Shown: piece after piece, positions 1 to 64,000 of the stretch
Position numbering within the stretch: the stretch's first letter is position 1
Layout of the letters: every line of letters starts with the position of its first letter
NCBI RefSeq assembly: GCF_037996645.1
Contig: NZ_JBBMXV010000001.1
Location: 190,168 to 254,167 of the forward strand
Length of the DNA: 64,000 nt
DNA from: Halalkalicoccus tibetensis
Lineage (GTDB): Archaea; Halobacteriota; Halobacteria; Halobacteriales; Halalkalicoccaceae
Reading direction: 5' to 3'
Notes under the pieces: model-generated
Seen by the model: the letters and a program-made list of their open reading frames with translations, nothing else
Databases searched by the model: none
Told to the model about the DNA's origin: nothing
Position numbers and translations under genes: made by a program

Positions 1-778
1 CCCCCTCCTCGAACAGCCCCGACTCCGCCGCGATCCGGCGGGCCCGCTCGCGCTCCTCGTCGCTCGCGTCCTCGATGGTGATCTCGAGGACGTCGCCGCC
101 GACCCGCGACTTGAGCGTCTCCGGGGAGTCGGTCGCGACGATCTCCCCGTCCTGAATCACCGAGAGCCGGTCACAGAGCTGGTCGGCTTCCTCCAGATAC
201 TGGGTGGTGAGGAAGACCGTCGTCCCCTGGCGATTGATCTCCCGGAAGTACTCCCAGAGGTCGATCCGGGCCTTCGGGTCGAGGCCGGTCGTCGGCTCGT
301 CCAGGAAGACCAGCGGCGGGCGATGAACCAGCGCCATCGCCACGTCCAGGCGCTTTTGCATCCCGCCCGAGAAGCCCTCGGAACGTTTGTCGGCGACGTC
401 CGCGAGATCGACGAGGTCGAGCAGCTCGTCGATCCGATCGGCACGCTCGCTTCGGGGGACGCCGTAGGCCTCGCAGGCGAACCGGACGTTCTCGCGGGCG
501 GTGAGCTCCTCGTCGATGCTGGTCTCCTGGGCCATGTAGCCGATCGAGGCCCGCACCGATCGGGGCTCCTCGACGACGTCGAACCCGTTTACGGTCACCG
601 ACCCCGCCGTCGGGTGCAACAGCGTGGTCAGCGTCTTGATCGCCGTCGTCTTCCCGGCGCCGTTGGGCCCCAGAAAGCCGAAGAACTCGCCCTCGGGGAC
701 CTCGAGGTCGACCCCTCGAACCGCCCTCGTCCCGTCCGAGTAGGTCAGCTCGACGCCCGCTGCCGCGATAGCGTTCAT
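1..778 (-). CDS. ABC transporter ATP-binding protein (drug/antibiotic-export type), C-terminus beyond window
   Basis: Cytoplasmic ATPase subunit of a DrrA-like export ABC transporter; the permease is expected beyond the left edge. Reading from the ATG at 778 I see a Walker A motif (GPNGAGKTT), a Q-loop region (GYMAQE), the ABC signature (SGGMQKRLD) and Walker B (FLDEPTTGLD), in the normal order. About 259 residues are visible; the family is usually 300-340, so only a C-terminal piece is missing. It is divergent from a TetR-family gene and shares its promoter, which suggests repression by that regulator and induction by the exported compound. The substrate is unknown. Family assignment is secure; the export role is inferred from family and the TetR pairing. 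Confidence 0.93.
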   Translation of the reverse strand, partial: MNAIAAAGVELTYSDGTRAVRGVDLEVPEGEFFGFLGPNGAGKTTAIKTLTTLLHPTAGSVTVNGFDVVEEPRSVRASIGYMAQETSIDEELTARENVRFACEAYGVPRSERADRIDELLDLVDLADVADKRSEGFSGGMQKRLDVAMALVHRPPLVFLDEPTTGLDPKARIDLWEYFREINRQGTTVFLTTQYLEEADQLCDRLSVIQDGEIVATDSPETLKSRVGGDVLEITIEDASDEERERARRIAAESGLFEEG

Positions 779-800
779 CGAACTACCGAAGCGGATCCGA

Positions 801-830
801 GCGTATATAGCTGTTGAATGAATATTCAAC
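801..830. promoter_or_regulatory. Shared TATA box and 18-bp palindromic TetR operator
   Basis: The TATATA at 803-808 lies about 25 nt from the ABC ATPase start (778, minus strand) and about 27 nt from the TetR ATG (835), so the same symmetric box can serve both directions with leaderless transcripts. At 813-830 is GTTGAATGAATATTCAAC: perfect 7-bp arms (GTTGAAT / ATTCAAC) around a 4-bp spacer, a typical TetR-family operator geometry. Its position just downstream of the TATA box on the regulator side fits autoregulation and control of the transporter. The palindrome is seen directly; the regulatory role is inferred. Confidence 0.75.
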
Positions 831-834
831 CAGT

Positions 835-1455
835 ATGCCGCCACGGACCTTCAACGGAGACCCCGAGGGGACCCGCGAGGAGCTGATGCAGGCGACCTAC
901 CGGGCGCTGCGCGAGCACGGGTACGCGGACCTGACGATCGAGCGCATCGGCGAGGAGTTCGAGAAGAGCGTCTCGCTCGTCTATCACCACTACGGCGGGA
1001 AGGACGAGCTGCTCGTGGACTTCCTGGGGTTCATGCTCGAGGAGTTCGAGGCCGCCTCCGACGTCGACGACGACGCGGACCCCCGCGAGCGGCTGTGGAC
1101 GGCGCTCGACCGGGCCCGATCGGGCCCCCTCGACGAGGACGCCGAGTTCACGAGCGCCCTTACCGAGCTGCGGGTTCAGGCCGCCCACGACCCGGCGTAT
1201 CGCGAGCAGTTCGACCGGACCGACCGACTCTTTCGCGAGCGCTACGCCGAGATAATCCGGTCGGGCATCGAACGGGGGGTCTTCCGCGAGGTCGATCCCG
1301 AGTCCGTCGCCGACCTGCTGGTGACGACGGTCGACGGCGCCATCCTCCAGGTGGCGACGACCGATCGACCCGTCGACCCCGCTCTCGACGAGCTCGAGGC
1401 GTACGTCCGGACCCGATTGCTCGAAGACGGGGTCGACGATCGCTCCTCCTCGTAG
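835..1455 (+). CDS. TetR/AcrR family transcriptional regulator
   Basis: One-component repressor of 206 residues. The N-terminal HTH is clear (residues about 10-60, with LTIERIGEEFEKSVSLVYHHY as the recognition region followed by GGKDELL), and the remainder is an acidic helical ligand-binding domain. A TTG at 814 would add seven residues, but it lies inside the operator palindrome, so I take the ATG at 835. It is divergent from the ABC ATPase and most likely represses that gene and itself through the operator at 813-830. The inducing ligand cannot be read from sequence. Confidence 0.93.
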   Translation: MPPRTFNGDPEGTREELMQATYRALREHGYADLTIERIGEEFEKSVSLVYHHYGGKDELLVDFLGFMLEEFEAASDVDDDADPRERLWTALDRARSGPLDEDAEFTSALTELRVQAAHDPAYREQFDRTDRLFRERYAEIIRSGIERGVFREVDPESVADLLVTTVDGAILQVATTDRPVDPALDELEAYVRTRLLEDGVDDRSSS

Positions 1456-1506
1456 TCCCTCGTCGTCGGTTTGAAGGGCCGTCGTCCCCTCGATTCGAGG
1501 GTTCAC

Positions 1507-1713
1507 ATGAAACCCGCACCACGCGTCGACCCCTGGGTCGTGAAGCTGCTCACGGCGTCCCTCGTCGTCATCGCCCTCGCCCTGGTCGCGATCGTCGTTC
1601 TCCTGTTCGTCGCGCTAGGGGAGCTGAGCGATCTCGTCGAAGCGATCGAGGGCGTCGGACTGACGATCTCCGTATTCCTGACGGACGCTATCCACTGCCC
1701 GTCGACCGGCTGA
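1507..1713 (+). CDS. Small single-pass membrane protein
   Basis: A 68-residue protein whose ATG at 1507 follows the TetR gene by about 50 nt on the same strand. Residues about 15-40 form one strongly hydrophobic helix (LLTASLVVIALALVAIVVLL); the C-terminal part is short and amphipathic and ends with a lone Cys. I do not recognise a family. It may be cotranscribed with the regulator gene. The hydrophobic segment is convincing but the ORF is short, so it could be a chance reading frame. Confidence 0.5.
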   Translation: MKPAPRVDPWVVKLLTASLVVIALALVAIVVLLFVALGELSDLVEAIEGVGLTISVFLTDAIHCPSTG

Positions 1714-1960
1714 GCATCTCCTTGGACGGACGAGACCTAAACCGGGGGGAGGAACGGGGAAGACCGAGTTCCGGATAGCCGGAGTTGTTTCCAGTCTAGT
1801 AAAAACGGCCTTCTATCGCAAGCCCGCGTTGTTTTGTCTTTTGATGGTAAATATCTAACCGGAACACGATACTGATCGACCGTAGCGGACGGGGGTGTCG
1901 TATTATGACTCACAGCATACGATGGGGCTGGATGTCATCCGCTACTCATCAAACATTATT
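1714..1960. other. Intergenic region with AT-rich promoter of the TRAP operon
   Basis: About 250 nt with no supported gene. It becomes AT-rich near 1845-1860 (a TAAATAT-like element) and again at 1950-1961, just before the chosen start of the TRAP binding protein. The first element could drive an in-frame GTG/ATG start near 1895, the second would leave a very short leader, so the promoter position and gene start are linked uncertainties. Confidence 0.4.
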
Positions 1961-3220
1961 ATGGTCACTAATCATCAGAGGCAGAGCAGTATTGAAGGGG
2001 AATCATCCAACGAAAATCCGAGCCGACGAACGTATCTCCGTTCGGCGGGCGGGGCCACGTTGGCCGCGGTCCTGGCCGGCTGTCTGAGCGGTGTCGGCGA
2101 CGAGGAGGAGGGTGGAAACGGCGGTGGCGGGGAGGCGGAGTTCACCGTCGGGGAGATCGCGAACGAGGAGAACAACTGCATGGGCTGTGTCTCGCCGACG
2201 CCATCGTTCGAGCTGCCCGATCGGATCGACGAGGAGTCGGACGGTTCGGTGACGATGAACCTCCAGCCCGAGAACCAGGTCTGTGACACCACGGACTGTG
2301 GGTCGAACGTCGAGAGCAACGTCATCGCGGCGGGATACGCTTCGATCGGGAACTCCACGGCCTTCTTCCCCGAGAACCAGATCTGGCTCGTCCCGTACAC
2401 GTTCCCCTCGCGCGAACAGCTGTCCTATACGCTGTTCCACGAGGAGTCCTGGGAGAACTACTGGGTGCCGTTCGCCCGGAAGTACAACGTCATCCCGTTC
2501 TACACCTGGACGCCGGAGCTACGCCAGGTAATGATCTCGGAGGACGCGACCGAGGAGCTCGACGGCGAGGAGCTCAGACGGCCCGAGCAGCTAGAGGGGC
2601 TGACGATCCGCCGGACCGAATCGCGCGTCGCGGACGTCTCGCTGTCGACGTGGGGCGCGAGCCCGACCGAGGTCTCCTGGGAGGACACCGTTCAGGGGAT
2701 GGAGACCGGCGTCATCGACGGGCTGGAGACGTGGTCGTCGGTCGCCATCGGAGCCGGTATGGGCGAGGTCATCGACCAGGTCGTCGACATCGATTTCAAA
2801 TGCGGTCAGGGCGTCCTATGGGCGAACACCGACTGGCTGCAGGGCCTCTCCGAGGACCAGCGCGGGGCCATCGCCGACGCCACGCGGGACATGACCGAGG
2901 AGGCCGTCCATATCGCCGACGACGTGATCGACGAGCGCGTCGGTCAGCAGGACCCGCCGCCGGAGGGATCGTCGTGGGACGAGCTGGACGTCACGGTGAA
3001 CATCCTCGACGACGACGAGCTGGCCGCCTGGCAGGAACCGCTCGACCCCCAGGAGAACCCGGACCTCTGGGAGCCCGAGCGGGACCTGATGGAGGAGCTC
3101 GAGGCGCCCGACGACTTCTACGACACCATCTACGAGACCGCACGTGAGGACGAGGCGCCCGACTCCCCCGAGGAGTTCACGATCGACGCGTGGTGGGACG
3201 ACTATCTCGATGAGATCTGA
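1961..3220 (+). CDS. TRAP transporter substrate-binding lipoprotein (DctP family), Tat-exported
   Basis: Periplasm-equivalent solute receptor of a TRAP transporter. From the ATG at 1961 the protein has a twin-arginine signal (SRRTYLR), a hydrophobic stretch and a lipobox ending LAGC, then a Gly/Glu-rich linker and the DctP fold; the usual late motif region is seen around GVIDGLETWSSVA. It is followed by the small and large TRAP permeases. Unusual are extra cysteines in the mature part: a CxxC (NNCMGC), a CxxxxC (CDTTDC) and a single FKC. An in-frame start near 1895 would add 22 residues ahead of the Tat motif and is less natural. The ligand is unknown; organic acids are typical of the family. 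Confidence 0.9.
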   Translation: MVTNHQRQSSIEGESSNENPSRRTYLRSAGGATLAAVLAGCLSGVGDEEEGGNGGGGEAEFTVGEIANEENNCMGCVSPTPSFELPDRIDEESDGSVTMNLQPENQVCDTTDCGSNVESNVIAAGYASIGNSTAFFPENQIWLVPYTFPSREQLSYTLFHEESWENYWVPFARKYNVIPFYTWTPELRQVMISEDATEELDGEELRRPEQLEGLTIRRTESRVADVSLSTWGASPTEVSWEDTVQGMETGVIDGLETWSSVAIGAGMGEVIDQVVDIDFKCGQGVLWANTDWLQGLSEDQRGAIADATRDMTEEAVHIADDVIDERVGQQDPPPEGSSWDELDVTVNILDDDELAAWQEPLDPQENPDLWEPERDLMEELEAPDDFYDTIYETAREDEAPDSPEEFTIDAWWDDYLDEI

Positions 3221-3339
3221 TCGCTGTTACCTATGCCGTTCCCGGAACGACGCCGGGTCGAGAGGTCGGGTATGGTCCGGTCGAGTATCGTCGGACGGGG
3301 AACGGCCCCGCCGGACGAACGACGCCAGCGAGGATAGGA

Positions 3340-3903
3340 ATGTCTAGCTCGAGCACGACGGGGTCTATCGGGACGCGGCTACCGAACTGGGCGCTGTACC
3401 TCGAGAAGTACTTCGAGGGCAGCGTCGCGCTGTTGTTGTTGACCGTGATCCTGGTCACTACCTTGATCGACATCACCGGCCGGGCGCTCATCGGCTGGAC
3501 GATCGACTGGGGGTTCGAGGTCGCACAGGGGCTGTTCGTCTGGATAGCCTGGCTGGGGGCCTCCATGGGGGTGCGCCACGAGTCGTATTTCCGGTTCACG
3601 CTGCTCAGGGGAAAGCTCTCCCGCCGGGGTGACTACCTGATGTACGTCGTCGAGTGGACGCTGTGGCTCGTCGTCATCGGCGCGATCTACTGGTACTCGA
3701 TCCCCGAGCTCTATCAGGTGCTCAGCTCCGGGCGCGTGATCGTCGGTACCGAGAACGTACTCCAGGCGTACTTCTACCTCGCGGTGCCGGTCGGTACCGG
3801 GCTGATACTGCTCCGGGTGTTCCAGCGGGCGGTCGTGAAGACTCTCGCCTACCGGCGCGGCGAGGAGATCCGACCGGATCCGAAGATCGGGGTGCGTGAT
3901 TGA
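3340..3903 (+). CDS. TRAP transporter small permease (DctQ family)
   Basis: Integral membrane subunit of 187 residues with four predicted transmembrane helices: about 27-50, 58-80 (containing FVWIAWLGASMGVR), 103-122 and 143-163. The G-x-x-x-R-x-x motif following helix two (GASMGVRHESYF) is typical for DctQ. It lies 119 nt downstream of the binding protein and its TGA overlaps the ATG of the large permease by one base, so translation is probably coupled. It helps assemble the DctM channel and dock the binding protein. The assignment rests on family features plus operon order. Confidence 0.93.
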   Translation: MSSSSTTGSIGTRLPNWALYLEKYFEGSVALLLLTVILVTTLIDITGRALIGWTIDWGFEVAQGLFVWIAWLGASMGVRHESYFRFTLLRGKLSRRGDYLMYVVEWTLWLVVIGAIYWYSIPELYQVLSSGRVIVGTENVLQAYFYLAVPVGTGLILLRVFQRAVVKTLAYRRGEEIRPDPKIGVRD

Positions 3904-5213
3904 TGCTCCCCGAGTTCGTCCTCCAGTCGGCGATCCCCTTCGAGATCGCGATACTGCTCGTGACGGCGCTCAGCATCCTCCTGTTCGCGCTGGGCGTCCA
4001 ACTCGTTCTGGCGTTCGGGCTCTGGGTGGTGGCGTTTCACATCCTGGTCCCGGCGTTCCCGATCCAGAACATGTCCATCACGGCCTTCAGCGAGCTGGAA
4101 TCGTTCACCTACATCGCGATCCCGCTGTTCATCCTCGTCGGCGACCTCTTCCGGAAGGCCGACGTCTCGGCCGACATCATCGCGTTCTCGCGGGCCTGCT
4201 TGGGCTGGCTGCCCGGCAGCACCGGCAACACCGTGATCGGCACTTCGGCGGTCTTCTCGGCGATCACGGGGTCGAACGCGGCGACGACGGCCTCGGTCGG
4301 CCAGGCGCTCTACCCCTCGATGGAGGAAGAGGGCTACGAGCCGTCCTACGCCGCGGCGACCATCGCAGCCGGCGGTACCATCGGGAGCGTCCTCCCGCCG
4401 AGCATCATGCTCATCGTCTACGGGGTCACGTTCGGCGTGTCCGTCCCGGCACTGTTCATCGCGGGCGTCGTCCCCGGGCTGGCGATGCTGGTGATCCTCG
4501 TCAGCATCAACGTCTATCTCTCACAGAAGAACGACTACGGCGTCGACACCGATGAGTACTCCTTCGACGGGCGCGACGTCCTTGAGACCACTTGGAGGGC
4601 GAAGATCGGTCTTGGCGCGATCGTGATCCTTCTGGGCGGCATCTTCGCCGGGATCTTCACGCCCGCCGAATCCGCGTCCGTCGCCGTGTTGTACGTCCTC
4701 GTGACGGCCATCGCTACCGGTCGTCTCAGGAGCCTCGGCGAGATCGTCAGGGCGGGCTATACGTCGCTCGTCCTGCTGGGCGTGTTGATGCCGATCATCG
4801 TCATCGCGGTGCTCGTCCAGCAGAACCTCTCCTTCCTCGGCCTCCAGGGTGCCGTTTCGGGAGCCGTCCTCTCGCTTGGCTCGCGCTGGCTGATCATCGT
4901 CGCGCTCGTCGCGATCGTCCTGATCGCCGGGCTGGCGCTGGCGTCGATCCCCAACGTCGTCCTCACGGCGCCGCTGTTGACGCCGGCAGCCCTCGAGATC
5001 GGCCTCGACCCGGTCACCTGGGGCGTCATCTTCATTCTGGGCGACGCCATCGGCTTCATCACGCCGCCCTATGGGCTGAACCTCTACATCATCAGCGGCC
5101 TGACGGAGATCGACTACATGGTCGTCGCCTACAAGGTGCTGCCGTTCCTCGTCGGGCTGCTGGCGCTGTTGTTCCTGCTCATCTCGTTCCCCTGGCTCAA
5201 CTTCCTCGCCTGA
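3903..5213 (+). CDS. TRAP transporter large permease (DctM family)
   Basis: Ion-coupled transport subunit of 436 residues with about 12 hydrophobic segments. Family landmarks include GNTVIGTSAVFSAITGSNAA near residue 110, GTIGSVLPPSIMLIVYG near 160 and the matching second half (GFITPPYGLNLYIISG) near 380, reflecting the internal inverted duplication. The ATG at 3903 overlaps the stop of the small permease; an upstream in-frame TTG at 3900 is less likely. As the last gene of the three-gene operon it completes a Na+-driven, binding-protein-dependent secondary importer. Confidence 0.95.
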   Translation: MLPEFVLQSAIPFEIAILLVTALSILLFALGVQLVLAFGLWVVAFHILVPAFPIQNMSITAFSELESFTYIAIPLFILVGDLFRKADVSADIIAFSRACLGWLPGSTGNTVIGTSAVFSAITGSNAATTASVGQALYPSMEEEGYEPSYAAATIAAGGTIGSVLPPSIMLIVYGVTFGVSVPALFIAGVVPGLAMLVILVSINVYLSQKNDYGVDTDEYSFDGRDVLETTWRAKIGLGAIVILLGGIFAGIFTPAESASVAVLYVLVTAIATGRLRSLGEIVRAGYTSLVLLGVLMPIIVIAVLVQQNLSFLGLQGAVSGAVLSLGSRWLIIVALVAIVLIAGLALASIPNVVLTAPLLTPAALEIGLDPVTWGVIFILGDAIGFITPPYGLNLYIISGLTEIDYMVVAYKVLPFLVGLLALLFLLISFPWLNFLA

Positions 5214-5311
5214 CCGCCCCCCTTCCCGCTCGTCCTTACTCGATCCCTATCGGGCGACGGCGCCGTCCGGGGGACCCCCCTCACGTCGTTCCCATGGGAT
5301 TCTAGCCGGCG

Positions 5312-5337
5312 CATAGTAAAGAATCAGGTATACTATG
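5312..5337. promoter_or_regulatory. Inverted repeat overlapping a promoter-like sequence
   Basis: CATAGTA at 5312-5318 and TACTATG at 5331-5337 are perfect 7-bp inverted arms with a 12-nt spacer, ending 8 nt before the ATG at 5346. The right arm overlaps a TATA-like GTATACTATG. It could be an operator for the small downstream gene or part of a terminator for the TRAP operon; no T-run follows, so I prefer an operator. Confidence 0.35.
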
Positions 5338-5345
5338 TGTACTGT

Positions 5346-5474
5346 ATGACCCTACGAGGCGACGCAGTCGACCGGATCTCGGCGTACTACCGATCGGACG
5401 GGCTCGAACTGCGTGACGCGAGCTCCTCGGAGGCCTGGCTGTTCGCCGCGGACCCCGTCGAGATAGAGCAGTAG
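5346..5474 (+). CDS. Small conserved-type haloarchaeal protein (42 aa)
   Basis: An acidic 42-residue protein starting MTLRGDAVDRISAYYRSDG and ending ...AWLFAADPVEIEQ. The pattern (short N-terminus, an aromatic/charged strand, then a xAWLxxxxxVxIE tail) resembles the tiny haloarchaeal proteins annotated as DUF7331-like, but I recall this only as a pattern. It is preceded by a promoter-like sequence and inverted repeat and ends two bases before the stop of the convergent gene. No function can be assigned. Confidence 0.5.
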   Translation: MTLRGDAVDRISAYYRSDGLELRDASSSEAWLFAADPVEIEQ

Positions 5475-5476
5475 GC

Positions 5477-5845
5477 TCAGACCTCCGTCGCCCACGCGAC
5501 GTAGCCCTCCGGGCGGTCGTAGACCTCGCGGAAGCATCGCTCGAGGAACCCCGCGATCCGCTCCTCGTCGGCGTAGGTCTGGACCCGGACGTTCGTTCCC
5601 TCGACGTTCTCCGGACTGGCCATCCCCTCGATCGAGAAGGCCGAAAAGTCGTTCAGGAGGGCCTCGAGTCGGTCGAGCTCCGCGTCGGTGCAGTCGAGGT
5701 TCACCACGTCCTCCCCGACCTGGATCCACGTCGTCTCGTCGGCCTCGAGCGTACAGAACCCGCTGTCGCGGGTCCGGTGGGCCTCGATCGCCTCGGCGAA
5801 CAGCGCGCGGCGGTCCGCTTCGGTGTCGGCGTCGAATCGGGTCAT
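5477..5845 (-). CDS. Conserved haloarchaeal hypothetical protein (122 aa)
   Basis: A soluble acidic protein beginning MTRFDADTEADRRALFAEAI. It has a short beta-strand rich core (TWIQVGEDVVNLD), a helical acidic middle and a C-terminal helix (AGFLERCFREVYDRPEGYV). There is no signal peptide or membrane segment and I recognise no motif. It is convergent with the small 5346 gene (2-nt gap) and follows the YeiH gene on the same strand with a 38-nt gap, so it may be in that transcription unit. Confidence 0.75.
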   Translation of the reverse strand: MTRFDADTEADRRALFAEAIEAHRTRDSGFCTLEADETTWIQVGEDVVNLDCTDAELDRLEALLNDFSAFSIEGMASPENVEGTNVRVQTYADEERIAGFLERCFREVYDRPEGYVAWATEV

Positions 5846-5883
5846 GCCCCCGGCTACGGGAGCCACCCTGAAAGGGCGCCCGA

Positions 5884-6864
5884 CTACAGGACGGCCCGGA
5901 CGGCCAGCAGCGTCACGAGGCTGATCAGACAGAACGCCGACAGCACGATCGCGATCGGCGTCAGCCCGCTCTCGCGCATCCGTCCCGGCCGGATCTCCGT
6001 GCCGAGCCCGACGAACGCGAGCACGAACAGCCAATCCGAGGTCCTGCCGATGGCGGCGAGCGAGTCGGCGGTCAACACGCCCGCGTTGGCGATCGCGGCC
6101 ACGAGCAGGAAGCCGACGAGGAACTTCGGGAACTGGAGCCAGAGGCGTTTCACGCCGGGGTCGTTCGCCCGCTTGGTCGCATAGCCGATCGAGTAGGCGA
6201 CGACGACCGCCCCCAACAGCGTGTTCCGTGCGAGCTTCGTCACCGTGGCCCACTGACCCGCCTCCGCGGAGTGGGCGAAGCCCGCCGCCGCGACCGGGCC
6301 GGTGCTGAACATGCTCAGGCCGGCCCAGACGCCGAACTCCCGCCCGCTCAGGCCCAGCAGGTCCCCGAGGACGGGATAGACCACGAGGGTGATCGCGTCG
6401 AAGAGGACGATCGTCGCGGCCGCGTAGGTGAGCTGGTCGCTTCGCGCGTCGACGACCTGCCCGACCGCCGCGACCGCCGAGACCCCACAGATGCTCGTTC
6501 CGGCCGCGAGCAGCGAGGCGGTCCGATCGCGCAGTCCGAACGCCCCGCGGGCGATCCCCTCGACCAGCAGGAGGCTAAAGGCGACCGTCCCGACGACCAG
6601 CGCGATCACCCGGGAGCCGGCGCCGATCAGCTCCTCGATCGCGATCGACGCCCCCAGCAGGACGATCCCGGTCTCCAGGAAGAGCTTGTGGTTCTCGACG
6701 CCACGGACGGCCCACGCCGGCACCCCGAGGAGGTTGCCGAGCAGGACGCCGAGAACGATCGCCAGAACGAGGTCGTTGACCCCGAGCAGCGCCGCGAGGC
6801 CCCGGGCTAGCAGGGCCACGGCGAGCAGCGTCACGAGTCCGGGAAGGTGTTGCCGCAATCCCAT
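5884..6864 (-). CDS. YeiH/UPF0324 family putative sulfate/anion exporter
   Basis: A 326-residue inner-membrane protein with about 10 hydrophobic helices, close to the family's usual 330-350. Recognisable blocks are the N-terminal [14 protein letters not shown], the [13 protein letters not shown] segment, [15 protein letters not shown] near residue 120 and the C-terminal [15 protein letters not shown]. The family is annotated as putative sulfate or other anion exporter; substrate proof is thin. The ATG at 6864 overlaps the TGA of an upstream micro-gene (TGATG), implying coupled translation. It is divergent from adk. Confidence 0.9.
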
Positions 6865-7001
6865 CAGATCGCCTGGCGAAGCCACTGGAGGGAGACGAGG
6901 GCGAGTCCGAGCAGGACCGCCTGCCAGCCCCGGTCGAGCCGGGCCCAGCGGGCGCTGGCGCGCGCCCAGAGGTCGGATCCGACGTTCGATCCCGGTACCA
7001 T
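6864..7001 (-). CDS. Micro membrane protein translationally coupled to the YeiH gene
   Basis: A 45-residue ORF from the ATG at 7001 to a TGA at 6864-6866 that overlaps the YeiH ATG as TGATG. It has an N-terminal amphipathic, Trp/Arg-rich part ([15 protein letters not shown]) followed by one short hydrophobic segment ([14 protein letters not shown]). The one-base overlap typical of coupled archaeal genes, the hydrophobic segment and the lack of any other gene in this spot support it. It could be an accessory subunit or simply a leader peptide for YeiH. Confidence 0.55.
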
Positions 7002-7138
7002 TCCGTGTCGTACCCTCCCGCGTCACCGACTTCACCGTGTCGCTTCGCCCGGCGATGGTTGCCGGAAACTGGGGCGACTTCCGGGGGCTGCGGCGGACTC
7101 CCTGTATCTCTTTAATGCTGGAACCGGGAGAGGGGGAT

Positions 7139-7762
7139 ATGGCACAGCCACAGATCCTGATCGTCGGTGCACCGGGGGCAGGGAAGGGGACACAGAGCTC
7201 GAACCTCGCGGAGGAGTACGGGATCGAGCACGTGACGACGGGCGACGCGCTGCGCGCGAACAAGGACGTGGAGACCGAACACGGCACGCCACGCGAGTAC
7301 ATGGAGGACGGGGAGCTCGTCCCCGACGAGGTCGTCAACGAGATCGTCCAGGAGGCCCTCGAATCGGCCGACGGCTACGTGCTCGACGGCTATCCGCGAA
7401 ACGAGTCCCAGGTCGAGTACCTGGAAGGGATCACCGAGCTCGACGTCGTGCTCTACCTCGACGTCCCCGAGGAGGAGCTGGTCAACCGGCTGACGGGCCG
7501 CCGGGTCGACCCCGAGACGGGCGAGAACTACCACACGGAGTACGACATGCCCGCCGACGAGGAGGTCCGCGACCGGCTCGTCCAGCGCGACGACGACACC
7601 GAGGACACGGTCAAGGAGCGCCTCCGCGTCTTCGAGGAGAACACCGAGCCCGTGATCGAACACTACGAGGACCACGCAGGCTTCGTTCGGATCGACGGGG
7701 AACAGAGCCCCGACGAGGTCTGGTCCGAGATCAAGGGCGCGGTCGACGAACGCGTTGAGTAG
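7139..7762 (+). CDS. adk: Adenylate kinase
   Basis: Cytosolic nucleoside monophosphate kinase converting ATP + AMP to 2 ADP. The 207-residue protein has the P-loop [10 protein letters not shown] at residues 8-17, the AMP-binding TTGD and the DGYPRN motif, then a LID-like segment with [13 protein letters not shown]. This is the bacterial-type adenylate kinase fold used by haloarchaea, with a shortened LID lacking zinc cysteines. The ATG at 7139 has a TTTAAT element about 25 nt upstream and a purine-rich GGGAGAGGGGG stretch just before it. It starts the adk / DUF106 / cmk / truB block. Confidence 0.96.
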
Positions 7763-7765
7763 CGT

Positions 7766-8141
7766 TCACCGATCGAGGACCGACTCCATACCGTCCACGA
7801 ACGCTTCGCTTCTCGCGGCGATCGCCTCTATATCGACGTCAAGTTCGCTATGCCCGTAGTCCGCGTCGTTCCGAAGGTCCCGCATCCTGTTCAGGAACCG
7901 CCCGTCCGAGGATGAGGCGTCGGCCGATCGAACGATCTCTCGACCGAACAGCCTCGTGACGGCAGCGTAGAGTGCTCGGGTCGTAGCCGTTCGCGTACAG
8001 TACCGCCTGTGCGGCGTGAAAACAGGCGTAGTACAGTCGGTTGACGATCGCCTCGTCGCTCCCGCCACCTTCCCGAAGCGTGTTCGCGTCTTCGAGCGCC
8101 GTTCTCGATTTTTCCATCTCCTCGGCGGCGTGCTCACGCAT
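7766..8141 (-). pseudogene. HEPN-domain toxin gene (UPF0332/COG1895-like), broken by a 1-nt frameshift
   Basis: From the ATG at 8141 one frame encodes MREHAAEEMEKSRTALEDA and continues to GYDPST; the rest of the domain (AAVTRLFGREIVRS ... RDLRNDADYGH) lies in the next frame and ends at 7766. Removing the single base at 7969 joins them as DPSTHAAVTRLFGREIV, the expected HEPN sequence, giving a 124-residue protein. The R-x6-H stretch (RNDADYGH) matches the HEPN RNase signature. Its start overlaps the end of the MNT gene by 8 nt, the normal antitoxin-toxin order. As it stands, an intact HEPN protein would need a sequencing error or programmed frameshift. Confidence 0.85.
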
Positions 8142-8472
8142 ACGCGATGCCCTCGTCCGTCACTCGTCGGACGAACGGATGGTCACACCGCTCCTCGAAT
8201 CGGCTGCGCTTTTGGGAGTGGACGCTGATCGCGACGTCGTGGTCGATCATGACTTCGTACGCGAGATCACGCAGTTCGTCCTCGGTCTCCCTTCGGTCCA
8301 CCTCGTCCGACAGCACGACGAACAGGTCCGCGTCCGAGTCCCGTCCCCTCGCCTCCCCGCGTGCGACGCTCCCGAACAGGTAGATGGATTCGATGCCTTC
8401 CGTTTCCCGCTCGTGAACTCGCTCAACGAACTCCTCGACCGCCGCCTCGTGGATCCCGTCGTCGGTGCTCAT
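8134..8472 (-). CDS. MNT-type nucleotidyltransferase (MntA-like antitoxin of a HEPN/MNT pair)
   Basis: A 112-residue minimal nucleotidyltransferase. It carries the family motif GSVARGEARGRDSDAD (G-S-x10-D-x-D) at about residues 34-49, with a third acidic residue in MIDHDVAISV. In characterised HepT/MntA systems this protein neutralises the HEPN RNase by adding AMP to a tyrosine near its active site. Here it is intact while the downstream HEPN gene is frameshifted. The pair sits on the minus strand between adk and the DUF106 gene, which run on the plus strand, so it looks like an insertion into a housekeeping block. Confidence 0.9.
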   Translation of the reverse strand: MSTDDGIHEAAVEEFVERVHERETEGIESIYLFGSVARGEARGRDSDADLFVVLSDEVDRRETEDELRDLAYEVMIDHDVAISVHSQKRSRFEERCDHPFVRRVTDEGIAYA

Positions 8473-8556
8473 GGCCCGATGTAGGCGTCCGAGTCGAATA
8501 AGTGTGCCCGGGTGGGAAGAACAGGTTGATTAGCCACGATTTCCTACCTCCGGCCA

Positions 8557-9465
8557 ATGGGACGAACCGCGGAGAAGGTACGGGACCTCATCGAGGAAAA
8601 CCCCGACATGGAGCACGCCATCGCGGTCGTGCTGCGCGAGGCGGACGGCGGCGAGGGGGAGGTCGAGTGGGCCGACGTTCGCGACGAGATCTCGAGCGGG
8701 CAGTGGGGCCGCCTGATCGAGAAGGGGATCCTCGTCGACGGGATCGAGGGCTTCGAGGTCCGCGACCCCGACGAGGTCGCGTCGGTCGTCGATCCCGACG
8801 GGACGAGCGGGTCGGCGCCGACGTCGAGCACCGGCGACGATGACGAGGACTCGAGCTGGACGAAATGGGACAAGATGGCCGCCGGCGGGGTGGCGCTGAC
8901 GTTCCTCGGCTACGCGTGGGGGCCCGCCCGGAGCGCGATTGGCGGGACGATGGACATCGTGATCGGCCCGATCAACGACGTCCTGCCCTTCTATGCCGTG
9001 ATCCTCATCCTCGCGCTGGTCACGGGGCTGTACTCCTCGCTGCTGCAGGCGAACCTGATGGACACCTCGAAGATGAGCGAGTATCAGGGCAAGATGAAGG
9101 AGATCCAGGAGAAACGCGAGCGCGCGAAGGAGCGCGGCGACGAGGAGGCGATGGAGCGCATCCAGCAGGAGCAGATGGAGGCGATGGGTGAGCAGATGGG
9201 GATGCTCAAGGAGCAGTTCCGCCCGATGGTCTGGATCATGCTCTTTACCATCCCCGTGTTCCTCTGGATGTACTGGATGATCTACGACGGCGACCTCTCG
9301 GCGCTGGGGACGATCACGTTCCCGCTTGCGGGCGAGATGGACACCTGGCGCTCCGGGCTGGTCGGCCCGATCCAGGCGTGGATCGTCTGGTACTTCGTCT
9401 GCTCGATGGCGTTCACCCAGCTCCTGCGCAAGGCGCTCAACGTCAGCACCACGCCGACGGGCTGA
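8557..9465 (+). CDS. DUF106 family membrane insertase (EMC3/TMCO1/YidC-like)
   Basis: Archaeal member of the Oxa1 superfamily, acting in insertion of membrane proteins. The 302-residue protein has an acidic soluble N-terminal extension (about 1-105), then helices near 110-128 and 138-160, a charged coiled-coil-like cytosolic hairpin (MSEYQGKMKEIQEKRERAKE, residues about 173-220), and two to three further helices (PMVWIMLFTIPVFLWMYWM; IQAWIVWYFVCSMAF). This topology with the long charged hairpin between helices is diagnostic. The gene usually sits between adk and cmk near secY in haloarchaea; here it is separated from adk by the MNT/HEPN pair. Confidence 0.93.
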   Translation: MGRTAEKVRDLIEENPDMEHAIAVVLREADGGEGEVEWADVRDEISSGQWGRLIEKGILVDGIEGFEVRDPDEVASVVDPDGTSGSAPTSSTGDDDEDSSWTKWDKMAAGGVALTFLGYAWGPARSAIGGTMDIVIGPINDVLPFYAVILILALVTGLYSSLLQANLMDTSKMSEYQGKMKEIQEKRERAKERGDEEAMERIQQEQMEAMGEQMGMLKEQFRPMVWIMLFTIPVFLWMYWMIYDGDLSALGTITFPLAGEMDTWRSGLVGPIQAWIVWYFVCSMAFTQLLRKALNVSTTPTG

Positions 9466-9506
9466 CGGATAGAAACTCCTTTTAGCGTTTCCCCGCGAGA
9501 GGGGAT

Positions 9507-10085
9507 ATGTTACTCACCGTCTCCGGCCCGCCGGGCAGCGGCAAGAGCACCGCCGCGACCGGCCTCTCCGCGGCGCTCGGCTACGAACACGTCAGCGGCG
9601 GCGACGTCTTTCGCGAGCTCGCCGCCGAGCGCGGCCTCTCGCTCGAGGAGTTCAACGCGCTCGCCGAGGAGGACGACACGATCGATCGCGACCTCGACCG
9701 TCGGCTGCGCGAGCTCGCAGAGACGCGTGAGGACCTCGTCCTCGAGTCCCGGCTCGCGGGCTGGATGGCCGCCGAACACGCCGACCTGCGGATCTGGCTC
9801 AACGCGCCCATCGAGGTCCGCGCCGAGCGGATCGCCGACCGCGAGGACAAGTCTGTCGAGCGGGCCGAGGAGGAGACCGTCACCCGCTCCGAGAGCGAGG
9901 CGCGTCGCTACGAGGAGTACTACGGCATCGACATCGGGGACCTCTCGATCTACGACCTGGCGGTCAACACCGCCCGCTGGGGGCCCGAGCCGACCACCGA
10001 CATGCTCGTCGCCGCCGCCGAGACCTACGAGCCCGCCGGCGACGAGGGCGCGTTCCCGGTGACCGACGTCCGCTACGAGTTCTGA
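9507..10085 (+). CDS. cmk: Cytidylate kinase (archaeal Cmk)
   Basis: Phosphorylates CMP/dCMP with ATP. A 192-residue protein starting [15 protein letters not shown], where GPPGSGKS is the P-loop at residues 7-14. GGDVFRE follows in the position of the substrate-binding motif, [13 protein letters not shown] is the archaeal Cmk signature, and [15 protein letters not shown] forms the LID-like helical part. The ATG at 9507 follows a TTTTAGC element and a GAGAGGGG purine stretch. Its TGA overlaps the ATG of truB by one base, so the two are cotranslated. Confidence 0.95.
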
Positions 10086-10954
10086 TGTGCCGCGACCCGC
10101 CCGAGGAGCGCGATCTCGAATCGCTCGCCGAGTTCGGCGTCGTCAACCTCGACAAGCCGCCCGGCCCCTCGGCCCACCAGGCCTCGGGCTGGCTGCGCGA
10201 CGCCCTCGACGTCGAGAAGGCCGCCCATGCCGGCACCCTCGACCCCAAGGTGACGGGCTGTCTCCCGACGCTGACCGGGACCGCGACCCGGCTCGCGCCC
10301 GCCTTCCTCGAAGGGGAGAAGGAGTACGTCGCCGTCCTGGAGCTCCACGGGCCGGCGCCGACGGACATCGAATCCGTGATCGGGGAGTTCGAGGGAGCGC
10401 TCTACCAGAAGCCGCCCAGAAAGAGCGCGGTCTCGCGGCGCCTCCGGGTGCGGACGGTCCACGAGCTCGACCTGCTCGAGGTCCGCGAGCGGAAGGCCCT
10501 GCTCCGGATCCGCTGTGAGAGCGGGACGTACATCAGAAAGCTCTGTCACGACCTCGGGCTCGCGCTGGGGACCGGCGCCCACATGGGCCACCTGCGCCGA
10601 ACCGCGACGACCCCCTTCGACGACGCCTCGCTGTGCTCGCTTCACGACCTGGTCGACGCGATCGCCTTCGCCGAGGAGGGCGACGAGGAGCCCCTTCGAG
10701 GGATCCTCGCGCCGGGCGAGCGCGCGCTCGTTCACCTCCCGCGGGTGACGATCGCCCCGAGCGCCGCCCGCGAAGTCGCGAACGGCGCGCAGGTCTACGC
10801 GCCGGGGGTCATCGATAGCGAGGGCGACCCCGACGAGGAGCCGCTGGTCGCCTGCTACACCCCCGACGGATCGGCGGTCTGTCTCGGTCGGCTCGTCGGC
10901 GACCCCGACGCGGATTCGGGTCGGGTCGTCGCCCTCGAGCGGGTGTTGGTCTGA
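10085..10954 (+). CDS. truB: Archaeal TruB/Cbf5 RNA pseudouridine synthase
   Basis: Catalytic subunit of archaeal H/ACA guide RNPs and of guide-independent tRNA U55 modification. The 289-residue protein has VVNLDKPPGPSAHQ (motif I), HAGTLDPKVTG with the catalytic Asp at about residue 52, RIRCESGTYIRKL and LCHDLG (motif III region), and a C-terminal PUA domain (about 210-289, ALVHLPRVTIAPSAAREV onward). Overlap with cmk gives operon coupling. Length is near the lower end for archaeal Cbf5, with no lysine-rich tail. The assignment is secure. Confidence 0.95.
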   Translation: MCRDPPEERDLESLAEFGVVNLDKPPGPSAHQASGWLRDALDVEKAAHAGTLDPKVTGCLPTLTGTATRLAPAFLEGEKEYVAVLELHGPAPTDIESVIGEFEGALYQKPPRKSAVSRRLRVRTVHELDLLEVRERKALLRIRCESGTYIRKLCHDLGLALGTGAHMGHLRRTATTPFDDASLCSLHDLVDAIAFAEEGDEEPLRGILAPGERALVHLPRVTIAPSAAREVANGAQVYAPGVIDSEGDPDEEPLVACYTPDGSAVCLGRLVGDPDADSGRVVALERVLV

Positions 10955-11022
10955 CCCGACGAGGCGAACCCGCCGGAGCGAAACGACACCCTTAATTGGT
11001 CGACGGGCGTTGTCCGAAACGC

Positions 11023-11093
11023 GGGACCGTGGGGTAGTGGTATCCTCTGCCGATGGGGTCGGTAGGACCTGAGTTCGACTCTCAGCGGTCCCA
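11023..11093 (+). tRNA. tRNA-Pro (anticodon GGG)
   Basis: Folds as a cloverleaf: acceptor GGGACCG (11023-11029) with CGGTCCC (11086-11092) and discriminator A at 11093; anticodon stem TGCCG/CGGTA around the loop ATGGGGT, giving anticodon GGG (proline, CCC/CCU); T-stem CTGAG/CTCAG around TTCGACT. CCA is not encoded, as is normal in archaea. A TTAATT box A lies about 27-32 nt upstream (10992-10997), and a short T-run (CTTTTC) follows immediately as a terminator. The D-stem is the weakest helix (about three pairs). Confidence 0.93.
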
Positions 11094-11323
11094 CTTTTCG
11101 AAGAAGAATGAAACGGGGAGCGAATAGCACGAGCGACCATGGTCCCATGTTCTACCGCGTCGCCAGACCGTGAGATCCCGTGACGAGTGAGTCCGCGAGC
11201 AGCGGGATTCACGGATAGGACCGGGTGTCGAGCCAGCAAGCCGCCGCTCGCGGAACTCCCCGAGGAACTGCTCGACGGACATGCCGGAGATTCGGGCGCC
11301 GGCGGCTTATATCCGGGCTTCGC
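11094..11323. other. Non-coding/uncertain region downstream of tRNA-Pro
   Basis: About 230 nt between the tRNA and the antiporter gene. On the minus strand a TATATAAG-like box near 11311-11317 sits about 28 nt before an ATG at 11282 that opens MSVEQFLGEFRERRLAG, but the reading frame then loses protein character and runs antisense into the tRNA. This could be a decayed gene with a surviving promoter and start. I find no copy of the tRNA 3' end here, so no attachment site for an integrated element. Confidence 0.3.
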
Positions 11324-13384
11324 CTACCGCAGCCGGAGGAACCGCCGGTCGTCCGCGCGCTCGGCGCTTGCCGGATAGACGACGACGAAGTCGCCGTCGA
11401 CCAGCGTCGAGATGCTCTTCGGGAGGGTCTGGAGCTGGGGATGCCAGCCGACCGTCCCCCGACGGGCGCTCAGACAGACCACGAGGTCCCGCGAGGAGAC
11501 GTCGTCGCGGAGCACCTCCAGAAGCGCCTTCCAGTCCTCGACGCCTTCGAACCCCGCGGCAATCTCCGGCTCGACGCCCTCGAAGAGTCGCTCGTATCGT
11601 CGGGGATCGTCGCCGACGACGACGCCGCGCACCCGGGTTCCGCTCCGGTCGGCGAGCGTCTTGACCGTGTGGACCGCCTCGCCGAAGCCCGCGTTGTGGG
11701 CGATCCCCGGCGGGAACAACACCACGAGCTCGCGGGCGGTCCCGAGGGGCTCGCGCACCCGCGAGACGAGCACCTGTTGGGTCGTCCGCCGGAGCACCTG
11801 GTCGATCACCTCGCCGAAGACCCGTTGTTCGCGCGAGCGCGCGCCGTCCCAACCGATGACGACCGTCGACGCGCGGTTCTCGACGGCCGCGTTGACGATC
11901 CCCGAGGCGACGTTGTAGTTGAGCCGCGTCCCCGACTTGAGGGGGACCTCCGCGCCCGAAGCGTACTCGGCGGTCCGGTCGAGCGTCGCCTCGGCGCGTG
12001 CCACCCGTGCGTCGGCGCCCTCGCCGGGTTCGACGACCGTGACCGCCCGGAGCGGGTCGCTCGCCCGCGGCTCGCGGATCGCGAGGGCCAGGTCCACGAG
12101 CCCCTCGGCGTTGTCCGAGTCATCGGCGAAGGGGATCAACAGCCGCTGTGCGCGATCGGCGGGGTCGTAGTCGCTCCGCTCGCCCGCGAGCGCGATCCGC
12201 TTGCCGGCCCGTTCCATGACCGCGGGGCTGATCACGCTGACCGCGAGGATCATCAGGACGACGGCGTTGACCATCTCCTGGTCGAAGCCGTCGATCCCGA
12301 CCTGGAAGCCGATGAGCACGATCGCGAGCGCCGCGGCGGCCTGGCCCAGCGAGAGCGCGAACATCCCCCGGACCTGATCGGCGCTGTAGCCGTAGAGCCG
12401 GCCGGCGATCCATGCCGCGGCGAACTTCGTCGCGAGGACGCTGACGATCAGCACGCCCGCGATCAGCAGCGTCCGGGGGCCCTCGGCGATCGCGCGGGCG
12501 TCGACGAGCATCCCCACCGACAGCAGGAAGAAGGGGATGAACAGCGCGTTGCCGACGAACTCGATGCGGTTCATCAGCGTCCCGTGGGCGGGGATCAGCC
12601 GGTTCAACACGAGTCCTGCCAGGAAGGCGCCGACGATGGGCTCGACGCCCGCGAGTTCGGCGAGGTACGCACAGACGAACAGGGTGCTCATCACGAACAG
12701 GAACTCGAAGTAGCTCTCCTCGTTGACCGTTCGGAAGAACCACGCGCCGATCCGGGGGACGAGGACCCAGACTCCGACGAAAAACAGCGTCAAGCCGACC
12801 CCCAGTTGCGCCCAGAACGCCGCGTCGAGCGCGCCCTCGGCGGACGCGACGACGATCGCGAGCACGAGCAGCGCGAGCGTGTCGGTGAGGATCGTCCCCC
12901 CGATCGTGGCGGTCATCGCCTCGTCGGTCGCGATCCCCAGCCGGTTGACGACCGGGTAGGCGAGCAGCGTGTGGGAGGCGAAGATCGACGCGAACAGCAG
13001 CGCGGCCGGTATCGAGAGCCCGAGGACGGCGACGCCGGCGACGGTCCCGACCGCCTGGGGAACGAGAAAGGAGAGCAGGCCGAAGACGACGCTGCGGTCG
13101 ACGCCCTCGAAGAAGCCGTCGAGGTCGATCTCGAGGCCCGCGACGAACATCAGGTAGATCAGCCCGACCTCGCCCAGCAGGACGATCGTCGCGTCGCGCT
13201 CGAGGACGCCCAGCGCGTTCGGGCCGATGGCCGCCCCGACGAGGATGATCCCGACGATGCCGGGCAGGCGGTAGCGCCCGAACAACAACGGGGCGACCAG
13301 GAAGGCGATCATCGCGAGCGCGAAGATCAACACGGGGTCCGAGACGGGCAGCTCGGCGACGGCCGGTCGGCTCACCGCGTCCAT
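11324..13384 (-). CDS. Kef-type CPA2 cation/proton antiporter with cytoplasmic UspA-like domains
   Basis: A 686-residue protein. Residues about 15-395 are a monovalent cation:proton antiporter-2 domain with about 12-13 helices ([52 protein letters not shown]). Residues about 405-686 are soluble and look like tandem UspA-type nucleotide-binding folds ([51 protein letters not shown]). Such domains gate ion flux in related transporters. It probably exchanges K+ or Na+ for H+, important for a salt-in organism. It is unlinked to its neighbours. Family secure, ion specificity unknown. Confidence 0.93.
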
Positions 13385-13529
13385 CGGCTCCTACCCGCCT
13401 CTCGTCGTGTATCGATCGACCACATCGGGGACTCGTACCGGAGTTGGGTTCCGCCAGCCGCATAAAGCCAGCCGATCCCGCCGACGGGACCGGCGACGGG
13501 TTGATGGCGATCCGGTCCTACCCGATCGC

Positions 13530-13691
13530 ATGGACAAACGGTCGCTCGCATTGTCGCTTCTCCTGCTCGGCCTCGCGTTCGTCGGCGCGGTCCACACGGT
13601 CGCCGACTTCGCCTACGGTACCGGCCTCTCGGGGATCGGGATCGCCCTCGTCGGCGCCGCGCTGGCGGGACTCGTACTCGTGAACCGCTGA
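13530..13691 (+). CDS. Small two-helix membrane protein
   Basis: A 53-residue protein starting at the ATG at 13530 (MDKRSLALSLLLLGLAFVG). It has two hydrophobic helices, about 5-25 and 34-51, separated by a short loop (DFAYGTGLS), and a single C-terminal Arg. The composition is too regular to be a chance frame. It lies between the divergent Kef-type gene and convergent ilvD. I know no function; small membrane proteins of this shape are common and mostly uncharacterised in haloarchaea. Confidence 0.65.
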   Translation: MDKRSLALSLLLLGLAFVGAVHTVADFAYGTGLSGIGIALVGAALAGLVLVNR

Positions 13692-13731
13692 CTCACCTCC
13701 GCTGGGGTCCGCCGCACCGAACACCGCCCGC

Positions 13732-15483
13732 CTATTCCTGCTTCGCGCCGGGGTTCGTCACTGCGCCGTTGGCCGCCGAGCCGAACGCCGCGCCGTACTT
13801 CGCGAGCACGCCGGTCGTGTACTGGGGTTCCGCACGCTCCCACTTCTCGAGGCGATCCTCGAGTTCGCCGTCGCTCACGTCGACCGAGAGGGTTCGCTCG
13901 GGGATGTCCACGGTAACCGTGTCGCCCTCCTCGACCAGCCCGATGGGGCCGCCGTCGGCCGCCTCGGGCGCGACGTGCCCGATCATCGGGCCGCGAGTCG
14001 CACCCGAAAAGCGGCCGTCGGTGAGCAGCGCCACGTCGTCCTCGTGGCCCTGGCCGACGACGGCGGCGGTGACGCCGAGCATCTCACGCATGCCGGGCCC
14101 GCCGCGGGGCCCCTCGTTTCGGATGACGAGCACGTCGCCCGAGGAGATGTACCCCTCCTGGACGTACTCCATGGCGTCCTCCTCGTTCTCGAACACTCTG
14201 GCAGGACCCTCGTGGTGGAACTTGTCGTCGCCGGTGACTTTGAGGACCGCGCCGTCGGGCGCGAGATTACCGGTCAAGATCTTGATCGCGCCCTCCTCTT
14301 GGTAGGGATCGTCGACGGTGTAGATGAAGTCGGCGTCGACCGCGTCGTCCTCCGGGATCTCTCCCGCCTCCTCCAGATGGTCGAGCTCCTCCTCGACCGT
14401 GCGCCCGGTGACGGTCATCGCGTCGCCGTGGACGTGGCCCGCCTCGAGCAGCCGGCGCATCACGACCGGGACGCCGCCCTGCTCCCAGAGGTCCTTCATC
14501 ACGCGGGTACCGCCGGGCTGGAGGTTCGCGATCTTCGGCGTTCTCCGCGAGATCTCGTCGAACTCCTCGATCTCGAGGTCGATGCCGGCCTCGGCGGCCA
14601 TCGCCAGCAGGTGGAGCACGGCATTGGTCGAGCCGCCCATCGCGACCTGCACGGCGATGGCGTTCTCGAAGCTCTCCTTCGAGAGGATCTCCGAGGGGGT
14701 GCGGTCTGCCTCGACGCAGTCGAGCGCGAGCTCGCCGGCCTCGCGGGCGATCTCGTAGCGCTCGTCGGTCTCGGCGGGCGCGCCCGCGCTCCCGAGGGGC
14801 GCGAGCCCGATCGCCTCGCTGATCGAGGCCATCGTGTTCGCGGTGAACATCCCGCCACACGAGCCCGCGCCGGGGCAGGCGTCGTGTTCCATCTCGACCA
14901 GCTCGTCCTCGCTCATCTCGCCGGAGCTCACCGCGCCGACCCCTTCGAAGACGTTTTGCACTGTGATGTCGCGACCCTCGTGCTCGCCGGGCATGATCGA
15001 ACCGCCGTAGAGGAAGACGCTCGGGAGATCGGTACGAATGGCGGCCATCATCATCCCCGGCAGGTTCTTATCGCAGCCCGCGACGGTCACCAGCGCGTCC
15101 ATCTTCTCGCCGAAGGCGACCAGCTCGACCGAATCGGCGATCACTTCTCGGGAGATCAGGCTGGCCTTCATCCCCTCGTGGCCCATCGAGATCGCGTCGG
15201 AGATGGTGATCGTGCCGAACTCGATGGGCATGCCCTCCGCCCCGTCGACGCCCTCGATCGCGCTATCGGCCACGTCGCCCAGGTGGACGTTACACGGCGT
15301 GATGTCCGCCGCCGGGTTGGCGACCCCGACCATCGGCGAGGAGAGGTCCCGGTCGTCGTAGCCCATCGCGCGGAACATCGCGCGGTGGGGCGCGCGTTCC
15401 GGCCCCTCCGTCACCTCGCGACTCGGCAGGTCCTCGCGTTTCTCACCGCCCTCGCGCCGACGTTGCTGTGGCGTGTTACTCAT
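13732..15483 (-). CDS. ilvD: Dihydroxy-acid dehydratase
   Basis: Branched-chain amino acid biosynthesis: dehydrates 2,3-dihydroxy-isovalerate and 2,3-dihydroxy-3-methylvalerate to 2-keto acids using an Fe-S cluster. The 583-residue protein contains [12 protein letters not shown] and [19 protein letters not shown], which include the cluster cysteines and IlvD/Edd signature 1, and signature 2 toward the C-terminus ([20 protein letters not shown]). Length is typical. I use the ATG at 15483 rather than the in-frame GTG at 15489. It is divergent from the GH97 gene. A role on sugar acids is conceivable in IlvD/EDD paralogues, but the signatures fit IlvD. Confidence 0.95.
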
Positions 15484-15580
15484 ATTCACTCGGCGGGTGT
15501 GGAGGGATTAATAGCTGCCGATGGGGTAGCCGATCCCGCGTCGCGGCCGATGGCGAAATCCCCTATTCATATCCCAGACG

Positions 15581-15605
15581 ACAGCTGTGATTAAGTTTAT
15601 TAATC
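15581..15605. promoter_or_regulatory. Promoter region of the GH97 gene with inverted repeats
   Basis: ACAGCTGT at 15581-15588 is an 8-bp palindrome. Immediately after, GATTAAGTTTATTAATC (15589-15605) has perfect 6-bp arms around a 5-nt spacer and contains the TATA-like TTTATTAA about 25-35 nt before the GH97 ATG at 15630. An operator placed over a TATA box would give repression, fitting substrate-induced expression of a secreted glycosidase. The binding protein is not identified. Confidence 0.45.
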
Positions 15606-15629
15606 GTGCGGTTCGATTCCAACTCGAAA

Positions 15630-18600
15630 ATGAGTGAAAAACGATTTCAGCAGGGCTACGAGGGCTCGAGCCGACGTGGCTTCCTCGGCGGGGTCGGGGC
15701 GCTCGTCGCCGCGGCCGCCTACAGCCGGGATGTACCCGCCGCGGTGGCCGCACGGGTCACGAACGAGGAGGACGACGCCGTCCAGCGCGTCGAGTCGCCC
15801 GACGGCTCGATCTCGGTGACGGTCGATGTCTCGAACGGCGTTCCGAGCTACGAGGTCGTCTGCGACGGGACGACCCGGATCGGCCCCTCGACGCTGGGCT
15901 TCGATTTCCGAAACCAGCCGGCGTTCGGCGCCTCGGTGGAGGGTGAGGACGGGGCCACCCTCGAGGTGACCGGTAGCGAGCGCGAGTCGGCCACCGAGGA
16001 GTGGGAGCCCGTCTGGGGCGACTTCGAGCAGGTCTCAGCCGACTACGAGTCGCTGATCGTCGGGCTGGAGGAGGTCGAGGGATCGGGCCGGTCGGCCAAC
16101 TTGGAGGTCCGGGTCTTCGACGACGGCCTGGGCTTTCGCGTGGTCCTCGATGAGGAATTCGCGAGCAATTCGGACAGAGCGATCGTCACGAGCGAGAACA
16201 CCAGCTTCGACTTCGACGGCGACCACACCGCGTGGTGGATCCGAAACGAGGTCACCAACCCGCGGTTCGAACAGGAGTACACCGAGTCGCCGCTCTCGGA
16301 AATTCCCGGCGGCACCCGCGAGACCCGACCGACCGGAACCGAACTCAGAAACGGGGTGCACACGCCGCTGACCGTCGACGCCGAGGACGTCTACCTGAGC
16401 GTCCACGAGTCGAACCTCGACGACTACGCCGCGGCGACGCTCGCGCCCCGTTCGGAGGACGGGGGAACCAGGTTCACGACCGAGCTCACGCCCCTGCCCG
16501 ACGGGTCGAAGGTCTCCCTCGAACTTCCGAACGCGACCCCGTGGCGGACGATCCAGGTCGGCTCGACCCCGGGCGACCTGATCGAGTCCCAGCTGATCCC
16601 CCTTCTAGCCGACCCGCTCGAGGAGTCGGCCCTGCCGACCGTCGACGGGGAACCCGACACGGACTGGATCGTTCCCAGGAAATACGTCGGGATCTGGTGG
16701 ACGATGATCGCCGGCTCCGCGAACTGGGAGTACCGCCCCGACGACTCCTTCGAGAGCCCGGAGGAGGCGGCCGGATACATCCACGGCGCTCGGACGGAAC
16801 GGATGAAACGGTACATGCGGTTCGCCGACGAGAACGGCATCGACAGCGTGCTCGTCGAGGGCTGGAACGAGGGCTGGGACACCTACCCCGGCGACGGCTC
16901 CGGACTCGAGTTCGGCGTCGACGACTCCTATCCGGACTTCGACGTCCGGGAGGTCGCCGAGTTCGGCGCCGACCTCGACGGGGTCGAGATGACGATGCAC
17001 AACGAGACGGCGGGGAACCTCCCGAACTACGAGGACCAGATCCTGAACGACGACGTCTTCGAGCAGTACGAGGACGTGGGGATCCACTCGATCAAGAACG
17101 GCTACGTCTCGGATCCGGGGCTGGGGATCGACGGTGACGGCTCCGAGCCGACCCACAACCAGCACAACCAGCTCGCGGTCAACCACCACCGGCTCGTGAT
17201 CCGGGAGGCCGCGGCCAACCGCCAGCTGCTCGAGATCCACGAAGGGATCAAGCCGACCGGCGAGCTGCGCACCTACCCCAACGTCGCGAACCGCGAGGTC
17301 GTCACCGCCCAGGAGTTCGACGGCTTCGACCAGCTGAGTTCGAACGTCGGACGGGAGCACCACGTCACGATCCCGTTCACGCGGAACCTCGCGGGGCCGG
17401 TGAGCTACCAGCCCGGTATCTTCGACATCACGTTCAACGACGACCGGGGCGATCAGGTCCAGACGACGCGGGCCAAACAGCTCGCGATGTACCCGAACTA
17501 CCTCAGCGGACTGCAGATGGCCGCCGACAGGATGGAGGCGTACGTCAGCAGCGAGTTCGAGGTCGGCGAGCTCCTCCAAGCCGCGTCGGGCGAGCTCGAC
17601 GGTATGATCACGCTCGACGAGTGGCGAAACGCCTTCGGAACGAACGCCGTCGCGGTCGATCCCAACCGCGTTCCAAGCGGGTCGTCGGTCTCCTTTACCG
17701 TGCGGGACGTCGAGTCGGCGGGCGCCTACGACCTCCATCTCCGCTACGCGAGCGCACCCGAGGACAACGCCGAGCGCGTGATCGAGGCCGGCGGACCGCG
17801 GGCGACCCTCCGTGTCGACGACGGCTCCGAAACGATCGAGCCCGAGTTCACCGACTACTGGGACGAGTGGGAGGTGTTCACGACCGAGGTCGAACTCGAG
17901 GCCGGCGACAACGAGATCGCGATCGAGCTGAACTACGACGCCGGCGAGACCTTCGAGGGCGACGTTGGCGGGTTTAATCTCAACACGATCGCCGTCACCG
18001 AGGTCGGCGAGGACTCACCGGTTCCGGCCGAGTACGAGGGCTACACGCCCGAGAACGAGAACTTCGACGCGGAGCCGGAGTTCGCGTTCATCGAGGAGGT
18101 GCCGATGGACTGGGACGAGACCCGCGTTGTCGAGTCGCAGGTCGGCGAGTACGTCGCTACGGCCCGACGGTCGGGCGAGAAGTGGTATGTCGGCGCGATG
18201 ACCGACGGGAACGGGCGCGCGATCGATGTCCCCCTAGAGTTCCTCGCGCCCGGTAAGTCGGGTGGCGCCGGGCAGGGCAACCGCCAGGGACCGAACTACG
18301 TCGCCGAGATCTACTCCGACGAGGTCGGCGCCGGCGTCGATAGCGATCCCACCGGCGTGCGGATCGACGAGGCGATCGTGAACCCGAGCACGACCCTGCT
18401 CGCTTCGATGGCGCCGAGCGGCGGGACGGCGGTCCGACTCCGCCGGGCCCGCGGCGGCGAGATCAACGAGCTCCCCGACTACGAGCGCCCCGAACAGGAG
18501 CTCGCCTACTCGGTCGATTCGGAGGCCGGCCTCGGCGAGCCCGTCGTCTCCGCCACCGGCTCGAACGACTCCGCGTTCGTCGGCGGGACGACCGTCGAGA

Positions 18601-19439
18601 TCGAGATCGACGGGGAGCTCGCGGCCGTCGACAACGTCCGGCTCCCGCCGGGCGCCGACGACGAGACCGTCGATCTCGGCTTCTCGATCGGCTCGATCGG
18701 GAGCTACGATGTCGTCGTGCGCGACCCCGGGGACGGAAGCGAGCTCGCGTCGGGGACCGTCACCGTCGAGCCCGGTGAGTTGATCGCCGAACTGGATGAC
18801 CCCAGTGGCGACGACCACGGCCCCGGTGAGTACGTCTACCCGACCGACGACGCGTTCGAGGACGGCGCCTTCGACCTCCTATCACTGGGCGTCTACGAGA
18901 CCGACGAGGAGTTCCGCTTCGCCTTCGAGGTCGAGAACCTCTACGACACCTTCGGCGGGGAGTTCTCGCCCCACTACTTCCTGCTTTACCTGCGTGATCC
19001 CTCGCGCGAGGACGGACGGACGAGTGAACTGGGCGACCTCGAGCTCACCGCCGAGTTCGCCGAGGAGTGGCACTACCGGGTCGACGCGAGCGGGTTCGGC
19101 CGGGGCCTCGTCGACGCCGAGGAATCGGAGCTCGCTACACCAGGGACGTTCGTCGACTTCGCGAGCGATACGGCGATCGTCTCGGTCGCGAAGGACGCGC
19201 TCGGCGACCTGGACGTCGGCGAGGCCGAAGTCGCCCCGATCGTCGGGAGCGAGGACAACGGGATCCTCCGCCCGGTCGGCGTCGAGGCCGAACCCTTCGT
19301 CTTCGGCGGTGCGCGCGAGGATGCGGTCGAGAACGCCCCGCGGATCGTCGATCTCGCGACGCCCGCGGGCGTCGACCAGTCCGAGGCACTCGCATACGAC
19401 GCCGAGTCGCTCGCGACGGTGCCGTTCACACCGCTGTAG
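15630..19439 (+). CDS. Secreted multidomain glycoside hydrolase family 97 enzyme (alpha-glucosidase/alpha-galactosidase family)
   Basis: Hydrolyses alpha-linked sugars outside the cell. The 1269-residue protein has a Tat signal (SSRRGFLGG), a GH97 N-terminal beta domain (about 55-330), the TIM-barrel (about 340-640), an inserted beta-sandwich module like a CBM (about 673-795), the GH97 C-terminal domain (about 820-940), and a final domain resembling the SLH-like C-terminal module of glucodextranase (about 1050-1269). Against Bacteroides SusB as I remember it, the four catalytic/calcium glutamates are present at about 459 (HNETAG), 538 (IHEG), 556 (NRE) and 562 (AQEF), with matching 18- and 6-residue spacings. 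That favours the inverting alpha-glucosidase type. The ATG at 15630 precedes the Tat motif closely. Confidence 0.9.
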   Translation: MSEKRFQQGYEGSSRRGFLGGVGALVAAAAYSRDVPAAVAARVTNEEDDAVQRVESPDGSISVTVDVSNGVPSYEVVCDGTTRIGPSTLGFDFRNQPAFGASVEGEDGATLEVTGSERESATEEWEPVWGDFEQVSADYESLIVGLEEVEGSGRSANLEVRVFDDGLGFRVVLDEEFASNSDRAIVTSENTSFDFDGDHTAWWIRNEVTNPRFEQEYTESPLSEIPGGTRETRPTGTELRNGVHTPLTVDAEDVYLSVHESNLDDYAAATLAPRSEDGGTRFTTELTPLPDGSKVSLELPNATPWRTIQVGSTPGDLIESQLIPLLADPLEESALPTVDGEPDTDWIVPRKYVGIWWTMIAGSANWEYRPDDSFESPEEAAGYIHGARTERMKRYMRFADENGIDSVLVEGWNEGWDTYPGDGSGLEFGVDDSYPDFDVREVAEFGADLDGVEMTMHNETAGNLPNYEDQILNDDVFEQYEDVGIHSIKNGYVSDPGLGIDGDGSEPTHNQHNQLAVNHHRLVIREAAANRQLLEIHEGIKPTGELRTYPNVANREVVTAQEFDGFDQLSSNVGREHHVTIPFTRNLAGPVSYQPGIFDITFNDDRGDQVQTTRAKQLAMYPNYLSGLQMAADRMEAYVSSEFEVGELLQAASGELDGMITLDEWRNAFGTNAVAVDPNRVPSGSSVSFTVRDVESAGAYDLHLRYASAPEDNAERVIEAGGPRATLRVDDGSETIEPEFTDYWDEWEVFTTEVELEAGDNEIAIELNYDAGETFEGDVGGFNLNTIAVTEVGEDSPVPAEYEGYTPENENFDAEPEFAFIEEVPMDWDETRVVESQVGEYVATARRSGEKWYVGAMTDGNGRAIDVPLEFLAPGKSGGAGQGNRQGPNYVAEIYSDEVGAGVDSDPTGVRIDEAIVNPSTTLLASMAPSGGTAVRLRRARGGEINELPDYERPEQELAYSVDSEAGLGEPVVSATGSNDSAFVGGTTVEIEIDGELAAVDNVRLPPGADDETVDLGFSIGSIGSYDVVVRDPGDGSELASGTVTVEPGELIAELDDPSGDDHGPGEYVYPTDDAFEDGAFDLLSLGVYETDEEFRFAFEVENLYDTFGGEFSPHYFLLYLRDPSREDGRTSELGDLELTAEFAEEWHYRVDASGFGRGLVDAEESELATPGTFVDFASDTAIVSVAKDALGDLDVGEAEVAPIVGSEDNGILRPVGVEAEPFVFGGAREDAVENAPRIVDLATPAGVDQSEALAYDAESLATVPFTPL

Positions 19440-19520
19440 CTCAGTTCCGCCGATCCACGTCCGGCTCTCGATGGACCAGCGATGGAACCCGTTTTGAGGG
19501 GAGCGTCCCAAACGCGATCC

Positions 19521-20759
19521 ATGCCACGTGCGCTGGTCGTCGCCGACGACCTCACCGGCGCGACCGACACCGCCCACGCGTTCGCCAAGCGGGGCTACGG
19601 GACGACGGTACGGGTCGATCCCGACTCCGAGCCCAACGCGTCGGTCCTCGCAGTCAACACCGACTCGCGCTATGCCGACCCGGAGACGGCCGCAGAGCGG
19701 GTCCGCCGGGTAGTTCGAGGGACCGACGCGCCGGTCGTCTACAAGAAGGTCGACTCCACCCTTCGTGGAAACGTCGCAAGCGAGGTCGACGCCGCCATGG
19801 AGAGGTTCGACCGCGGGCTGTTCGCCCCCGCCGCGCCCGCAGTCGGCCGGCTCACCGCCTGCAGCCACCACCTCGTCGACGGCTGCCTGTTGACCGACAC
19901 CGAGTACGCAAACGATCCGAACCCGCCCGCGAGCGCCCGCCTGCCGGCGCTGTTCGAGGGGCTGGATCGACCCGTCCGTCACCTCGGGATCGGGGCCGTC
20001 GCCGCCGGTCCCGACGCAGTTCGAGGGGTACTCGATGACGTTCCTCCGGGGTCGGTGATCGCCTGCGACGCGACCCACGAGCGCCATCTCGTGGCGATCG
20101 CCCGTGCCGGTCGGGAGTCCGATCGCCGCCCGCTCTATGCCGGCAGCTCGGGCCTCGCCGAACACGTCGCCGTCCCGGGCGAGCCCGACCGAAAGCCCGG
20201 CTTCGAGTACGCCGCGGGCGGCGCGCTGGGGGTCGTCGGGAGCGTCAGCGAACGCTCGCTCGAACAGCTCGCTGCGCTCCCCGAGGAGTGGGTGATCGCG
20301 ATCGGGCCCGAGGAGCTGCTTTCCGATCCCGAGGGCGCGGGACGGGAGGCGGGTCGGCGGACCGCCGATCGCCTCGCGGCCGGCGAGCACGCCGTCGTCA
20401 CGGCCGCTCCGGATCGCGAGGCGGTCGAGCGGACCCTCGAACTCGGCCACGAGCGCGGGCTCGACGGGGAGGCGATCCGGGAGCGGGTCACGGCGGCGCT
20501 CGCGAGCGCGGCGCGTGCGGGGTGCGGGGAGGCGGCGGGGCTGTTCGTCACCGGTGGGGACATCGCGATGGCCGCCTTCGACGCGCTCGGCGTCCGGGCG
20601 CTCTCGCTTTCGGGCGTCGAAGTCGAGGCGGGCATCCCCGTGAGCCGTCTCGATGGAGGGTGTGCCGACGGGCTCCCGGTCGTCACGAAAGCCGGCGGGT
20701 TCGGGAGCGATGCAACGGTAATTAACTGCCTGCGGGCCCTCGGTGGCGACCATGAGTGA
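19521..20759 (+). CDS. Four-carbon acid-sugar kinase (DUF1537/OtnK-DtnK family)
   Basis: Phosphorylates C4 sugar acids (D-threonate, D-erythronate or related) on O4 with ATP. The 412-residue protein has the N-terminal substrate domain (VVADDLTGATDTAHAF near residue 6; VYKKVDSTLRGN near 74) and the C-terminal nucleotide-binding domain ending GLPVVTKAGGFGSD, all hallmark DUF1537 motifs. It overlaps the next gene, a PdxA2-like dehydrogenase, by 8 nt; that pairing is the known DtnK-PdxA2 / DenK-PdxA2 arrangement. The ATG at 19521 is chosen because it leads directly into the substrate domain. Which acid is used cannot be read from sequence. Confidence 0.92.
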   Translation: MPRALVVADDLTGATDTAHAFAKRGYGTTVRVDPDSEPNASVLAVNTDSRYADPETAAERVRRVVRGTDAPVVYKKVDSTLRGNVASEVDAAMERFDRGLFAPAAPAVGRLTACSHHLVDGCLLTDTEYANDPNPPASARLPALFEGLDRPVRHLGIGAVAAGPDAVRGVLDDVPPGSVIACDATHERHLVAIARAGRESDRRPLYAGSSGLAEHVAVPGEPDRKPGFEYAAGGALGVVGSVSERSLEQLAALPEEWVIAIGPEELLSDPEGAGREAGRRTADRLAAGEHAVVTAAPDREAVERTLELGHERGLDGEAIRERVTAALASAARAGCGEAAGLFVTGGDIAMAAFDALGVRALSLSGVEVEAGIPVSRLDGGCADGLPVVTKAGGFGSDATVINCLRALGGDHE

Positions 20760-21774
20760 GCCCACGATCGGGATCACGATGGGCGATCCGGCGGGGATCG
20801 GCCCGGAGGTGATCGTCAAGGGGTATCGCGAGCTTCGGGAGACGGCCGACGTGCTGGTGATCGGCGACGCCGATGTCGTCGAGAGCGCCCGCGAGGTCTG
20901 TGGGTCGGACCTCGGGATAGAACGGGTCGGCTCGCCCGACGAGGCCTCGTTTAGGGACGATCGAATCCCCGTCCTCGATCTGGACAACGTCGCGGAGCTG
21001 GAGCGGGGCGTCGTCCGCGAGGAGTACGGCGAAGCGAGTCTGGAGTATATCGAACGGGCGATCGAGCTCGCCCAGTCGGGGGGGATCGACGCGATGACGA
21101 CCGCCCCGATCAACAAACAGTCGACGAAGCTCGCCGGCAGCGACTACGCGGGCCATACCGGGATGCTCGCCGACTACACCGATACCGAGAACTACTCGAT
21201 GATGCTGATCGAGGGCCCCCTTCGAGTGACCCACGTCAGCACGCACGTCCCGCTGCGGGAGGCCTGCGACCTCGTGAGCGAGGAATCGGTGCTCGATACC
21301 GTTCGCGTGACCGACGAGGCGCTGCGCGAACTCGGGATCGACTCCCCGACGGTCGCGGTCGCGGGGCTGAACCCCCACGCCAGCGACGGGGGGTTGCTCG
21401 GCGAGGAGGACGGCGCGGAGATCGAGCCGGCGGTCGAGCGGGCTCGCGAGGAGGGGATCGACGCCTTCGGGCCGGAGTCGCCCGACACGATTTATGTGGG
21501 GGCGGCCCGCGGGGCCGCCGACTGCGTGGTCTCGATGTACCACGACCAGGGTCACATCCCGATCAAGATGCTCGGCTTCGCGGAGGGCGGTGCGGTCTCG
21601 GGGGTCAACGTCACCATCGGCCTGCCGATCATCAGGACGAGCGTCGACCACGGCACCGCCTTCGATATCGCGGGCGAGGGGATCGCGAGCGAGAAGAGCC
21701 TGCTCGACGCCGTCGAAGTCGCGAGCGGGATGGCGCGGGAACGGACGCGCGTCGAAGCGGGTGAGGGGGTATGA
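20752..21774 (+). CDS. PdxA2-like 4-phospho-D-threonate/4-phospho-D-erythronate dehydrogenase
   Basis: NAD-dependent oxidative decarboxylation of the phosphorylated C4 acid to dihydroxyacetone phosphate. The 340-residue protein shows GITMGDPAGIGPEVI at the N-terminus, MTTAPINKQ, AGHTGMLAD, the metal-binding His in THVSTHVPLREA, and MYHDQGHIPIKML; the GHIPIK form is more like PdxA2 than the vitamin B6 enzyme PdxA. The start at 20752 overlaps the kinase gene by 8 nt and its stop overlaps the next ATG by 4 nt (ATGA), so the three genes form a tight operon. A PLP-biosynthetic role is unlikely here. Confidence 0.9.
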   Translation: MSEPTIGITMGDPAGIGPEVIVKGYRELRETADVLVIGDADVVESAREVCGSDLGIERVGSPDEASFRDDRIPVLDLDNVAELERGVVREEYGEASLEYIERAIELAQSGGIDAMTTAPINKQSTKLAGSDYAGHTGMLADYTDTENYSMMLIEGPLRVTHVSTHVPLREACDLVSEESVLDTVRVTDEALRELGIDSPTVAVAGLNPHASDGGLLGEEDGAEIEPAVERAREEGIDAFGPESPDTIYVGAARGAADCVVSMYHDQGHIPIKMLGFAEGGAVSGVNVTIGLPIIRTSVDHGTAFDIAGEGIASEKSLLDAVEVASGMARERTRVEAGEGV

Positions 21775-23072
21775 ACCTCGAGTTCCCGGACGCGGGGACG
21801 CTGCGGGGCGCCAACGACGTCGAGCGCGACGACCTGCCCCGCTTCGCGCGTGCGACCCGCCACCGCGATCTCGACTCGATCGACGATCTGGAGGGGGCCG
21901 CCCGGGCGGCCGTCGACGACCTCCCGCTCGATTCGCTCGATCCCGGCGCGGAGGTGGCGATCACCGCCGGGAGTCGCGGGATCCACGACATGCCCGCGGT
22001 GCTCGAGGCGGCGGTCGACGAGCTTCGCGAGCGGGGGTTCGAGCCCTCGGTGATCGCCGCGATGGGCTCGCATGGGGGCGCGACCAGCGAAGGGCAACGC
22101 GAGACGCTCGAAGCGCTCGGGATCACCGAGGACCGTTTGGACTGCCCGATCCACACCTCGATGGCGGTTGCGGAGGTCGGAACGGATAGTTTAGAACGGC
22201 CGGTCTACGTCGCCGAGGACGCCCTCGCGATGGACGCGGTGATCCTCGCGAACCGGATCAAACCCCACACCGATTTCCATGGACCCGTCGAGAGCGGGCT
22301 CTGTAAGATCGCCGTGATCGGGCTGGGGAAGCACCGCGGCGCGGAGTCGCTACACAACGCCGGGCTGGCGAGCGATTTCAGCGAGGTCATCCAGGAGCGA
22401 GCCGAGCTGATCATCGAGGAGTGCGTCGTCGGCGGGATCGGGCTGATCGAGAACGCCGCCGACCGGGCGACCCACATCGAGGGCGTTGGTTCGACAGAAA
22501 TCCTCGATCGCGAACCCGAGCTGCTCGACGTCGCCCGGGAGGAGCTTCCCATGCTCCCCGTCGAGGACCTCGACCTCCTCGTGGTCGACGAGATCGGCAA
22601 GGAGGTCTCGGGAACCGGCATGGACACCAACGTGATCGGCCGGGTGCTCTTTCACGGGGAGAGCGAGCCCGATTCCCCGAGCGTCACCCGGATCTACGCG
22701 CGCTCGATCACGCCGGCCTCCCACGGCAACGGCCTCGGGCTCGGCCTCGCCGACTTCGTCCACCGCGACGTCGTCGAGGAGCTCGCACTCGACGACATGT
22801 ACGTCAACATCGCCACCAGCGGCGAGACCTCGCGAGCACGGATCCCCTTTACCGTCCCCGACGACCTGACCGCGCTGATCCTGGCCTGTTCGACCACCGG
22901 CGTCGCGGACCCCGCCGACCTGCGCGTCGCGCGCATCGAGAACACGATGGAGCCCGACGAGCTGCTGGTCTCCGAGCCCGTTGCCCGGGAACTCGAGGGT
23001 CGTGAGGACGTCTCGGTCGGCCCGCTCGAGCCGATCGCCTTCGAGGACGGGGAGTTCGGGCCACCGAACTGA
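21771..23072 (+). CDS. LarA-like DUF2088 protein, putative nickel-pincer (NPN) sugar-acid racemase/epimerase
   Basis: A 433-residue member of the lactate-racemase superfamily, whose enzymes invert the C2 of 2-hydroxy acids using a nickel-pincer nucleotide. Visible landmarks are MGSHGGATSEGQ near residue 100 and KPHTDFHGPVESGLCK near 164, which provide the His and Lys (the Lys that would carry the NPN cofactor), followed by a GLGKHRGAESLHNAG segment with the candidate Ni-ligand His. Its ATG overlaps the PdxA2 stop (ATGA). Genes for the cofactor (larB, larC, larE) are not in the window. In context, inversion of a tetronate or other sugar acid is the simplest role. Activity is inferred. Confidence 0.82.
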   Translation: MNLEFPDAGTLRGANDVERDDLPRFARATRHRDLDSIDDLEGAARAAVDDLPLDSLDPGAEVAITAGSRGIHDMPAVLEAAVDELRERGFEPSVIAAMGSHGGATSEGQRETLEALGITEDRLDCPIHTSMAVAEVGTDSLERPVYVAEDALAMDAVILANRIKPHTDFHGPVESGLCKIAVIGLGKHRGAESLHNAGLASDFSEVIQERAELIIEECVVGGIGLIENAADRATHIEGVGSTEILDREPELLDVAREELPMLPVEDLDLLVVDEIGKEVSGTGMDTNVIGRVLFHGESEPDSPSVTRIYARSITPASHGNGLGLGLADFVHRDVVEELALDDMYVNIATSGETSRARIPFTVPDDLTALILACSTTGVADPADLRVARIENTMEPDELLVSEPVARELEGREDVSVGPLEPIAFEDGEFGPPN

Positions 23073-23122
23073 CTATTACCGCGACGGCAACTCCTTTGGC
23101 CGTGCCCGATCGAGTACGGACG

Positions 23123-24010
23123 ATGAGTTCGATCGACAGTTCGTTCACCGGCGCGTTGTGTCCGATCGTCACCCCCCTCGACGACGGGGAGGTCGACGAG
23201 GAGTCGCTTGCCTCGCTCGCGGAGTTCATTCTGGACGGCGGCGTCGACGGCCTCTTCCCCTGCGGCACCACAGGGGAATTCGCCAGCCTCACACCCGAAC
23301 AGCGCCAGCAGGTGATCGGCACCGTCGCCGAGGCAGCGGGCGACGCGCCCGTGATCGCCGGCGCGGCGGGCACGAGCGTCCCCGAGATCCTCGACCGGAT
23401 CGAGGAGGCGGAAGCGGCGGGCGCGGACGCCGCCGCGATCGTCGGCCCGTACTTCCACACCGCCAACAGCGCCGAGGGGACCCGGCAGTTCTTCGAGGCG
23501 ATCGCCGAGGAGACCGCCCTGCCGCTGTATCTCTACAACATCCCGATGTACGTCGGAAACGAGATCCCCGCCGAAACCGTGGGAGCGCTCGCCGAGCACG
23601 ACTCGGTGCGTGGGATCAAGGACACCAGTGGCGACCTCTCCTACTTCCTCACGGTCGACCGCAAGACGCCCGAGGGGTTCGTCCTCTTCCAGGGTTTCGA
23701 CAGCCTGCTGGTGCCCGCGCTGCGGATGGGCTCGAACGGCGGGGTCCACGCGCTCGCGAACGTCATCCCCGAGGTGTTCGCCGAACTGATCGAGAGCGCC
23801 GACGAGGAGCGGGGCGCCGAGCTCCAGCGCGAGGCGATCGCGCCGCTGTTCGACCTCTGTGCCGAGTACGGCTTCGCGCCCGCGACGAAGGCCGCCCTGC
23901 TCCACCGCGACGTCATCCCGAACGACGAGGTGAAGCCGCCGCTGGTCGCGCTCGATGAGGAGGCCCGCGAGGAGATCGGCGAGGCGGTCGACCGGGCGCT
24001 CTCGGTCTAG
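23123..24010 (+). CDS. DHDPS/NAL-family aldolase, probable 2-keto-3-deoxy-sugar-acid aldolase
   Basis: Class I aldolase/dehydratase barrel of 295 residues. It has GALCPIVTPLDD, the substrate motif GTTGEFASLT near residue 48, YNIPMYVGN with the catalytic Tyr, and GIKDTSGD with the Schiff-base Lys near residue 162. Haloarchaeal proteins of this type act as KDG aldolase or related lyases rather than in lysine synthesis. It lies 50 nt after the LarA-like gene on the same strand, so it likely belongs to the sugar-acid operon and would release pyruvate from a 2-keto-3-deoxy acid. The stop overlaps the convergent GntP stop by 4 nt. Substrate is inferred. Confidence 0.88.
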   Translation: MSSIDSSFTGALCPIVTPLDDGEVDEESLASLAEFILDGGVDGLFPCGTTGEFASLTPEQRQQVIGTVAEAAGDAPVIAGAAGTSVPEILDRIEEAEAAGADAAAIVGPYFHTANSAEGTRQFFEAIAEETALPLYLYNIPMYVGNEIPAETVGALAEHDSVRGIKDTSGDLSYFLTVDRKTPEGFVLFQGFDSLLVPALRMGSNGGVHALANVIPEVFAELIESADEERGAELQREAIAPLFDLCAEYGFAPATKAALLHRDVIPNDEVKPPLVALDEEAREEIGEAVDRALSV

Positions 24011-25383
24011 AAGGGCAGCACCGTCGAGAGCACGAGCACCATCACCAGCCCCGTGATCGACATGATCGTCGCGGTCGCCGAGTAGGTCTTGAACGTCTCG
24101 ACCTGCGTGATGCCGGCGACCTCGCTGATGATCCAGAAGCCGCTGTCGTTGTACCAGGGCGCGATCATCGCGCCACAGCCCACCGCCATCAGCATGTAGA
24201 CCGGGTGGGCCGCCAGCGCGTCCAGCAACGGCGCCATGATCGACGCGCCCGTCAGGATCGCGACCGTCGCCGAGCCCTGCGCGACCCGGATCACCGCGGC
24301 GATCAGCCAGCCGGCGATCAAAAGCGAGATGCCGAGCGCCGCGAGCCCCTCGGCGATGTACTCGCCGACGCCCGCGGCCGCGAGCATCGCGCCGAAGGTC
24401 CCCCCGGCGGCGGTGATCGCGATGATGTTGCCGCCGCTCTTGAGCGCCTCCGTCAGCTCCTCGCTGAACTCCTCACGGTCGCCGATCTCGAGGCGATAGA
24501 GGGTGAACGCCGCCGCCATCGCTGCCGCCGTCAGCGCGAAGTTCGCGTTCCCGACGAAGGTGGTAAGCTGGACGAGCGAACCTCCCTCCGCGAGGACTCC
24601 CTGTTCTGCGAGCGCGTTCGCGATCGTCGAGGAGGCGATCAGCACCACCGGCAGGAGGATCGGCATCCCGGACTCGAACAGACCGGGGAGCTGTGCGGTC
24701 GGGGTTTCTGCCTTCTCCTCGAGGCTCTCGGGAGTCGAGCCCATCGCGTCGCGCAGCGGGAAGTCCTCGCGGCCGTGGAGATAGGTGCCGTAGACGATCC
24801 CCGCGAGCAGCGAGGCCGGCAGCGCGACCATCGCGCCGATCAGGATCGCGAGACCCAGATCGACCCCCAGACTCCCGGCGGCGGCGAGCGGACCCGGCGT
24901 CGGCGGGACGAGCATGTGGGTCGCGAGCGCCCCCGAGGCCAGCACCGAGATGTACAGCGAGTACTTCACGCCGGTCCGGGCCTTCATCGAGCGGGCCAGC
25001 GGCGCGAGCAGGTAGAAGACGTTGTCGAAGAAGACGGGAATGGAGAGGACGTAGCTCGAGCCCAGCAGCGCGTACTCGGAGTTGTCCTCGCCGGTGATCG
25101 AGAGGAAGGCCCGGACGACGCGTTCTGCGGCCCCGCTGTCCATCAGACACTTCCCGATGATCGCCGCCATCAGGATGGGGATCCCGATGTCGACCATCGT
25201 GTCGCCGAAGGCCTCCGCGAGCTCCTCGGGAACGGTCGCGAACGGGAGCTCGGGCGTGGCGATCCCGATCGCCATCGCCGCGAGGATCAGCCCGACGAAC
25301 GCGGGCAGCTTCAGCCAGACGAGCAACAGTACGACCGCGACCACGCCGATCACGAACGGGACGAGCGGGTTCGAGAGTACCAT
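24007..25383 (-). CDS. GntP family gluconate/sugar-acid:H+ symporter
   Basis: A 458-residue membrane permease with about 12-13 helices. Family blocks include GIPILMAAIIGKCLMDSGAA, FDNVFYLLAPLARSM, HMLVPPTPGPLAAA near residue 155 and the C-terminal MIAPWYNDSGFWI (N-D-SGFW is strongly conserved in GntP). It converges on the aldolase gene with a shared CTAG at 24007-24010. Its function as importer of gluconate or other sugar acids matches the catabolic genes next door although it is transcribed from the opposite direction. A TATA box at 25410-25414 is well placed for a leaderless start at 25383. Confidence 0.93.
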   Translation of the reverse strand: MVLSNPLVPFVIGVVAVVLLLVWLKLPAFVGLILAAMAIGIATPELPFATVPEELAEAFGDTMVDIGIPILMAAIIGKCLMDSGAAERVVRAFLSITGEDNSEYALLGSSYVLSIPVFFDNVFYLLAPLARSMKARTGVKYSLYISVLASGALATHMLVPPTPGPLAAAGSLGVDLGLAILIGAMVALPASLLAGIVYGTYLHGREDFPLRDAMGSTPESLEEKAETPTAQLPGLFESGMPILLPVVLIASSTIANALAEQGVLAEGGSLVQLTTFVGNANFALTAAAMAAAFTLYRLEIGDREEFSEELTEALKSGGNIIAITAAGGTFGAMLAAAGVGEYIAEGLAALGISLLIAGWLIAAVIRVAQGSATVAILTGASIMAPLLDALAAHPVYMLMAVGCGAMIAPWYNDSGFWIISEVAGITQVETFKTYSATATIMSITGLVMVLVLSTVLPF

Positions 25384-25409
25384 GGTATCGGCCCTCGTCC
25401 GGGGTGGAG

Positions 25410-25423
25410 TATAATCGTTTATA
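25410..25423. promoter_or_regulatory. Back-to-back TATA boxes between gntP-like and uspA genes
   Basis: TATAATCGTTTATA is an inverted repeat of TATAA/TTATA with a 4-nt spacer. Read leftward it lies about 27 nt from the permease ATG (25383); read rightward it is about 57 nt from the uspA ATG (25480), giving a short leader there. Because one element provides both promoters, transcription in the two directions may compete or be co-regulated. Confidence 0.5.
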
Positions 25424-25479
25424 TGCCGGGTCGGTGGTTCGTCCCCAGCAGTTATGTGGCGCTTCGCCGACGTTCGAGT

Positions 25480-25938
25480 ATGTACGACACCATCCTCGTC
25501 CCGGTCGACGGGAGCGATCAGGCTGATCAGGCGGTCGAGCACGCCGTCGGCATCGCCGCGAAGTTCGGAAGCACCGTCCACGCGCTCCACGTCGTCGACG
25601 ATCGGGGCTCCGGTCGGGCGGCAGAAGCCGTCAGCGAACTCTCGCGCAACTCCCCCGAGCGCCAGGAGATGCAAGAGCGCCGTGCGGAGGCCGGCAGCGA
25701 CCTCACCGACGCGGCCGTCGAACGCGCCCGGGCCGAGGACGTCGCGGCCGAGGCGGCCGTCGTCGAGGGCGACCCGGCCGAGGTGATCACCGACTACGCG
25801 ACCGACGAGGGGATGGACCTCATCGTGATGGGCGCGCGCGGGCGCAGCGCGGTCGGGAAGTTCCTGCTCGGCGACGTCGCCGGCAAGGTCGCGCGCCACG
25901 CCACGACGCCGGTGCTGCTGGTCCGGCCCGACGAGTGA
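25480..25938 (+). CDS. UspA-family universal stress protein
   Basis: A 152-residue single-domain protein with the N-terminal YDTILVPVDGSDQAD strand-loop and the C-terminal ATP-binding signature GARGRSAVGKFLLGDVAGKV (G-x2-G-x9-G-S/T type), ending ATTPVLLVRPDE. The middle helix region is charged (RQEMQERRAEAGSDL). Nucleotide binding is likely. It is divergent from the GntP permease and shares its promoter region. No specific stress can be assigned. Confidence 0.95.
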   Translation: MYDTILVPVDGSDQADQAVEHAVGIAAKFGSTVHALHVVDDRGSGRAAEAVSELSRNSPERQEMQERRAEAGSDLTDAAVERARAEDVAAEAAVVEGDPAEVITDYATDEGMDLIVMGARGRSAVGKFLLGDVAGKVARHATTPVLLVRPDE

Positions 25939-25990
25939 CCGGATCGTCACCGTCGAAACGCCCTTCCCCCGACCGCCCGAACCCCCGCCG

Positions 25991-26956
25991 ATGACGGTCC
26001 GGGTCTCCGCCGGCGGCCGGCTCCACTTCGGCTTCCAGAACCTCTCGCTGGCCCACGAGCGCCTCTACGGGAGCCTGGGGCTCGCGCTTTCCGAGCCGCG
26101 GCTGGTCGTCGAGTGCGAGCGCGCCGAGGGAATCGGTGCGGAACACCCGGACGCCGAGCGATACGCCCGCCGGGCGGTCGAGCTGCTCGACGTGCCGGGC
26201 GCGCGCGTTTCCATCCGCGAGACGCTCCCGCGCCACGCCGGGCTCGGTAGCGGCACGCAGCTCGCATTGGCTGTCCTCACAGGGATCGCCCGCGCGTACG
26301 GCCGCGAGCCACGGGTCCGCGAGCGCGCTCCGTTACTGGGGCGGGGCGGGCGAAGCGGCGTCGGGATCGCCGCCTTCGAGTCGGGCGGGTTCGTCCTCGA
26401 CGCGGGCCACCCGACGACCCGTTTCACCGCCGAGCGGCCCCGCGACGGGAGCTGGGAGGTGCCGCCGGTGATCGCGCGCCATCCGGTTCCCGACGACTGG
26501 CGCTTCCTGGTGGTCGTTCCCGACGTCGAACCCGGAAAGAGCGGCCGCGAGGAGGACGACGACATGCGCTCGGTCGTCGAGCGCGCGAGCCCCGGGATCG
26601 CCGACGAGGTCACCGCCATCTGTACGCGGCGGGTGCTGCCCGCGGTCGTCGGGGACGATCTCGCGACCTTCGGCGCGGGCGTCGCGGAGGTCGGCCGGCT
26701 CAACGGCGCGTGGTACGCCGACGCCCAGGGCGGGGTGTATCGCCCGCCCGTCGGCGAGCTCGTCCGCGAACTGGAGTCCGACCCCGCGATCGAGGGCGCC
26801 GGCCAGTCCTCGTGGGGGCCGACCGTCTACGGCGTCACCGATCGGGCGCGCGCGGACGACGCTCACGAGGCCGGACGGCGGGCGCTCTCGCGGGCGGGCG
26901 TCGGCGGGGAGGTACGGGTTGTCGCCGGGCGAAACGAGGGCGTCCGTATCGACTGA
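25991..26956 (+). CDS. Beta-ribofuranosylaminobenzene 5'-phosphate synthase-like GHMP-fold protein
   Basis: Homologue of the enzyme that condenses p-aminobenzoate (or hydroxybenzoate) with PRPP with loss of CO2 in methanopterin biosynthesis. The 321-residue protein starts with RVSAGGRLHFGFQNLS, a hallmark of the family, then LPRHAGLGSGTQLALAV, the GHMP-like glycine loop (residues about 79-95), GRSGVGIAAFESGGFVLD and the later AGQSSWGPTVYGVTD. Haloarchaea do not make methane, so the product is probably a methanopterin-like or other modified pterin precursor; this is inference. It stands alone, convergent with a mini zinc-finger gene. Confidence 0.88.
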   Translation: MTVRVSAGGRLHFGFQNLSLAHERLYGSLGLALSEPRLVVECERAEGIGAEHPDAERYARRAVELLDVPGARVSIRETLPRHAGLGSGTQLALAVLTGIARAYGREPRVRERAPLLGRGGRSGVGIAAFESGGFVLDAGHPTTRFTAERPRDGSWEVPPVIARHPVPDDWRFLVVVPDVEPGKSGREEDDDMRSVVERASPGIADEVTAICTRRVLPAVVGDDLATFGAGVAEVGRLNGAWYADAQGGVYRPPVGELVRELESDPAIEGAGQSSWGPTVYGVTDRARADDAHEAGRRALSRAGVGGEVRVVAGRNEGVRID

Positions 26957-26967
26957 CCCACTTCCTG

Positions 26968-27120
26968 CTACGGCTGTTTGCTGTAGTCCTCGTCGCCCTC
27001 GTGTTCCTCCTCGCCGTGTCGCTCCAACGCCTGCTGGTCCTCGAACGTCTCGTTGCAGATCGTACAGCGGAACTCGTCGTCCTCCTCGGTCTCCTCGTCG
27101 TCCCTGGGATCGGATACCAT
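26968..27120 (-). CDS. Mini C2H2 zinc-finger protein (50 aa)
   Basis: A small acidic protein from the ATG at 27118-27120. It contains one classical C2H2 finger, FRCTICNETFEDQQALERH..EEEH, with C-x2-C-x12-H-x4-H spacing at residues about 19-40, preceded by an Asp/Glu-rich tail (DPRDDEETEEDDE) and followed by an acidic end. Such one-finger proteins are common in haloarchaea and presumed DNA- or protein-binding; some affect biofilm and motility. It ends 11 nt from the convergent beta-RFAP-synthase-like gene. Confidence 0.82.
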   Translation of the reverse strand: MVSDPRDDEETEEDDEFRCTICNETFEDQQALERHGEEEHEGDEDYSKQP

Positions 27121-27259
27121 GGCCCCGATACTTCAGGAACGATAATCAAGTACATACTTGCCGTCGCAGGCGTGTTATACGGGCACACGACCCTCGGTTC
27201 GGCGACGAAAGTTGCCGGATCCCGTGGGTTGTGGGGTGAGAGCCGCGTAGACTCTTCTC

Positions 27260-27583
27260 ATGCAGTTCTGTCCGGAGTGCGGGTCGATGATGAAGGCCGA
27301 GGGCGAGCAGTGGGTCTGTGGCTCCTGTGGGGAACGGGTCGCGCGCGACCGCGAATCCGAATCGGAGTTCGTCTCGACGGAGGCCCAGAGCGGCGACGAG
27401 CTCATCGAGACCGAGGAGGGCGCGGAGTTCGAGGGCAAACCCACCGCGCGGGACGTGACCTGCGAGGAGTGTGGGAACGGCGAGGCCTGGTACACGATCA
27501 AGCAGACCGGCAGTGCCGACGAACCCCCAACGAGGTTCTTCAAATGTAAGGAGTGCGGGTATCGCTGGCGCGAGTACAACTGA
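27260..27583 (+). CDS. tfs: Transcription factor S (TFS, TFIIS/RPB9-like)
   Basis: Transcript-cleavage factor that rescues backtracked RNA polymerase. The 107-residue protein has an N-terminal zinc ribbon (FCPECGSMM ... WVCGSCG, residues 3-24), an acidic flexible linker, and a C-terminal TFIIS-type ribbon (CEECGNGEAWY ... FFKCKECGYRW, residues about 70-104). The cleavage hairpin acidic pair is visible as SADEPPTRF. It is monocistronic. Haloarchaea often have several TFS paralogues, so this may be one of a set. Confidence 0.94.
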   Translation: MQFCPECGSMMKAEGEQWVCGSCGERVARDRESESEFVSTEAQSGDELIETEEGAEFEGKPTARDVTCEECGNGEAWYTIKQTGSADEPPTRFFKCKECGYRWREYN

Positions 27584-27604
27584 AGCCGATCGGGAGCCGG
27601 AGGC

Positions 27605-27856
27605 TCAGGCGTCGTGGGCCGGCATGTAGAGCAGGGTTCCGCATCCGAGACACTCGAACCCCACGTCCCCGATCGCCCCTCGTTTGACGTTCTCCGCTAC
27701 CGTCGCCCCGCAGTCCGCACAGACGTACGTCGCCTCGCCATCGCCCTCGAAGAACGACTCCATTCCCGGTTTCCCGGTGAGGATCGCGATCCGGGGGTCG
27801 TCCCGATCGATCTCGATGCCCAGGTCCTCGATCGGAGTCAACGCGTAGGTGGGCAT
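27605..27856 (-). CDS. Small zinc-ribbon protein (83 aa)
   Basis: An 83-residue protein starting MPTYALTPIEDLGIEIDRDD with two CxxC knuckles, YVCADCGATV near residue 44 and FECLGCGTLL near 67, which would bind one zinc. The N-terminal half carries beta-strand-like RIAILTGKPGMESFF. I do not recognise a functional family. It is convergent with the tfs gene with a 21-nt gap. Confidence 0.75.
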   Translation of the reverse strand: MPTYALTPIEDLGIEIDRDDPRIAILTGKPGMESFFEGDGEATYVCADCGATVAENVKRGAIGDVGFECLGCGTLLYMPAHDA

Positions 27857-27980
27857 GCCTAGAGGGAGGGCGCCGGAGGCGTTAGGCGTGTTGATAACTG
27901 AGAAGCATACCAGAGGTGAGGCGGGAGGGTTGGATCGTGACGGGGGTCTTCGAAAATCCCCTCGGCAGGACGGGGACCGC

Positions 27981-28091
27981 TTAGAGCACGTGCAGCTCCG
28001 CGTCGTACCGCTGGGCCGCGTCGATGGCGTGTTCGATCGCCCGATCGACCCCGGGGTTCATGTCCGTCGGCAGTAGCAGTCCGCCATCCAT
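27981..28091 (-). pseudogene. Truncated UspA-family gene fragment (N-terminal 36 residues)
   Basis: From the ATG at 28091 the frame reads MDGGLLLPTDMNPGVDRAIEH... and stops with TAA after DAELHVL. This matches the first strand, P-loop-like turn and helix of a UspA protein (compare LVPVDGSDQADQAVEHA in the intact gene at 25480) but the remaining 100 or so residues, including the ATP-binding signature, are absent. No continuation is visible in any frame downstream. It is best read as a decayed or truncated copy; a functional micro-protein is less likely. Confidence 0.6.
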
Positions 28092-28133
28092 CACGCGAGA
28101 TCGTCCGTTCGCCGATGAAGTTCCGTTATCCCT

Positions 28134-28802
28134 TCAGCAGCCCCACTCGTCCTGCCAGTCCTCCATCTGCTCGATCTCCGCCTCCTGGACCTCGATGACC
28201 TCCTCCGCGAGGTCGGCCACGCGATCGGCTCGTCCGTCCTCGAGGACGTCCTCGCTCATTTCGATCGCGCCCTCGTGGTGGACGATCATCCCCTCGACGA
28301 ACAGGCAGTCGAACTCCCGACCCTCCGCACAGCGAAGCTCCTGTAGTTCCTCCTCGGAGAGCATCCCCTCCATCTCGCCGTGGTCCATGTGGTCCGCGTG
28401 ATCGGGGTCGGCGCCGGCCTCCGCGAGCCACTCGTGCATCTGCTCGATCTCCTCCTCCTGGACGTCGATGATCTCGGGGCCGAGCTCGCGGAGTTCACAG
28501 CGGTCGGTCCGACCCGGGATCAGCTTCGCCATCTCGATCGCCTGCTCGTGGTGGACGATCATCATTCGCATGAACTCGACGTCCGCGTGGTTGAACTCGC
28601 CGTCGTACTCCTCGTGACGTTCCTCGTCGTGCTCCTCGTGTTCGTGATGGTCGTGCTCGTCGTGATCACCGTCCCCGTGGTGGTCGTGTTCGTGGTCCGG
28701 TTCCTCGCCGTCCTCGGCCGCCGCCCCGTAGCCGGCGATCCCGACCGTGCTTGCGGCGCCCAGTGCGTACAGGACCCGTCGTCGCGTCGTTGGGTTCGTC
28801 AT
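28134..28802 (-). CDS. Tat-exported DUF305 protein with His/Asp-rich metal-binding segment
   Basis: A 222-residue secreted protein. The N-terminus has a Tat motif (TRRRVLYALG) and hydrophobic core; residues about 32-65 are a His/Asp/Glu-rich stretch (DHEHDHHGDGDHDEHDHHE), a likely metal buffer; then come two DUF305 repeats, MRMMIVHHEQAIEMAKL (about 75-130) and VEGMIVHHEGAIEMSEDVL (about 165-215). DUF305 belongs to a ferritin-like/four-helix superfamily with conserved HH-E, and is often linked to copper handling. I take the ATG at 28802, immediately before the Tat motif. The metal role is inferred from composition and family. Confidence 0.88.
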   Translation of the reverse strand: MTNPTTRRRVLYALGAASTVGIAGYGAAAEDGEEPDHEHDHHGDGDHDEHDHHEHEEHDEERHEEYDGEFNHADVEFMRMMIVHHEQAIEMAKLIPGRTDRCELRELGPEIIDVQEEEIEQMHEWLAEAGADPDHADHMDHGEMEGMLSEEELQELRCAEGREFDCLFVEGMIVHHEGAIEMSEDVLEDGRADRVADLAEEVIEVQEAEIEQMEDWQDEWGC

Positions 28803-29042
28803 GGATGTCACCTGATCGAAGCGCCGGGACGGTTCCCGTCGCCCCATCGGACGGTCTCCCGCTCGCCACGTTATTATGTGCCTATGAACCGTAGAAAACA
28901 ATTAGTGAGCGGCGGCCGGAGCCCGCCGCCGTTCGCTCACGGTTCGGTGAGGCGCCGGCCGAACGGTCGTTAACGACGCCGTAATCGAGCGGCTCCCTCG
29001 CGCACCCATATCGTTATCTGCCATACGAACCAAGGCCTAGAT

Positions 29043-29804
29043 ATGCCCGCCGCGACCGCTCAGGCGATCAGCCTCCCCTTCGCCGTAGCGACGGGCAGCG
29101 GTGCGGGGATCCTCTCGCTGCTTTCCTGGCGGGCGGTTCGCGGGTCGCCGATCGGCCGGGTCGTCGCCGCCCTGGCGGTGGTCATGGGCGTGGCGACCGT
29201 CTACCACGCCCTCCTGTTGGTCGCCCCGGAGGCGACGAAGACGACGCTGCTCGGGGGGAGCAAGTACCTGGCGATCGTCGGCGCCCTCGGCCTGGCGGCG
29301 GACGCCCACCGACGAACGCCGATCCCGCTGGGGAGCTACGAGCCGGCGCCGTTGGCCGTCGTCACGGGCGTGGCGGCGTTCGTCGGGGGCGGGCTGCTCG
29401 CCGAACTGTTCGCCCCCGTGCTCATCCACTGGGCTCACGGCTTCGGAGCCCTGCTCGTCGTCGTCGGCTTCTACTCGCTCGCGACGACGGACCCGTCCCT
29501 CGAGGGACGCCTCGACGCCGCGATCCGCGATACGGGTCCGACGCGCCCGCGCGAGGACTGGATGCGCCCGATCGACGACCGCATCCTCGAGACGTACGCG
29601 GCCTCCGGCCTCGTCCTGACCCCCGCCGTCGTCGCGTACAACATCGGACACAGCCGCGAGGAGGTCAACCGACGGCTGAGCGAGCTCGAACGACGCTCGT
29701 TCGTCGAGCGGGTCGAACGGGGGAAGTACCGGCTCGCCGACCGCGGCCGGGCCCGTCTCTCCGCCCCGCCACGACGGAGCCGTCGGGGGGAGCGCGATCG
29801 TTAA
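29043..29804 (+). CDS. Membrane protein with C-terminal winged-helix domain
   Basis: A 253-residue protein. Residues about 5-150 contain five hydrophobic helices (for example IGRVVAALAVVMGVATVYHAL and GFGALLVVVGFYSLA). Residues about 175-240 form a winged helix: ILETYAASGLVLTPAVVAYNIGHSREEVNRRLSEL is the HTH and RSFVERVERGKYRLADRGRA the wing. It ends in a basic Arg-rich tail. This combination suggests a membrane-bound one-component sensor/regulator. No partner gene is evident; the DUF305 gene is divergent upstream. Topology and DNA-binding role are inferred. Confidence 0.8.
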   Translation: MPAATAQAISLPFAVATGSGAGILSLLSWRAVRGSPIGRVVAALAVVMGVATVYHALLLVAPEATKTTLLGGSKYLAIVGALGLAADAHRRTPIPLGSYEPAPLAVVTGVAAFVGGGLLAELFAPVLIHWAHGFGALLVVVGFYSLATTDPSLEGRLDAAIRDTGPTRPREDWMRPIDDRILETYAASGLVLTPAVVAYNIGHSREEVNRRLSELERRSFVERVERGKYRLADRGRARLSAPPRRSRRGERDR

Positions 29805-29870
29805 CTCGGATCCGTGGCAACGTTCGTCCATAACAGGGGATTTTAGAGACGGGCCGTGTTGGGGACACGC

Positions 29871-32579
29871 ATGGACGACGAGCTACACAACCGGACGGTC
29901 AATCAGGACGTCCGGGAACTCGGTGCGCTGGTCGGCGACACGATCAGCGAGCAGGCCTCCCGCGACGACTTCGAGACGGTCGAGACGCTCAGAACCGCCT
30001 CGATCGCCTACCGGGACGGCGAGGCGGAATCGCGACAGGGGCTCCACCAGATCCTCCACCGGCTCCGGCCCGACCGCGAGAGCATCGTCGCGCGCGGCTT
30101 CACCACCTACTTCGAGCTGATCAACCTCGCCGAGGAGCGAGAACGGGTCCGCGCGATCCGCAGCGCCTCCCAGGAGGACTCCCTGGAGGACAGCCTCGAG
30201 GTCGCCGCCGAGGCGCTGGCCGAGGAAGACGAGCGGACGGCGAAGGCGATCCTCGACGACGTGCTCATCGAGCCGACCTTCACCGCCCACCCCACCGAGG
30301 CGCGGCGAAAGACCGTCAAGTCGAAGCTCCGTTCGGTCGCGGTCGATCTGGAGACTCTGGACGAGCGCGCGCTCACCGACAAGGAGCGTGACCACGTCGA
30401 GCGCGACATCGAGAGCGAGGTCGTGAGCCTCTGGCAGACCCCGCAGGTCAGGAACCGCCGGCCCGAGCCGACCGACGAGGCGATCAACGTCCAGTGGTAC
30501 CTCGAGAACACGCTGTTCGACGTCGTCGGCGAGGTCTACAACGAGTTCGAGACGGCCCTCGAGGAGGCCGGCCACGACATCGACGTCCCCAAACTGTTCG
30601 AGTTCCGCTCGTGGGCCGGCTCCGATCGGGACGGCAACCCCTACGTCACCCCCGAGGTGACCGCCGAGACCCTGGACCGTCAGCGGACCGTCGTCCTCGA
30701 GCGCTACCGCGACGCCCTCAAACGGCTCTCGGGCGTGATGAGCCAGGACGGCAGCCGGATCGCCGTCGGCCCCGAGTTCGAGAAGTCGCTGTCGGCCGAC
30801 CGCGAGCGCCTCCCCGAGGTCGCACGGGGCGCCGAGGACCGATACCCACGCGAGCCCTACCGCCAGAAGCTGAAGCTGATGCGCGAGCGGCTCAACCGGA
30901 TCGACGACGTGCGGCCCGGCGGCTACGAGAGCGCGGCGGAGTTCCGCGCGGATCTGGACGTGCTGGCCGAGAGCGCCCGGCGAAACGGTGCCGACAGCGT
31001 CGTCGCCGCCCACGTCGACCCGCTCCGCCGGCAGGTCGACACCTTCGGCTTCTCGCTCGCGAGCCTCGACCTCCGGGACCACCAGCAGAACCACACCGAG
31101 GCCGTCGCCGAGGCGCTCGCGCTCGAGGGGATCGACTACCGCGACCTCTCCGAGGAGGAGCGCGTCGAGACGCTCACCGAGGCGGTCGTCCAGGACGAGC
31201 GGGTGATCGACCCCGAGGCGCTCTATCGCGACGAGGAGGCCGACCTCTCGGAGACCGCCCGCACGGTGCTCGAGCTGTTCGCCCGGCTGGCCGACTGGCA
31301 GACCGAGTACGGCGACGACGCGATCGACACCTACGCCATCTCGATGACCGAGGAGCCGAGCCACGTGCTCGAGGTGCTCTTCCTGGCCGAGCAGGCCGGG
31401 GTTATCGCGCTGCCGAACCATTCCGGGATCGACATCGTCCCGCTGCTCGAGACCGAGTACGCGCTGTCGGGCGCCCGGCGGATCATGGGGACGCTGTTCG
31501 AGAACGAGGCCTACAGCCAGGCGCTGGCCGCGCGGGGCGACACCCAGGAGATCATGCTCGGCTACTCGGACTCGAACAAGGAGAACGGCTTCCTGGCCGC
31601 GAACTGGTCGCTGTACAACAACCAGCGTCGGCTCGCGGAGATCACCGAGGACTTCGACGTGACGATGCGACTGTTCCACGGTCGCGGCGGGTCGATCTCC
31701 CGGGGCGGCGGCCCGATGAACCGGGCGCTGCTCGCGCTGCCCAACGAGTCGGTCTCGGGGCAGGTGAAGTTCACCGAGCAGGGCGAGTCGATCGCCGAGA
31801 AGTACGCCAACCCCCGGATCGCCGAGCGCAACATCGAGCAGATGGTCAACGCACAGGTGCTCGCGCGGCGAAACGCCCTCCACGAGCCCGAGGAGGACGT
31901 CGCCGAGGAGTGGACCGAGGCGATGGAGACGATGGCGAACGCCGCCCGCGAGGAGTACCGCGACCTGCTCGAATCGGAGGGGTTCGTCCGCTACTTCGAG
32001 CAGGCGACGCCGATCACGGTGATCGAGGAGCTCAACCTCGGCTCGCGGCCCGCCTCCCGCAGCGGCGAGCGAACCGTCGAGGACCTGCGGGCGATCCCGT
32101 GGGTGTTCTCCTGGACCCAGTCGCGCTGTATCATCCCCGGCTGGTACGCGCTCGCGTCGGGGATCGACGCCTATCTCGAATCGGGCGGCGACGCCGAGCT
32201 GCTCGGCGAGATGTACGAGGAGTGGCCCTTCTTCCGGACGACGCTCGACAACGCCTCGCTGGCGCTCGCTCGCACGGAAATGGAGATCGCCGCCGAGTAC
32301 GCCGGGCTTGCCGACCCCTCGCTCCGGGATTCGTTCTTCCCGCGCATCCAGGGCGAGTACGAACGCGCAACGGAGCTGGTGCTCGAGATCACCGGTCGCG
32401 ACAGGCTGGTGCGTCGCGACTGGCTCGAGGGGAGCCTCCGGCGGCGTAACCCCTACGTCGACCCGCTGAACCTGCTCCAGACCCATCTGCTCGGCCAGAC
32501 GCACCTGACCGACGCCGAGGAGCGAACCCTGCGGCTCACGGTCAAGGGGATCGCCGCCGGCATGAAGAACACGGGCTAG
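29871..32579 (+). CDS. ppc: Phosphoenolpyruvate carboxylase
   Basis: Anaplerotic enzyme forming oxaloacetate from PEP and bicarbonate. The 902-residue protein is bacterial-type Ppc: catalytic His about residue 140 in FTAHPTEARRKT, SWAGSDRDGNPYVTPEVT, IMLGYSDSNKENGF, the glycine loop FHGRGGSISRGGGP, and the C-terminal NPYVDPLNLLQTHLLG with the allosteric/terminal region ending GIAAGMKNTG. The ATG at 29871 fits; an in-frame TTG 15 nt upstream is unlikely. The last 4 nt overlap the convergent next gene. The large opposite-strand frame here is only the acidic-protein mirror. Confidence 0.97.
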   Translation: MDDELHNRTVNQDVRELGALVGDTISEQASRDDFETVETLRTASIAYRDGEAESRQGLHQILHRLRPDRESIVARGFTTYFELINLAEERERVRAIRSASQEDSLEDSLEVAAEALAEEDERTAKAILDDVLIEPTFTAHPTEARRKTVKSKLRSVAVDLETLDERALTDKERDHVERDIESEVVSLWQTPQVRNRRPEPTDEAINVQWYLENTLFDVVGEVYNEFETALEEAGHDIDVPKLFEFRSWAGSDRDGNPYVTPEVTAETLDRQRTVVLERYRDALKRLSGVMSQDGSRIAVGPEFEKSLSADRERLPEVARGAEDRYPREPYRQKLKLMRERLNRIDDVRPGGYESAAEFRADLDVLAESARRNGADSVVAAHVDPLRRQVDTFGFSLASLDLRDHQQNHTEAVAEALALEGIDYRDLSEEERVETLTEAVVQDERVIDPEALYRDEEADLSETARTVLELFARLADWQTEYGDDAIDTYAISMTEEPSHVLEVLFLAEQAGVIALPNHSGIDIVPLLETEYALSGARRIMGTLFENEAYSQALAARGDTQEIMLGYSDSNKENGFLAANWSLYNNQRRLAEITEDFDVTMRLFHGRGGSISRGGGPMNRALLALPNESVSGQVKFTEQGESIAEKYANPRIAERNIEQMVNAQVLARRNALHEPEEDVAEEWTEAMETMANAAREEYRDLLESEGFVRYFEQATPITVIEELNLGSRPASRSGERTVEDLRAIPWVFSWTQSRCIIPGWYALASGIDAYLESGGDAELLGEMYEEWPFFRTTLDNASLALARTEMEIAAEYAGLADPSLRDSFFPRIQGEYERATELVLEITGRDRLVRRDWLEGSLRRRNPYVDPLNLLQTHLLGQTHLTDAEERTLRLTVKGIAAGMKNTG

Positions 32580-33283
32580 TAGGTCCGGCGCAGCCCGTCA
32601 AGCCAGGGCTCCTGGGCGTTGGTCGTCCAGTCGACCAGCCCCACCGCCTGGCGGATCGTCACGAAGTTGTAGGCCCCATCCCAAGGGAAGTCGATGTCGT
32701 AGGCGGCGCTGCCGTTCTCGCGGTAGAGCGCGGCCAGCCCCTGGTGGATTCCCGGTACCTCGTCGAACAGCTGGCTCCGGACGTCACGGAGCCCGGAGTC
32801 ACGCGCGCGCCACTTCTGCTCGTGAACGCGATCGAGGATCGCTTGCAGCGCCTCGTCCCGATTCGAGAGCCCCGCCGGGAGGAACACGCGGGGCTCGCCG
32901 AAGTCGCTCGCGGCGAAGAAGACCAGATGGCCGTCGAACTCGCCGTTCCTGTCGCCGAGCACCGACCGGATCGTGCCGTAGTTCAGGTTCGGCTGGTTGG
33001 CGTCGCGCATCTCGAGACCCTGTTCGAGCAGCTGGCGGTAGCGCTCGTCCGGGTCGCTCGCGTCCGGCTCGGTCGGGCCGTCATCCCCGCAGGCCGAATG
33101 GGACTCGCCCCCGGGCTCGCCGTCGAACGGCAGCCCGCCCTCGCGCGCGAGCGGACCGCCCCCGGCGCCGACGGTCTTCGACGCGCCGACGATCGAGAGC
33201 CCACCTGCGGCGGCGCCGCCGATGCGGAGGAGTCGGCGGCGTGATTCGTCGAGCCCGGCGGCCTCGTCGTCACCCTCCTTCAT
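32576..33283 (-). CDS. Tat-exported protein of unknown function (235 aa)
   Basis: The N-terminus carries a twin-arginine signal (ESRRRLLRIGGAAAGGLSIVG), then a Gly/Ser/Asp-rich linker with one Cys (HSACGDDGPTEPD) and a mixed alpha/beta domain (about 85-235) with NYGTIRSVLGDRNGEFDGHLVFFAA and ALQAILDRVHEQKWRARDS. I recognise no family and see no catalytic motif or metal site. It converges on ppc with a 4-nt overlap. It is probably an extracellular or cell-surface protein. Confidence 0.8.
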   Translation of the reverse strand: MKEGDDEAAGLDESRRRLLRIGGAAAGGLSIVGASKTVGAGGGPLAREGGLPFDGEPGGESHSACGDDGPTEPDASDPDERYRQLLEQGLEMRDANQPNLNYGTIRSVLGDRNGEFDGHLVFFAASDFGEPRVFLPAGLSNRDEALQAILDRVHEQKWRARDSGLRDVRSQLFDEVPGIHQGLAALYRENGSAAYDIDFPWDGAYNFVTIRQAVGLVDWTTNAQEPWLDGLRRTY

Positions 33284-33420
33284 GACTCCCGGATGGGGGC
33301 GCGCTCATTAAGCATTTGTGTTATTAACGACAGTTAGGAACCCGATATTTGCCACGGGTTCCCACCCCTAAGGCCCCCCGGGAACCGACCGTGGGACGTC
33401 ACGAGGGGCGGAGCGGCCGC

Positions 33421-33570
33421 CTAGCGGATCGATCGCTTCCACTCGCGGAGTCCGAGTGCCTCGCAGTCGAACTCGGCCGGGTCGAGGCCCGCCGCCCAGA
33501 CGAACAGCGGAGCGACCGCCTCGCCGATACCCCGGCTCACGCCCGTCACCACTGCCGTCGTATCGTCCAT
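33421..33570 (-). pseudogene. Internally deleted short-chain dehydrogenase/reductase (SDR) gene
   Basis: A 49-codon frame whose first 20 residues (MDDTTAVVTGVSRGIGEAVA) are the NAD(P)-binding start of an SDR, TGxxxGIG included, and whose last 29 (PLFVWAAGLDPAEFDCEAL...) look like the extreme C-terminus of a similar SDR. The roughly 190 residues between, with the Ser-Tyr-Lys active site, are missing, in frame. So both ends of the gene survive and the middle has been deleted. It lies upstream of, and divergent from, the carotenoid operon. Not expected to be an active enzyme. Confidence 0.7.
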
Positions 33571-33651
33571 GTCCCGCCTACGGGCCCCGGGGGAATACCC
33601 CTCCACCTCCGCGCCACCCGGATTTATGCCGCCGACGGCCCGAGGGGCGGT

Positions 33652-35190
33652 ATGGAGCTGCCGGAGCAGTCAGTCGTCGTGATCGGGAGCGGGTTCGGTG
33701 GGCTTTCGGCCGCGTGCTATCTGGCCGATACGGGCGCCGACGTCCACGTCGTCGAGAAGAACGGGTCGCTCGGCGGTCGAGCGTCCCGGCTGGAGGCCGA
33801 GGGCTTTCGCTTCGACATGGGGCCGTCGTGGTATCTGATGCCTGACGTCTTCGAGCGCTTCTTCGGCGACTTCGGGCGCTCGCCCGAGGACTACTACGCG
33901 ACCGAACGGCTCGACCCCCACTACCGGATCTTCTTCAAGGACAACGAGGGGCCGCGCCCCTCGGGCCCCGCACCCGGCATCGAGGCCCACGAGGACGGCG
34001 ACCGGGTCGACATCTCGCCCGATCTCGAGAGGACCAAGGAGACCTTCGAGGCCTACGAGGAGGGCGCCGGCGAGGCCTTAGAGCGCTACCTCGAGAAGAG
34101 CGAGCTCAACTACGAGGTCGGCATGGAGCATTTCGTCTACGAGGACCGCCCGCGGTTTCGCGACTGGGCCGACCCCGAGGTGATGCGAAACGCCCGCGGG
34201 CTCTCGCTTCTGGGCTCGATGCAGGACCACGTCGAGGGGTACTTCGACCACCCGAAGCTCCAGCAGGTCATGCAGTACACCCTCGTGTTCCTCGGCGGGG
34301 CACCCAACAACACGCCCGCGCTCTACAACCTGATGAGCCACGTCGACTTCAACCTCGGCGTCCACTATCCCGAGGGTGGCGTGGGCGGCGTCGTCGACGG
34401 GATGGTCGAGCTCGGCGACGAGCTCGGGATCACCTACCACACCGACCAGCCGGTCGAGGCGATCGAGGGCCGCGCGGGCGGATTCAAGGTCGAGGCGCGC
34501 GACACCTTCCTCCCCGATCTGGTGGTCTCGGACGCCGACTACGCCCACACCGAGCTCGATCTCCTGCCCCCCGAGAAACGCGGCTACAGCGAGGAGTACT
34601 GGGAGTCGAGGACCTACGCGCCCTCCGCGTTCCTGATCTACCTGGGCGTCGAGGGCGACCTCGAGGAGCTGGCACACCACACCCTCGTCCTCCCGTCGGA
34701 CTGGGAGGAGCACTTCGCGAAGGTCTTCGACGAGCCCGAGTGGCCCGACGACCCCGCCTACTACCTCTGTGTCCCCTCGAAGACCGACGACGACGTCGCC
34801 CCCGAGGGTCACTCGAACCTCTTCGCGCTCGTCCCGGTCGCGCCCGGACTCGACGACCGGCCCGTCATCCGTGAGAGCTACCGTGACCTCGTTCTTCGGG
34901 ACATCGCCGAGAACACCGGCGTCGATCTCAGGGATAGGATCGTCTTCGAGGAGCTGTTCACGATCGACGACTTCGCCGAGCGCTACAACAGCATGAAGGG
35001 GACGGCGCTGGGGCTCGCCCACACCCTCGATCAGACCGCCGTCTTCCGTCCGCCGCACCGCTCGAAGGAGGTCGACGGGCTCTACTTCACCGGCTCCTAC
35101 ACCACGCCCGGGATCGGCGTCCCGATGTGTCTGATCAGCGGCCAGCTGACCGCCGAGGCCGTCGCCGAGGACTACCCGCGGCAGGGATGA
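33652..35190 (+). CDS. crtD: CrtI-family carotenoid desaturase, probable CrtD-type 3,4-desaturase of bacterioruberin synthesis
   Basis: FAD-dependent, membrane-associated desaturase. The 512-residue protein begins with the dinucleotide fold VVVIGSGFGGLSAACYLADTGADVHVVEKN and FDMGPSW, and ends with the CrtI-type GLYFTGSYTTPGIGVPMCLISGQ. In haloarchaea the order crtD-lyeJ-cruF makes bacterioruberin from lycopene, and this gene is followed by lyeJ with an ATGA overlap, so I prefer CrtD over phytoene desaturase CrtI; sequence alone does not exclude the latter. A TTTATG box at 33623 lies about 25 nt before the ATG, implying a leaderless transcript. Confidence 0.88.
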   Translation: MELPEQSVVVIGSGFGGLSAACYLADTGADVHVVEKNGSLGGRASRLEAEGFRFDMGPSWYLMPDVFERFFGDFGRSPEDYYATERLDPHYRIFFKDNEGPRPSGPAPGIEAHEDGDRVDISPDLERTKETFEAYEEGAGEALERYLEKSELNYEVGMEHFVYEDRPRFRDWADPEVMRNARGLSLLGSMQDHVEGYFDHPKLQQVMQYTLVFLGGAPNNTPALYNLMSHVDFNLGVHYPEGGVGGVVDGMVELGDELGITYHTDQPVEAIEGRAGGFKVEARDTFLPDLVVSDADYAHTELDLLPPEKRGYSEEYWESRTYAPSAFLIYLGVEGDLEELAHHTLVLPSDWEEHFAKVFDEPEWPDDPAYYLCVPSKTDDDVAPEGHSNLFALVPVAPGLDDRPVIRESYRDLVLRDIAENTGVDLRDRIVFEELFTIDDFAERYNSMKGTALGLAHTLDQTAVFRPPHRSKEVDGLYFTGSYTTPGIGVPMCLISGQLTAEAVAEDYPRQG

Positions 35191-36017
35191 CGCTGCGCTA
35201 TCTGCTGGCGCTCTCGCGGCCGCGGTTCTGGCTCTACCTCGCGGGCCCCGTCCTCGTCGGAGCGGTCTTCGGCGCGGGCGAGCCCGGCGAGCTGTTCTCG
35301 CTTCCGGTGCTCGCGCTGTTCGCCTTCTTCCTCGTGCCCGCGAACGTCCTGCTCTACGGCGTCAACGACGTCTTCGATTCGGACGTCGACGAGGCGAACC
35401 CGAAGAAGGACGACCGGGAGGTGCGCTACGGCGGCCAGCGGGTCGTCCCCGCCGCGGTGCTCGCCTGCGGTCTGCTCGGCCTCGGGCTGATCCCGCTGCT
35501 CCCCACGGGAAGCCTGCTGTGGGTCACGGTCTTCTACTTTTTAGGAGTTCAGTACAGCGCCCCGCCCGCGCGGTTCAAGACCACGCCCTTCCTCGACTCG
35601 GTCTCGAACGGGCTCTACTTCGCGCCCGGCGCAGCCGCGTACGTCGCGCTCGCGGGAAGCCAGCCGCCTCCCCTGGCGATCGTCGGGGGCTGGCTCTGGA
35701 CGATGGGAATGCACACCTTCAGCGCGATCCCTGACATCGAACCCGACCGCGCGGCGGGGATCGAGACGACCGCCACGCTGTTGGGCGAGGATCGGACCTA
35801 CACCTACTGCGTCGGCTGCTGGACGGTCGCGGCCGTGTGTTTCGGCGCTCTCGACGCTCGACTGGGGGCGCTCTTCCTCGTCTACCCGGTCTTCACCCTC
35901 GTAGTCGCGCTCACCGATCTCGACGTCTCGCGAGCCTACTGGTGGTTCCCCGCGATCAACACCGTCGTCGGCGCGCTGTTCACGATGGGCGGGCTCTGGA
36001 TGCTCGTCTACGGGTAA
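35187..36017 (+). CDS. lyeJ: Lycopene elongase/1,2-hydratase (UbiA-family prenyltransferase, LyeJ)
   Basis: Adds C5 isoprene units to lycopene (with 1,2-hydration) on the way to C50 bacterioruberin. The 276-residue membrane protein has about eight helices; its first Asp-rich motif is GVNDVFDSDVDEANPKKDDR (NDxxDxxxD) near residue 68 and the second is IPDIEPDRAAGIETTAT near 180, as in UbiA enzymes. It overlaps the crtD-like gene (ATGA). The position and motifs fit the haloarchaeal LyeJ; generic UbiA prenyltransferases share the fold, so the name relies partly on context. Confidence 0.9.
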   Translation: MTLRYLLALSRPRFWLYLAGPVLVGAVFGAGEPGELFSLPVLALFAFFLVPANVLLYGVNDVFDSDVDEANPKKDDREVRYGGQRVVPAAVLACGLLGLGLIPLLPTGSLLWVTVFYFLGVQYSAPPARFKTTPFLDSVSNGLYFAPGAAAYVALAGSQPPPLAIVGGWLWTMGMHTFSAIPDIEPDRAAGIETTATLLGEDRTYTYCVGCWTVAAVCFGALDARLGALFLVYPVFTLVVALTDLDVSRAYWWFPAINTVVGALFTMGGLWMLVYG

Positions 36018-36048
36018 CCCTCATGGCGCGGCCAGATGTAGTGAACGT

Positions 36049-36885
36049 GTGCCACACGTCGAAACGAACGACATCGAGACCTACTACGAGAGCTACGGCG
36101 AGGGCCCACCCCTCGTTTTCGTCCACGGCGCCTGGGTCGACCGTCAGATGTGGGAGCCACAGGTCGCGGCCCTGGCGGGCGAGTACCGGGTGATCGTCTA
36201 CGACCTGCGCGGCCACGGCCGGACCGGCTCCTCCGCCGAGCGCAACTACACGATCGAGCTTCTTGCGGCCGACCTCCGCGCGCTGATCGACGCGCTCGAC
36301 CTCGAACGGCCCGCCGTCTGCGGGCTCTCGCTGGGCGGGATGGTCGCCCAGCTGTATGCCGTCCGCTACGACGAGCTGTCGGGCCTCGTCCTCGCGGACA
36401 CGGCGGTTTCGACCCGGCTCACCTGGTCCGACCGCCTCCAGAGCCTCCTCTTCCCGAAGCGGTCGATGACGGGGACGGTTCGGCTGCTCGGGCCCGAACG
36501 CTACGTCGACTGGGCGTTCCGGCTCGCGCGGCTCACCCGGAGCGCCGACTGGTTCGGTCGGGACCCCGCGGTGCGGGAGTACGTCCGCGGGACGATGGCG
36601 GGCTTCGACACGCGATCGTTCAACGCCGTCCTCGACGCGATCTACGGCTTTCGGGAGACGGACCTCGCCGCCATCGACGCGCCGACGCTCGTGCTCAACG
36701 GCGAGTTCGAGAGCCGGTCGGTGTTCGAACACGCCGCACACGTCGAGCGGACCGTCCCCGACGCGCGCTCCGCGGTGATCCCCGATGCGGGCCACACCGC
36801 GAACATGGAGAACCCGCTGGCGTTCACCCGGGAACTCCGGCGGTTTCTGGACTCCGATCGGATGTCGGGGAACGGATGGGAATAA
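36049..36885 (+). CDS. Alpha/beta hydrolase embedded in the carotenoid operon
   Basis: A 278-residue alpha/beta-hydrolase fold protein beginning at GTG 36049 (PHVETNDIETYYESYG). It shows the oxyanion region FVHGAWVDRQMW, YDLRGHGRTG, the nucleophile elbow GLSLGGMVAQ with Ser near residue 96, the acid near LVLNGEFESR and the His in DAGHTANMENP. The catalytic triad is therefore complete. It lies 31 nt after lyeJ and 36 nt before cruF on the same strand. It is clearly paralogous to the hydrolase at 44798-45625. Substrate unknown; a role in carotenoid metabolism is only suggested by position. Confidence 0.92.
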   Translation: MPHVETNDIETYYESYGEGPPLVFVHGAWVDRQMWEPQVAALAGEYRVIVYDLRGHGRTGSSAERNYTIELLAADLRALIDALDLERPAVCGLSLGGMVAQLYAVRYDELSGLVLADTAVSTRLTWSDRLQSLLFPKRSMTGTVRLLGPERYVDWAFRLARLTRSADWFGRDPAVREYVRGTMAGFDTRSFNAVLDAIYGFRETDLAAIDAPTLVLNGEFESRSVFEHAAHVERTVPDARSAVIPDAGHTANMENPLAFTRELRRFLDSDRMSGNGWE

Positions 36886-36921
36886 GTACGCCCCGTCCGA
36901 ACCCCCGGCGATGACTGGCAG

Positions 36922-37758
36922 GTGTCGGCGGTGAGCGAGGCCGCCGTGGCGACGCCGACCCGACGTCGCGTCGAGTCGACGCTCGAACGCGTCGTCGAGA
37001 ACAACCGCTTCACGATCGCCGTCACCTTCCCGCTGGTCGGCGTCGCCCTGCTGATCGCGGGCCGCCAGGGGCTGCTCCCGGCGGGGCTCGCGATGAACCC
37101 GTACCTGCTGATCGGGGCAAACCTCGTGATGATCTCGCCGCTGGTCGCCGGGCTCGTCCCGCTGATCGATCGCCGGGCGCTCGCGGGGCTCGCCGTCCTC
37201 GCGCTGTTCACCTGGGGGATCGAGCTCACCGGCGTGCTGACGGGACTGCCCTACGGCGAGTTCTCCTACGGGCTGGAGCTCGGGCCGATGCTGGCCGGGC
37301 TCGTCCCGCTCGGGCTCCCCGTCTTTTACTTCCCGATCCTGCTCAACAGCTACCTGCTCGCGCTGCTCTTCCTCGGCGAGAGCTCCCTGCCCCGCCGGTT
37401 CGTGCTCACGCTCTCGATCGTGATCACCCTCGACCTGATCCTCGATCCCGGCGCGGTCGCGCTCGGCTTCTGGGGCTGGGACACTCCCGGAGCCTACTAC
37501 GGCGTGCCCGCGATGAACTACCTCGGCTGGTTGCTGAGCGGGACGGTGGCGGTCTCGATCGTCCAGCTCTCCTTCGACCACGGGGCGGTGCTCGATCGCC
37601 TCGAGGAGTGTGGCTTCTTCCTCGACGACCTGGTGAGCTTCCTGCTGCTGTGGGGGCTGATCAACGCCTACTTCGGCAACTGGGTCCCCGTCGCGCTAGC
37701 GCTGGGGCTCGCGGGAACGCTGATCACGAGCGACTGGTTCGACTTCGACGTCCTGTAG
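36922..37758 (+). CDS. cruF: C50 carotenoid 2'',3''-hydratase (CruF) of bacterioruberin synthesis
   Basis: Membrane enzyme hydrating the C5 ends of bisanhydrobacterioruberin to give bacterioruberin. The 278-residue protein has about seven hydrophobic helices and the CruF-family blocks GIELTGVLTGLPYGEFSYG near residue 98, VPLGLPVFYFPILLNSYLLA, DLILDPGAVALGFWGWD near 170 and PAMNYLGWLLSG. The start is a GTG at 36922; an alternative GTG at 36931 removes three residues. An AATAAGTA element at about 36882-36889 may give it its own promoter. The assignment combines motifs with the crtD-lyeJ-cruF order. Confidence 0.92.
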   Translation: MSAVSEAAVATPTRRRVESTLERVVENNRFTIAVTFPLVGVALLIAGRQGLLPAGLAMNPYLLIGANLVMISPLVAGLVPLIDRRALAGLAVLALFTWGIELTGVLTGLPYGEFSYGLELGPMLAGLVPLGLPVFYFPILLNSYLLALLFLGESSLPRRFVLTLSIVITLDLILDPGAVALGFWGWDTPGAYYGVPAMNYLGWLLSGTVAVSIVQLSFDHGAVLDRLEECGFFLDDLVSFLLLWGLINAYFGNWVPVALALGLAGTLITSDWFDFDVL

Positions 37759-37795
37759 AGATGGCCGCGGGCCCACAGGTCGGCGCGTCAGTGCG

Positions 37796-38746
37796 TCAGC
37801 GCGTCGGCAGGCGCTCGCCGTGGCGCTCCGCGGTCCGTTTCGGTCGGTCGGAGACGGCGCTCACCCGGTGGAAAACCGCCTCGGGATCGGAGTTCCACTG
37901 CCAGCGCCAGCGCACCCGGGCGACCAGCCAGAGCTTCCGGATCGTGCTCAGTTCGGGCTCGTTGGTGAGCACGTCGTAGTCGACGTCCCGGATCAGCCGA
38001 TGGTGCTCGGCGTAGAGCACCGCGGCCAGCAACACGGGCAGCTGACAGTCCCGCGGGAGGTACTTGATGCCGGCGACGCCCTTTCGGTAGAGCGATTCGG
38101 CCCGCGCCAGCTCCGTTCGGACCGCCCGGGCGACGGCTTCGTCCATCTCGAAGCGCTCGAGCTGCTCGTTCGTGATCCCCTCCTCCTCGAGCGTCGACTG
38201 AGGGAGGTAGATCCGGTCGCGATCCACGATGTCCTCCCGGACGTCCCGGACGAAGTTCGTCAGCTGGAACGCCTCGCCCAGCGCCGTCGCGTGTACCAGC
38301 GCGCTGTCGGGGTCCTCGGGGCCCATGACGGCGGTCATCATCCGCCCGACGGCCGCCGCCGAGCCGTTCATGTAGGCCTCGAGCTCCGCGTAGCTGTCGT
38401 AGCGGTGGGTCTCGATGTCGGTCAGCATCGCGTCGACGAACTCCTCGACGTCCTCGTCGGTGATGTCGTGGCGCTCCTTGACGCCCTGGAACGCCGCGAG
38501 GACCGGGCCCTCGGGTTCGGCCCGTCCGAGCGCCTGCTCGCGCAGCGACTCGAGCTGCCGGCGCTGTTCGTCGGGTGCCACCCCTTCTGCGTCGTCGACG
38601 ACCTCGTCGGCGACGCGGAAGAACGCGTACAGGACGTAGGTGGCCTTCCGAACCCGGTCCGGGAGCAGCCGAGTGGCGTAGTAGAAGGTCCGACCGGTTC
38701 GGCGATGGATCGCCTTACTCTGCGCGATGTGATCTCTCTCTACCAT
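37796..38746 (-). CDS. crtB: Phytoene synthase
   Basis: Condenses two GGPP to phytoene, the first committed carotenoid step. The 316-residue protein has FYYATRLLPDRVR at the substrate entry, the first Asp-rich motif ADEVVDDAEG near residue 47, and the second NFVRDVREDIVDRDRIYLP near 165 (the (N/D)xxRDxxED form). It is convergent with cruF (38 nt between stops). With the three late genes next door the window contains both ends of the bacterioruberin pathway; the crtI step may lie elsewhere. Confidence 0.96.
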   Translation of the reverse strand: MVERDHIAQSKAIHRRTGRTFYYATRLLPDRVRKATYVLYAFFRVADEVVDDAEGVAPDEQRRQLESLREQALGRAEPEGPVLAAFQGVKERHDITDEDVEEFVDAMLTDIETHRYDSYAELEAYMNGSAAAVGRMMTAVMGPEDPDSALVHATALGEAFQLTNFVRDVREDIVDRDRIYLPQSTLEEEGITNEQLERFEMDEAVARAVRTELARAESLYRKGVAGIKYLPRDCQLPVLLAAVLYAEHHRLIRDVDYDVLTNEPELSTIRKLWLVARVRWRWQWNSDPEAVFHRVSAVSDRPKRTAERHGERLPTR

Positions 38747-38825
38747 TTCGGGCTTGATCCCTGATTTCGACTAGGGAGGCCCGATTATTAGTTGTTTGTG
38801 CGGAATATATCCGTACCGGGCGCGA

Positions 38826-39887
38826 TCAGTCGTCGCTTTCGGCCTCGCCTTTGGTTCCGTCCTCGGCCGTCTGGAGGGTGTCACGGTCCTCGGCGAACCC
38901 CTCCGAGCCCTCGATTCGCGCGCGAGCCTCGGGGTCGAACGTCGTCTCGACGTCCTGGTACCGGCTCACCTGCGAGAGCTCGTGGTGGGACTCGGTGGGG
39001 TGGCCGATGTAGCGATCCTCCAGATCGAACTGGGCCTGCTCGTCGTTCTCCGCGATGTTCGCGAAGTCCTCGTAGGCCGCGTGGGCGCCCGAGTGCAGCC
39101 CGAACAGCGTGATGAAGATGTACTTATAGCCCAGCTCGCCCAGCTCCTCGAACGTCAGCGGGTCGTCCTGCTCGGACCACGCGAACGACGACGAGTAGTT
39201 GAAGGCGAGATCCAGATCGGGATGGGTCTCGTGGATCGTCTCGGCGTAGTTGACCGCGTCCTCCCGGCTCGGGTCGGGCATCTCGGGCCAGACCAGGTCG
39301 ACCCCGCAGTCGGCGTAGAGCCGGCCGCGTTCGAGGTGTTCCTCCCAATCGCCGTTGGAGCTGCCGTAGGCGTCGGTGCGGGCGATGATCACGGTGTCCT
39401 CGCTCTGCTTGGCGTCGACGGCCGCCGAGAACCGCGCCTCGGCCTTCTCGCGGGGGACGATCTCCTTGCCCGCGATGTGGCCACAGCGCTTGGGCGTGGT
39501 CTGGTCCTCGATGTGGATCGCCGCCACGCCCGCCTGCTCGTATTCGCGAACCGCACGCCGGACGTTGTGGACGCCGCCGTAGCCGGTGTCACAGTCGGCG
39601 ACGATCGGGATCGTACAGGCGTCGACCATCCGCTTTGCGTTCTCGACCATCTCGGTCATCGAGACCATCTCGAGGTCCGGGAAGCCGAACTGGCCCAACA
39701 CGGTGGAGTAGCCGCTCATGTAGGCGGCGTCGTGGCCGGTCATCTCGGCCAGGCGGGCGTCGAGCGCGTGATAGACGCCGGGGGCGAACGTGAACGTCTG
39801 GTCCTCGAGCTTCCGGCGGAACTCCCGGGCGGCAGGGTTGTCGATGTCCCTGACGGTGGTGTCGGTATCGCCGATCTCGTCGATCAT
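38826..39887 (-). CDS. aceA: Isocitrate lyase
   Basis: Glyoxylate-cycle enzyme splitting isocitrate to succinate and glyoxylate. The 353-residue protein is of the short, PEP-mutase superfamily type: [19 protein letters not shown] near residue 99, [19 protein letters not shown] with the catalytic Cys in KRCGH near 138, and the metal-binding FNYSSSFAW region. Methylisocitrate lyase is the alternative; KRCGH is usual for isocitrate lyase. The ATG at 39887 overlaps the stop of a small upstream gene. No malate synthase gene is in the window. Confidence 0.9.
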
Positions 39888-40015
39888 CGGTCGTCCTCCG
39901 TGGGCTCCTCGATCAGGTGGCTCCAGACCTCCTCCTCCATGGTCTCGCGGTCGGTTTCCTCGCGGGTCAGCTGCGGAACGATCGGCAGTCCGGTGTTGTC
40001 GGTGTCGGTGTACAT
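39884..40015 (-). CDS. Small acidic protein translationally coupled to aceA
   Basis: A 43-residue protein from the ATG at 40015 ([20 protein letters not shown]) to a TGA that overlaps the aceA ATG. It is acidic, Thr/Glu-rich, without hydrophobic segments. A TTAAATA box near 40128-40134 in the AT-rich upstream region could drive the pair; an in-frame GTG at 40102 would add a basic, atypical N-terminal extension, so I take the ATG at 40015, leaving a leader of roughly 85-90 nt. Function unknown; it may help aceA translation or regulate the enzyme. Confidence 0.6.
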
Positions 40016-40316
40016 CTGTGGGTTTCGTGTGGGTCGTCGGGTGTGTTCGGTTCGGGGACGGTGCGATCGGGCGTTGAACCGCTTACGTACATGATCGATC
40101 ACGACAATAGCCCGGACTCCACCTTCGTATTTAACTATAACGATTAATCATTTTATATTGGGCAAGGAGGTGTCGTAGACATTAATGAATAATATTGATG
40201 GAAGTTAGCACGCCACTATCCACGGCGCCGCCCGTGCCGGGGATCAGTGGTGAAGATCGGAGAACGGGCGATAGTACGAGGAGAGCGCTCCGATGCGGGG
40301 GGCCCGCGCCCCGCCG
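40016..40316. other. AT-rich intergenic promoter region upstream of the aceA unit
   Basis: About 300 nt between the small pre-aceA gene and the end of the TIGR00300 gene. Positions 40100-40200 are strikingly AT-rich for this genome (TATTTAACTATAACGATTAA; ATTAATGAATAATATTGATG) and hold the likely TATA box near 40130. CATTAATG-like short palindromes occur, but no clear operator. I see no coding frame with protein character on either strand. The length suggests a regulated promoter, as expected for an acetate/fatty-acid responsive gene. Confidence 0.45.
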
Positions 40317-41549
<1,233 letters not shown>

Positions 41550-41585
41550 ACCCGCCCATTACGCGCGCGGGTGAAAGCCCCTGCG

Positions 41586-42605
41586 TTAGACGAGCAGGTC
41601 GATCAACGCGAGCGATTCGAGCGCGAGCCAGACGAGGAAGGCGACGTACAGTCCCAGAAGCACCCATGCCTCCCAGTGTTCGAGCTCGAAGTCGGTCCGC
41701 ATGAGGGTGAACAGCGCGATCGTCGCGAGCACGAGGTAGGCCGCGAGCGGGACCGCGACCACGAAGTCGATCGTCACCGCGCTGGCCCCGGCGATGCCGG
41801 CGACGATCACCCCCGCCGGAATCGCGACGAGGAGGTCGAAGACGTTGCTGCCGAGGACGTTGGCGACGCTCGTGACTTCGCGGTCGTTTCTCGCGGCGGT
41901 GACGCTGACGAAGGCGTCGGGAATGCTCGTGGCGGCCGCCACCACGGTCAGCCCCCAGATGAAGCTCGGCGTCCCGAAGAACTCGCCGAAGCCGATCGCC
42001 GCCCGCACCAGCGCCTCGACGCCGACCGTGATCAGCGCGAGGCTCGCGAGCAGGAACCCCCACTGGCGCGGGGCGCTGATCCCCGAGACCGTGGGCGCTT
42101 CGTGGTCCGCGGTGTCCTGATACTGGATGAAGACGTAGAGGAGGTAGACCCCGAGCGGGATCAGCGCGAGCCCGGGCGTGATGGTCCCGACGAAGCCGTT
42201 GCCGACGGGGTAGTAGATCACCGCAAAGGAGCACATCAGCAGGAAGACGGCGACCGAGATGATGTAGAACTGCGCCTCCTTGTAGACCAGGTCCCGGCCG
42301 GCGTTCAGCGGGCCGGGTGTCGAGATCGTCGCGAGCGCGGGGATCACGAGCACGTTGAAGATCGCCGAGCCGATGATCGCGCCGACGCCGAGCTCGAACT
42401 CGCCGTGGAGCAGCGGCGCGAGAACGGCCGTCATCAGCTCCGGGAAGCTGGAGCCGATCGCGACGACGATCGACCCCTGGACGATCGCGGGCAGCCCGTA
42501 GTACGCCGAGAGCTGATCGGCCGAGGTCTCGAGCCAGCCGCTGGCCCGCCAGACGACGGCGGTCCCGAACAGCGCCAGGGCCACGAACCACGCGAGCGCC
42601 CACAT
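41586..42605 (-). CDS. Sodium/calcium exchanger (CaCA) family cation antiporter
   Basis: A 339-residue membrane protein with about 10-11 helices and the two alpha-repeats of the CaCA superfamily: VAIGSSFPELMTAVLAPLLH near residue 48 with GAIIGSAIFNVLVIPAL, and AAATSIPDAFVSVTAARND near 225 with NVLGSNVFDLLVAIPAG. The acidic residues in the two E/D-containing repeats are the ion ligands. It probably exports Ca2+ in exchange for Na+ or H+. It is divergent from the SRAP gene. Confidence 0.94.
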   Translation of the reverse strand: MWALAWFVALALFGTAVVWRASGWLETSADQLSAYYGLPAIVQGSIVVAIGSSFPELMTAVLAPLLHGEFELGVGAIIGSAIFNVLVIPALATISTPGPLNAGRDLVYKEAQFYIISVAVFLLMCSFAVIYYPVGNGFVGTITPGLALIPLGVYLLYVFIQYQDTADHEAPTVSGISAPRQWGFLLASLALITVGVEALVRAAIGFGEFFGTPSFIWGLTVVAAATSIPDAFVSVTAARNDREVTSVANVLGSNVFDLLVAIPAGVIVAGIAGASAVTIDFVVAVPLAAYLVLATIALFTLMRTDFELEHWEAWVLLGLYVAFLVWLALESLALIDLLV

Positions 42606-42688
42606 ACCCTTTCGGTATCCGCCGCGGAGTAAACCGGTGTCGTTCCGCGACGCCGACGCTTATGGTACCTCGACGCCTCCTTCGGACC

Positions 42689-43360
42689 ATGTGCGGACGC
42701 TACGCCCTGTTCACGCCGCCCGACGAGCTCGCCGAGCGGTTCTCGGTGCCGGTCCCTGACGTCGACCCGACGTACAACGCCGCCCCGAGCCAGCAGCTTC
42801 CGATCGTCCCCGACGACCGCGAGGAGATCACCACTGCTCGCTGGGGGCTGACCCCCGCGTGGGCCGACGAGGAGCGTGACCTGATCAACGCCCGCGCGGA
42901 GACGATGGACGAGAAGCCCAGTTTCACGGACGCAAAGCGGTGTCTGGTTCCCGCCGACGGCTTCTACGAGTGGGTCGAGGAGGGCAGCGGAAAGCAGCCC
43001 TACTACGTCACCCGCCGCGACGGCGAGCCGTTCGCGATGGCCGGGCTCCGGACCCGCTGGGAGCCACCGACACGCCAGACCGGCCTCGATTCGTTCGCCG
43101 AGAGCGAGGGCGACGCCGACGACGAATCCGAGTCGATCGAGACGTTCGCGGTCGTCACGACCGAGCCCGAGGGCGTCGTGGCGGACCTCCACCACCGCAT
43201 GGCGGTGATCCTCGACCGCGAGCGCGAACGCGAGTGGCTCTCGGGAGAGCCATTCTCGCTCGCCGCAGCCGACGACCTGCGGGCCTATCCCGTCCCGACG
43301 GCGGTCAACAGCCCCGCGAACGACTCGCCCGAACTCGTCAGGGAGGCCGCCGATGTCTGA
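42689..43360 (+). CDS. SRAP-domain protein (HMCES/YedK family abasic-site DNA shield)
   Basis: Crosslinks covalently to abasic sites in single-stranded DNA through Cys2. The 223-residue protein starts MCGRYALF, so initiator Met removal exposes Cys2. The other active-site elements are present: YNAAPSQQLPIV (Asn), INARAETMDEKPSF, FYEWVE (Glu) and the LHHRMAVIL His. An acidic insert (about 130-145) precedes the last motif. The next gene begins 8 nt before its stop. The DNA-repair role follows from the family; the residues are seen. Confidence 0.94.
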   Translation: MCGRYALFTPPDELAERFSVPVPDVDPTYNAAPSQQLPIVPDDREEITTARWGLTPAWADEERDLINARAETMDEKPSFTDAKRCLVPADGFYEWVEEGSGKQPYYVTRRDGEPFAMAGLRTRWEPPTRQTGLDSFAESEGDADDESESIETFAVVTTEPEGVVADLHHRMAVILDREREREWLSGEPFSLAAADDLRAYPVPTAVNSPANDSPELVREAADV

Positions 43361-44054
43361 GCGCGTCTACGACGCGGTCGTCTTCGACAACGACGGCGTG
43401 CTCGTCGAGCCCACCGAGCGCCGCGTGCTCCGGGAGGCGATCCGCGAGACCTACGGCGAGTTCGGCGTCTCTGCGTCCGAGGAGGCCGTCGAGGCGCTTC
43501 TCGGAGTTACGCGCGACTCGATCAACGAACTCGCCGCCGAACACGACGTCGACGCCGCCGAGTTCTGGCACCAGCGGGACATGAACGCCTCGCGGGCCCA
43601 GTGCGAGTCGATCGAGAACGGCGGCAAACCCCTCTACGGGGACGTCGACGCGCTCGACGAGCTCGCACCCGACCTGGGCGTCGTCAGCAACAACCAGCAC
43701 CGGACCATCGAGTTCATCCTCGATCACTACGACCTCCACCCGTACTTCGAGACCCATTACGGCCGCGAGCCGACGCTGGAGGGGATCGACAGGAAGAAAC
43801 CGAACAGCTACTACATCGAGCGCGCGCTGACCGATCTGGACACCCGGAACGCGCTGTACGTCGGCGACAGCGGCGTCGACGTGCTGGCCGCCCAGGAGGC
43901 CGGCCTCGACTGTGCGTTCATCCGCCGGCCCCACCGCGAGGGCTACGAGCTGCCCGCCGCGCCGACCTACGAGATCCGAAGTCTAGCGGACCTGCCCGTG
44001 ATCTGCCGGGGCGACGGCGATGCGTTCGCGCCGGATATGGAATCAGCTACATAG
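43353..44054 (+). CDS. HAD-superfamily hydrolase
   Basis: A 233-residue phosphatase-type protein of HAD subfamily I. Motif I is VVFDNDGVLVEP (nucleophile Asp as FDNDG, an Asn variant of the usual FDxDG at the middle position), motif II is GVVSNN, the motif III Lys is in GIDRKKPNSYY, and motif IV is YVGDSGVDVLAAQ. It overlaps the SRAP gene by 8 nt. Substrates of such proteins are typically phosphoglycolate-like or sugar phosphates; a 2-phosphoglycolate clean-up role after DNA repair is speculative. Confidence 0.92.
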   Translation: MSERVYDAVVFDNDGVLVEPTERRVLREAIRETYGEFGVSASEEAVEALLGVTRDSINELAAEHDVDAAEFWHQRDMNASRAQCESIENGGKPLYGDVDALDELAPDLGVVSNNQHRTIEFILDHYDLHPYFETHYGREPTLEGIDRKKPNSYYIERALTDLDTRNALYVGDSGVDVLAAQEAGLDCAFIRRPHREGYELPAAPTYEIRSLADLPVICRGDGDAFAPDMESAT

Positions 44055-44075
44055 GGCGAGTCTCCAGGGTAGCCC

Positions 44076-44795
44076 ATGCGATTCGCACGCGCCCTGACCG
44101 ACGACGGGGTTCGAGAGGGAGAGCTCTCGGACGGCACGCTCAGCACCGACGACGGCGAGTACGCGGTCGAACGCGACGACCTGCTCGCGCCGTGTCTCCC
44201 CTCGGCGCTCTACTGCGTCGGGCGCAACTACGCCGAGACGCTCGACCAGATGGACTACGAGCGCCCCGAGGAGCCCGACTTCTTCATCAAGCCGCCCGTC
44301 TCGGTGCTGCCCACCGAAACGCCGATTCCGTATCCGACCTTCTCCGAGGAGGTCACTTACGCCGGCGAGCTCGCCGCGGTGATCGGCGAGGAGTGCAAGA
44401 ACGTCGCCCCCGAGGAGGTCCCCGACGTGGTGCGGGGCTATACGATCATGAACGACATGGACGCGCTGGATCAGCAGGATCGGACGGCGAGAAAGGCGTT
44501 CGACGGCTCGGGGCCCTTGGGTCCCTGGATCGAGACCGACCTCGACCCGCGGGGGATCGACATGCACACCGAGATCAACGGCGAGCGTAGACAGGAGGCG
44601 AACACCGAGCTGATGCTGTTCGACGCCCACGAGGTCGTCTCGTATCTCTCGGAACGGTTCACCTTCTCGCCGGGCGACGTGGTCGCATTCGGCAGCCCCG
44701 CGAACCCCGGGACCGTCGAACCGGGCGACGAGATCGAGATCACCTACGAGGGCGTCGGCACGCTACGGAACACGGTCGCGGACCCGGAGCGGTAG
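44076..44795 (+). CDS. Fumarylacetoacetate hydrolase (FAH) family protein
   Basis: A 239-residue protein of the FAH/acylpyruvase superfamily, typically hydrolysing or decarboxylating beta-diketo acids or hydrating 2-oxo-dienoates. Landmarks are YCVGRNYAETLDQ, DFFIKPPVSVLP, the metal-binding Glu residues near TYAGELAAVIGEE, GYTIMNDMDALDQQ and FSPGDVVAFGSPANPGTVEPGDEIE at the C-terminus. It follows the HAD gene by 21 nt on the same strand. Oxaloacetate or acylpyruvate are possible substrates; context does not decide. Confidence 0.92.
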   Translation: MRFARALTDDGVREGELSDGTLSTDDGEYAVERDDLLAPCLPSALYCVGRNYAETLDQMDYERPEEPDFFIKPPVSVLPTETPIPYPTFSEEVTYAGELAAVIGEECKNVAPEEVPDVVRGYTIMNDMDALDQQDRTARKAFDGSGPLGPWIETDLDPRGIDMHTEINGERRQEANTELMLFDAHEVVSYLSERFTFSPGDVVAFGSPANPGTVEPGDEIEITYEGVGTLRNTVADPER

Positions 44796-44797
44796 GT

Positions 44798-45625
44798 CTA
44801 GACGCCGCCCTCGACCTCCTCGAGCAGGCCCGACAGGACGCGGTTGAACCCGTTGGGGCTGTCCTGGTTGACGAGGTGGGCGGCGCCCGCGACCTTGTAG
44901 ACGTCGCTTCCCAGCGCCCCGGCGAGCTCCTTGCTCTGGCGCTTGACCGGCGGGACCTCGTGTTCGCCGTAGACGACCCGTGCGGGAACCGAGAGCCCGT
45001 CAAGCGCGGGCGGCTCGAACCGGTAGAGCGCCGAGAATACCTTTTTGAACTCCGATTTCGACATCGTGTCGACGGTTTCGAGGGCCGCCTCACGAACTTC
45101 GGGATCGCGCGCGAGCCATGGCCCGCCCGTCAGCGGGCGGATCGTCGAGAGCAGCGAGCGAAAGGTCGCCCCGCTACCGGTGAACGCGAGCGAACTCCCG
45201 AGCATCGGCAGCGGCGAGAGCGCCCGTTTCATCGCCCGCGGCATCGCCACCGGCGGAAACGTCTGGACCGCTCCCGCCAGTAGGATCCCCTGTATCCGAT
45301 CGGGGTGGCGGGCGGCGTAGCTCTGGGCGACCATCGAGCCCAGCGAGAGCCCACAGAGCACGCACTCCTCGATCCCGAGATCGGAGAGCAACGCGTCAAG
45401 GTCGTCGGCCATGAGGTCGACGGAGTATCGGCGCGCGTCCGAGGGGCCGGTCCGGCCGTGCCCACGGAGGTCGGGGACGACGATCCGGTGTTCGTCGCCG
45501 AAGCGCTCGCGCTGGCCCGCCCAGCTCTCGGCCGAGAGCCAGCCGCCGTGGAGGAAGACGATGGGGAGGCCCGAACCGTCGTCGTCGTACGCGAGCCCGA
45601 TCGGCGCGGTGTCGGTAGTAGTCAC
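44798..45625 (-). CDS. Alpha/beta hydrolase
   Basis: A 275-residue serine hydrolase. It shows VFLHGGWLSAESW (oxyanion), PDLRGHGRTGPSDARRYSVD, the nucleophile elbow GLSLGSMVAQSYA with Ser near residue 96, the acid around VVYGEHEVPPVK and the His in VAGAAHLVNQDSP. It is closely similar in order and spacing to the hydrolase at 36049-36885, so the two are probably paralogues. It converges on the FAH gene (2-nt gap). Substrate unknown. Confidence 0.92.
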   Translation of the reverse strand: MTTTDTAPIGLAYDDDGSGLPIVFLHGGWLSAESWAGQRERFGDEHRIVVPDLRGHGRTGPSDARRYSVDLMADDLDALLSDLGIEECVLCGLSLGSMVAQSYAARHPDRIQGILLAGAVQTFPPVAMPRAMKRALSPLPMLGSSLAFTGSGATFRSLLSTIRPLTGGPWLARDPEVREAALETVDTMSKSEFKKVFSALYRFEPPALDGLSVPARVVYGEHEVPPVKRQSKELAGALGSDVYKVAGAAHLVNQDSPNGFNRVLSGLLEEVEGGV

Positions 45626-45769
45626 GACCTGTATACGGGACGAACACCCCTGAAGGGTTCGCTTTCCGAAACCAGACCATAGTGGATCTAATTCTACCCA
45701 TATTCCATTTTATTTATCCAAAGACTAGAAAAACATTTTATTTCACGACTCCTATCGATATTGTTGTAG
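45626..45769. promoter_or_regulatory. AT-rich promoter region of the subtilase gene
   Basis: Between 45680 and 45769 the sequence is conspicuously AT-rich (ATTTTATTTATCC; AAAAACATTTTATTT) in a genome of high GC. Candidate TATA boxes are TTTATT near 45710 and TTTTATTT near 45735, the latter about 30 nt before the ATG at 45770. Strong, possibly growth-phase controlled transcription of an extracellular protease is the likely reason. Confidence 0.45.
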
Positions 45770-47041
45770 ATGGTAAGTATAAACACGACACGGAGGCGGC
45801 TGCTGCGGGGCATCGCCGCCTCAGGCCTGACGGTGGGTGCGGTCGGAACGGCGAGCGCCGATCCCGAGGAGACGTATATCGTGACCGGTGGCTCACGAAA
45901 CGCCATCGAGAACGCCGAGTTCTCGGTGACGCGGGAGCTCGCAGGCGGTTCGGTACTGCTCGTGTCGGGGCCGGCGGACGCCGAAGAGGAACTCGGCTCG
46001 ACCAGCGGCGTCAGCGGCGTGACGCCGAACTTCGAGGTCGACTTTCCCGAACCGGTTGAGACCGCACCGCGGACGACCGACGACGCCGAGCACACTGAAA
46101 ACCAGTGGGACAAGGAGATCACCGATACGTTCGAGGCCCACGACCACGCGACGGGCGAGGGGTCGAGGATCGTGATCGCCGACACCGGCGTCGACGGCAC
46201 GCACCCGGATCTCGCGGGGAACTTCAACGAGGAGCTGAGCGTCTCGGTCGTCAACGGTGGGGAGATCGCGCCGCATATCGGCGATAGCGGCGACCACGGT
46301 ACCCACGTCGCGGGGACCGCGGCGGCGACGGGTGCGGAGGGCGTCACGGGCACCGCGCCGGACGCCGAGATCGTCTCCGTTCGAGTGCTCGGTCCCGATA
46401 GCAGCTCGTTCGCGGACATCCTCGCGGGGGCGGACTACGCCGCCGAGATCGGTGCCGACGTCGCGAACTACAGCCTGGGTGCCGGACCCTACGAGCCACA
46501 GGCCAACAGCGACGGCCTGCGCGTCGCGGTTCAACAGGTCATGCAGGACGCCGCCCGACGCGGGACCGTCCAGACGGTCTCCTCGGGCAACGCCGAGACG
46601 AACCTCCAGCAGGGCGGCCGGTTCTACATCCCCGGCACCGTTCAGGGCGTGATGACCGTCTCCGCGAGCGGACCGGACGACGAGCTCGCCTTCTACTCGA
46701 ACTACGGGACCAACGAGATCGAGGTCGGCGCACCCGGTGGCGGCACTGCAGACGAAGACGACTTCGAACAGACGGACCTCGTCTTCTCGACGGAGCCCGA
46801 CGGAACGTACGGCTGGAAGGCGGGCACCTCGATGGCGGCGCCACAGGTCGCGGGGTTGGTCGCCCTCGTCCGCGAGATCGACCCGGACGGCAATGCCAAC
46901 CAGGTCGAAAACGCGATCGCGCAGGGTGCGGAGCTCGTTCCGGGCCGCAGCAGCCCGGAGTTCGGTGCCGGCCGGATCAACGCCCTGAACACGGTCGAAC
47001 AGGCCGGCACCCCCGGCGGCGGCAACGGTGGCCCGCCGTAG
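45770..47041 (+). CDS. Tat-exported subtilisin-like serine protease (halolysin type)
   Basis: An S8 family protease of 423 residues. The Tat signal is TRRRLLRGIAASG; residues about 35-100 look like an I9-type propeptide; the catalytic domain follows with Asp138 (IADTGVDGTH), His176 (GDHGTHVAGT), the oxyanion Asn region SSGNAETN and Ser354 (GTSMAAPQVAG). The C-terminus is a short Gly/Pro-rich tail (GGGNGGPP) without the long extension seen in some halolysins. Export folded through Tat is normal for haloarchaeal proteases. Confidence 0.95.
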   Translation: MVSINTTRRRLLRGIAASGLTVGAVGTASADPEETYIVTGGSRNAIENAEFSVTRELAGGSVLLVSGPADAEEELGSTSGVSGVTPNFEVDFPEPVETAPRTTDDAEHTENQWDKEITDTFEAHDHATGEGSRIVIADTGVDGTHPDLAGNFNEELSVSVVNGGEIAPHIGDSGDHGTHVAGTAAATGAEGVTGTAPDAEIVSVRVLGPDSSSFADILAGADYAAEIGADVANYSLGAGPYEPQANSDGLRVAVQQVMQDAARRGTVQTVSSGNAETNLQQGGRFYIPGTVQGVMTVSASGPDDELAFYSNYGTNEIEVGAPGGGTADEDDFEQTDLVFSTEPDGTYGWKAGTSMAAPQVAGLVALVREIDPDGNANQVENAIAQGAELVPGRSSPEFGAGRINALNTVEQAGTPGGGNGGPP

Positions 47042-47148
47042 ACGGATCTGTCGTCGTCCCCCGATCGAGGGCCACCGTGGTATGGCGAGACGGGGCTCGG
47101 GGCGTCCGGTTCGCAACCCTTTCGCCCGCCGGTCGCCCACCCCGGACA

Positions 47149-48339
47149 ATGAGCTATCGGATCGGTCTCGTCGGCAAGCCATCGGTGGGCAAGTCGACCT
47201 TCTTCAACGCCGCGACGATGAACGACGTCCCCGAGGGGGCGTATCCCTTCACGACCATCGACCCCAGCGTCGGCGAGGCGTACGTCCGCGTCGCATGTGC
47301 CGCCCCCGAGTTCGACCGCTCCTGTACCCCCGAGACGGGCTTCTGTCGCGAGGGGACCCGGTTCGTTCCCACCAAACTCGTCGACGTTGCGGGGCTGATC
47401 CCCGGCGCCCACGAGGGCCACGGTCTGGGAAACCAGTTCCTGACCGACCTCAACGAGACGGACGTGCTCGTCCACGTCGTCGACTTCTCGGGGACGACCG
47501 ACGCCGAGGGCGAGCCCACCGAGGGCCACGACCCCCGCGAGGACATCGACTTCCTCGAGACCGAGCTCGACATGTGGTACCTCGAGATCCTCGAGAAGGG
47601 GATCGACAAGTTCGAGAACCGCTACGGCGGCGAGGAGGCAGACATCGAGGTCGAGCTCGCAGAACAGATGAGCGCCTTCGGCATCAACAAGGACGAGATC
47701 AAACGATTGGTTCTCCGGCTCGATCTGGGGTTCGACCCCGACGAGTGGGACGGAGAGGACCGAGAGGACCTCGCCCGCGAGATCCGTAAGGAGACCAAGC
47801 CGATGGTGATCGCCGCGAACAAGATGGACACCCCCGCGGCGCAGGCGAACTACGAGGAGATCACCTCCGATCCCGACTACGACCACCTGACGATCGTGCC
47901 CGCGAGCGCGCACGCCGAGAAGGCGCTGAAACGCGCCGACGAGCAGGGCGCGATCGAGTATCGTGCGGGCGACGGCGACTTCGAGATCGTGGGTGACCTC
48001 TCTTCCGAACAGGAAGCCGGGCTCGAACAGATCGGGGGGTTCGTCCGCGAGTTCGAGGGTACGGGCGTCCAGCGCGCGCTCGAAGCGGCGTTGTTCGAGG
48101 AGCTCGACGCGATCGCCGTCTTCCCCGGCTCCGCCAACGGCGAGCCCGAGGACGGCAAGTTCATGCGCGACTGCTTCGTCCTGCCCGAGGGCTCGACGAC
48201 CGAGGACTTCGCCTATTTCCTGCACTCGGACATCGGCGAGGGGCTGCTCCACGGGATCGACTGCCGGAGCGAGCGCCAGGTCGGCGCGGGCCACGAGCTC
48301 TCGCATCGGGACGTCATCGAGATCGTCTCGACGAACTGA
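47149..48339 (+). CDS. YchF/Obg-like GTP-binding protein (redox-regulated ATPase family)
   Basis: Translation-factor GTPase/ATPase of 396 residues that associates with ribosomes. The P-loop GLVGKPSVGKST is at residues 5-16, the switch region PFTTIDPSVG follows, G3 is VDVAGLIPGAHEGHGLGN, G4-like is ANKMD, and the C-terminus contains a TGS domain (about 320-390; AIAVFPGSANGEP, GLLHGIDCRSERQVG). There is a long helical insertion after G3, as in archaeal homologues. The ATG at 47149 directly precedes the P-loop. It is unlinked to its neighbours. Confidence 0.94.
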   Translation: MSYRIGLVGKPSVGKSTFFNAATMNDVPEGAYPFTTIDPSVGEAYVRVACAAPEFDRSCTPETGFCREGTRFVPTKLVDVAGLIPGAHEGHGLGNQFLTDLNETDVLVHVVDFSGTTDAEGEPTEGHDPREDIDFLETELDMWYLEILEKGIDKFENRYGGEEADIEVELAEQMSAFGINKDEIKRLVLRLDLGFDPDEWDGEDREDLAREIRKETKPMVIAANKMDTPAAQANYEEITSDPDYDHLTIVPASAHAEKALKRADEQGAIEYRAGDGDFEIVGDLSSEQEAGLEQIGGFVREFEGTGVQRALEAALFEELDAIAVFPGSANGEPEDGKFMRDCFVLPEGSTTEDFAYFLHSDIGEGLLHGIDCRSERQVGAGHELSHRDVIEIVSTN

Positions 48340-48354
48340 CGCTACACAACGACT

Positions 48355-48534
48355 ATGCAGTGTGGTGTCGTATCACAGAGCATGGCGAGCGCACGAACCG
48401 ATTCGCGGTGTCTGAGCTGCGGCTTTACGGCCGCTTCGGGGAGTGAGGAGTGGGCTAGAGTGGAGGTACCGAAACTCGGGACGCTCACGCAGTGTCCGGA
48501 GTGCAACAGCACGAACGTCACCAGCGGGCGCTGA
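48355..48534 (+). CDS. Small zinc-ribbon protein (59 aa)
   Basis: From the ATG at 48355 (MQCGVVSQSMASARTDSRC) or the in-frame ATG at 48382. Two CxxC knuckles, RCLSCGFTA and QCPECNSTN, flank a WARVEVPKLGTLT strand, forming one four-Cys zinc ribbon. The shape 'CxxCG..EW.RVEVP.LGTLTQCPxC' recurs in small haloarchaeal zinc-ribbon proteins that I know only as uncharacterised. It follows the YchF gene by 15 nt on the same strand and could be cotranscribed with it. Confidence 0.78.
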   Translation: MQCGVVSQSMASARTDSRCLSCGFTAASGSEEWARVEVPKLGTLTQCPECNSTNVTSGR

Positions 48535-48535
48535 T

Positions 48536-50176
48536 TTACACCCGTTCGACGACCGTTCCGTCCGCGCCAACTACGACTGGGGTTTTGCCGACGGCGACCC
48601 CGTGGAGGTCCGCCTTCGTCGGCGAGTCGACTGTCTCCCAGCCGCCCTCCCGATTCTCGTGGATCGTCCCGCCCGCGCCGACCGCGAGCCACTCCTCGCC
48701 GTCGGCCGCGAGCCCCGAGAGCGACCCCTCGGCGACACGAACCGGCGTCCAGACGCTCCCGTCGAAGCGCTGGAGCGTGCCGTCGCCGCTCGCGACGGCG
48801 ACGGTGTCCCCCGTCGCGGCGAGCGCGTCGAACCCGCTCGCGTCCTCGATCCCGATCCGTTCGAACTCGCTCCCCTCGACCCGGTAGACCCCGGCATTGG
48901 TGTCACAGCAGTAGCCCGTCGACTCGTCGACGAACGCGATCGCGCTCATCGAGGAGCCGCTGCCCGGTTTCACGGGCTCGTCCCACTCGACCTCGCTTCC
49001 GTCGTATCCGCCGAACAGGACCTGCCCCGAGCCGTTGACCAGCGCGACCCGCTCCTCGCCGGCCGCCCCGGCGACCGCCAGCCCCGACCAGTTGTCGGTG
49101 ATCCCGTCGGGCGCCGAGTGATCGGTGTGGCGAGCGGTAGCGGGGTCGTAGCGCCCGAGGACGCCGCCGTCGCCGGCGACCCAGATCGCATCGCCGTCGT
49201 CCGTGGCGTCGACCCCCCGGAGCGTCGTCGACTCCGCGGCCGGGCCGCTCTCGAGGGCGAGCTCCCAGTCCCCGTCCTCGGAACGCGCGAGCAAGGCGCC
49301 GTTCTTTCCGGCCGCGTAGGCGCCCTCGCCCGCCGAGACGGCGTCGAGCAGCGTCTCCTCGGTCGGCGAGTCGGCTTCGACCCACTCGGCCGACCCGCCC
49401 CCGTCCTCCTCACCTTCGTCATCCGCGACTGCCCCTTCGTCCGCGACCGCGCCGTCCTCACTCGCGTCCGGCTTCGGCGAACGCCGGGCCTCGGGTCCGG
49501 CCACGTCCGAGGTCGCGGGTTCGGCCCGCTCGCCCGTCCGCGGGTCCTCCGCGGGCTCCGGCCCGCTGTCGGGGTCCTCGACGGCGTTCTCGTTTGTCGA
49601 TTCGGACGGGATCTCGGACTCCGCTTCGTGCTCGTCGTCCGGCGATCCGGTTTCGCCCCCTGTAGTCGCCGAACCCGTAGTGGTCGTGGCTTCCGGCGCG
49701 TCTCCAGCGTCCTCTCGATCCTCGCCCGGTTCGGGCTCGGCGACTTCTTCCCTCGCCGGCCCCTCGGGATCGGTCGACTCCCGATCGCTTGATTCCGGGT
49801 CGAGGCCCGTGTCCGGGGTCGGTTCGTCGATCCGGTCCGGTCGGTCCTCGCCGGCGTCGCTCGCTGCGGCCGCGCCGTCTCCGTTCCCGGCCCCGGTGGC
49901 GGCTGGGGTGTCGCCTGTGGTCGGCCGCTCTCGATCGTCCGCCCCGCTCGCCCCGTCCCCGTCGATCGGTTCCGGCGCTTCCCCGTTGCGGGTCAGGTAG
50001 AGATAGATCGGCGGGAGGACGTACACCGCGATCGCCAGCGCGACGAACCCCCGGTGGACGAACGTCAGCAGCCCGAACGCGGTCAGGGCTGTCGCGGTCA
50101 CCGTGTGGATACCGGTGTGGGCGTACTGCCGGTAGAAGGTGAGAAACCCCCCATCGCCATCGCTGGCCGTGCTCAT
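48536..50176 (-). CDS. Membrane-anchored protein with long acidic linker and beta-propeller-like domain
   Basis: A 546-residue protein with three parts. Residues about 10-65 have two hydrophobic helices (GIHTVTATALTAFGLLTFVH; ALAIAVYVLPPIYLYL). Residues about 66-275 are an extremely acidic, low-complexity linker of Glu/Asp/Pro/Thr/Gly. Residues about 276-546 consist of repeated short blades (AYAAGKNGALLARSEDGDWEL; IWVAGDGGVLGRYD; WLAVGAGGTIHENREGGWE; PVVVGADGTVVERV), resembling YCF48/BNR-type propellers. I recognise no precise family. The gene is convergent with the zinc-ribbon gene. It may be a surface or membrane sensor or assembly protein. Confidence 0.82.
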   Translation of the reverse strand: MSTASDGDGGFLTFYRQYAHTGIHTVTATALTAFGLLTFVHRGFVALAIAVYVLPPIYLYLTRNGEAPEPIDGDGASGADDRERPTTGDTPAATGAGNGDGAAAASDAGEDRPDRIDEPTPDTGLDPESSDRESTDPEGPAREEVAEPEPGEDREDAGDAPEATTTTGSATTGGETGSPDDEHEAESEIPSESTNENAVEDPDSGPEPAEDPRTGERAEPATSDVAGPEARRSPKPDASEDGAVADEGAVADDEGEEDGGGSAEWVEADSPTEETLLDAVSAGEGAYAAGKNGALLARSEDGDWELALESGPAAESTTLRGVDATDDGDAIWVAGDGGVLGRYDPATARHTDHSAPDGITDNWSGLAVAGAAGEERVALVNGSGQVLFGGYDGSEVEWDEPVKPGSGSSMSAIAFVDESTGYCCDTNAGVYRVEGSEFERIGIEDASGFDALAATGDTVAVASGDGTLQRFDGSVWTPVRVAEGSLSGLAADGEEWLAVGAGGTIHENREGGWETVDSPTKADLHGVAVGKTPVVVGADGTVVERV

Positions 50177-50221
50177 TGGCGGGGATAATCGCGGAACGCG
50201 GATCAGGCTTTCCGTTGCACC

Positions 50222-50494
50222 TCACCCGCCGCGGAGCGCTCCCCGAATCCGGCGGGCACGTGCCTCGCCGATCCCCTCGAGCGCGCACAGCTCCTCGATC
50301 GAGGCTCCCGACAGCGCGGCCACGGACGGATGGGCCTCGTACAGCCGCTCGGCGAGTTCGGGGCCGATCCCCTCGATGCAGCCGTACATCCGCTTTGCGG
50401 TCGGCTCGTTGCGGGCGTAGGGGCGCTCGACGGGGTAGCCCTTGCGTTCCGTCCCCGTCGAGGACGTGGCGCGGTGGTGCCGACCACAAGACAT
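50222..50494 (-). CDS. Helix-hairpin-helix DNA-binding protein (90 aa)
   Basis: From the ATG at 50494 the C-terminal half contains two HhH motifs: CIEGIGPELAERLYEAHPSV and CALEGIGEARARRIRGAL, the tandem arrangement of the RuvA-2/ERCC4-type HhH2 domain. The N-terminal half is basic and unstructured (GRHHRATSSTGTERKGY). Non-sequence-specific DNA binding is likely. It is divergent from the CBS gene with only 27 nt between starts, so the promoters overlap and the true start may be internal (ATG before YGCIEGIG). Confidence 0.75.
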   Translation of the reverse strand: MSCGRHHRATSSTGTERKGYPVERPYARNEPTAKRMYGCIEGIGPELAERLYEAHPSVAALSGASIEELCALEGIGEARARRIRGALRGG

Positions 50495-50521
50495 AGCCCC
50501 CCGCCGGACCCACTTTCGGAC

Positions 50522-51022
50522 ATGGACTCCGACCTCCACGCCCGCGACGTGATGACGACCGACGTCGAGACCGCCCGCCCGGACGACGAGGTCGGCGACG
50601 TGCTCGAACGCCTCGCGAAGGCCGAGTTCAACGGCTTCCCGATCGTCGACGGCGAGGCGGTCGTCGGGATCGTCACGCAGGGCGACCTCGTGCGGCTCTT
50701 CCGCAAGAAGGACCGGTTGGTGTGGATCCCGATCGGCGTCCCGCCGTTCAGCGAGACGCTGCCCTACGCGGTCGACTTCTCGCTCGACGAGTTCGACCTC
50801 GGGATCGACTTCGTGAAGAACGCCCGCAAGGACGTCAGCGAGATCATGACCCGCGACGTCGTGACCGTCGAAATCGACACCCCCATCGAGGAAGTGCTCG
50901 CGATCCTCGCGGGCGAGGACCGGGACATCAACCGCGTCCCGGTGCTCGACGACGGTCGGCTGGTCGGGATCATCACCCGCGAGGACCTGCTGCGCGCGCT
51001 TCGGACCGAGCTCCTCCCCTGA
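50522..51022 (+). CDS. CBS-domain pair protein
   Basis: A 166-residue protein made only of two CBS domains: ARDVMTTDVETARPDDEVGDV through VVGIVTQGDLVRLF (about 6-62) and VSEIMTRDVVTVEIDTPIEEV through LVGIITREDLLRAL (about 105-161), separated by a linker (LVWIPIGVPPFSETLPYAVD). CBS pairs bind adenosyl ligands such as AMP, ATP or SAM and act as regulatory modules. Nothing in the context says which partner it regulates. Confidence 0.95.
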   Translation: MDSDLHARDVMTTDVETARPDDEVGDVLERLAKAEFNGFPIVDGEAVVGIVTQGDLVRLFRKKDRLVWIPIGVPPFSETLPYAVDFSLDEFDLGIDFVKNARKDVSEIMTRDVVTVEIDTPIEEVLAILAGEDRDINRVPVLDDGRLVGIITREDLLRALRTELLP

Positions 51023-51077
51023 GAGCGTAACCTTCTCTATCCTGGGTGACCAATCAGCCGACTGACCGGAGGGAACG

Positions 51078-51713
51078 ATGTTCGAACTCGGGGGGATGAC
51101 GGTCACGTGGGGGACGCTGGTATTGGTAGCGCTGCTCACGGCGGGGATCGCGTGGTTCGCGTGGCGCGGGCCCTATGCCGTCGTCGCGCTGGGCGCGCTG
51201 ATCGGGGGAATCCACGCCGTCGCCTACTGGACGGAGTACCTCGACGCCGCCGCGGTCGCGGACGTCCGCGGGACGGTCGCGGGGCTTGCAGTCGAGGCCT
51301 TCCTCGTCGCCGCGGCCGGCCTCGATACGCTCTTCGCGGCGACCGGGACGGCGATCGGATGGCTCCTCGACTGGCTCGCGGGCATTTCGATGCCCGCGGC
51401 GTCGGTCTCCGTCCTCGAGTTCGGGAGCTTCCTGCTGGCCGTGACGCTCGCGGGCGCGCTCGTCTGTGCGTCGCTCGTCCGGATCGTCCGCTGGGCCGAG
51501 GGCACGCCGATCGGCGCGTGGCTCGCCGGGCTCGGGGTCGTCTTCGGCGCGAGCGGCGTCCTCTGGACGTGGCTCCCCATCGGGATCGGCGAGATGGCCG
51601 CGCTGCACGCGCTGCTGATCGCCGTCGCGCTGGTCGCCGGTATCGGGGTCGGCGCGCTCGCGGTCCGGACGCCCACTCCCGCCCTCCAGCGCCAGCTTCG
51701 AACCCACCGATGA
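51078..51713 (+). CDS. Multi-pass membrane protein of unknown function (211 aa)
   Basis: Begins MFELGGMTVTWGTLVLVALL. About six hydrophobic helices span most of the length (for example GPYAVVALGALIGGIHAVAYW, SFLLAVTLAGALVCASLVRIV, LHALLIAVALVAGIGVGALAV). Short loops hold few charges. I recognise no family or motif. It follows the CBS gene on the same strand by 55 nt and precedes the duplicated-domain protein. Confidence 0.78.
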   Translation: MFELGGMTVTWGTLVLVALLTAGIAWFAWRGPYAVVALGALIGGIHAVAYWTEYLDAAAVADVRGTVAGLAVEAFLVAAAGLDTLFAATGTAIGWLLDWLAGISMPAASVSVLEFGSFLLAVTLAGALVCASLVRIVRWAEGTPIGAWLAGLGVVFGASGVLWTWLPIGIGEMAALHALLIAVALVAGIGVGALAVRTPTPALQRQLRTHR

Positions 51714-51790
51714 GCCTCCTGCCGGGGCTCGTCCGTCGGTAGCCTGCCGCGAGCCCCACGCGTTATGCCCGTCGGAGCCTTCTGTCCGGT

Positions 51791-52510
51791 ATGAGCCAGC
51801 CGCCGGATCTCGAGGGTGATATCGAGGAGATAGCCGCCCGACGCGACGAGCTAGTCGGGACGGTGCGCGACCACGCCGGGCGGATCGCCTACGGGCTCGC
51901 GCGGCTCCAGGGCGGCGACTACGGCCAACGGGACTTCCCGACCGCGCGCGGCGAGTGGACGGTGAAGTACGAGGCCGGCGACCTCCAGTACCTCCGCTAC
52001 GATCCGACCAGCGGCTCCGAGACCTACGTCGTCTCGACGAAACAGCCCCCCGAACCGGAGGCGCTCGCGGAGGCCCTCGCGGACTACGAGGCGTTCGTCG
52101 AGGCGTACAACGAGCACGTCCGCTCGCTCGATGGCGTGCTCGACGACGTCGAGACGGAGTTCCCCGCGGTCGAGACGACCGACGACGTCGTCGCCCAGCG
52201 CGACCGCGTCCTCGATCGGGTTCGCGAGATCTGTGACCGGATCGCGGGCGAGCTGTATCGCTACGAAGGCGACGATTACGGCACCTTCACCGCGCGAGTC
52301 TCGGGGACGCGCTGGGAGCTGAAGTGGGAGGCCGAACGGGCCTCCTACCTCCGGGTCGGCGGCTCGGGCGGCGTCTACCTGCTCTCGCAGTACGAGCCGC
52401 CCTCCGCGGCCGACATCCGCGAGCACGCGCCGGCGTTCCGCGGGTTCGTCGAGGCCTACAACGAGCACGTCGAGGAGCTGGAAAGCGACCTCCGGACGGT
52501 CCCGCTCTAA
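51791..52510 (+). CDS. Soluble protein with two tandem copies of an unknown domain
   Basis: A 239-residue acidic protein. Two repeats of about 100 residues align: copy 1 (about 28-120) with AYGLARLQGGDYGQRDFP, WTVKYEAGDLQYLRY and ADYEAFVEAYNEHVRSLD; copy 2 (about 150-235) with GELYRYEGDDYGTFTAR, WELKWEAERASYLRV and PAFRGFVEAYNEHVEELE. FVEAYNEHV is identical in both. The repeat looks like an alpha+beta domain with a closing helix. I recognise no family and no catalytic residues. The gene is monocistronic; the convergent small ORF overlaps it by 4 nt. Confidence 0.82.
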   Translation: MSQPPDLEGDIEEIAARRDELVGTVRDHAGRIAYGLARLQGGDYGQRDFPTARGEWTVKYEAGDLQYLRYDPTSGSETYVVSTKQPPEPEALAEALADYEAFVEAYNEHVRSLDGVLDDVETEFPAVETTDDVVAQRDRVLDRVREICDRIAGELYRYEGDDYGTFTARVSGTRWELKWEAERASYLRVGGSGGVYLLSQYEPPSAADIREHAPAFRGFVEAYNEHVEELESDLRTVPL

Positions 52511-52707
52511 CGGTCGCGTCGGGTCGTATGGGCCGGCGAGATCGAACTGTTCTCGACGTCGAACAGGCAGCCGAGCCGGCGGCGGCAGCCCGTGTCGAAG
52601 GTGGCCGGCGCGCCGCGTTCGGACTCGTCGGTCCCCTCGTTCTCCGCGGGGGTGGTGATCGGTTGCGATTCGGTCGTGGCTGGCCGGGGCTGTGGGGTGG
52701 TACTCAT
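52507..52707 (-). CDS. Possible small protein (66 aa), uncertain
   Basis: A minus-strand frame from the ATG at 52707 (MSTTPQPRPATTESQ) with a Thr/Pro/Glu-rich N-terminus and a basic C-terminal part containing two Cys (GCRRRLGCLFDVE). No convincing TATA box precedes it. Its stop overlaps the end of the preceding plus-strand gene. It may be real because nothing else occupies 52511-52707, but the composition does not match haloarchaeal proteins well. Confidence 0.3.
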   Translation of the reverse strand: MSTTPQPRPATTESQPITTPAENEGTDESERGAPATFDTGCRRRLGCLFDVENSSISPAHTTRRDR

Positions 52708-52837
52708 TTGCTGTCGGGTTCCGTGATCGAGGCGGTCGAAAACGATGCGCGGGCGGCGGGATCAGTGGACACGTACTACCGACATCTGTGTCTCCCCCGA
52801 TGGACGGAACTATAATGAACGTTTTGGTAGAATACCG

Positions 52838-53383
52838 TCAGTGGACGGTCACTTCGCCGTCCTCGACGGAGATGTCGAGGAGGCTCTTTGCCTCGAACTC
52901 GGTGTCGTCGAGCGCGGAGGGGCCGACCTTGCACAGGACGACCACGACGTCGACGATCTCCGCGCCGATGTCCGAGAGCGCGCCACAGATCGCCGCGAGC
53001 GTCCCGCCCGTCGAGAGCATGTCGTCGACGACGACCACCCGGTCGCCTTCCTCGACGTCGTTGATGTACATCTCGGACTCGGAGTAGCCCGTCTGTTGGT
53101 GGAGCGAGACCTCGCCCGCGAGCCCGTAGGCGCGCTTTCGGATCACGACCAGCGGGATGTCGGTCTGCAGGGAGAGGGCGGTCGCGAGGTGGATCCCCAT
53201 CGCCTCGGGCGCGACGATCTTGTCGACCGCGAGGTCGGCGACCTGCATGACTTCGACGACGACCTCGCGCAACAGCGCGGGTTCGAGCATCGGCACGCCG
53301 TTGCTGATCGGGTGGACGAGGTACTCGTAGCCGTCCTTGTCGATGATGGGCGCGTCGTCGAGCGAGGCGATGAGCTTCTCCAT
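52838..53383 (-). CDS. hpt: Hypoxanthine/guanine phosphoribosyltransferase (HGPRTase-like)
   Basis: Purine salvage enzyme transferring ribose-5-phosphate from PRPP to a purine base. The 181-residue protein has [17 protein letters not shown] near residue 56, the flexible-loop region [21 protein letters not shown], and the PRPP-binding loop [17 protein letters not shown] near residue 115. This is the archaeal HGPRTase/APRT-like family; the base preference cannot be decided here. The ATG at 53383 follows closely the usual [13 protein letters not shown] start of haloarchaeal members. Confidence 0.93.
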
Positions 53384-53559
53384 GGGGCGGGTTCGGGCAA
53401 TCGGAGTAAAAACGGATCGTTCCCGGAATCGAAAGCGCGGCCTCGGCACTCATAGGGCTCCTCATCGCGCGCTGCCTAGACGCGCTCGGTCGGGGTGCTC
53501 GTCATCGGCCACCCGACCTTTCGGCCCGACCCACAAAGCCCCCACGCTCGCCAAGGCCT

Positions 53560-53979
53560 ATGTCGAGCCGTCCCCTTCCCGAATCCATGAGCCGCGACCT
53601 GCCGCCCGAGGCTGAGGAGCTGATCGAGGGCGAGCCGTTGATGGCCCACTTCGCCACCAGTCACGACGACCGCCCGCACGTCGCGCCGATCTGGTACCGC
53701 TACGACTCGGGGACGCTCTCAGTGTTGATCTCCGGGCAGAAGCTCGAGAACGTCCGGCGCAACCCGCGGGTCGCGGTCTCGATCGAGAAGTCGACCGACG
53801 GCGACGCCGAGTGGATGGTCACGATGCGCGGGACCGCCGAGGTGATCGAGAACGAGGAAGCGACCCGCGAGGCCGAGCGTTCGATCAACCCCAAGTACGG
53901 CGCGGATCCGGACGCCTGGACGGGCAACACGCTCGTCCGCGTCGACGTCGGCTCGGGAACCTACCAGACGTACGACTGA
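53560..53979 (+). CDS. PPOX-class pyridoxamine 5'-phosphate oxidase-like flavin/F420-binding protein
   Basis: A 139-residue split-barrel protein. Motifs: GEPLMAHFATSHDDRPHVAPIWYRYD at the start of the barrel, SGQKLENVRRNPRVAVSIEKS in the cofactor-binding region and the C-terminal VRVDVGSGTYQTYD. Family members use FMN or F420 for small-molecule reduction. The ATG at 53560 is used; an in-frame ATG at 53587 (MSRDLPPEAEEL) is a reasonable alternative start. It is monocistronic. Confidence 0.9.
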   Translation: MSSRPLPESMSRDLPPEAEELIEGEPLMAHFATSHDDRPHVAPIWYRYDSGTLSVLISGQKLENVRRNPRVAVSIEKSTDGDAEWMVTMRGTAEVIENEEATREAERSINPKYGADPDAWTGNTLVRVDVGSGTYQTYD

Positions 53980-54063
53980 GGCCGGCCCGCTCTCGCCGCC
54001 CGAGCGCTCTCCGGTTGCAGACGCATGCACAATCGACAGTACGGTGGCTATCGGAGGCCCGAT

Positions 54064-54738
54064 ATGTCAGGATCGGGGGCCAGCGAGCCCGCTATGAGTT
54101 TCGTCGTGCCGGCGAGAAACGAGGCGGAGTACCTGCCCGCGACCCTCGAGAGCATCCGGGATCTCGAGACCGAGCACACGTATGAAACGATCGTCGCCGA
54201 CGGCGACAGCGACGACGGGACCCCGGCGATCGCGACCGAGTACGGCGCGCGGGTCGTCGACGGTGGCGGCGAGGGGATCGGCCACGGCCGCGACGCTGGC
54301 GCGCGGGCCGCGGACGGCGACTGGCTCGCCTTCGTCGACGCCGACACGACCCTCTCGCCGGAGTACCTCGATACGATGCTCGAGTACGCCCGCGGGAACG
54401 ACCTCGCGGCCGCGAGCTCGCGCTGTCGGATGCGCGGCCCGCGCGCCCGGCTGATGCAGGCGACGATCAACCACGTCTTCCCCCGGATGGATCGCCCGAT
54501 CCTCCCCGGGTTCAACTTCCTCGTCCGGCGCCCGGTCTACGAGGCGTCGGGCGGCTTCCCGAACGTCCCCAACGAGGACACCGCGTTCAGCCGACGGCTG
54601 GCCCGCACCGAGCCGGTGGGCTACTGCCCCGAGACGCTCGTCGAGACCTCCCCCCGACGGATCGCGGAGTCGGGCCTGACGGGCACGCTCTATCACTACC
54701 TCCGGCTCGACTGGGGGCGCTATCGCGGCGAGTACTGA
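54064..54738 (+). CDS. Family 2 glycosyltransferase (GT-A fold)
   Basis: From the ATG at 54064 about 224 residues. The nucleotide-sugar domain is clear: MSFVVPARNEAEYLPATLESI, ETIVADGDSDDGTPAIA, and the DxD motif in WLAFVDADTTLSPEYLD. An acceptor-side NEDTAFSRRLA (ED motif) follows near residue 180. There are no membrane helices, so it probably works at the inner face of the membrane on a lipid or soluble acceptor. Start alternatives are the ATGs at 54025 and 54094. It has no glycosylation neighbours, so the role is open. Confidence 0.9.
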   Translation: MSGSGASEPAMSFVVPARNEAEYLPATLESIRDLETEHTYETIVADGDSDDGTPAIATEYGARVVDGGGEGIGHGRDAGARAADGDWLAFVDADTTLSPEYLDTMLEYARGNDLAAASSRCRMRGPRARLMQATINHVFPRMDRPILPGFNFLVRRPVYEASGGFPNVPNEDTAFSRRLARTEPVGYCPETLVETSPRRIAESGLTGTLYHYLRLDWGRYRGEY

Positions 54739-54795
54739 CCTGTCGGGTTCGGGAGGGGCGATAGGGGTATCTCGGCCGGCGACCTCATCACACTG

Positions 54796-55446
54796 ATGAG
54801 TACCGTCATCGAGTTCACCGTTCCCGCGAGCGCCTGTGCGCTCGGCCGGTCGCTCGGGGGCGACCCGGACGCGCTCCTCGAGCTCGACCGCGTGGTCCCG
54901 ACCGACGACACCGTCATGCCGTTCTTCTGGGTCTGGAGTCTCGACCCCGAGACGTTCGCGGCGGCCGCCGGGGACGAGCCGGCGATCGAGGAGCTGTCGA
55001 TCGTCGACCGGGTCGAGGACGGGGCGCTCTTCGCCGCGCGATGGAACCGGGAGGCCGCCGGCACGCTGTTCGCCATCGTCCGCAGCGAGGGCTCGCTGCT
55101 CGACGCGCGGGCGAGCGCCGTGGAGTGGCGCTTCGAGGTCCGGTTCGCCGACCGGAGGGCCACCGCCGCGTTCCGCGAGTTCTGCGAGGACCGGGACGTC
55201 CCCCTGTCGCTCACCCGCGTCACCACCTCCGCGACCCCCGAGAACGACCGATACGGCCTCACCGACGATCAGCGCGACGCGCTCGCGACGGCCTACCGAC
55301 GGGGCTACTTCGAGGAGCCCCGCCGGGCGACCCTCGAGGACGTCGCCGCGGAGCTCGGCATCTCCGCGCGGGCGGTCGCCGGGCGGCTCAGGCGCGGGCA
55401 GGCGACGCTGCTCGAACGGACCGGGCTGGCGGCGGATCCGCGGTAA
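54796..55446 (+). CDS. Bat-type HTH transcriptional regulator (HTH-10 domain)
   Basis: A 216-residue regulator typical of haloarchaea. Residues about 1-150 are the N-terminal sensor/GAF-like part (VIEFTVPASACALGRSLGG ... WRFEVRFADRRATAAFREFC). Residues about 155-210 are the HTH-10 domain: YGLTDDQRDALATAYRRGYFEEPRRATL followed by EDVAAELGISARAVAGRLRRGQATLL. The targets are not evident; a palindrome with a TATA box directly downstream (55449-55473) could be one. Family assignment is secure. Confidence 0.92.
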   Translation: MSTVIEFTVPASACALGRSLGGDPDALLELDRVVPTDDTVMPFFWVWSLDPETFAAAAGDEPAIEELSIVDRVEDGALFAARWNREAAGTLFAIVRSEGSLLDARASAVEWRFEVRFADRRATAAFREFCEDRDVPLSLTRVTTSATPENDRYGLTDDQRDALATAYRRGYFEEPRRATLEDVAAELGISARAVAGRLRRGQATLLERTGLAADPR

Positions 55447-55448
55447 GC

Positions 55449-55473
55449 GTATAAACCCCTTCAGCGCTGAAGG
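55449..55473. promoter_or_regulatory. TATA-like element followed by a perfect 16-bp palindrome
   Basis: GTATAAAC at 55449-55456 is directly followed by CCTTCAGCGCTGAAGG (55458-55473), a perfect palindrome. It begins 3 nt after the Bat-type regulator's stop. No convincing gene starts downstream on the plus strand: the frame from an ATG at 55483 is opposite the DHS gene. It may be a terminator-like hairpin of the regulator gene (no T-run), or an operator/promoter of an unannotated RNA. Confidence 0.4.
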
Positions 55474-55644
55474 CGCGGGCGGATGACCTCCCGACCCCTA
55501 CTCCCGGCCGCAGGCCACACGCGGGCCGACACCGCTGGACCGTCGCCCCGGTGGCTCGCGCGCGTCTATGGCCTCGCGCCCTCCATCAGAGGCACCCACC
55601 GGCTCATCCACCATCCACCTTTCCGCTCGTTTCCAATCGACCGA

Positions 55645-56649
55645 TCAGTCCTCGATCCCCTCGCGGGCGGCCGCCACGACCAGCGGGAGCGTGATCGTCG
55701 CGTCCGCGTACACGGAGGCGTTCTCGCCGGCCTTCTCGATCTTGCCCCACGAACGCGCCTCGTCGAGCGTTGCCCCCGAGAGCCCGCCCGTCTGTGGCGA
55801 GTCCATCGTCAGCTGGACCGCGTAGTCGTAGGCCGTCGGCGTCACGAGCATCGTCTGCAGCACGTAGTTCTTCGGCACCCCGCCGCCGACGACGAACGCG
55901 CCGGCCCGCTCGGCGTGGTACGCGAGGTCGTTCAAGTGAGTCATGTCCGAGAGGGCGTCGAGCGAGAAATCGGCGGTCTGGGAGAACATCCACGCCTGCA
56001 GCCCGAGCACCGAGTCCTGGATCGCCGGACAGTAGATCGGAACGTCCTCCTCGTGGGCCGCCGCGGCGATGCCGGCGTCCTCCTCGATCCCCTCCTCCCG
56101 ATTGACCTCGGCGTTCGCCCGCCCGAGCTCGGCGGTGAGTTCGCGGATCGAGACGGTCCCGTCGAGCGCGGGGAAGACCTCCTCGCGGAGGTGGGTCTCG
56201 AGCAGCGTGAAGTGCTCCTGGGGGAGGTAGACGTTGTAGATCCGGTCGACCCACTCGTCGCGGAGCGCTTCGTCGTGCTCCCGGCGCGTCTTCGTCTCGT
56301 GGTCGTCGCTCCCGTGATGGTGTTTGCCGCCGATCCCCTCGATCGCGTCGTGGGTGAGGTTCGCGCCCGTCGTCACCAGCGCGTCGATGTAGCCGTCGCG
56401 GATCAGGTCGACGACGAGCCCGCGCATCCCCGTCGGGACCATCGCGCCCGCGAGCCCGAAGAAGACGCTCACCTCCTCGTCGCCGAACATCCGCTCGGCG
56501 ATCCCGACCGCCTCGTGGAGGTCCGCGGCGCCGATCCCCGCGTTGCCGTACTCGGCGGCGAGCTCGCCGACCGTCATCCCGGCGTGAACGCTGCTGTGGC
56601 CGATCGGATCGTGTTTGAACTCCTCGCGTGGCGGGGTGTCGTCGGTCAT
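55645..56649 (-). CDS. dhs: Deoxyhypusine synthase (DHS)
   Basis: Modifies the conserved Lys of aIF5A. The 334-residue protein has the family blocks SSVHAGMTVGEL, VFFGLAGAMVPTGMRGLVVDLI, ALVTTGANLTHDAIEGIGGKHHHG near residue 91 (NAD site), CPAIQDSVLGLQ near 210, GGGVPKNYVLQ and SGATLDEARSWGKI near 295, which should contain the active-site Lys. It lies downstream of the aIF5A-agmatinase-NIF3 run on the same strand after a 350-nt gap. In Haloferax the reaction has been proposed to use agmatine instead of spermidine, consistent with the neighbouring agmatinase. Confidence 0.93.
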   Translation of the reverse strand: MTDDTPPREEFKHDPIGHSSVHAGMTVGELAAEYGNAGIGAADLHEAVGIAERMFGDEEVSVFFGLAGAMVPTGMRGLVVDLIRDGYIDALVTTGANLTHDAIEGIGGKHHHGSDDHETKTRREHDEALRDEWVDRIYNVYLPQEHFTLLETHLREEVFPALDGTVSIRELTAELGRANAEVNREEGIEEDAGIAAAAHEEDVPIYCPAIQDSVLGLQAWMFSQTADFSLDALSDMTHLNDLAYHAERAGAFVVGGGVPKNYVLQTMLVTPTAYDYAVQLTMDSPQTGGLSGATLDEARSWGKIEKAGENASVYADATITLPLVVAAAREGIED

Positions 56650-56999
56650 AGCGGACCTGCGGCCGGGGGCGGTTTCAACCGTTCGATAAAACGCGGATGG
56701 GGAAGGGGAGTAGCCATGGATGCGGTCGCGGATGGTGGATCCGCCCGGTCCGCACGACGGCCGGCCTCTGCCAGGAGGGCCGGCCGCGAGCGCCCGCGGG
56801 GATCCGGTTACGGTTCGACCGATCCGTACTCCGCCGCTCGGGGCAGGATCCCCGACGGGGAATACGACAGACGGTATTCACCGATACCTCATTACTATCC
56901 ACTCCTTAATTCCGACCGAAATTAGGTGACACGAGAGTGCGTGAATTAGTGGCTCGTTTATCCGGGAGGACGAATGACACTTGTCAGTTCAGAGCGGAA
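56650..56999. other. 350-nt gap without a supported gene
   Basis: Between the DHS start and the NIF3-like stop. Short frames exist on both strands (56697-56909 plus; 56675-56902 minus) but are Arg/Pro/Ser-rich with no protein character. Positions 56870-56960 are AT-rich (TATTCACCGATACCTCATTAC; CTTAATTCC; AAATTAGG) with an imperfect inverted repeat CCTTAATT...AAATTAGG near 56901-56926. This would be a place for the DHS promoter if it lay nearer 56680, but I see no clear TATA box there. An unannotated RNA is possible. Confidence 0.4.
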
Positions 57000-57761
57000 C
57001 TAAAGGCCCGTCGGGGCGTCGATCCAGGTCGTCTCGAGCCCCCAGTCCTCGGCGAGCCCCTGGAGGGCCCGGACGCCGAACGTCTCGGTCGCGTAGTGGC
57101 CCGCGAGCGCGACCGACACGCCGGCCTCCCGGGCCTCGTGGTAGAGCTGCTGTTTGCCCTCGCCGGTCACGAACGCGTCCGCGTCCGATTCTGCGGCCTC
57201 GCCCAGCCAGTCGGCCCCGCTCCCGGTGACGATCGCCACCTCCTCGATCTCGTCGGGGCCGAACTCGAGGAGCTGAACGTCCCGGCCGCCGGTGTCGAGG
57301 TCCGAGAGCCGATCCGCGAGTCCGTCGGCACTCATGGGGCCCGTCGCGCGTCCGGCGATCCCGATCGTCTCCGGGCCGAGCAACCCGAACCCCTCGCACG
57401 CTTCGAGCCCGAGATGGTCCGCGACGCCGGCGGCGTTGCCGAGCTCGGGATGCGAATCCAGCGGGAGATGGGAGACGTACAGTGCCAGGTCGTTCTCGAT
57501 CAGTGCGGCGATCCGGTCGTAGCTGCGGCCCGTGACCCGCTCGATCCCGCCCCACGAGAGCCCGTGGTGGACACAGAGCGCGTCCGCGCCGGCCTCCGCG
57601 GCCGCCTCGATCGTCTCGACCGCGGCGTCGACCGCGAAGGCGGCGCGTTCGATCTCACCCTCGTCGCCGACCTGCAGCCCGTTCGCGCTCGCGTCGAGGT
57701 CGGCGAACTCGTCCGTTCGGAGCCGCTCGTCGTACCGCTCGCACAGTTCAGTCAGTCGCAT
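57000..57761 (-). CDS. NIF3-like (DUF34) dinuclear-metal protein
   Basis: A 253-residue member of the NIF3/YbgI family with a bimetal site. The metal-binding motifs are visible: CVHHGLSWGG near residue 62, VSHLPLDSHPELGNAAG near 95 and the C-terminal ALAGHYATETFGVRAL near 215. Proposed roles in the family include GTP cyclohydrolase-like or metallochaperone functions; none is certain. Its start overlaps the agmatinase gene by 14 nt, placing it third in the operon aIF5A-agmatinase-NIF3. The overlap suggests a functional link to hypusine or polyamine metabolism (inference). Confidence 0.92.
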   Translation of the reverse strand: MRLTELCERYDERLRTDEFADLDASANGLQVGDEGEIERAAFAVDAAVETIEAAAEAGADALCVHHGLSWGGIERVTGRSYDRIAALIENDLALYVSHLPLDSHPELGNAAGVADHLGLEACEGFGLLGPETIGIAGRATGPMSADGLADRLSDLDTGGRDVQLLEFGPDEIEEVAIVTGSGADWLGEAAESDADAFVTGEGKQQLYHEAREAGVSVALAGHYATETFGVRALQGLAEDWGLETTWIDAPTGL

Positions 57762-58578
57762 GGGCGTGTGTATAGACGAACTCCCTGAGTAGTTTTCCAC
57801 CGAGCGCCGCCGCCTGCCCGTCGTCGCGGTCGTTGACCTCGACGGCGTCGAAGCCGATACAGTGGGGCGCGGCCGCCCGGACGACGCCACGCATCTCCCG
57901 GGAGGTCAGGCCGAACGGCTCCATGGTACCCGTCCCCGGGGCGAACGCGGGGTCCGCCCCGTCGACGTCGACGCTCAGGTAGACGCGCTTGTTCGAGAAG
58001 GGGTCGCGTGCCCCGCCGACGACCGCCTGCAGCCACGGCCCGACGTCCTCCGGCGGGACGACCGTCACGTCGGCCTCGGCGGCGCGCTCCCACTCGGCCT
58101 CGCTGCCGGTCCGCGCGCCGACGACGATCGCCTCCTCGGCGGTCTCGAGGGCGTGGCGGGTCACGCAGGCGTGGGACCACTCGTCGCCGTCGTACTCCTC
58201 GCGCAGGTCGAGGTGTGCGTCGATCGAGACGAACAGTTCGGGCTCGGTCGCCCGGACGCCCGCGGCGCTGACGGTGTGCTCGCCGCCCAGAAGGAGGGGG
58301 ATCGCGTCGTCCCAGACCACGTCACGAACCACCCCCGAGAGGTGATCGACGTAATCGGGGACGTCGTTCCACGCGCGGACGTCGCCATGGTCGTGAACGG
58401 AGAGGTCCGAGAACTGCCGGTCGGTTCGTACGTCGTAGTCGTCGAACGTCTCGGCGAACGTCCGTACTCGGCCGGGGCCGAACCGGGCTCCCGGCTGAAA
58501 GCTCGTCGTGGCGTCGAGCGGCGCGCCGACGATCACGTAGTCGGCGTCCTCGCGCGGGGTCGACGCGCCGGGAAACAT
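57748..58578 (-). CDS. speB: Agmatinase/ureohydrolase (SpeB family), likely in deoxyhypusine synthesis
   Basis: Mn-dependent ureohydrolase of 276 residues. Metal ligands are visible in LLGGEHTVSAAG (His), FVSIDAHLDLREEY (DAHxD) near residue 118 and YLSVDVDGADPAFAPGTGTMEP (DxDxxDP) near 197. It overlaps the aIF5A gene by one base (TGATG) and the NIF3 gene by 14 nt. In haloarchaea the adjacent agmatinase is thought to remove urea from an agmatine-modified aIF5A (or supply putrescine), rather than to act as a free catabolic enzyme. The activity is family knowledge; the specific step is inferred. Confidence 0.93.
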   Translation of the reverse strand: MFPGASTPREDADYVIVGAPLDATTSFQPGARFGPGRVRTFAETFDDYDVRTDRQFSDLSVHDHGDVRAWNDVPDYVDHLSGVVRDVVWDDAIPLLLGGEHTVSAAGVRATEPELFVSIDAHLDLREEYDGDEWSHACVTRHALETAEEAIVVGARTGSEAEWERAAEADVTVVPPEDVGPWLQAVVGGARDPFSNKRVYLSVDVDGADPAFAPGTGTMEPFGLTSREMRGVVRAAAPHCIGFDAVEVNDRDDGQAAALGGKLLREFVYTHAHATD

Positions 58579-58958
58579 CAGCTGATGATCTTGCGCTGGC
58601 CTTCCAGTTCGAGGAACTCGATATCGTCCTCGGCCGAGAGGTCGGCGTCGTCGGGCGTGCTGATCGTGATCGTCTCGTACGTATCGAGGTCCATCACCTG
58701 GGCGACCGAGGCGCTCTCGACGTTGATGACCTGGCCCTGCTTTCGCTCGATGATCGGAACACGGATCTTCGCGTCGACGGGCTGGGAGAAGCTGCGCTTC
58801 TTGCCGTCGAAGACGCCCTTGCCCTCGACGCGGGCCTTCGCGCTGCCGTGTTTCCCGGGTTTCGCAGTGCTGTAGTGGGTGATCTTACACGCGGCCTCGT
58901 CCATCATGACGTAACCGCCCTCCTGCAGATCACGGACCTGCTTCTGCCGTGTTACCAT
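58578..58958 (-). CDS. eif5A: Translation initiation/elongation factor aIF5A
   Basis: Ribosome-binding factor that relieves stalled translation and carries hypusine or deoxyhypusine. The 126-residue protein has the SH3-like N-domain with the modification loop [12 protein letters not shown]; the modified Lys is residue 36 (PGKHG). The C-terminal OB-fold domain includes [13 protein letters not shown] and [20 protein letters not shown] box near 58982-58987 gives a leaderless start at 58958. First gene of an overlapping operon with agmatinase and NIF3-like protein. Confidence 0.96.
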
Positions 58959-59002
58959 GCGGATCGCTATCCACGGTAGCTGTATAAGTGATTTGGAACG
59001 CG

Positions 59003-60070
59003 CTACCTGCGGTGTTCGATCACACGCCCGACGCGTTCGAGGCCCTCCTCCAGCGCCTCCGTGGGTAGCCCGAACCCGATCCGAAAGTAGCCCTCGAACC
59101 CGAAGAACTCCCCCGGTGCGAGCACGACCCCCTCCTCGACGACCGCCCGACAGAACTCCCTCCCGGAGTCGAACCCCTCCGGAACGGTCACGAACCCGTT
59201 GACCCCCACCGGGTCGTGCCACGAGAGACCGTACTCGTCGATCCACCCCGCGACCCGGTCGTGGTGCTCGCGCGCCAGCTCGCGGTTCTCCGCGAGGACC
59301 TCGTCTTCCTGCTCGCCCATCGCTTGCCGGGCGACGTGCTGGCCGAAGACGGAGGGGGAGATCGTGGTGTAGTCCTTCCAGCCCACCGCGCCCTCGACCA
59401 CCTCCTCGGGCCCGGCGATCCAGCCGAAACGCAGCCCCGCCAGTCCGTAGGCCTTCGTCAGGCTGGTCGTGCTGATCCCGTGTTCGCCCATCGACGCGAC
59501 GGGGGGCAAGGGGTCCTCGGCGAGCAGCCGGTAGACCTCGTCACAGAGCAGGTAGGCGTCGTTCTCGGCCGCGAGGTCGCAGAGCGCCCTCACGGTCTCC
59601 TCGGAGTGGTACTTCCCGGTCGGGTTGTTCGGGTTGTTGAGCACGAGCAGCTCGGTTTCGGGGCGGATCGCCTCCGCGACGCTATCGACGTCGAGCTCCC
59701 AGTCGGGTGGGGAGAGCTCGACCCGCGAGACCTCGCAGATCGACTCGGGAACCGCCGAAAGCGCCTGATACGTGGGGGTGACGACGACGGCATGGTCCCC
59801 GGCATCGAGCAGCGACCGGAACACGAGGTAGTTCGCCTCCTGGGTCCCGCAGGTGAAACAGACCTCCTCGGCCCCCCGGCCGTAGCGCTCCCCGACCTCG
59901 GCGCGAAAGTCGGGGTCGCCGTCGGTCGGGATCACGTAGCCGAGTTCACCGGGATCGGTGTCGAAGCGTTCGGCGGGGAGGCTCCGGATCCCGCTCTCGG
60001 CGAGCATGACCTCGGCGTCATGTTCGTACTCGTCGAACCAGCGTTCGAGCTCGAAGGGGGCGATCTCCAT
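59003..60070 (-). CDS. PLP-dependent aminotransferase (class I/II)
   Basis: A 355-residue fold-type I aminotransferase. Landmarks: [35 protein letters not shown] (N-binding), [12 protein letters not shown] (Asp for PLP N1), the Schiff-base Lys in [18 protein letters not shown] near residue 220, and the C-terminal substrate Arg in YFRIGFGLP. It is similar to capreomycidine synthase/MalY-aspartate-type aminotransferases as found in archaea, but the substrate is uncertain. It is 44 nt from aIF5A's upstream region and not evidently in an operon. Confidence 0.92.
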
Positions 60071-60107
60071 GCCGGGGCTACGGCGGGTCGCCTATCAACC
60101 CCGTCGA

Positions 60108-61772
60108 TCAGTCCTCGCGCCGCTTTCGCATGCTCTGGCGGGTGAACTGCGGGCGCGCGCGGATCCCCTTGCGGCGCCTCGTGAAGGAGCGATAGAGCAC
60201 GTAGACGATGAACACCGAGAGCAGCGCGGGGACGACCGCGGGCTCCCAGGCGCGGAAGGCGTAGATGATCGACGTCGAGATCAGCGTCACCGAGAGCAGC
60301 AGGCCGTAGATCAGCCGCTTCGCGAGCCGGTCGAAGACGTCGTCGGGGTCCTGGACGTCGACGTTGATCGTGACGTCCCCGCGACCGAGCTGTGAGAGGG
60401 TGTCGTCGGCGGTCTGGGGCAGGCGGATCGAGGCCCGCGTCGAGTCCCAGAGCTCCCGACCGGTCTCCTCGGCGACCTGTTTCGCCGTCTCCTCGCGATA
60501 GCCCTCCTCCGAGAGGTACTCCGTCGCGGTCTCGATGAAGTCGAAGTTGGGATCGAGGGTGACACAGACCCCCTCGACGACCGTCGCGACCCGCAACACG
60601 AGCGCGAGGTTCGAGGGCAGCCGGAGGGGGAACTCGTAGATGGTGTCCTCGATCTGGCTGATGATCTGGTTGACGCGGTACTGCTCGATCTGCTCGCCCC
60701 GGACGTCCGCGATCGCCAGCTCCATCACGTCGCCCATCACCTGCCGGTCGGCCTCGGGGCTGAGCGTCCCCATCTCGATCAGGGTGTCGAGGATGCCCTG
60801 GATGTCCTGGTTGGCGACCGCGATGTAGAACTCGACGATCTTCCCCTGGACGAACGGGTCGACCCGCCCGCTCATCCCGAAGTCGTAGAAGACGACCGAG
60901 CCGTCCTCGCGCACGGCGAGGTTACCGGGATGGGGGTCGGCGTGGAAGACGCCGTCCTCGATGATCATCTGGAGGTAGGTTCGTTGAAGGGTCTCCGCGA
61001 GCTCGTGGCGGTCGATCCCCTTCTCGTCGAGCCGCTCGACGTCGTTGATCTTCGTCCCGCCGATGTACTCCATCGTCAACACGCGCCCCGTCGAGTGGCT
61101 ATCGACGATCCCGGGGATCGCGACCCGGTCGTTGCCCGCGAAGTTCCCCCGGATCTCCCGGAGCATCTCGGCCTCCCGCTCGTAATCCATCTCCTCGCGG
61201 ATCGTCTTCGCGAACTCGTCCGCGAGGTTCTCGAGCGAGAACGCCTGGGCGTCCTTGACGAACCAGAGCAGGAGAGGCAGCGAGAACTTGATCACCCGCA
61301 GGTCGGCCTCGATCAGCGACTCGATCTCGGGCCGGCGAACCTTCACCGCGACCAGCTGATCGTCGACGTACGCCCGGTAGACCTGGCCCAGGCTGGCGCC
61401 GCTGATCGCGTCGCGGTTGAACTCCTCGAAGCGCTCGTCGACGGGCCCGAGCTCCTCCTCGAGGACCACCCGCGCCTCCTCCCACTCGGCGGGGGGCACC
61501 TCGTCCTGCAGTTTCGAGAGCTCGTCGATGTACGCCGGCGGGAGCACGTCGGGGCGCGTCGAGAGCAGCTGGCCGAGCTTGATGAACGTCGGGCCCAGCG
61601 TCAGCAGCGAGTCGAGCAGCCGCCGGGCGCGCTCGCGTTGGGTCTCGACGTCGACCTGGCGGCTACGCCCGAACAGCACGAACCGGCGCCGGTCGCGCGC
61701 GTACGCCCACAACAACGGCAGGAACTGCCAGGCGACGATGAAGAACCGGCGGTACGCACGGAGCCGTACCAT
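60108..61772 (-). CDS. ABC1/UbiB family atypical kinase-like membrane protein
   Basis: A 554-residue UbiB-family protein. The N-terminal KxGQ motif is in LGPTFIKLGQLLSTRPDVLPP, the Ala-rich nucleotide loop in ISGASLGQVYRA near residue 123, the ATP Lys in LVAVKVRRPEI, and the catalytic-loop and metal motifs in VFHADPHPGNLA and VFYDFGMSG. The C-terminus has two hydrophobic helices (LIYGLLLSVTLISTSIIYAF; VVPALLSVFIVYVLYRSF) and a basic tail. In other organisms it supports quinone/prenyl-lipid synthesis; haloarchaea make menaquinone, so a lipid-extraction role is plausible (inferred). Confidence 0.94.
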   Translation of the reverse strand: MVRLRAYRRFFIVAWQFLPLLWAYARDRRRFVLFGRSRQVDVETQRERARRLLDSLLTLGPTFIKLGQLLSTRPDVLPPAYIDELSKLQDEVPPAEWEEARVVLEEELGPVDERFEEFNRDAISGASLGQVYRAYVDDQLVAVKVRRPEIESLIEADLRVIKFSLPLLLWFVKDAQAFSLENLADEFAKTIREEMDYEREAEMLREIRGNFAGNDRVAIPGIVDSHSTGRVLTMEYIGGTKINDVERLDEKGIDRHELAETLQRTYLQMIIEDGVFHADPHPGNLAVREDGSVVFYDFGMSGRVDPFVQGKIVEFYIAVANQDIQGILDTLIEMGTLSPEADRQVMGDVMELAIADVRGEQIEQYRVNQIISQIEDTIYEFPLRLPSNLALVLRVATVVEGVCVTLDPNFDFIETATEYLSEEGYREETAKQVAEETGRELWDSTRASIRLPQTADDTLSQLGRGDVTINVDVQDPDDVFDRLAKRLIYGLLLSVTLISTSIIYAFRAWEPAVVPALLSVFIVYVLYRSFTRRRKGIRARPQFTRQSMRKRRED

Positions 61773-61778
61773 CCCCGC

Positions 61779-62135
61779 CTATGCGTCCTCGATCGGGATG
61801 CTGGTCTCCTCGACCGGCTCGCGGCGGGGGACGTACAGCTCGAGGACGCCCCGTTCGATCGTCGCGCGTGCCTCGTCGCCGAAGGCGTCCGGCGGCAGCG
61901 GGAGCTCGATATCGAGAAAGAGCGAGCGGTCCTCGCGGAGGTAGTCGAACTCGGCGGGGACCTCCTTCGCGCGGCGCGCCTCGATCCGGATCCGGGTGTC
62001 CTCGGCCGTGATCTCCGTCGTCTCCCCCGTCGCACCCGGGAGGTCGATCACGACCAGGTACTCGTCGTCGCGTTCGAGGAGGTCGGCGAAAACGGCATCG
62101 GGAAGCTCTCTCAGAGCCTCGCGCAGCGCTGGCAT
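61779..62135 (-). CDS. HSP20/alpha-crystallin-like small heat-shock protein
   Basis: A 118-residue protein starting MPALREALRELPDAVFADLLE. The alpha-crystallin-like beta-sandwich covers about 20-105 (YLVVIDLPGATGETTEITAEDTRIRIEAR; LFLDIELPLPPDAFGDEARATIERGVLELYVPR), with the usual GVLxLxVP near the C-terminus and a short I-x-I tail (SIPIEDA). It is a molecular chaperone or scaffold. It ends 6 nt upstream of the UbiB-like gene's start, so the two are probably cotranscribed. Confidence 0.9.
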   Translation of the reverse strand: MPALREALRELPDAVFADLLERDDEYLVVIDLPGATGETTEITAEDTRIRIEARRAKEVPAEFDYLREDRSLFLDIELPLPPDAFGDEARATIERGVLELYVPRREPVEETSIPIEDA

Positions 62136-62173
62136 ACCCGTCGGTAGGGACGCGGGGGCGAAAAAGCCCGCGG

Positions 62174-62944
62174 TCACGCGACCAGGACGAACAGTGCGAC
62201 GACCGCCACGAACAGCCCCGGAAGGAGGTACAGCCCGCCCGTCCGGAGCGCGCGAAACCCGACCCGGCGGGGCGAACCGTCGCCGATCAGGAACGGCGCC
62301 CCCTCGCCGTGGCCCACGACGGCGTTGACGCTCCCGGCCCGCCCCGACGCCGGCCGTGCCCGCCCGAGGACGTAGACCTCCCCGCCAGGGCGAAGTCGCC
62401 GCTCGACGTACCGGCGATCCGAGCCCGTCGCGACCGAGAACAGCCGTAGATCGAGCCGGGAGTTCTCACAGGAGACCGCGTCGTTGGCCTCGATGTATCG
62501 CTGGACGCGCTCCGGGGGAGCGCTCCCGCCGTCGACCTCGACCCGCTCCGTGTCCGCGCCGATCCGCACGTCTGCCAGCCGAGGGTCGACGAGAACGCTG
62601 CCCGAGTCGTCCGCGAGCACGAACGGCACCGACTGGGTCACCGAGTCGACCTCGGTCCACGAGCCGCCGTGCTGGCCGGACTCGTACTCCTCGACGACCG
62701 TCTCGACGAACAGGCAGTCCTCGCCGGTGAAGGGTCCTTCGAGGAGCTCCTCGGCCACGCGAGCGGTTCCGTGGAGCTCGATCGTCCCCTCCGAGTCCGT
62801 CAACAGGTCGCTGACCCGGCCGGTCGGCGTCGAGAACACCCGATAGGCGGTGTAAAATTCCCGCCCGGCGACGAGCAGGGAGCCGGCGGCGACCGCTCCA
62901 CAGACGAGGAGAACGACGAGGACGACCGGGGACGGGAGGACCAT
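62174..62944 (-). CDS. Membrane protein with GIDE-like domain
   Basis: A 256-residue protein with an N-terminal hydrophobic helix (VVLVVLLVCGAVAAGSLLVAG) and two at the C-terminus (GGLYLLPGLFVAVVALFVLVA). The middle resembles the GIDE domain of MUL1-type proteins: GTIELHGTARVAEELLEGPFTGEDCLFVETVVEEYE ... SVPFVLADDSGSVLVDPRLADV, with a conserved 'sulfhydryl-bridged' Cys pattern only partly present. There is no RING domain. Orientation and function are unknown. It sits between the HSP20 gene and divergent moeA. Confidence 0.78.
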   Translation of the reverse strand: MVLPSPVVLVVLLVCGAVAAGSLLVAGREFYTAYRVFSTPTGRVSDLLTDSEGTIELHGTARVAEELLEGPFTGEDCLFVETVVEEYESGQHGGSWTEVDSVTQSVPFVLADDSGSVLVDPRLADVRIGADTERVEVDGGSAPPERVQRYIEANDAVSCENSRLDLRLFSVATGSDRRYVERRLRPGGEVYVLGRARPASGRAGSVNAVVGHGEGAPFLIGDGSPRRVGFRALRTGGLYLLPGLFVAVVALFVLVA

Positions 62945-63020
62945 GAATATCGCTCTCACGACCGTGAAATAAACGTACTGGCGACGTGGGCTTTTATCCC
63001 CGGGCCCGCAACCCCTTCGC

Positions 63021-64000
63021 ATGAGCCAGGACGACCTCCAGCGCTCGGGGTTCAAGGAGCGCACGCGGATCGACGAGGCCCGAGAGCGCCTGCTCGAACG
63101 AGTCGCGTCCCACGACCGGACCGAGCGCGTCCCGCTCGCGAGCGCGGACGGCCGGACGCTCGCGACCCGCGTGACGGCGCCGAAGCCCGTCCCGGGCTAC
63201 GACCGGGCGGCGATGGACGGCTACGCGGTGCGCGCCGAGGACACCTTCGGCGCGAGCGACCGCTCGCCGAACCTCCTGCGCGAGGGCGAGGACGTCGGCC
63301 CCGAGACCGCGGTCCGCGTGCATACGGGCAGCGAGCTCCCCGAGGGCGCCGATGCGGTCGTGATGATCGAGCAGGTCGAGCGGGTGGGCGAGGAGCTCGA
63401 GGTGGGCGACGGCGTCGCGGAGGGCGAGAACGTCGGGCCGGTAGGAGAGGACGTCGCCGAGGGCCAGACGCTCTACGAGCCGGGTCATCGAGTTCGTCCC
63501 TCGGATCTGGGCCTCCTGAAGTCGGTGGGGCTGACCGAGGTCGAGGTGAGCGAGCGCCCGACGGTCGCGGTGATCCCGACCGGCGAGGAGCTCGTCCAGT
63601 CCGATCCCGAACCGGGCGAGGTGATCGAGACCAACGGCCTGACGGCCTCGCGGCTCGCCGACCGCTGGGGCGGGCGACCCACCTATCGGGACGTCGTCAC
63701 AGACGACCGCGAGGCGCTGCGGGCGGCGATCCAGCGCGACCTCACGAAGGACCTGATCGTCACGACGGGCGGCTCCTCGGTGGGCGAGCGCGACCTCATC
63801 CCGGAGGTCGTCGACGAGATCGGCGAGGTGCTCGTCCACGGCGTCGCGCTGAAGCCGGGCCACCCGGTTGCCTTAGGCGTCGTCGAGGAGACTCCCGTTC
63901 TCATGCTCCCGGGCTACCCCGTCGCCTGCATCGTCAACGCCGTCCAGTTCCTCCGGCCCGCGCTCAAACGCGCCGGCGGGATGCCCTGCGAGGACCACCC
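63021..64000 (+). CDS. moeA: Molybdopterin molybdenumtransferase MoeA (partial, runs off window end)
   Basis: Inserts molybdenum into adenylylated molybdopterin in Moco biosynthesis. From the ATG at 63021 about 326 residues are visible. Domains III and I: APKPVPGYDRAAMDGYAVRAED near residue 50 (the usual P.FD.SAMDGYA), VRVHTGSELPEGADAVVMIEQ near 90, and the molybdenum/MPT-binding domain with VAVIPTGEELV, IVTTGGSSVGERDLIPEVV near 244 and GVALKPGHPVALG near 280. The C-terminal domain is beyond the window. Many archaea fuse MoeA to further domains, which cannot be seen here. Confidence 0.95.
   Translation, partial: MSQDDLQRSGFKERTRIDEARERLLERVASHDRTERVPLASADGRTLATRVTAPKPVPGYDRAAMDGYAVRAEDTFGASDRSPNLLREGEDVGPETAVRVHTGSELPEGADAVVMIEQVERVGEELEVGDGVAEGENVGPVGEDVAEGQTLYEPGHRVRPSDLGLLKSVGLTEVEVSERPTVAVIPTGEELVQSDPEPGEVIETNGLTASRLADRWGGRPTYRDVVTDDREALRAAIQRDLTKDLIVTTGGSSVGERDLIPEVVDEIGEVLVHGVALKPGHPVALGVVEETPVLMLPGYPVACIVNAVQFLRPALKRAGGMPCEDH

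Follow-up and report, generated by a model that had tools for sequence, protein, structure and literature searches.

A conserved haloarchaeal operon combines a D-threonate-type kinase and a PdxA2-like dehydrogenase with a group-22 nickel-pincer isomerase, a predicted tetronate 2-epimerase

The D-threonate pathway, reportedly described by Zhang et al. (PNAS, 2016), consists of DtnK, which belongs to the DUF1537 kinase family, and PdxA2. Another pathway, found in Ralstonia and Brucella, degrades D-erythronate and L-threonate and involves DenD or LtnD, OtnI, OtnK and OtnC. D-threonate and D-erythronate are C2 epimers, a relation that fits an interconversion of the LarA type. The LarA superfamily includes lactate, malate and 2-hydroxyglutarate racemases, as well as the gluconate 2-epimerase GntE. 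PMC7583248 describes the GntE of Thermotoga and Corynebacterium as a LarA homologue which is an aldonate 2-epimerase in a catabolic setting. No haloarchaeal or LarA-linked threonate pathway is described in the literature that we searched.

The locus described here lies in a window of 64,000 nucleotides of Halalkalicoccus tibetensis DNA (GCF_037996645.1, contig NZ_JBBMXV010000001.1, positions 190,168 to 254,167 of the forward strand) and spans positions 19521–25383 in window numbering. The plus strand encodes a DtnK-like, four-carbon acid sugar kinase of the DUF1537 family (19521–20759), a PdxA2-like 4-phosphotetronate dehydrogenase, or oxidative decarboxylase (20752–21774), a LarA-like protein (21771–23072) and an aldolase of the DHDPS family (23123–24010); a sugar-acid permease of the GntP family (24007–25383) is encoded on the minus strand. 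The kinase gene overlaps pdxA by 8 nt (the pdxA ATG is at 20752), and pdxA overlaps the LarA-like gene by 4 nt (ATGA; the ATG of the latter is at 21771 and the PdxA stop at 21774). The LarA-like stop (23072) and the aldolase ATG (23123) are separated by 50 nt, and the stops of the aldolase (24010) and of GntP overlap by 4 nt on opposite strands. The open reading frames and the sequence therefore bear out the layout given in the first-pass annotation: five genes, the two overlaps, the gap and a convergent GntP. The same two enzyme families as in the DtnK–PdxA2 pathway are thus adjacent and overlapping, with the same expected products, dihydroxyacetone phosphate (DHAP) and CO2; the locus differs in that its operon also holds a nickel-pincer isomerase, in its haloarchaeal (and several bacterial) hosts, and in scores that are under the D-threonate equivalog cut-offs.

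The kinase has the SBD_N and NBD_C domains of its family in order (PF07005, 162 bits; PF17042, 94 bits). Its top NCBIfam model is that of D-threonate kinase (NF047819), at 228.7 bits for a cut-off of 450; the 3-oxo-tetronate kinase model gives 93. The PdxA protein belongs to the PdxA/PdxA2 family (PF04166, 345 bits; TIGR00557, 356 bits) and reaches 289.9 bits with the D-threonate-4-phosphate dehydrogenase model NF002891, whose cut-off is 583. The earlier assignment of this pair to a D-threonate-type route is supported by the closest solved relatives, which are 4xfm for the kinase (E 3.7e-36) and 4jqp, 2hi1 and 6e85 for PdxA, the last being a D-threonate-4-phosphate dehydrogenase. A function in vitamin B6 synthesis was considered for PdxA and rejected: PdxJ is absent from the genome and PdxS is present, so that PdxA cannot serve this purpose. 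Having no DXP-dependent B6 pathway to serve is the criterion for a catabolic PdxA2 (PMC9997740), and the PdxJ/PdxS content of the genome agrees with it.

The third protein belongs to nickel-pincer isomerase group 22 (NF052515, 475.5 bits for a cut-off of 400), and matches the Pfam Lar_N family with only 27.4 bits (cut-off 23.3). Searching PDB sequences with the protein, or with a profile of 11 sequences, gave no LarA match; LarA was found by fold comparison only. Indeed, the AF2 model (pLDDT 93.8) has 18 Foldseek matches at E ≤ 0.001, all of them LarA-type (best E 2.1e-11), although the resemblance is remote, with TM of only 0.4–0.6 to LarA-type PDB structures. Four residues are invariant across 161 relatives: H101, H166, K179 and H195, equivalent to H108, H174, K184 and H200 of LarA (two catalytic histidines, the lysine that binds the nickel-pincer nucleotide, NPN, and the nickel-binding histidine), where H101 and H166 were matched through a weak profile alignment and the other two through the 16-residue spacing between lysine and histidine. 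The genome encodes LarB, LarC and LarE. The LarA-like protein is predicted to carry the NPN and to act as a 2-hydroxy-acid epimerase, a type of chemistry which it would share with the LarA superfamily, along with the fold, the four catalytic or cofactor residues and the larBCE genes. Group 22 differs from LarA in that H166 precedes the NPN lysine by 13 residues, compared to 10 for His174, and from the superfamily in having no reaction in its NCBIfam entry and no PDB match by sequence. The first label, LarA-like racemase/DUF2088, is too generic for a protein that is specifically of group 22.

From the observed gene identities, operon layout, cofactor genes, conserved catalytic residues and linkage across phyla, we infer a model for the substrates, the direction and the transport. 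GntP would probably import D-threonate and D-erythronate. The kinase would convert D-threonate to D-threonate 4-phosphate, which the PdxA2-like enzyme would oxidize and decarboxylate to DHAP. The NPN-bearing group-22 LarA would invert C2 by an internal hydride transfer and interconvert D-erythronate with D-threonate; one two-step route would then be open to both epimers, and the epimerization would have no net redox cost. We give an even chance to this reading, in which the operon is devoted to the breakdown of four-carbon aldonic acids and LarA, as a D-erythronate/D-threonate 2-epimerase, feeds the kinase and PdxA2. Both this route and that of DenD/LtnD, OtnI, OtnK and OtnC reach DHAP from four-carbon aldonates with a DUF1537 kinase; the predicted route would epimerize C2 with neither oxidation nor 2-oxo- or 3-oxo-tetronate intermediates, and OtnC (NF043034) has no match in the genome, which is 97% complete. 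A LarA homologue next to sugar-acid genes recalls GntE, which acts on C6 acids, belongs to LarA groups 19 and 20 and, in PMC7583248, occurs in gluconate or uronate contexts, not with DUF1537–PdxA. The reaction has a parallel in LarA-superfamily enzymes that epimerize 4-deoxy-D-threonate and 4-deoxy-D-erythronate (PMC11770544).

The exact stereochemistry is unproven, because the kinase and PdxA score about half of the D-threonate-specific cut-offs. These low scores are also what would be seen if the pathway were of the same class and used another tetronate (of the L-series, or both D-acids), or if LarA acted at another stage, on the 4-phosphate. DUF1537 kinases have several tetronates as substrates (PMC12540250, PMC10580937), and promiscuous LarA homologues epimerize 4-deoxytetronates of both the D- and L-series (PMC11770544). 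Nevertheless, the top kinase model and the solved relatives of PdxA are D-threonate ones, and the available portions of the LarA papers mention no phosphorylated substrate; this alternative appears unlikely, while keeping real weight.

The core unit is the kinase–PdxA–LarA triad. Among the surveyed haloarchaeal genomes which have a kinase–PdxA pair, 27 of 51 have the triad inside 700 bp, and it is spread over 12 haloarchaeal genus codes. A group-22 LarA is found at most 700 bp from 28 of the 57 haloarchaeal pairs, compared to a random expectation below 1, a rough estimate based on about 3 copies per 4-Mb genome. The 8-nt and 4-nt overlaps are exactly the same in a congener (locus L289) and this repeat, together with the 28 of 57 pairs, puts the arrangement beyond chance. 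The triad also occurs in Rubrobacter, Bacilli, Clostridia, Synergistota and Bacteroidota (Actinomycetota and Bacillota are thus among the phyla), its overlapping genes recur in distant phyla, and the 4-nt pdxA–larA overlap is kept even in Rubrobacter. The functional link of the LarA-like protein to the kinase and PdxA, and the co-occurrence of the three genes, are therefore supported across Halobacteria and several bacterial phyla. Many kinase–PdxA pairs have no adjoining LarA (for 24 of the 57 haloarchaeal pairs, none lies within about 9 kb) and one group-22 copy of the genome is broken, as might be expected of a chance neighbourhood or of a degenerate cluster with no joint function, but the co-occurrence data contradict this explanation, which we regard as barely credible.

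In phylogenetic trees, the LarAs of haloarchaeal triads group together with support, some bacterial triad LarAs fall outside the main triad clades, and the PdxAs from LarA-containing and LarA-free loci are intermixed. LarA is therefore an add-on to a constant kinase–PdxA core, and its gain and loss around this unchanged core is the pattern expected of a substrate-range extender. The haloarchaeal PdxAs are a clade of their own, which does not support the idea that the three genes recently moved together between Rubrobacter and haloarchaea. The recurrence of the triad in several bacterial phyla makes it probable that cells with the operon can use D-erythronate as well, by an undescribed route. 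The general proposal, that triad group-22 LarAs are nickel-dependent D-erythronate/D-threonate 2-epimerases and provide a third, redox-neutral entry of D-erythronate, common to haloarchaea and bacteria, falls in our view just short of an even chance. If true, it would enlarge the small repertoire of nickel enzymes by one reaction and give D-erythronate a new entry into central metabolism, and the pathway would be the first haloarchaeal tetronate pathway described within the searched literature.

The aldolase is a genus-level addition, not part of this core. It belongs to the DHDPS superfamily (PF00701, 207 bits), with its Schiff-base lysine in GIKDTS, and is predicted to be of the 2-keto-3-deoxy-acid type, even if it gives only 134 bits with the archaeal KDG/KDPG aldolase model NF040954 (cut-off 390). 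That it is DapA was rejected, based on its score with TIGR00674 (183.5 bits for a cut-off of 206.15), the missing equivalent of E. coli Arg138 (YNIPMYVG where DapA has YNxPxRT) and a stronger match elsewhere: the genome has six DHDPS-family genes, and the strongest model match is one outside the cluster. Of the six members of the window's genus, five have the aldolase in the cluster and one congener (G195) lacks it. Outside the genus, one genome has a relative of 52% identity upstream of a kinase–PdxA pair that lacks LarA, and a second has another relative about 8 kb from a pair. The five-gene set is not supported as a general haloarchaeal pathway.

The first-pass annotation saw in the cluster a broad funnel of sugar acids; spelled out, LarA would be a promiscuous 2-epimerase, the aldolase would cleave a 2-keto-3-deoxy acid and GntP would import gluconate-like acids. 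In line with this, the DapA arginine is missing, a 67%-identical paralogue of the aldolase in the same genome is found with a mandelate-racemase-type dehydratase, an ABC transporter of sugars and a regulator of the IclR family, and the GntP family is named after gluconate transport. The permease is above the cut-off of PF02447 (319 bits) and narrowly under that of TIGR00791 (289.9 against 292.75 bits), and is linked to kinase–PdxA–LarA in two haloarchaeal genera (the window's and one other) and several bacteria. On the other hand, the cluster contains no sugar-acid dehydratase (the nearby ilvD was rejected for this role, as it scores above cut-off as a true dihydroxy-acid dehydratase), and at the loci examined beyond the genus the aldolase lies outside the triad. 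A funnel in this full sense is improbable. The idea is only partly supported and gives way to a narrower prediction, the entry of one extra four-carbon acid through C2 epimerization. The cluster is a real, conserved and novel version of a known pathway.

Group 22 is very large and uncharacterized, with at least 576 relatives in a scan of 84,980 prokaryote species and members in 179 of 391 haloarchaeal genomes, and the kinase–PdxA operon allows a specific substrate to be predicted for some of its members. Elsewhere, group-22 LarAs are found in many other contexts, such as with a DUF4147 kinase or mandelate-racemase-type dehydratases, and they may be promiscuous. One haloarchaeal paralogue lies next to LUD genes and a protein of DUF4147, a family of the glycerate-kinase type; this would suit a LarA whose substrate is a different small hydroxy acid, be it glycerate, pantoate or lactate, and whose link to kinase–PdxA would come from general hydroxy-acid islands. 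In bacteria other than Bacilli, triads adjoin TRAP binding proteins, whose closest solved relatives include 4pdd, 4p9k and 4pdh, with D-erythronate as what we take to be their ligand; the structure prediction of one of these bacterial proteins is poor (pLDDT 57). Related closed TRAP structures are described as pantoate- or erythronate-bound, and the PDB ligands of TRAP proteins as often co-purified, in PMC11668362; the erythronate-bound forms would agree with a tetronate pathway, the pantoate-bound ones with another hydroxy acid. The latter explanation is quite doubtful, given that the haloarchaeal triad LarAs are a supported clade of their own with residues such as R355, G296 and A229, unlike those of the other haloarchaeal clades and common to most bacterial triad members, and given the overlaps that recur in distant phyla. 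In Bacilli, the triads lie beside larE (371–373 bits, cut-off 150), a gene for a NicO-like nickel transporter, and GntP or a TRAP transporter.

The cluster comprises four forward-strand genes, for a DUF1537-family (four-carbon acid sugar) kinase (19521-20759), PdxA (20752-21774), a LarA-like protein (21771-23072) and a DHDPS-family aldolase (23123-24010), and gntP on the reverse strand (24007-25383), which encodes a GntP permease. Pfam and NCBIfam assign the kinase, PdxA, aldolase and permease to these families, and NCBIfam places the LarA-like protein among the nickel pincer cofactor-dependent isomerases, group 22. As described in the first-pass annotation, ORFs and sequence show overlaps of 8 nt (kinase/pdxA) and 4 nt (pdxA/LarA-like gene), a gap of 50 nt before the aldolase gene, and gntP converging on the latter; the stop codons of these two genes overlap. 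The same 8-nt and 4-nt overlaps occur in a congener (locus L289: kinase end 2070, pdxA start 2063; pdxA end 3091, larA start 3088). Directly upstream on the same strand lies a gene for a GH97 glycoside hydrolase of 1277 aa (15606-19439) with a C-terminal Glucodextran_C module, a combination that looks unusual to us.

Among NCBIfam models, the kinase scores best against D-threonate kinase (228.7 bits; cut-off 450). The solved sequence closest to it is 4xfm. Those closest to PdxA are 4jqp, 2hi1 and 6e85, the last titled D-threonate 4-phosphate dehydrogenase. By sequence, the kinase-PdxA pair is thus D-threonate-like, orthology to the bacterial enzymes being unproven. The genome contains PdxS and lacks PdxJ; by the criterion used in PMC9997740, PdxA is therefore catabolic here. 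The known D-erythronate/L-threonate route uses OtnC as its decarboxylase, which was not found in this genome.

The genome encodes five further DHDPS-family proteins. A paralogue 67% identical to the window aldolase (locus L287, contig C7, 8664-11930) neighbours genes for a mandelate-racemase-type dehydratase, a sugar ABC transporter and an IclR regulator. This setting and the motifs of the window protein point to a 2-keto-3-deoxy-acid aldolase. A luciferase-like monooxygenase and an SSF symporter are also encoded beside the paralogue, probably as parts of another sugar-acid pathway.

The LarA-like protein matches Pfam Lar_N marginally (27.4 bits) and NCBIfam group 22, which carries no assigned reaction, with 475 bits (cut-off 400). 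Its AlphaFold2 model, built with 59 relatives as input, has a mean pLDDT of 93.8, and all 18 significant PDB matches are LarA-type enzymes, although remote (TM 0.4-0.6). H101, H166, K179 and H195 are unchanged in 161 of 161 aligned relatives. In Lactobacillus plantarum LarA, His108 and His174 are catalytic, Lys184 binds the nickel-pincer nucleotide and His200 is a nickel ligand. Aligned by profile to that sequence (identical to 5huq), H101 and H166 correspond to the two catalytic histidines, and the K179-H195 spacing (16 residues) is that of Lys184-His200; the equivalence of the four residues is likely rather than certain, because the alignment is weak. It is one of the two-histidine proteins that form the majority, rather than a member of the single-histidine subfamily described in PMC12611868. 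LarB (C3:239094), LarC (C1:47395) and LarE (C3:231829) are encoded in the genome, each above cut-off. Group 22 is represented by two more genes that are intact and by a copy that is broken. This broken copy (L101, C12, 6973-7770) is spread over several frames on a small contig; on inspection, the adjacent ORFs look like genes of sugar ABC transporters.

The gene identities, linkage and residues of the operon are direct observations; their simplest joint reading is a route whose substrate, direction and import by GntP we infer. LarA-type enzymes use proton-coupled hydride transfer to invert 2-hydroxy acids at C2, and D-erythronate and D-threonate are epimers at that carbon. LarA would interconvert D-erythronate and D-threonate, the kinase would form D-threonate 4-phosphate, and PdxA2 would convert it into dihydroxyacetone phosphate and CO2. 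Some LarA homologues epimerise 4-deoxy-D-threonate to 4-deoxy-D-erythronate (PMC11770544). The first-pass annotation knew of no described haloarchaeal pathway with this exact gene set. None of the open-access main texts found, which do not include the founding DUF1537 paper, describes the kinase-PdxA-LarA triad, a haloarchaeal tetronate pathway or a function of group 22. Others may already have seen the link between the pair and LarA, since a 2020 LarA survey lists the COGs associated with each group in its supplement. No part is new in kind; the novelty lies in how the parts are combined and in the reaction predicted.

Among 391 Halobacteria genomes, group 22 occurs in 179, and the kinase family and PdxA in 64 each. 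Neighbours were scored in 18-kb regions around nearly all haloarchaeal PdxA genes. Adjacent kinase-PdxA pairs number 57 (51 genomes). At 28 of them (27 genomes), a LarA gene lies no more than 700 bp away; most of these genes are downstream and share the strand, and some are divergent. The triad spans 12 genus codes and six family codes, including three loci missed by the automatic rule and added to this tally (L116, L140 and L157). The co-occurrence by which the first-pass annotation proposed to check the cluster therefore holds for kinase, PdxA and LarA, and for GntP in two genera (that of the window and g55), but not for the aldolase, whose presence in the cluster is limited to the genus of the window (5 of 6 members). 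Elsewhere, its relatives lie upstream of the pair (G276) or about 8 kb from it (G355). Because of this confinement, the five-gene set is a local variant of a more widespread unit of three genes. In one genome (G264, contig C1, L121/L122), pdxA lies about 115 kb from adjoining kinase and larA genes, which suggests function in trans. Haloarchaeal kinase-PdxA pairs without LarA (L104, L106, L108 and similar loci) repeatedly neighbour genes for IclR regulators and for proteins of the altronate/galactarate-dehydratase type (10 family matches).

In a tree of 161 LarA sequences, the haloarchaeal triad proteins form one clade (SH-aLRT 99) of 39 rows: 34 triad, 3 partial and 2 unlinked. A229, G296, S317 and R355 are fixed in it, differ in other haloarchaeal clades, and are the usual residues in triad LarAs of bacteria (R355 in 36/36 and 17/18); as a mark of the triad they are suggestive only, because 25 of the 63 unlinked sequences from bacteria have R355 too. 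Of the separate clades, one is linked to mandelate-racemase-type enzymes, and in another a member gene neighbours one for a DUF4147 kinase. On Haloarcula marismortui pNG700 (L183, 6456-9266), a group-22 LarA gene adjoins DUF4147 and LUD genes; the paralogues of this clade may be glycerate racemases supplying a glycerate 2-kinase. In the PdxA tree, haloarchaeal loci that have LarA are interspersed with those that lack it; thus the kinase-PdxA core is constant, with gains and losses of LarA around it, a pattern to be expected if LarA broadens the substrate range.

The triad also exists in bacteria. An 11-sequence alignment was searched against 84,980 prokaryote genomes and neighbours were scored at 90 loci (80 from the scan and ten plasmid loci): 20 carry kinase, PdxA and LarA together, five of them also GntP. 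The hosts include Rubrobacter, Oceanobacillus, Bacillus, Alkalihalobacillus, Heyndrickxia, Neobacillus, Fredinandcohnia, Clostridia, a Synergistaceae genome and a Prolixibacteraceae genome. Rubrobacter indicoceani has kinase, pdxA and larA genes in the order seen in the window, again with a 4-nt pdxA-larA overlap. In Bacilli, the stretch also contains larE (371 and 373 bits in the two tested, cut-off 150), a PrpR-type sigma-54 activator gene and a gene for a NicO-like nickel-transporter protein; these cofactor-maturation and nickel-uptake genes are independent evidence for counting the LarA of the triad among the nickel-pincer enzymes. In further bacterial triads, TRAP transporter genes are interleaved, with a binding protein closest to 4pdd, 4p9k and 4pdh, which we take to be D-erythronate complexes. 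Related closed TRAP structures hold pantoate or erythronate, and such ligands are often co-purified (PMC11668362).

On Thioclava plasmid p4 (L283, 4730-7862), PdxA and DHDPS-family genes overlap by 4 nt beside a four-carbon acid sugar kinase gene, so the pairing of an aldolase with PdxA has also come about in bacteria; this DHDPS-family protein is 36% identical to the window aldolase and of a different DHDPS lineage.
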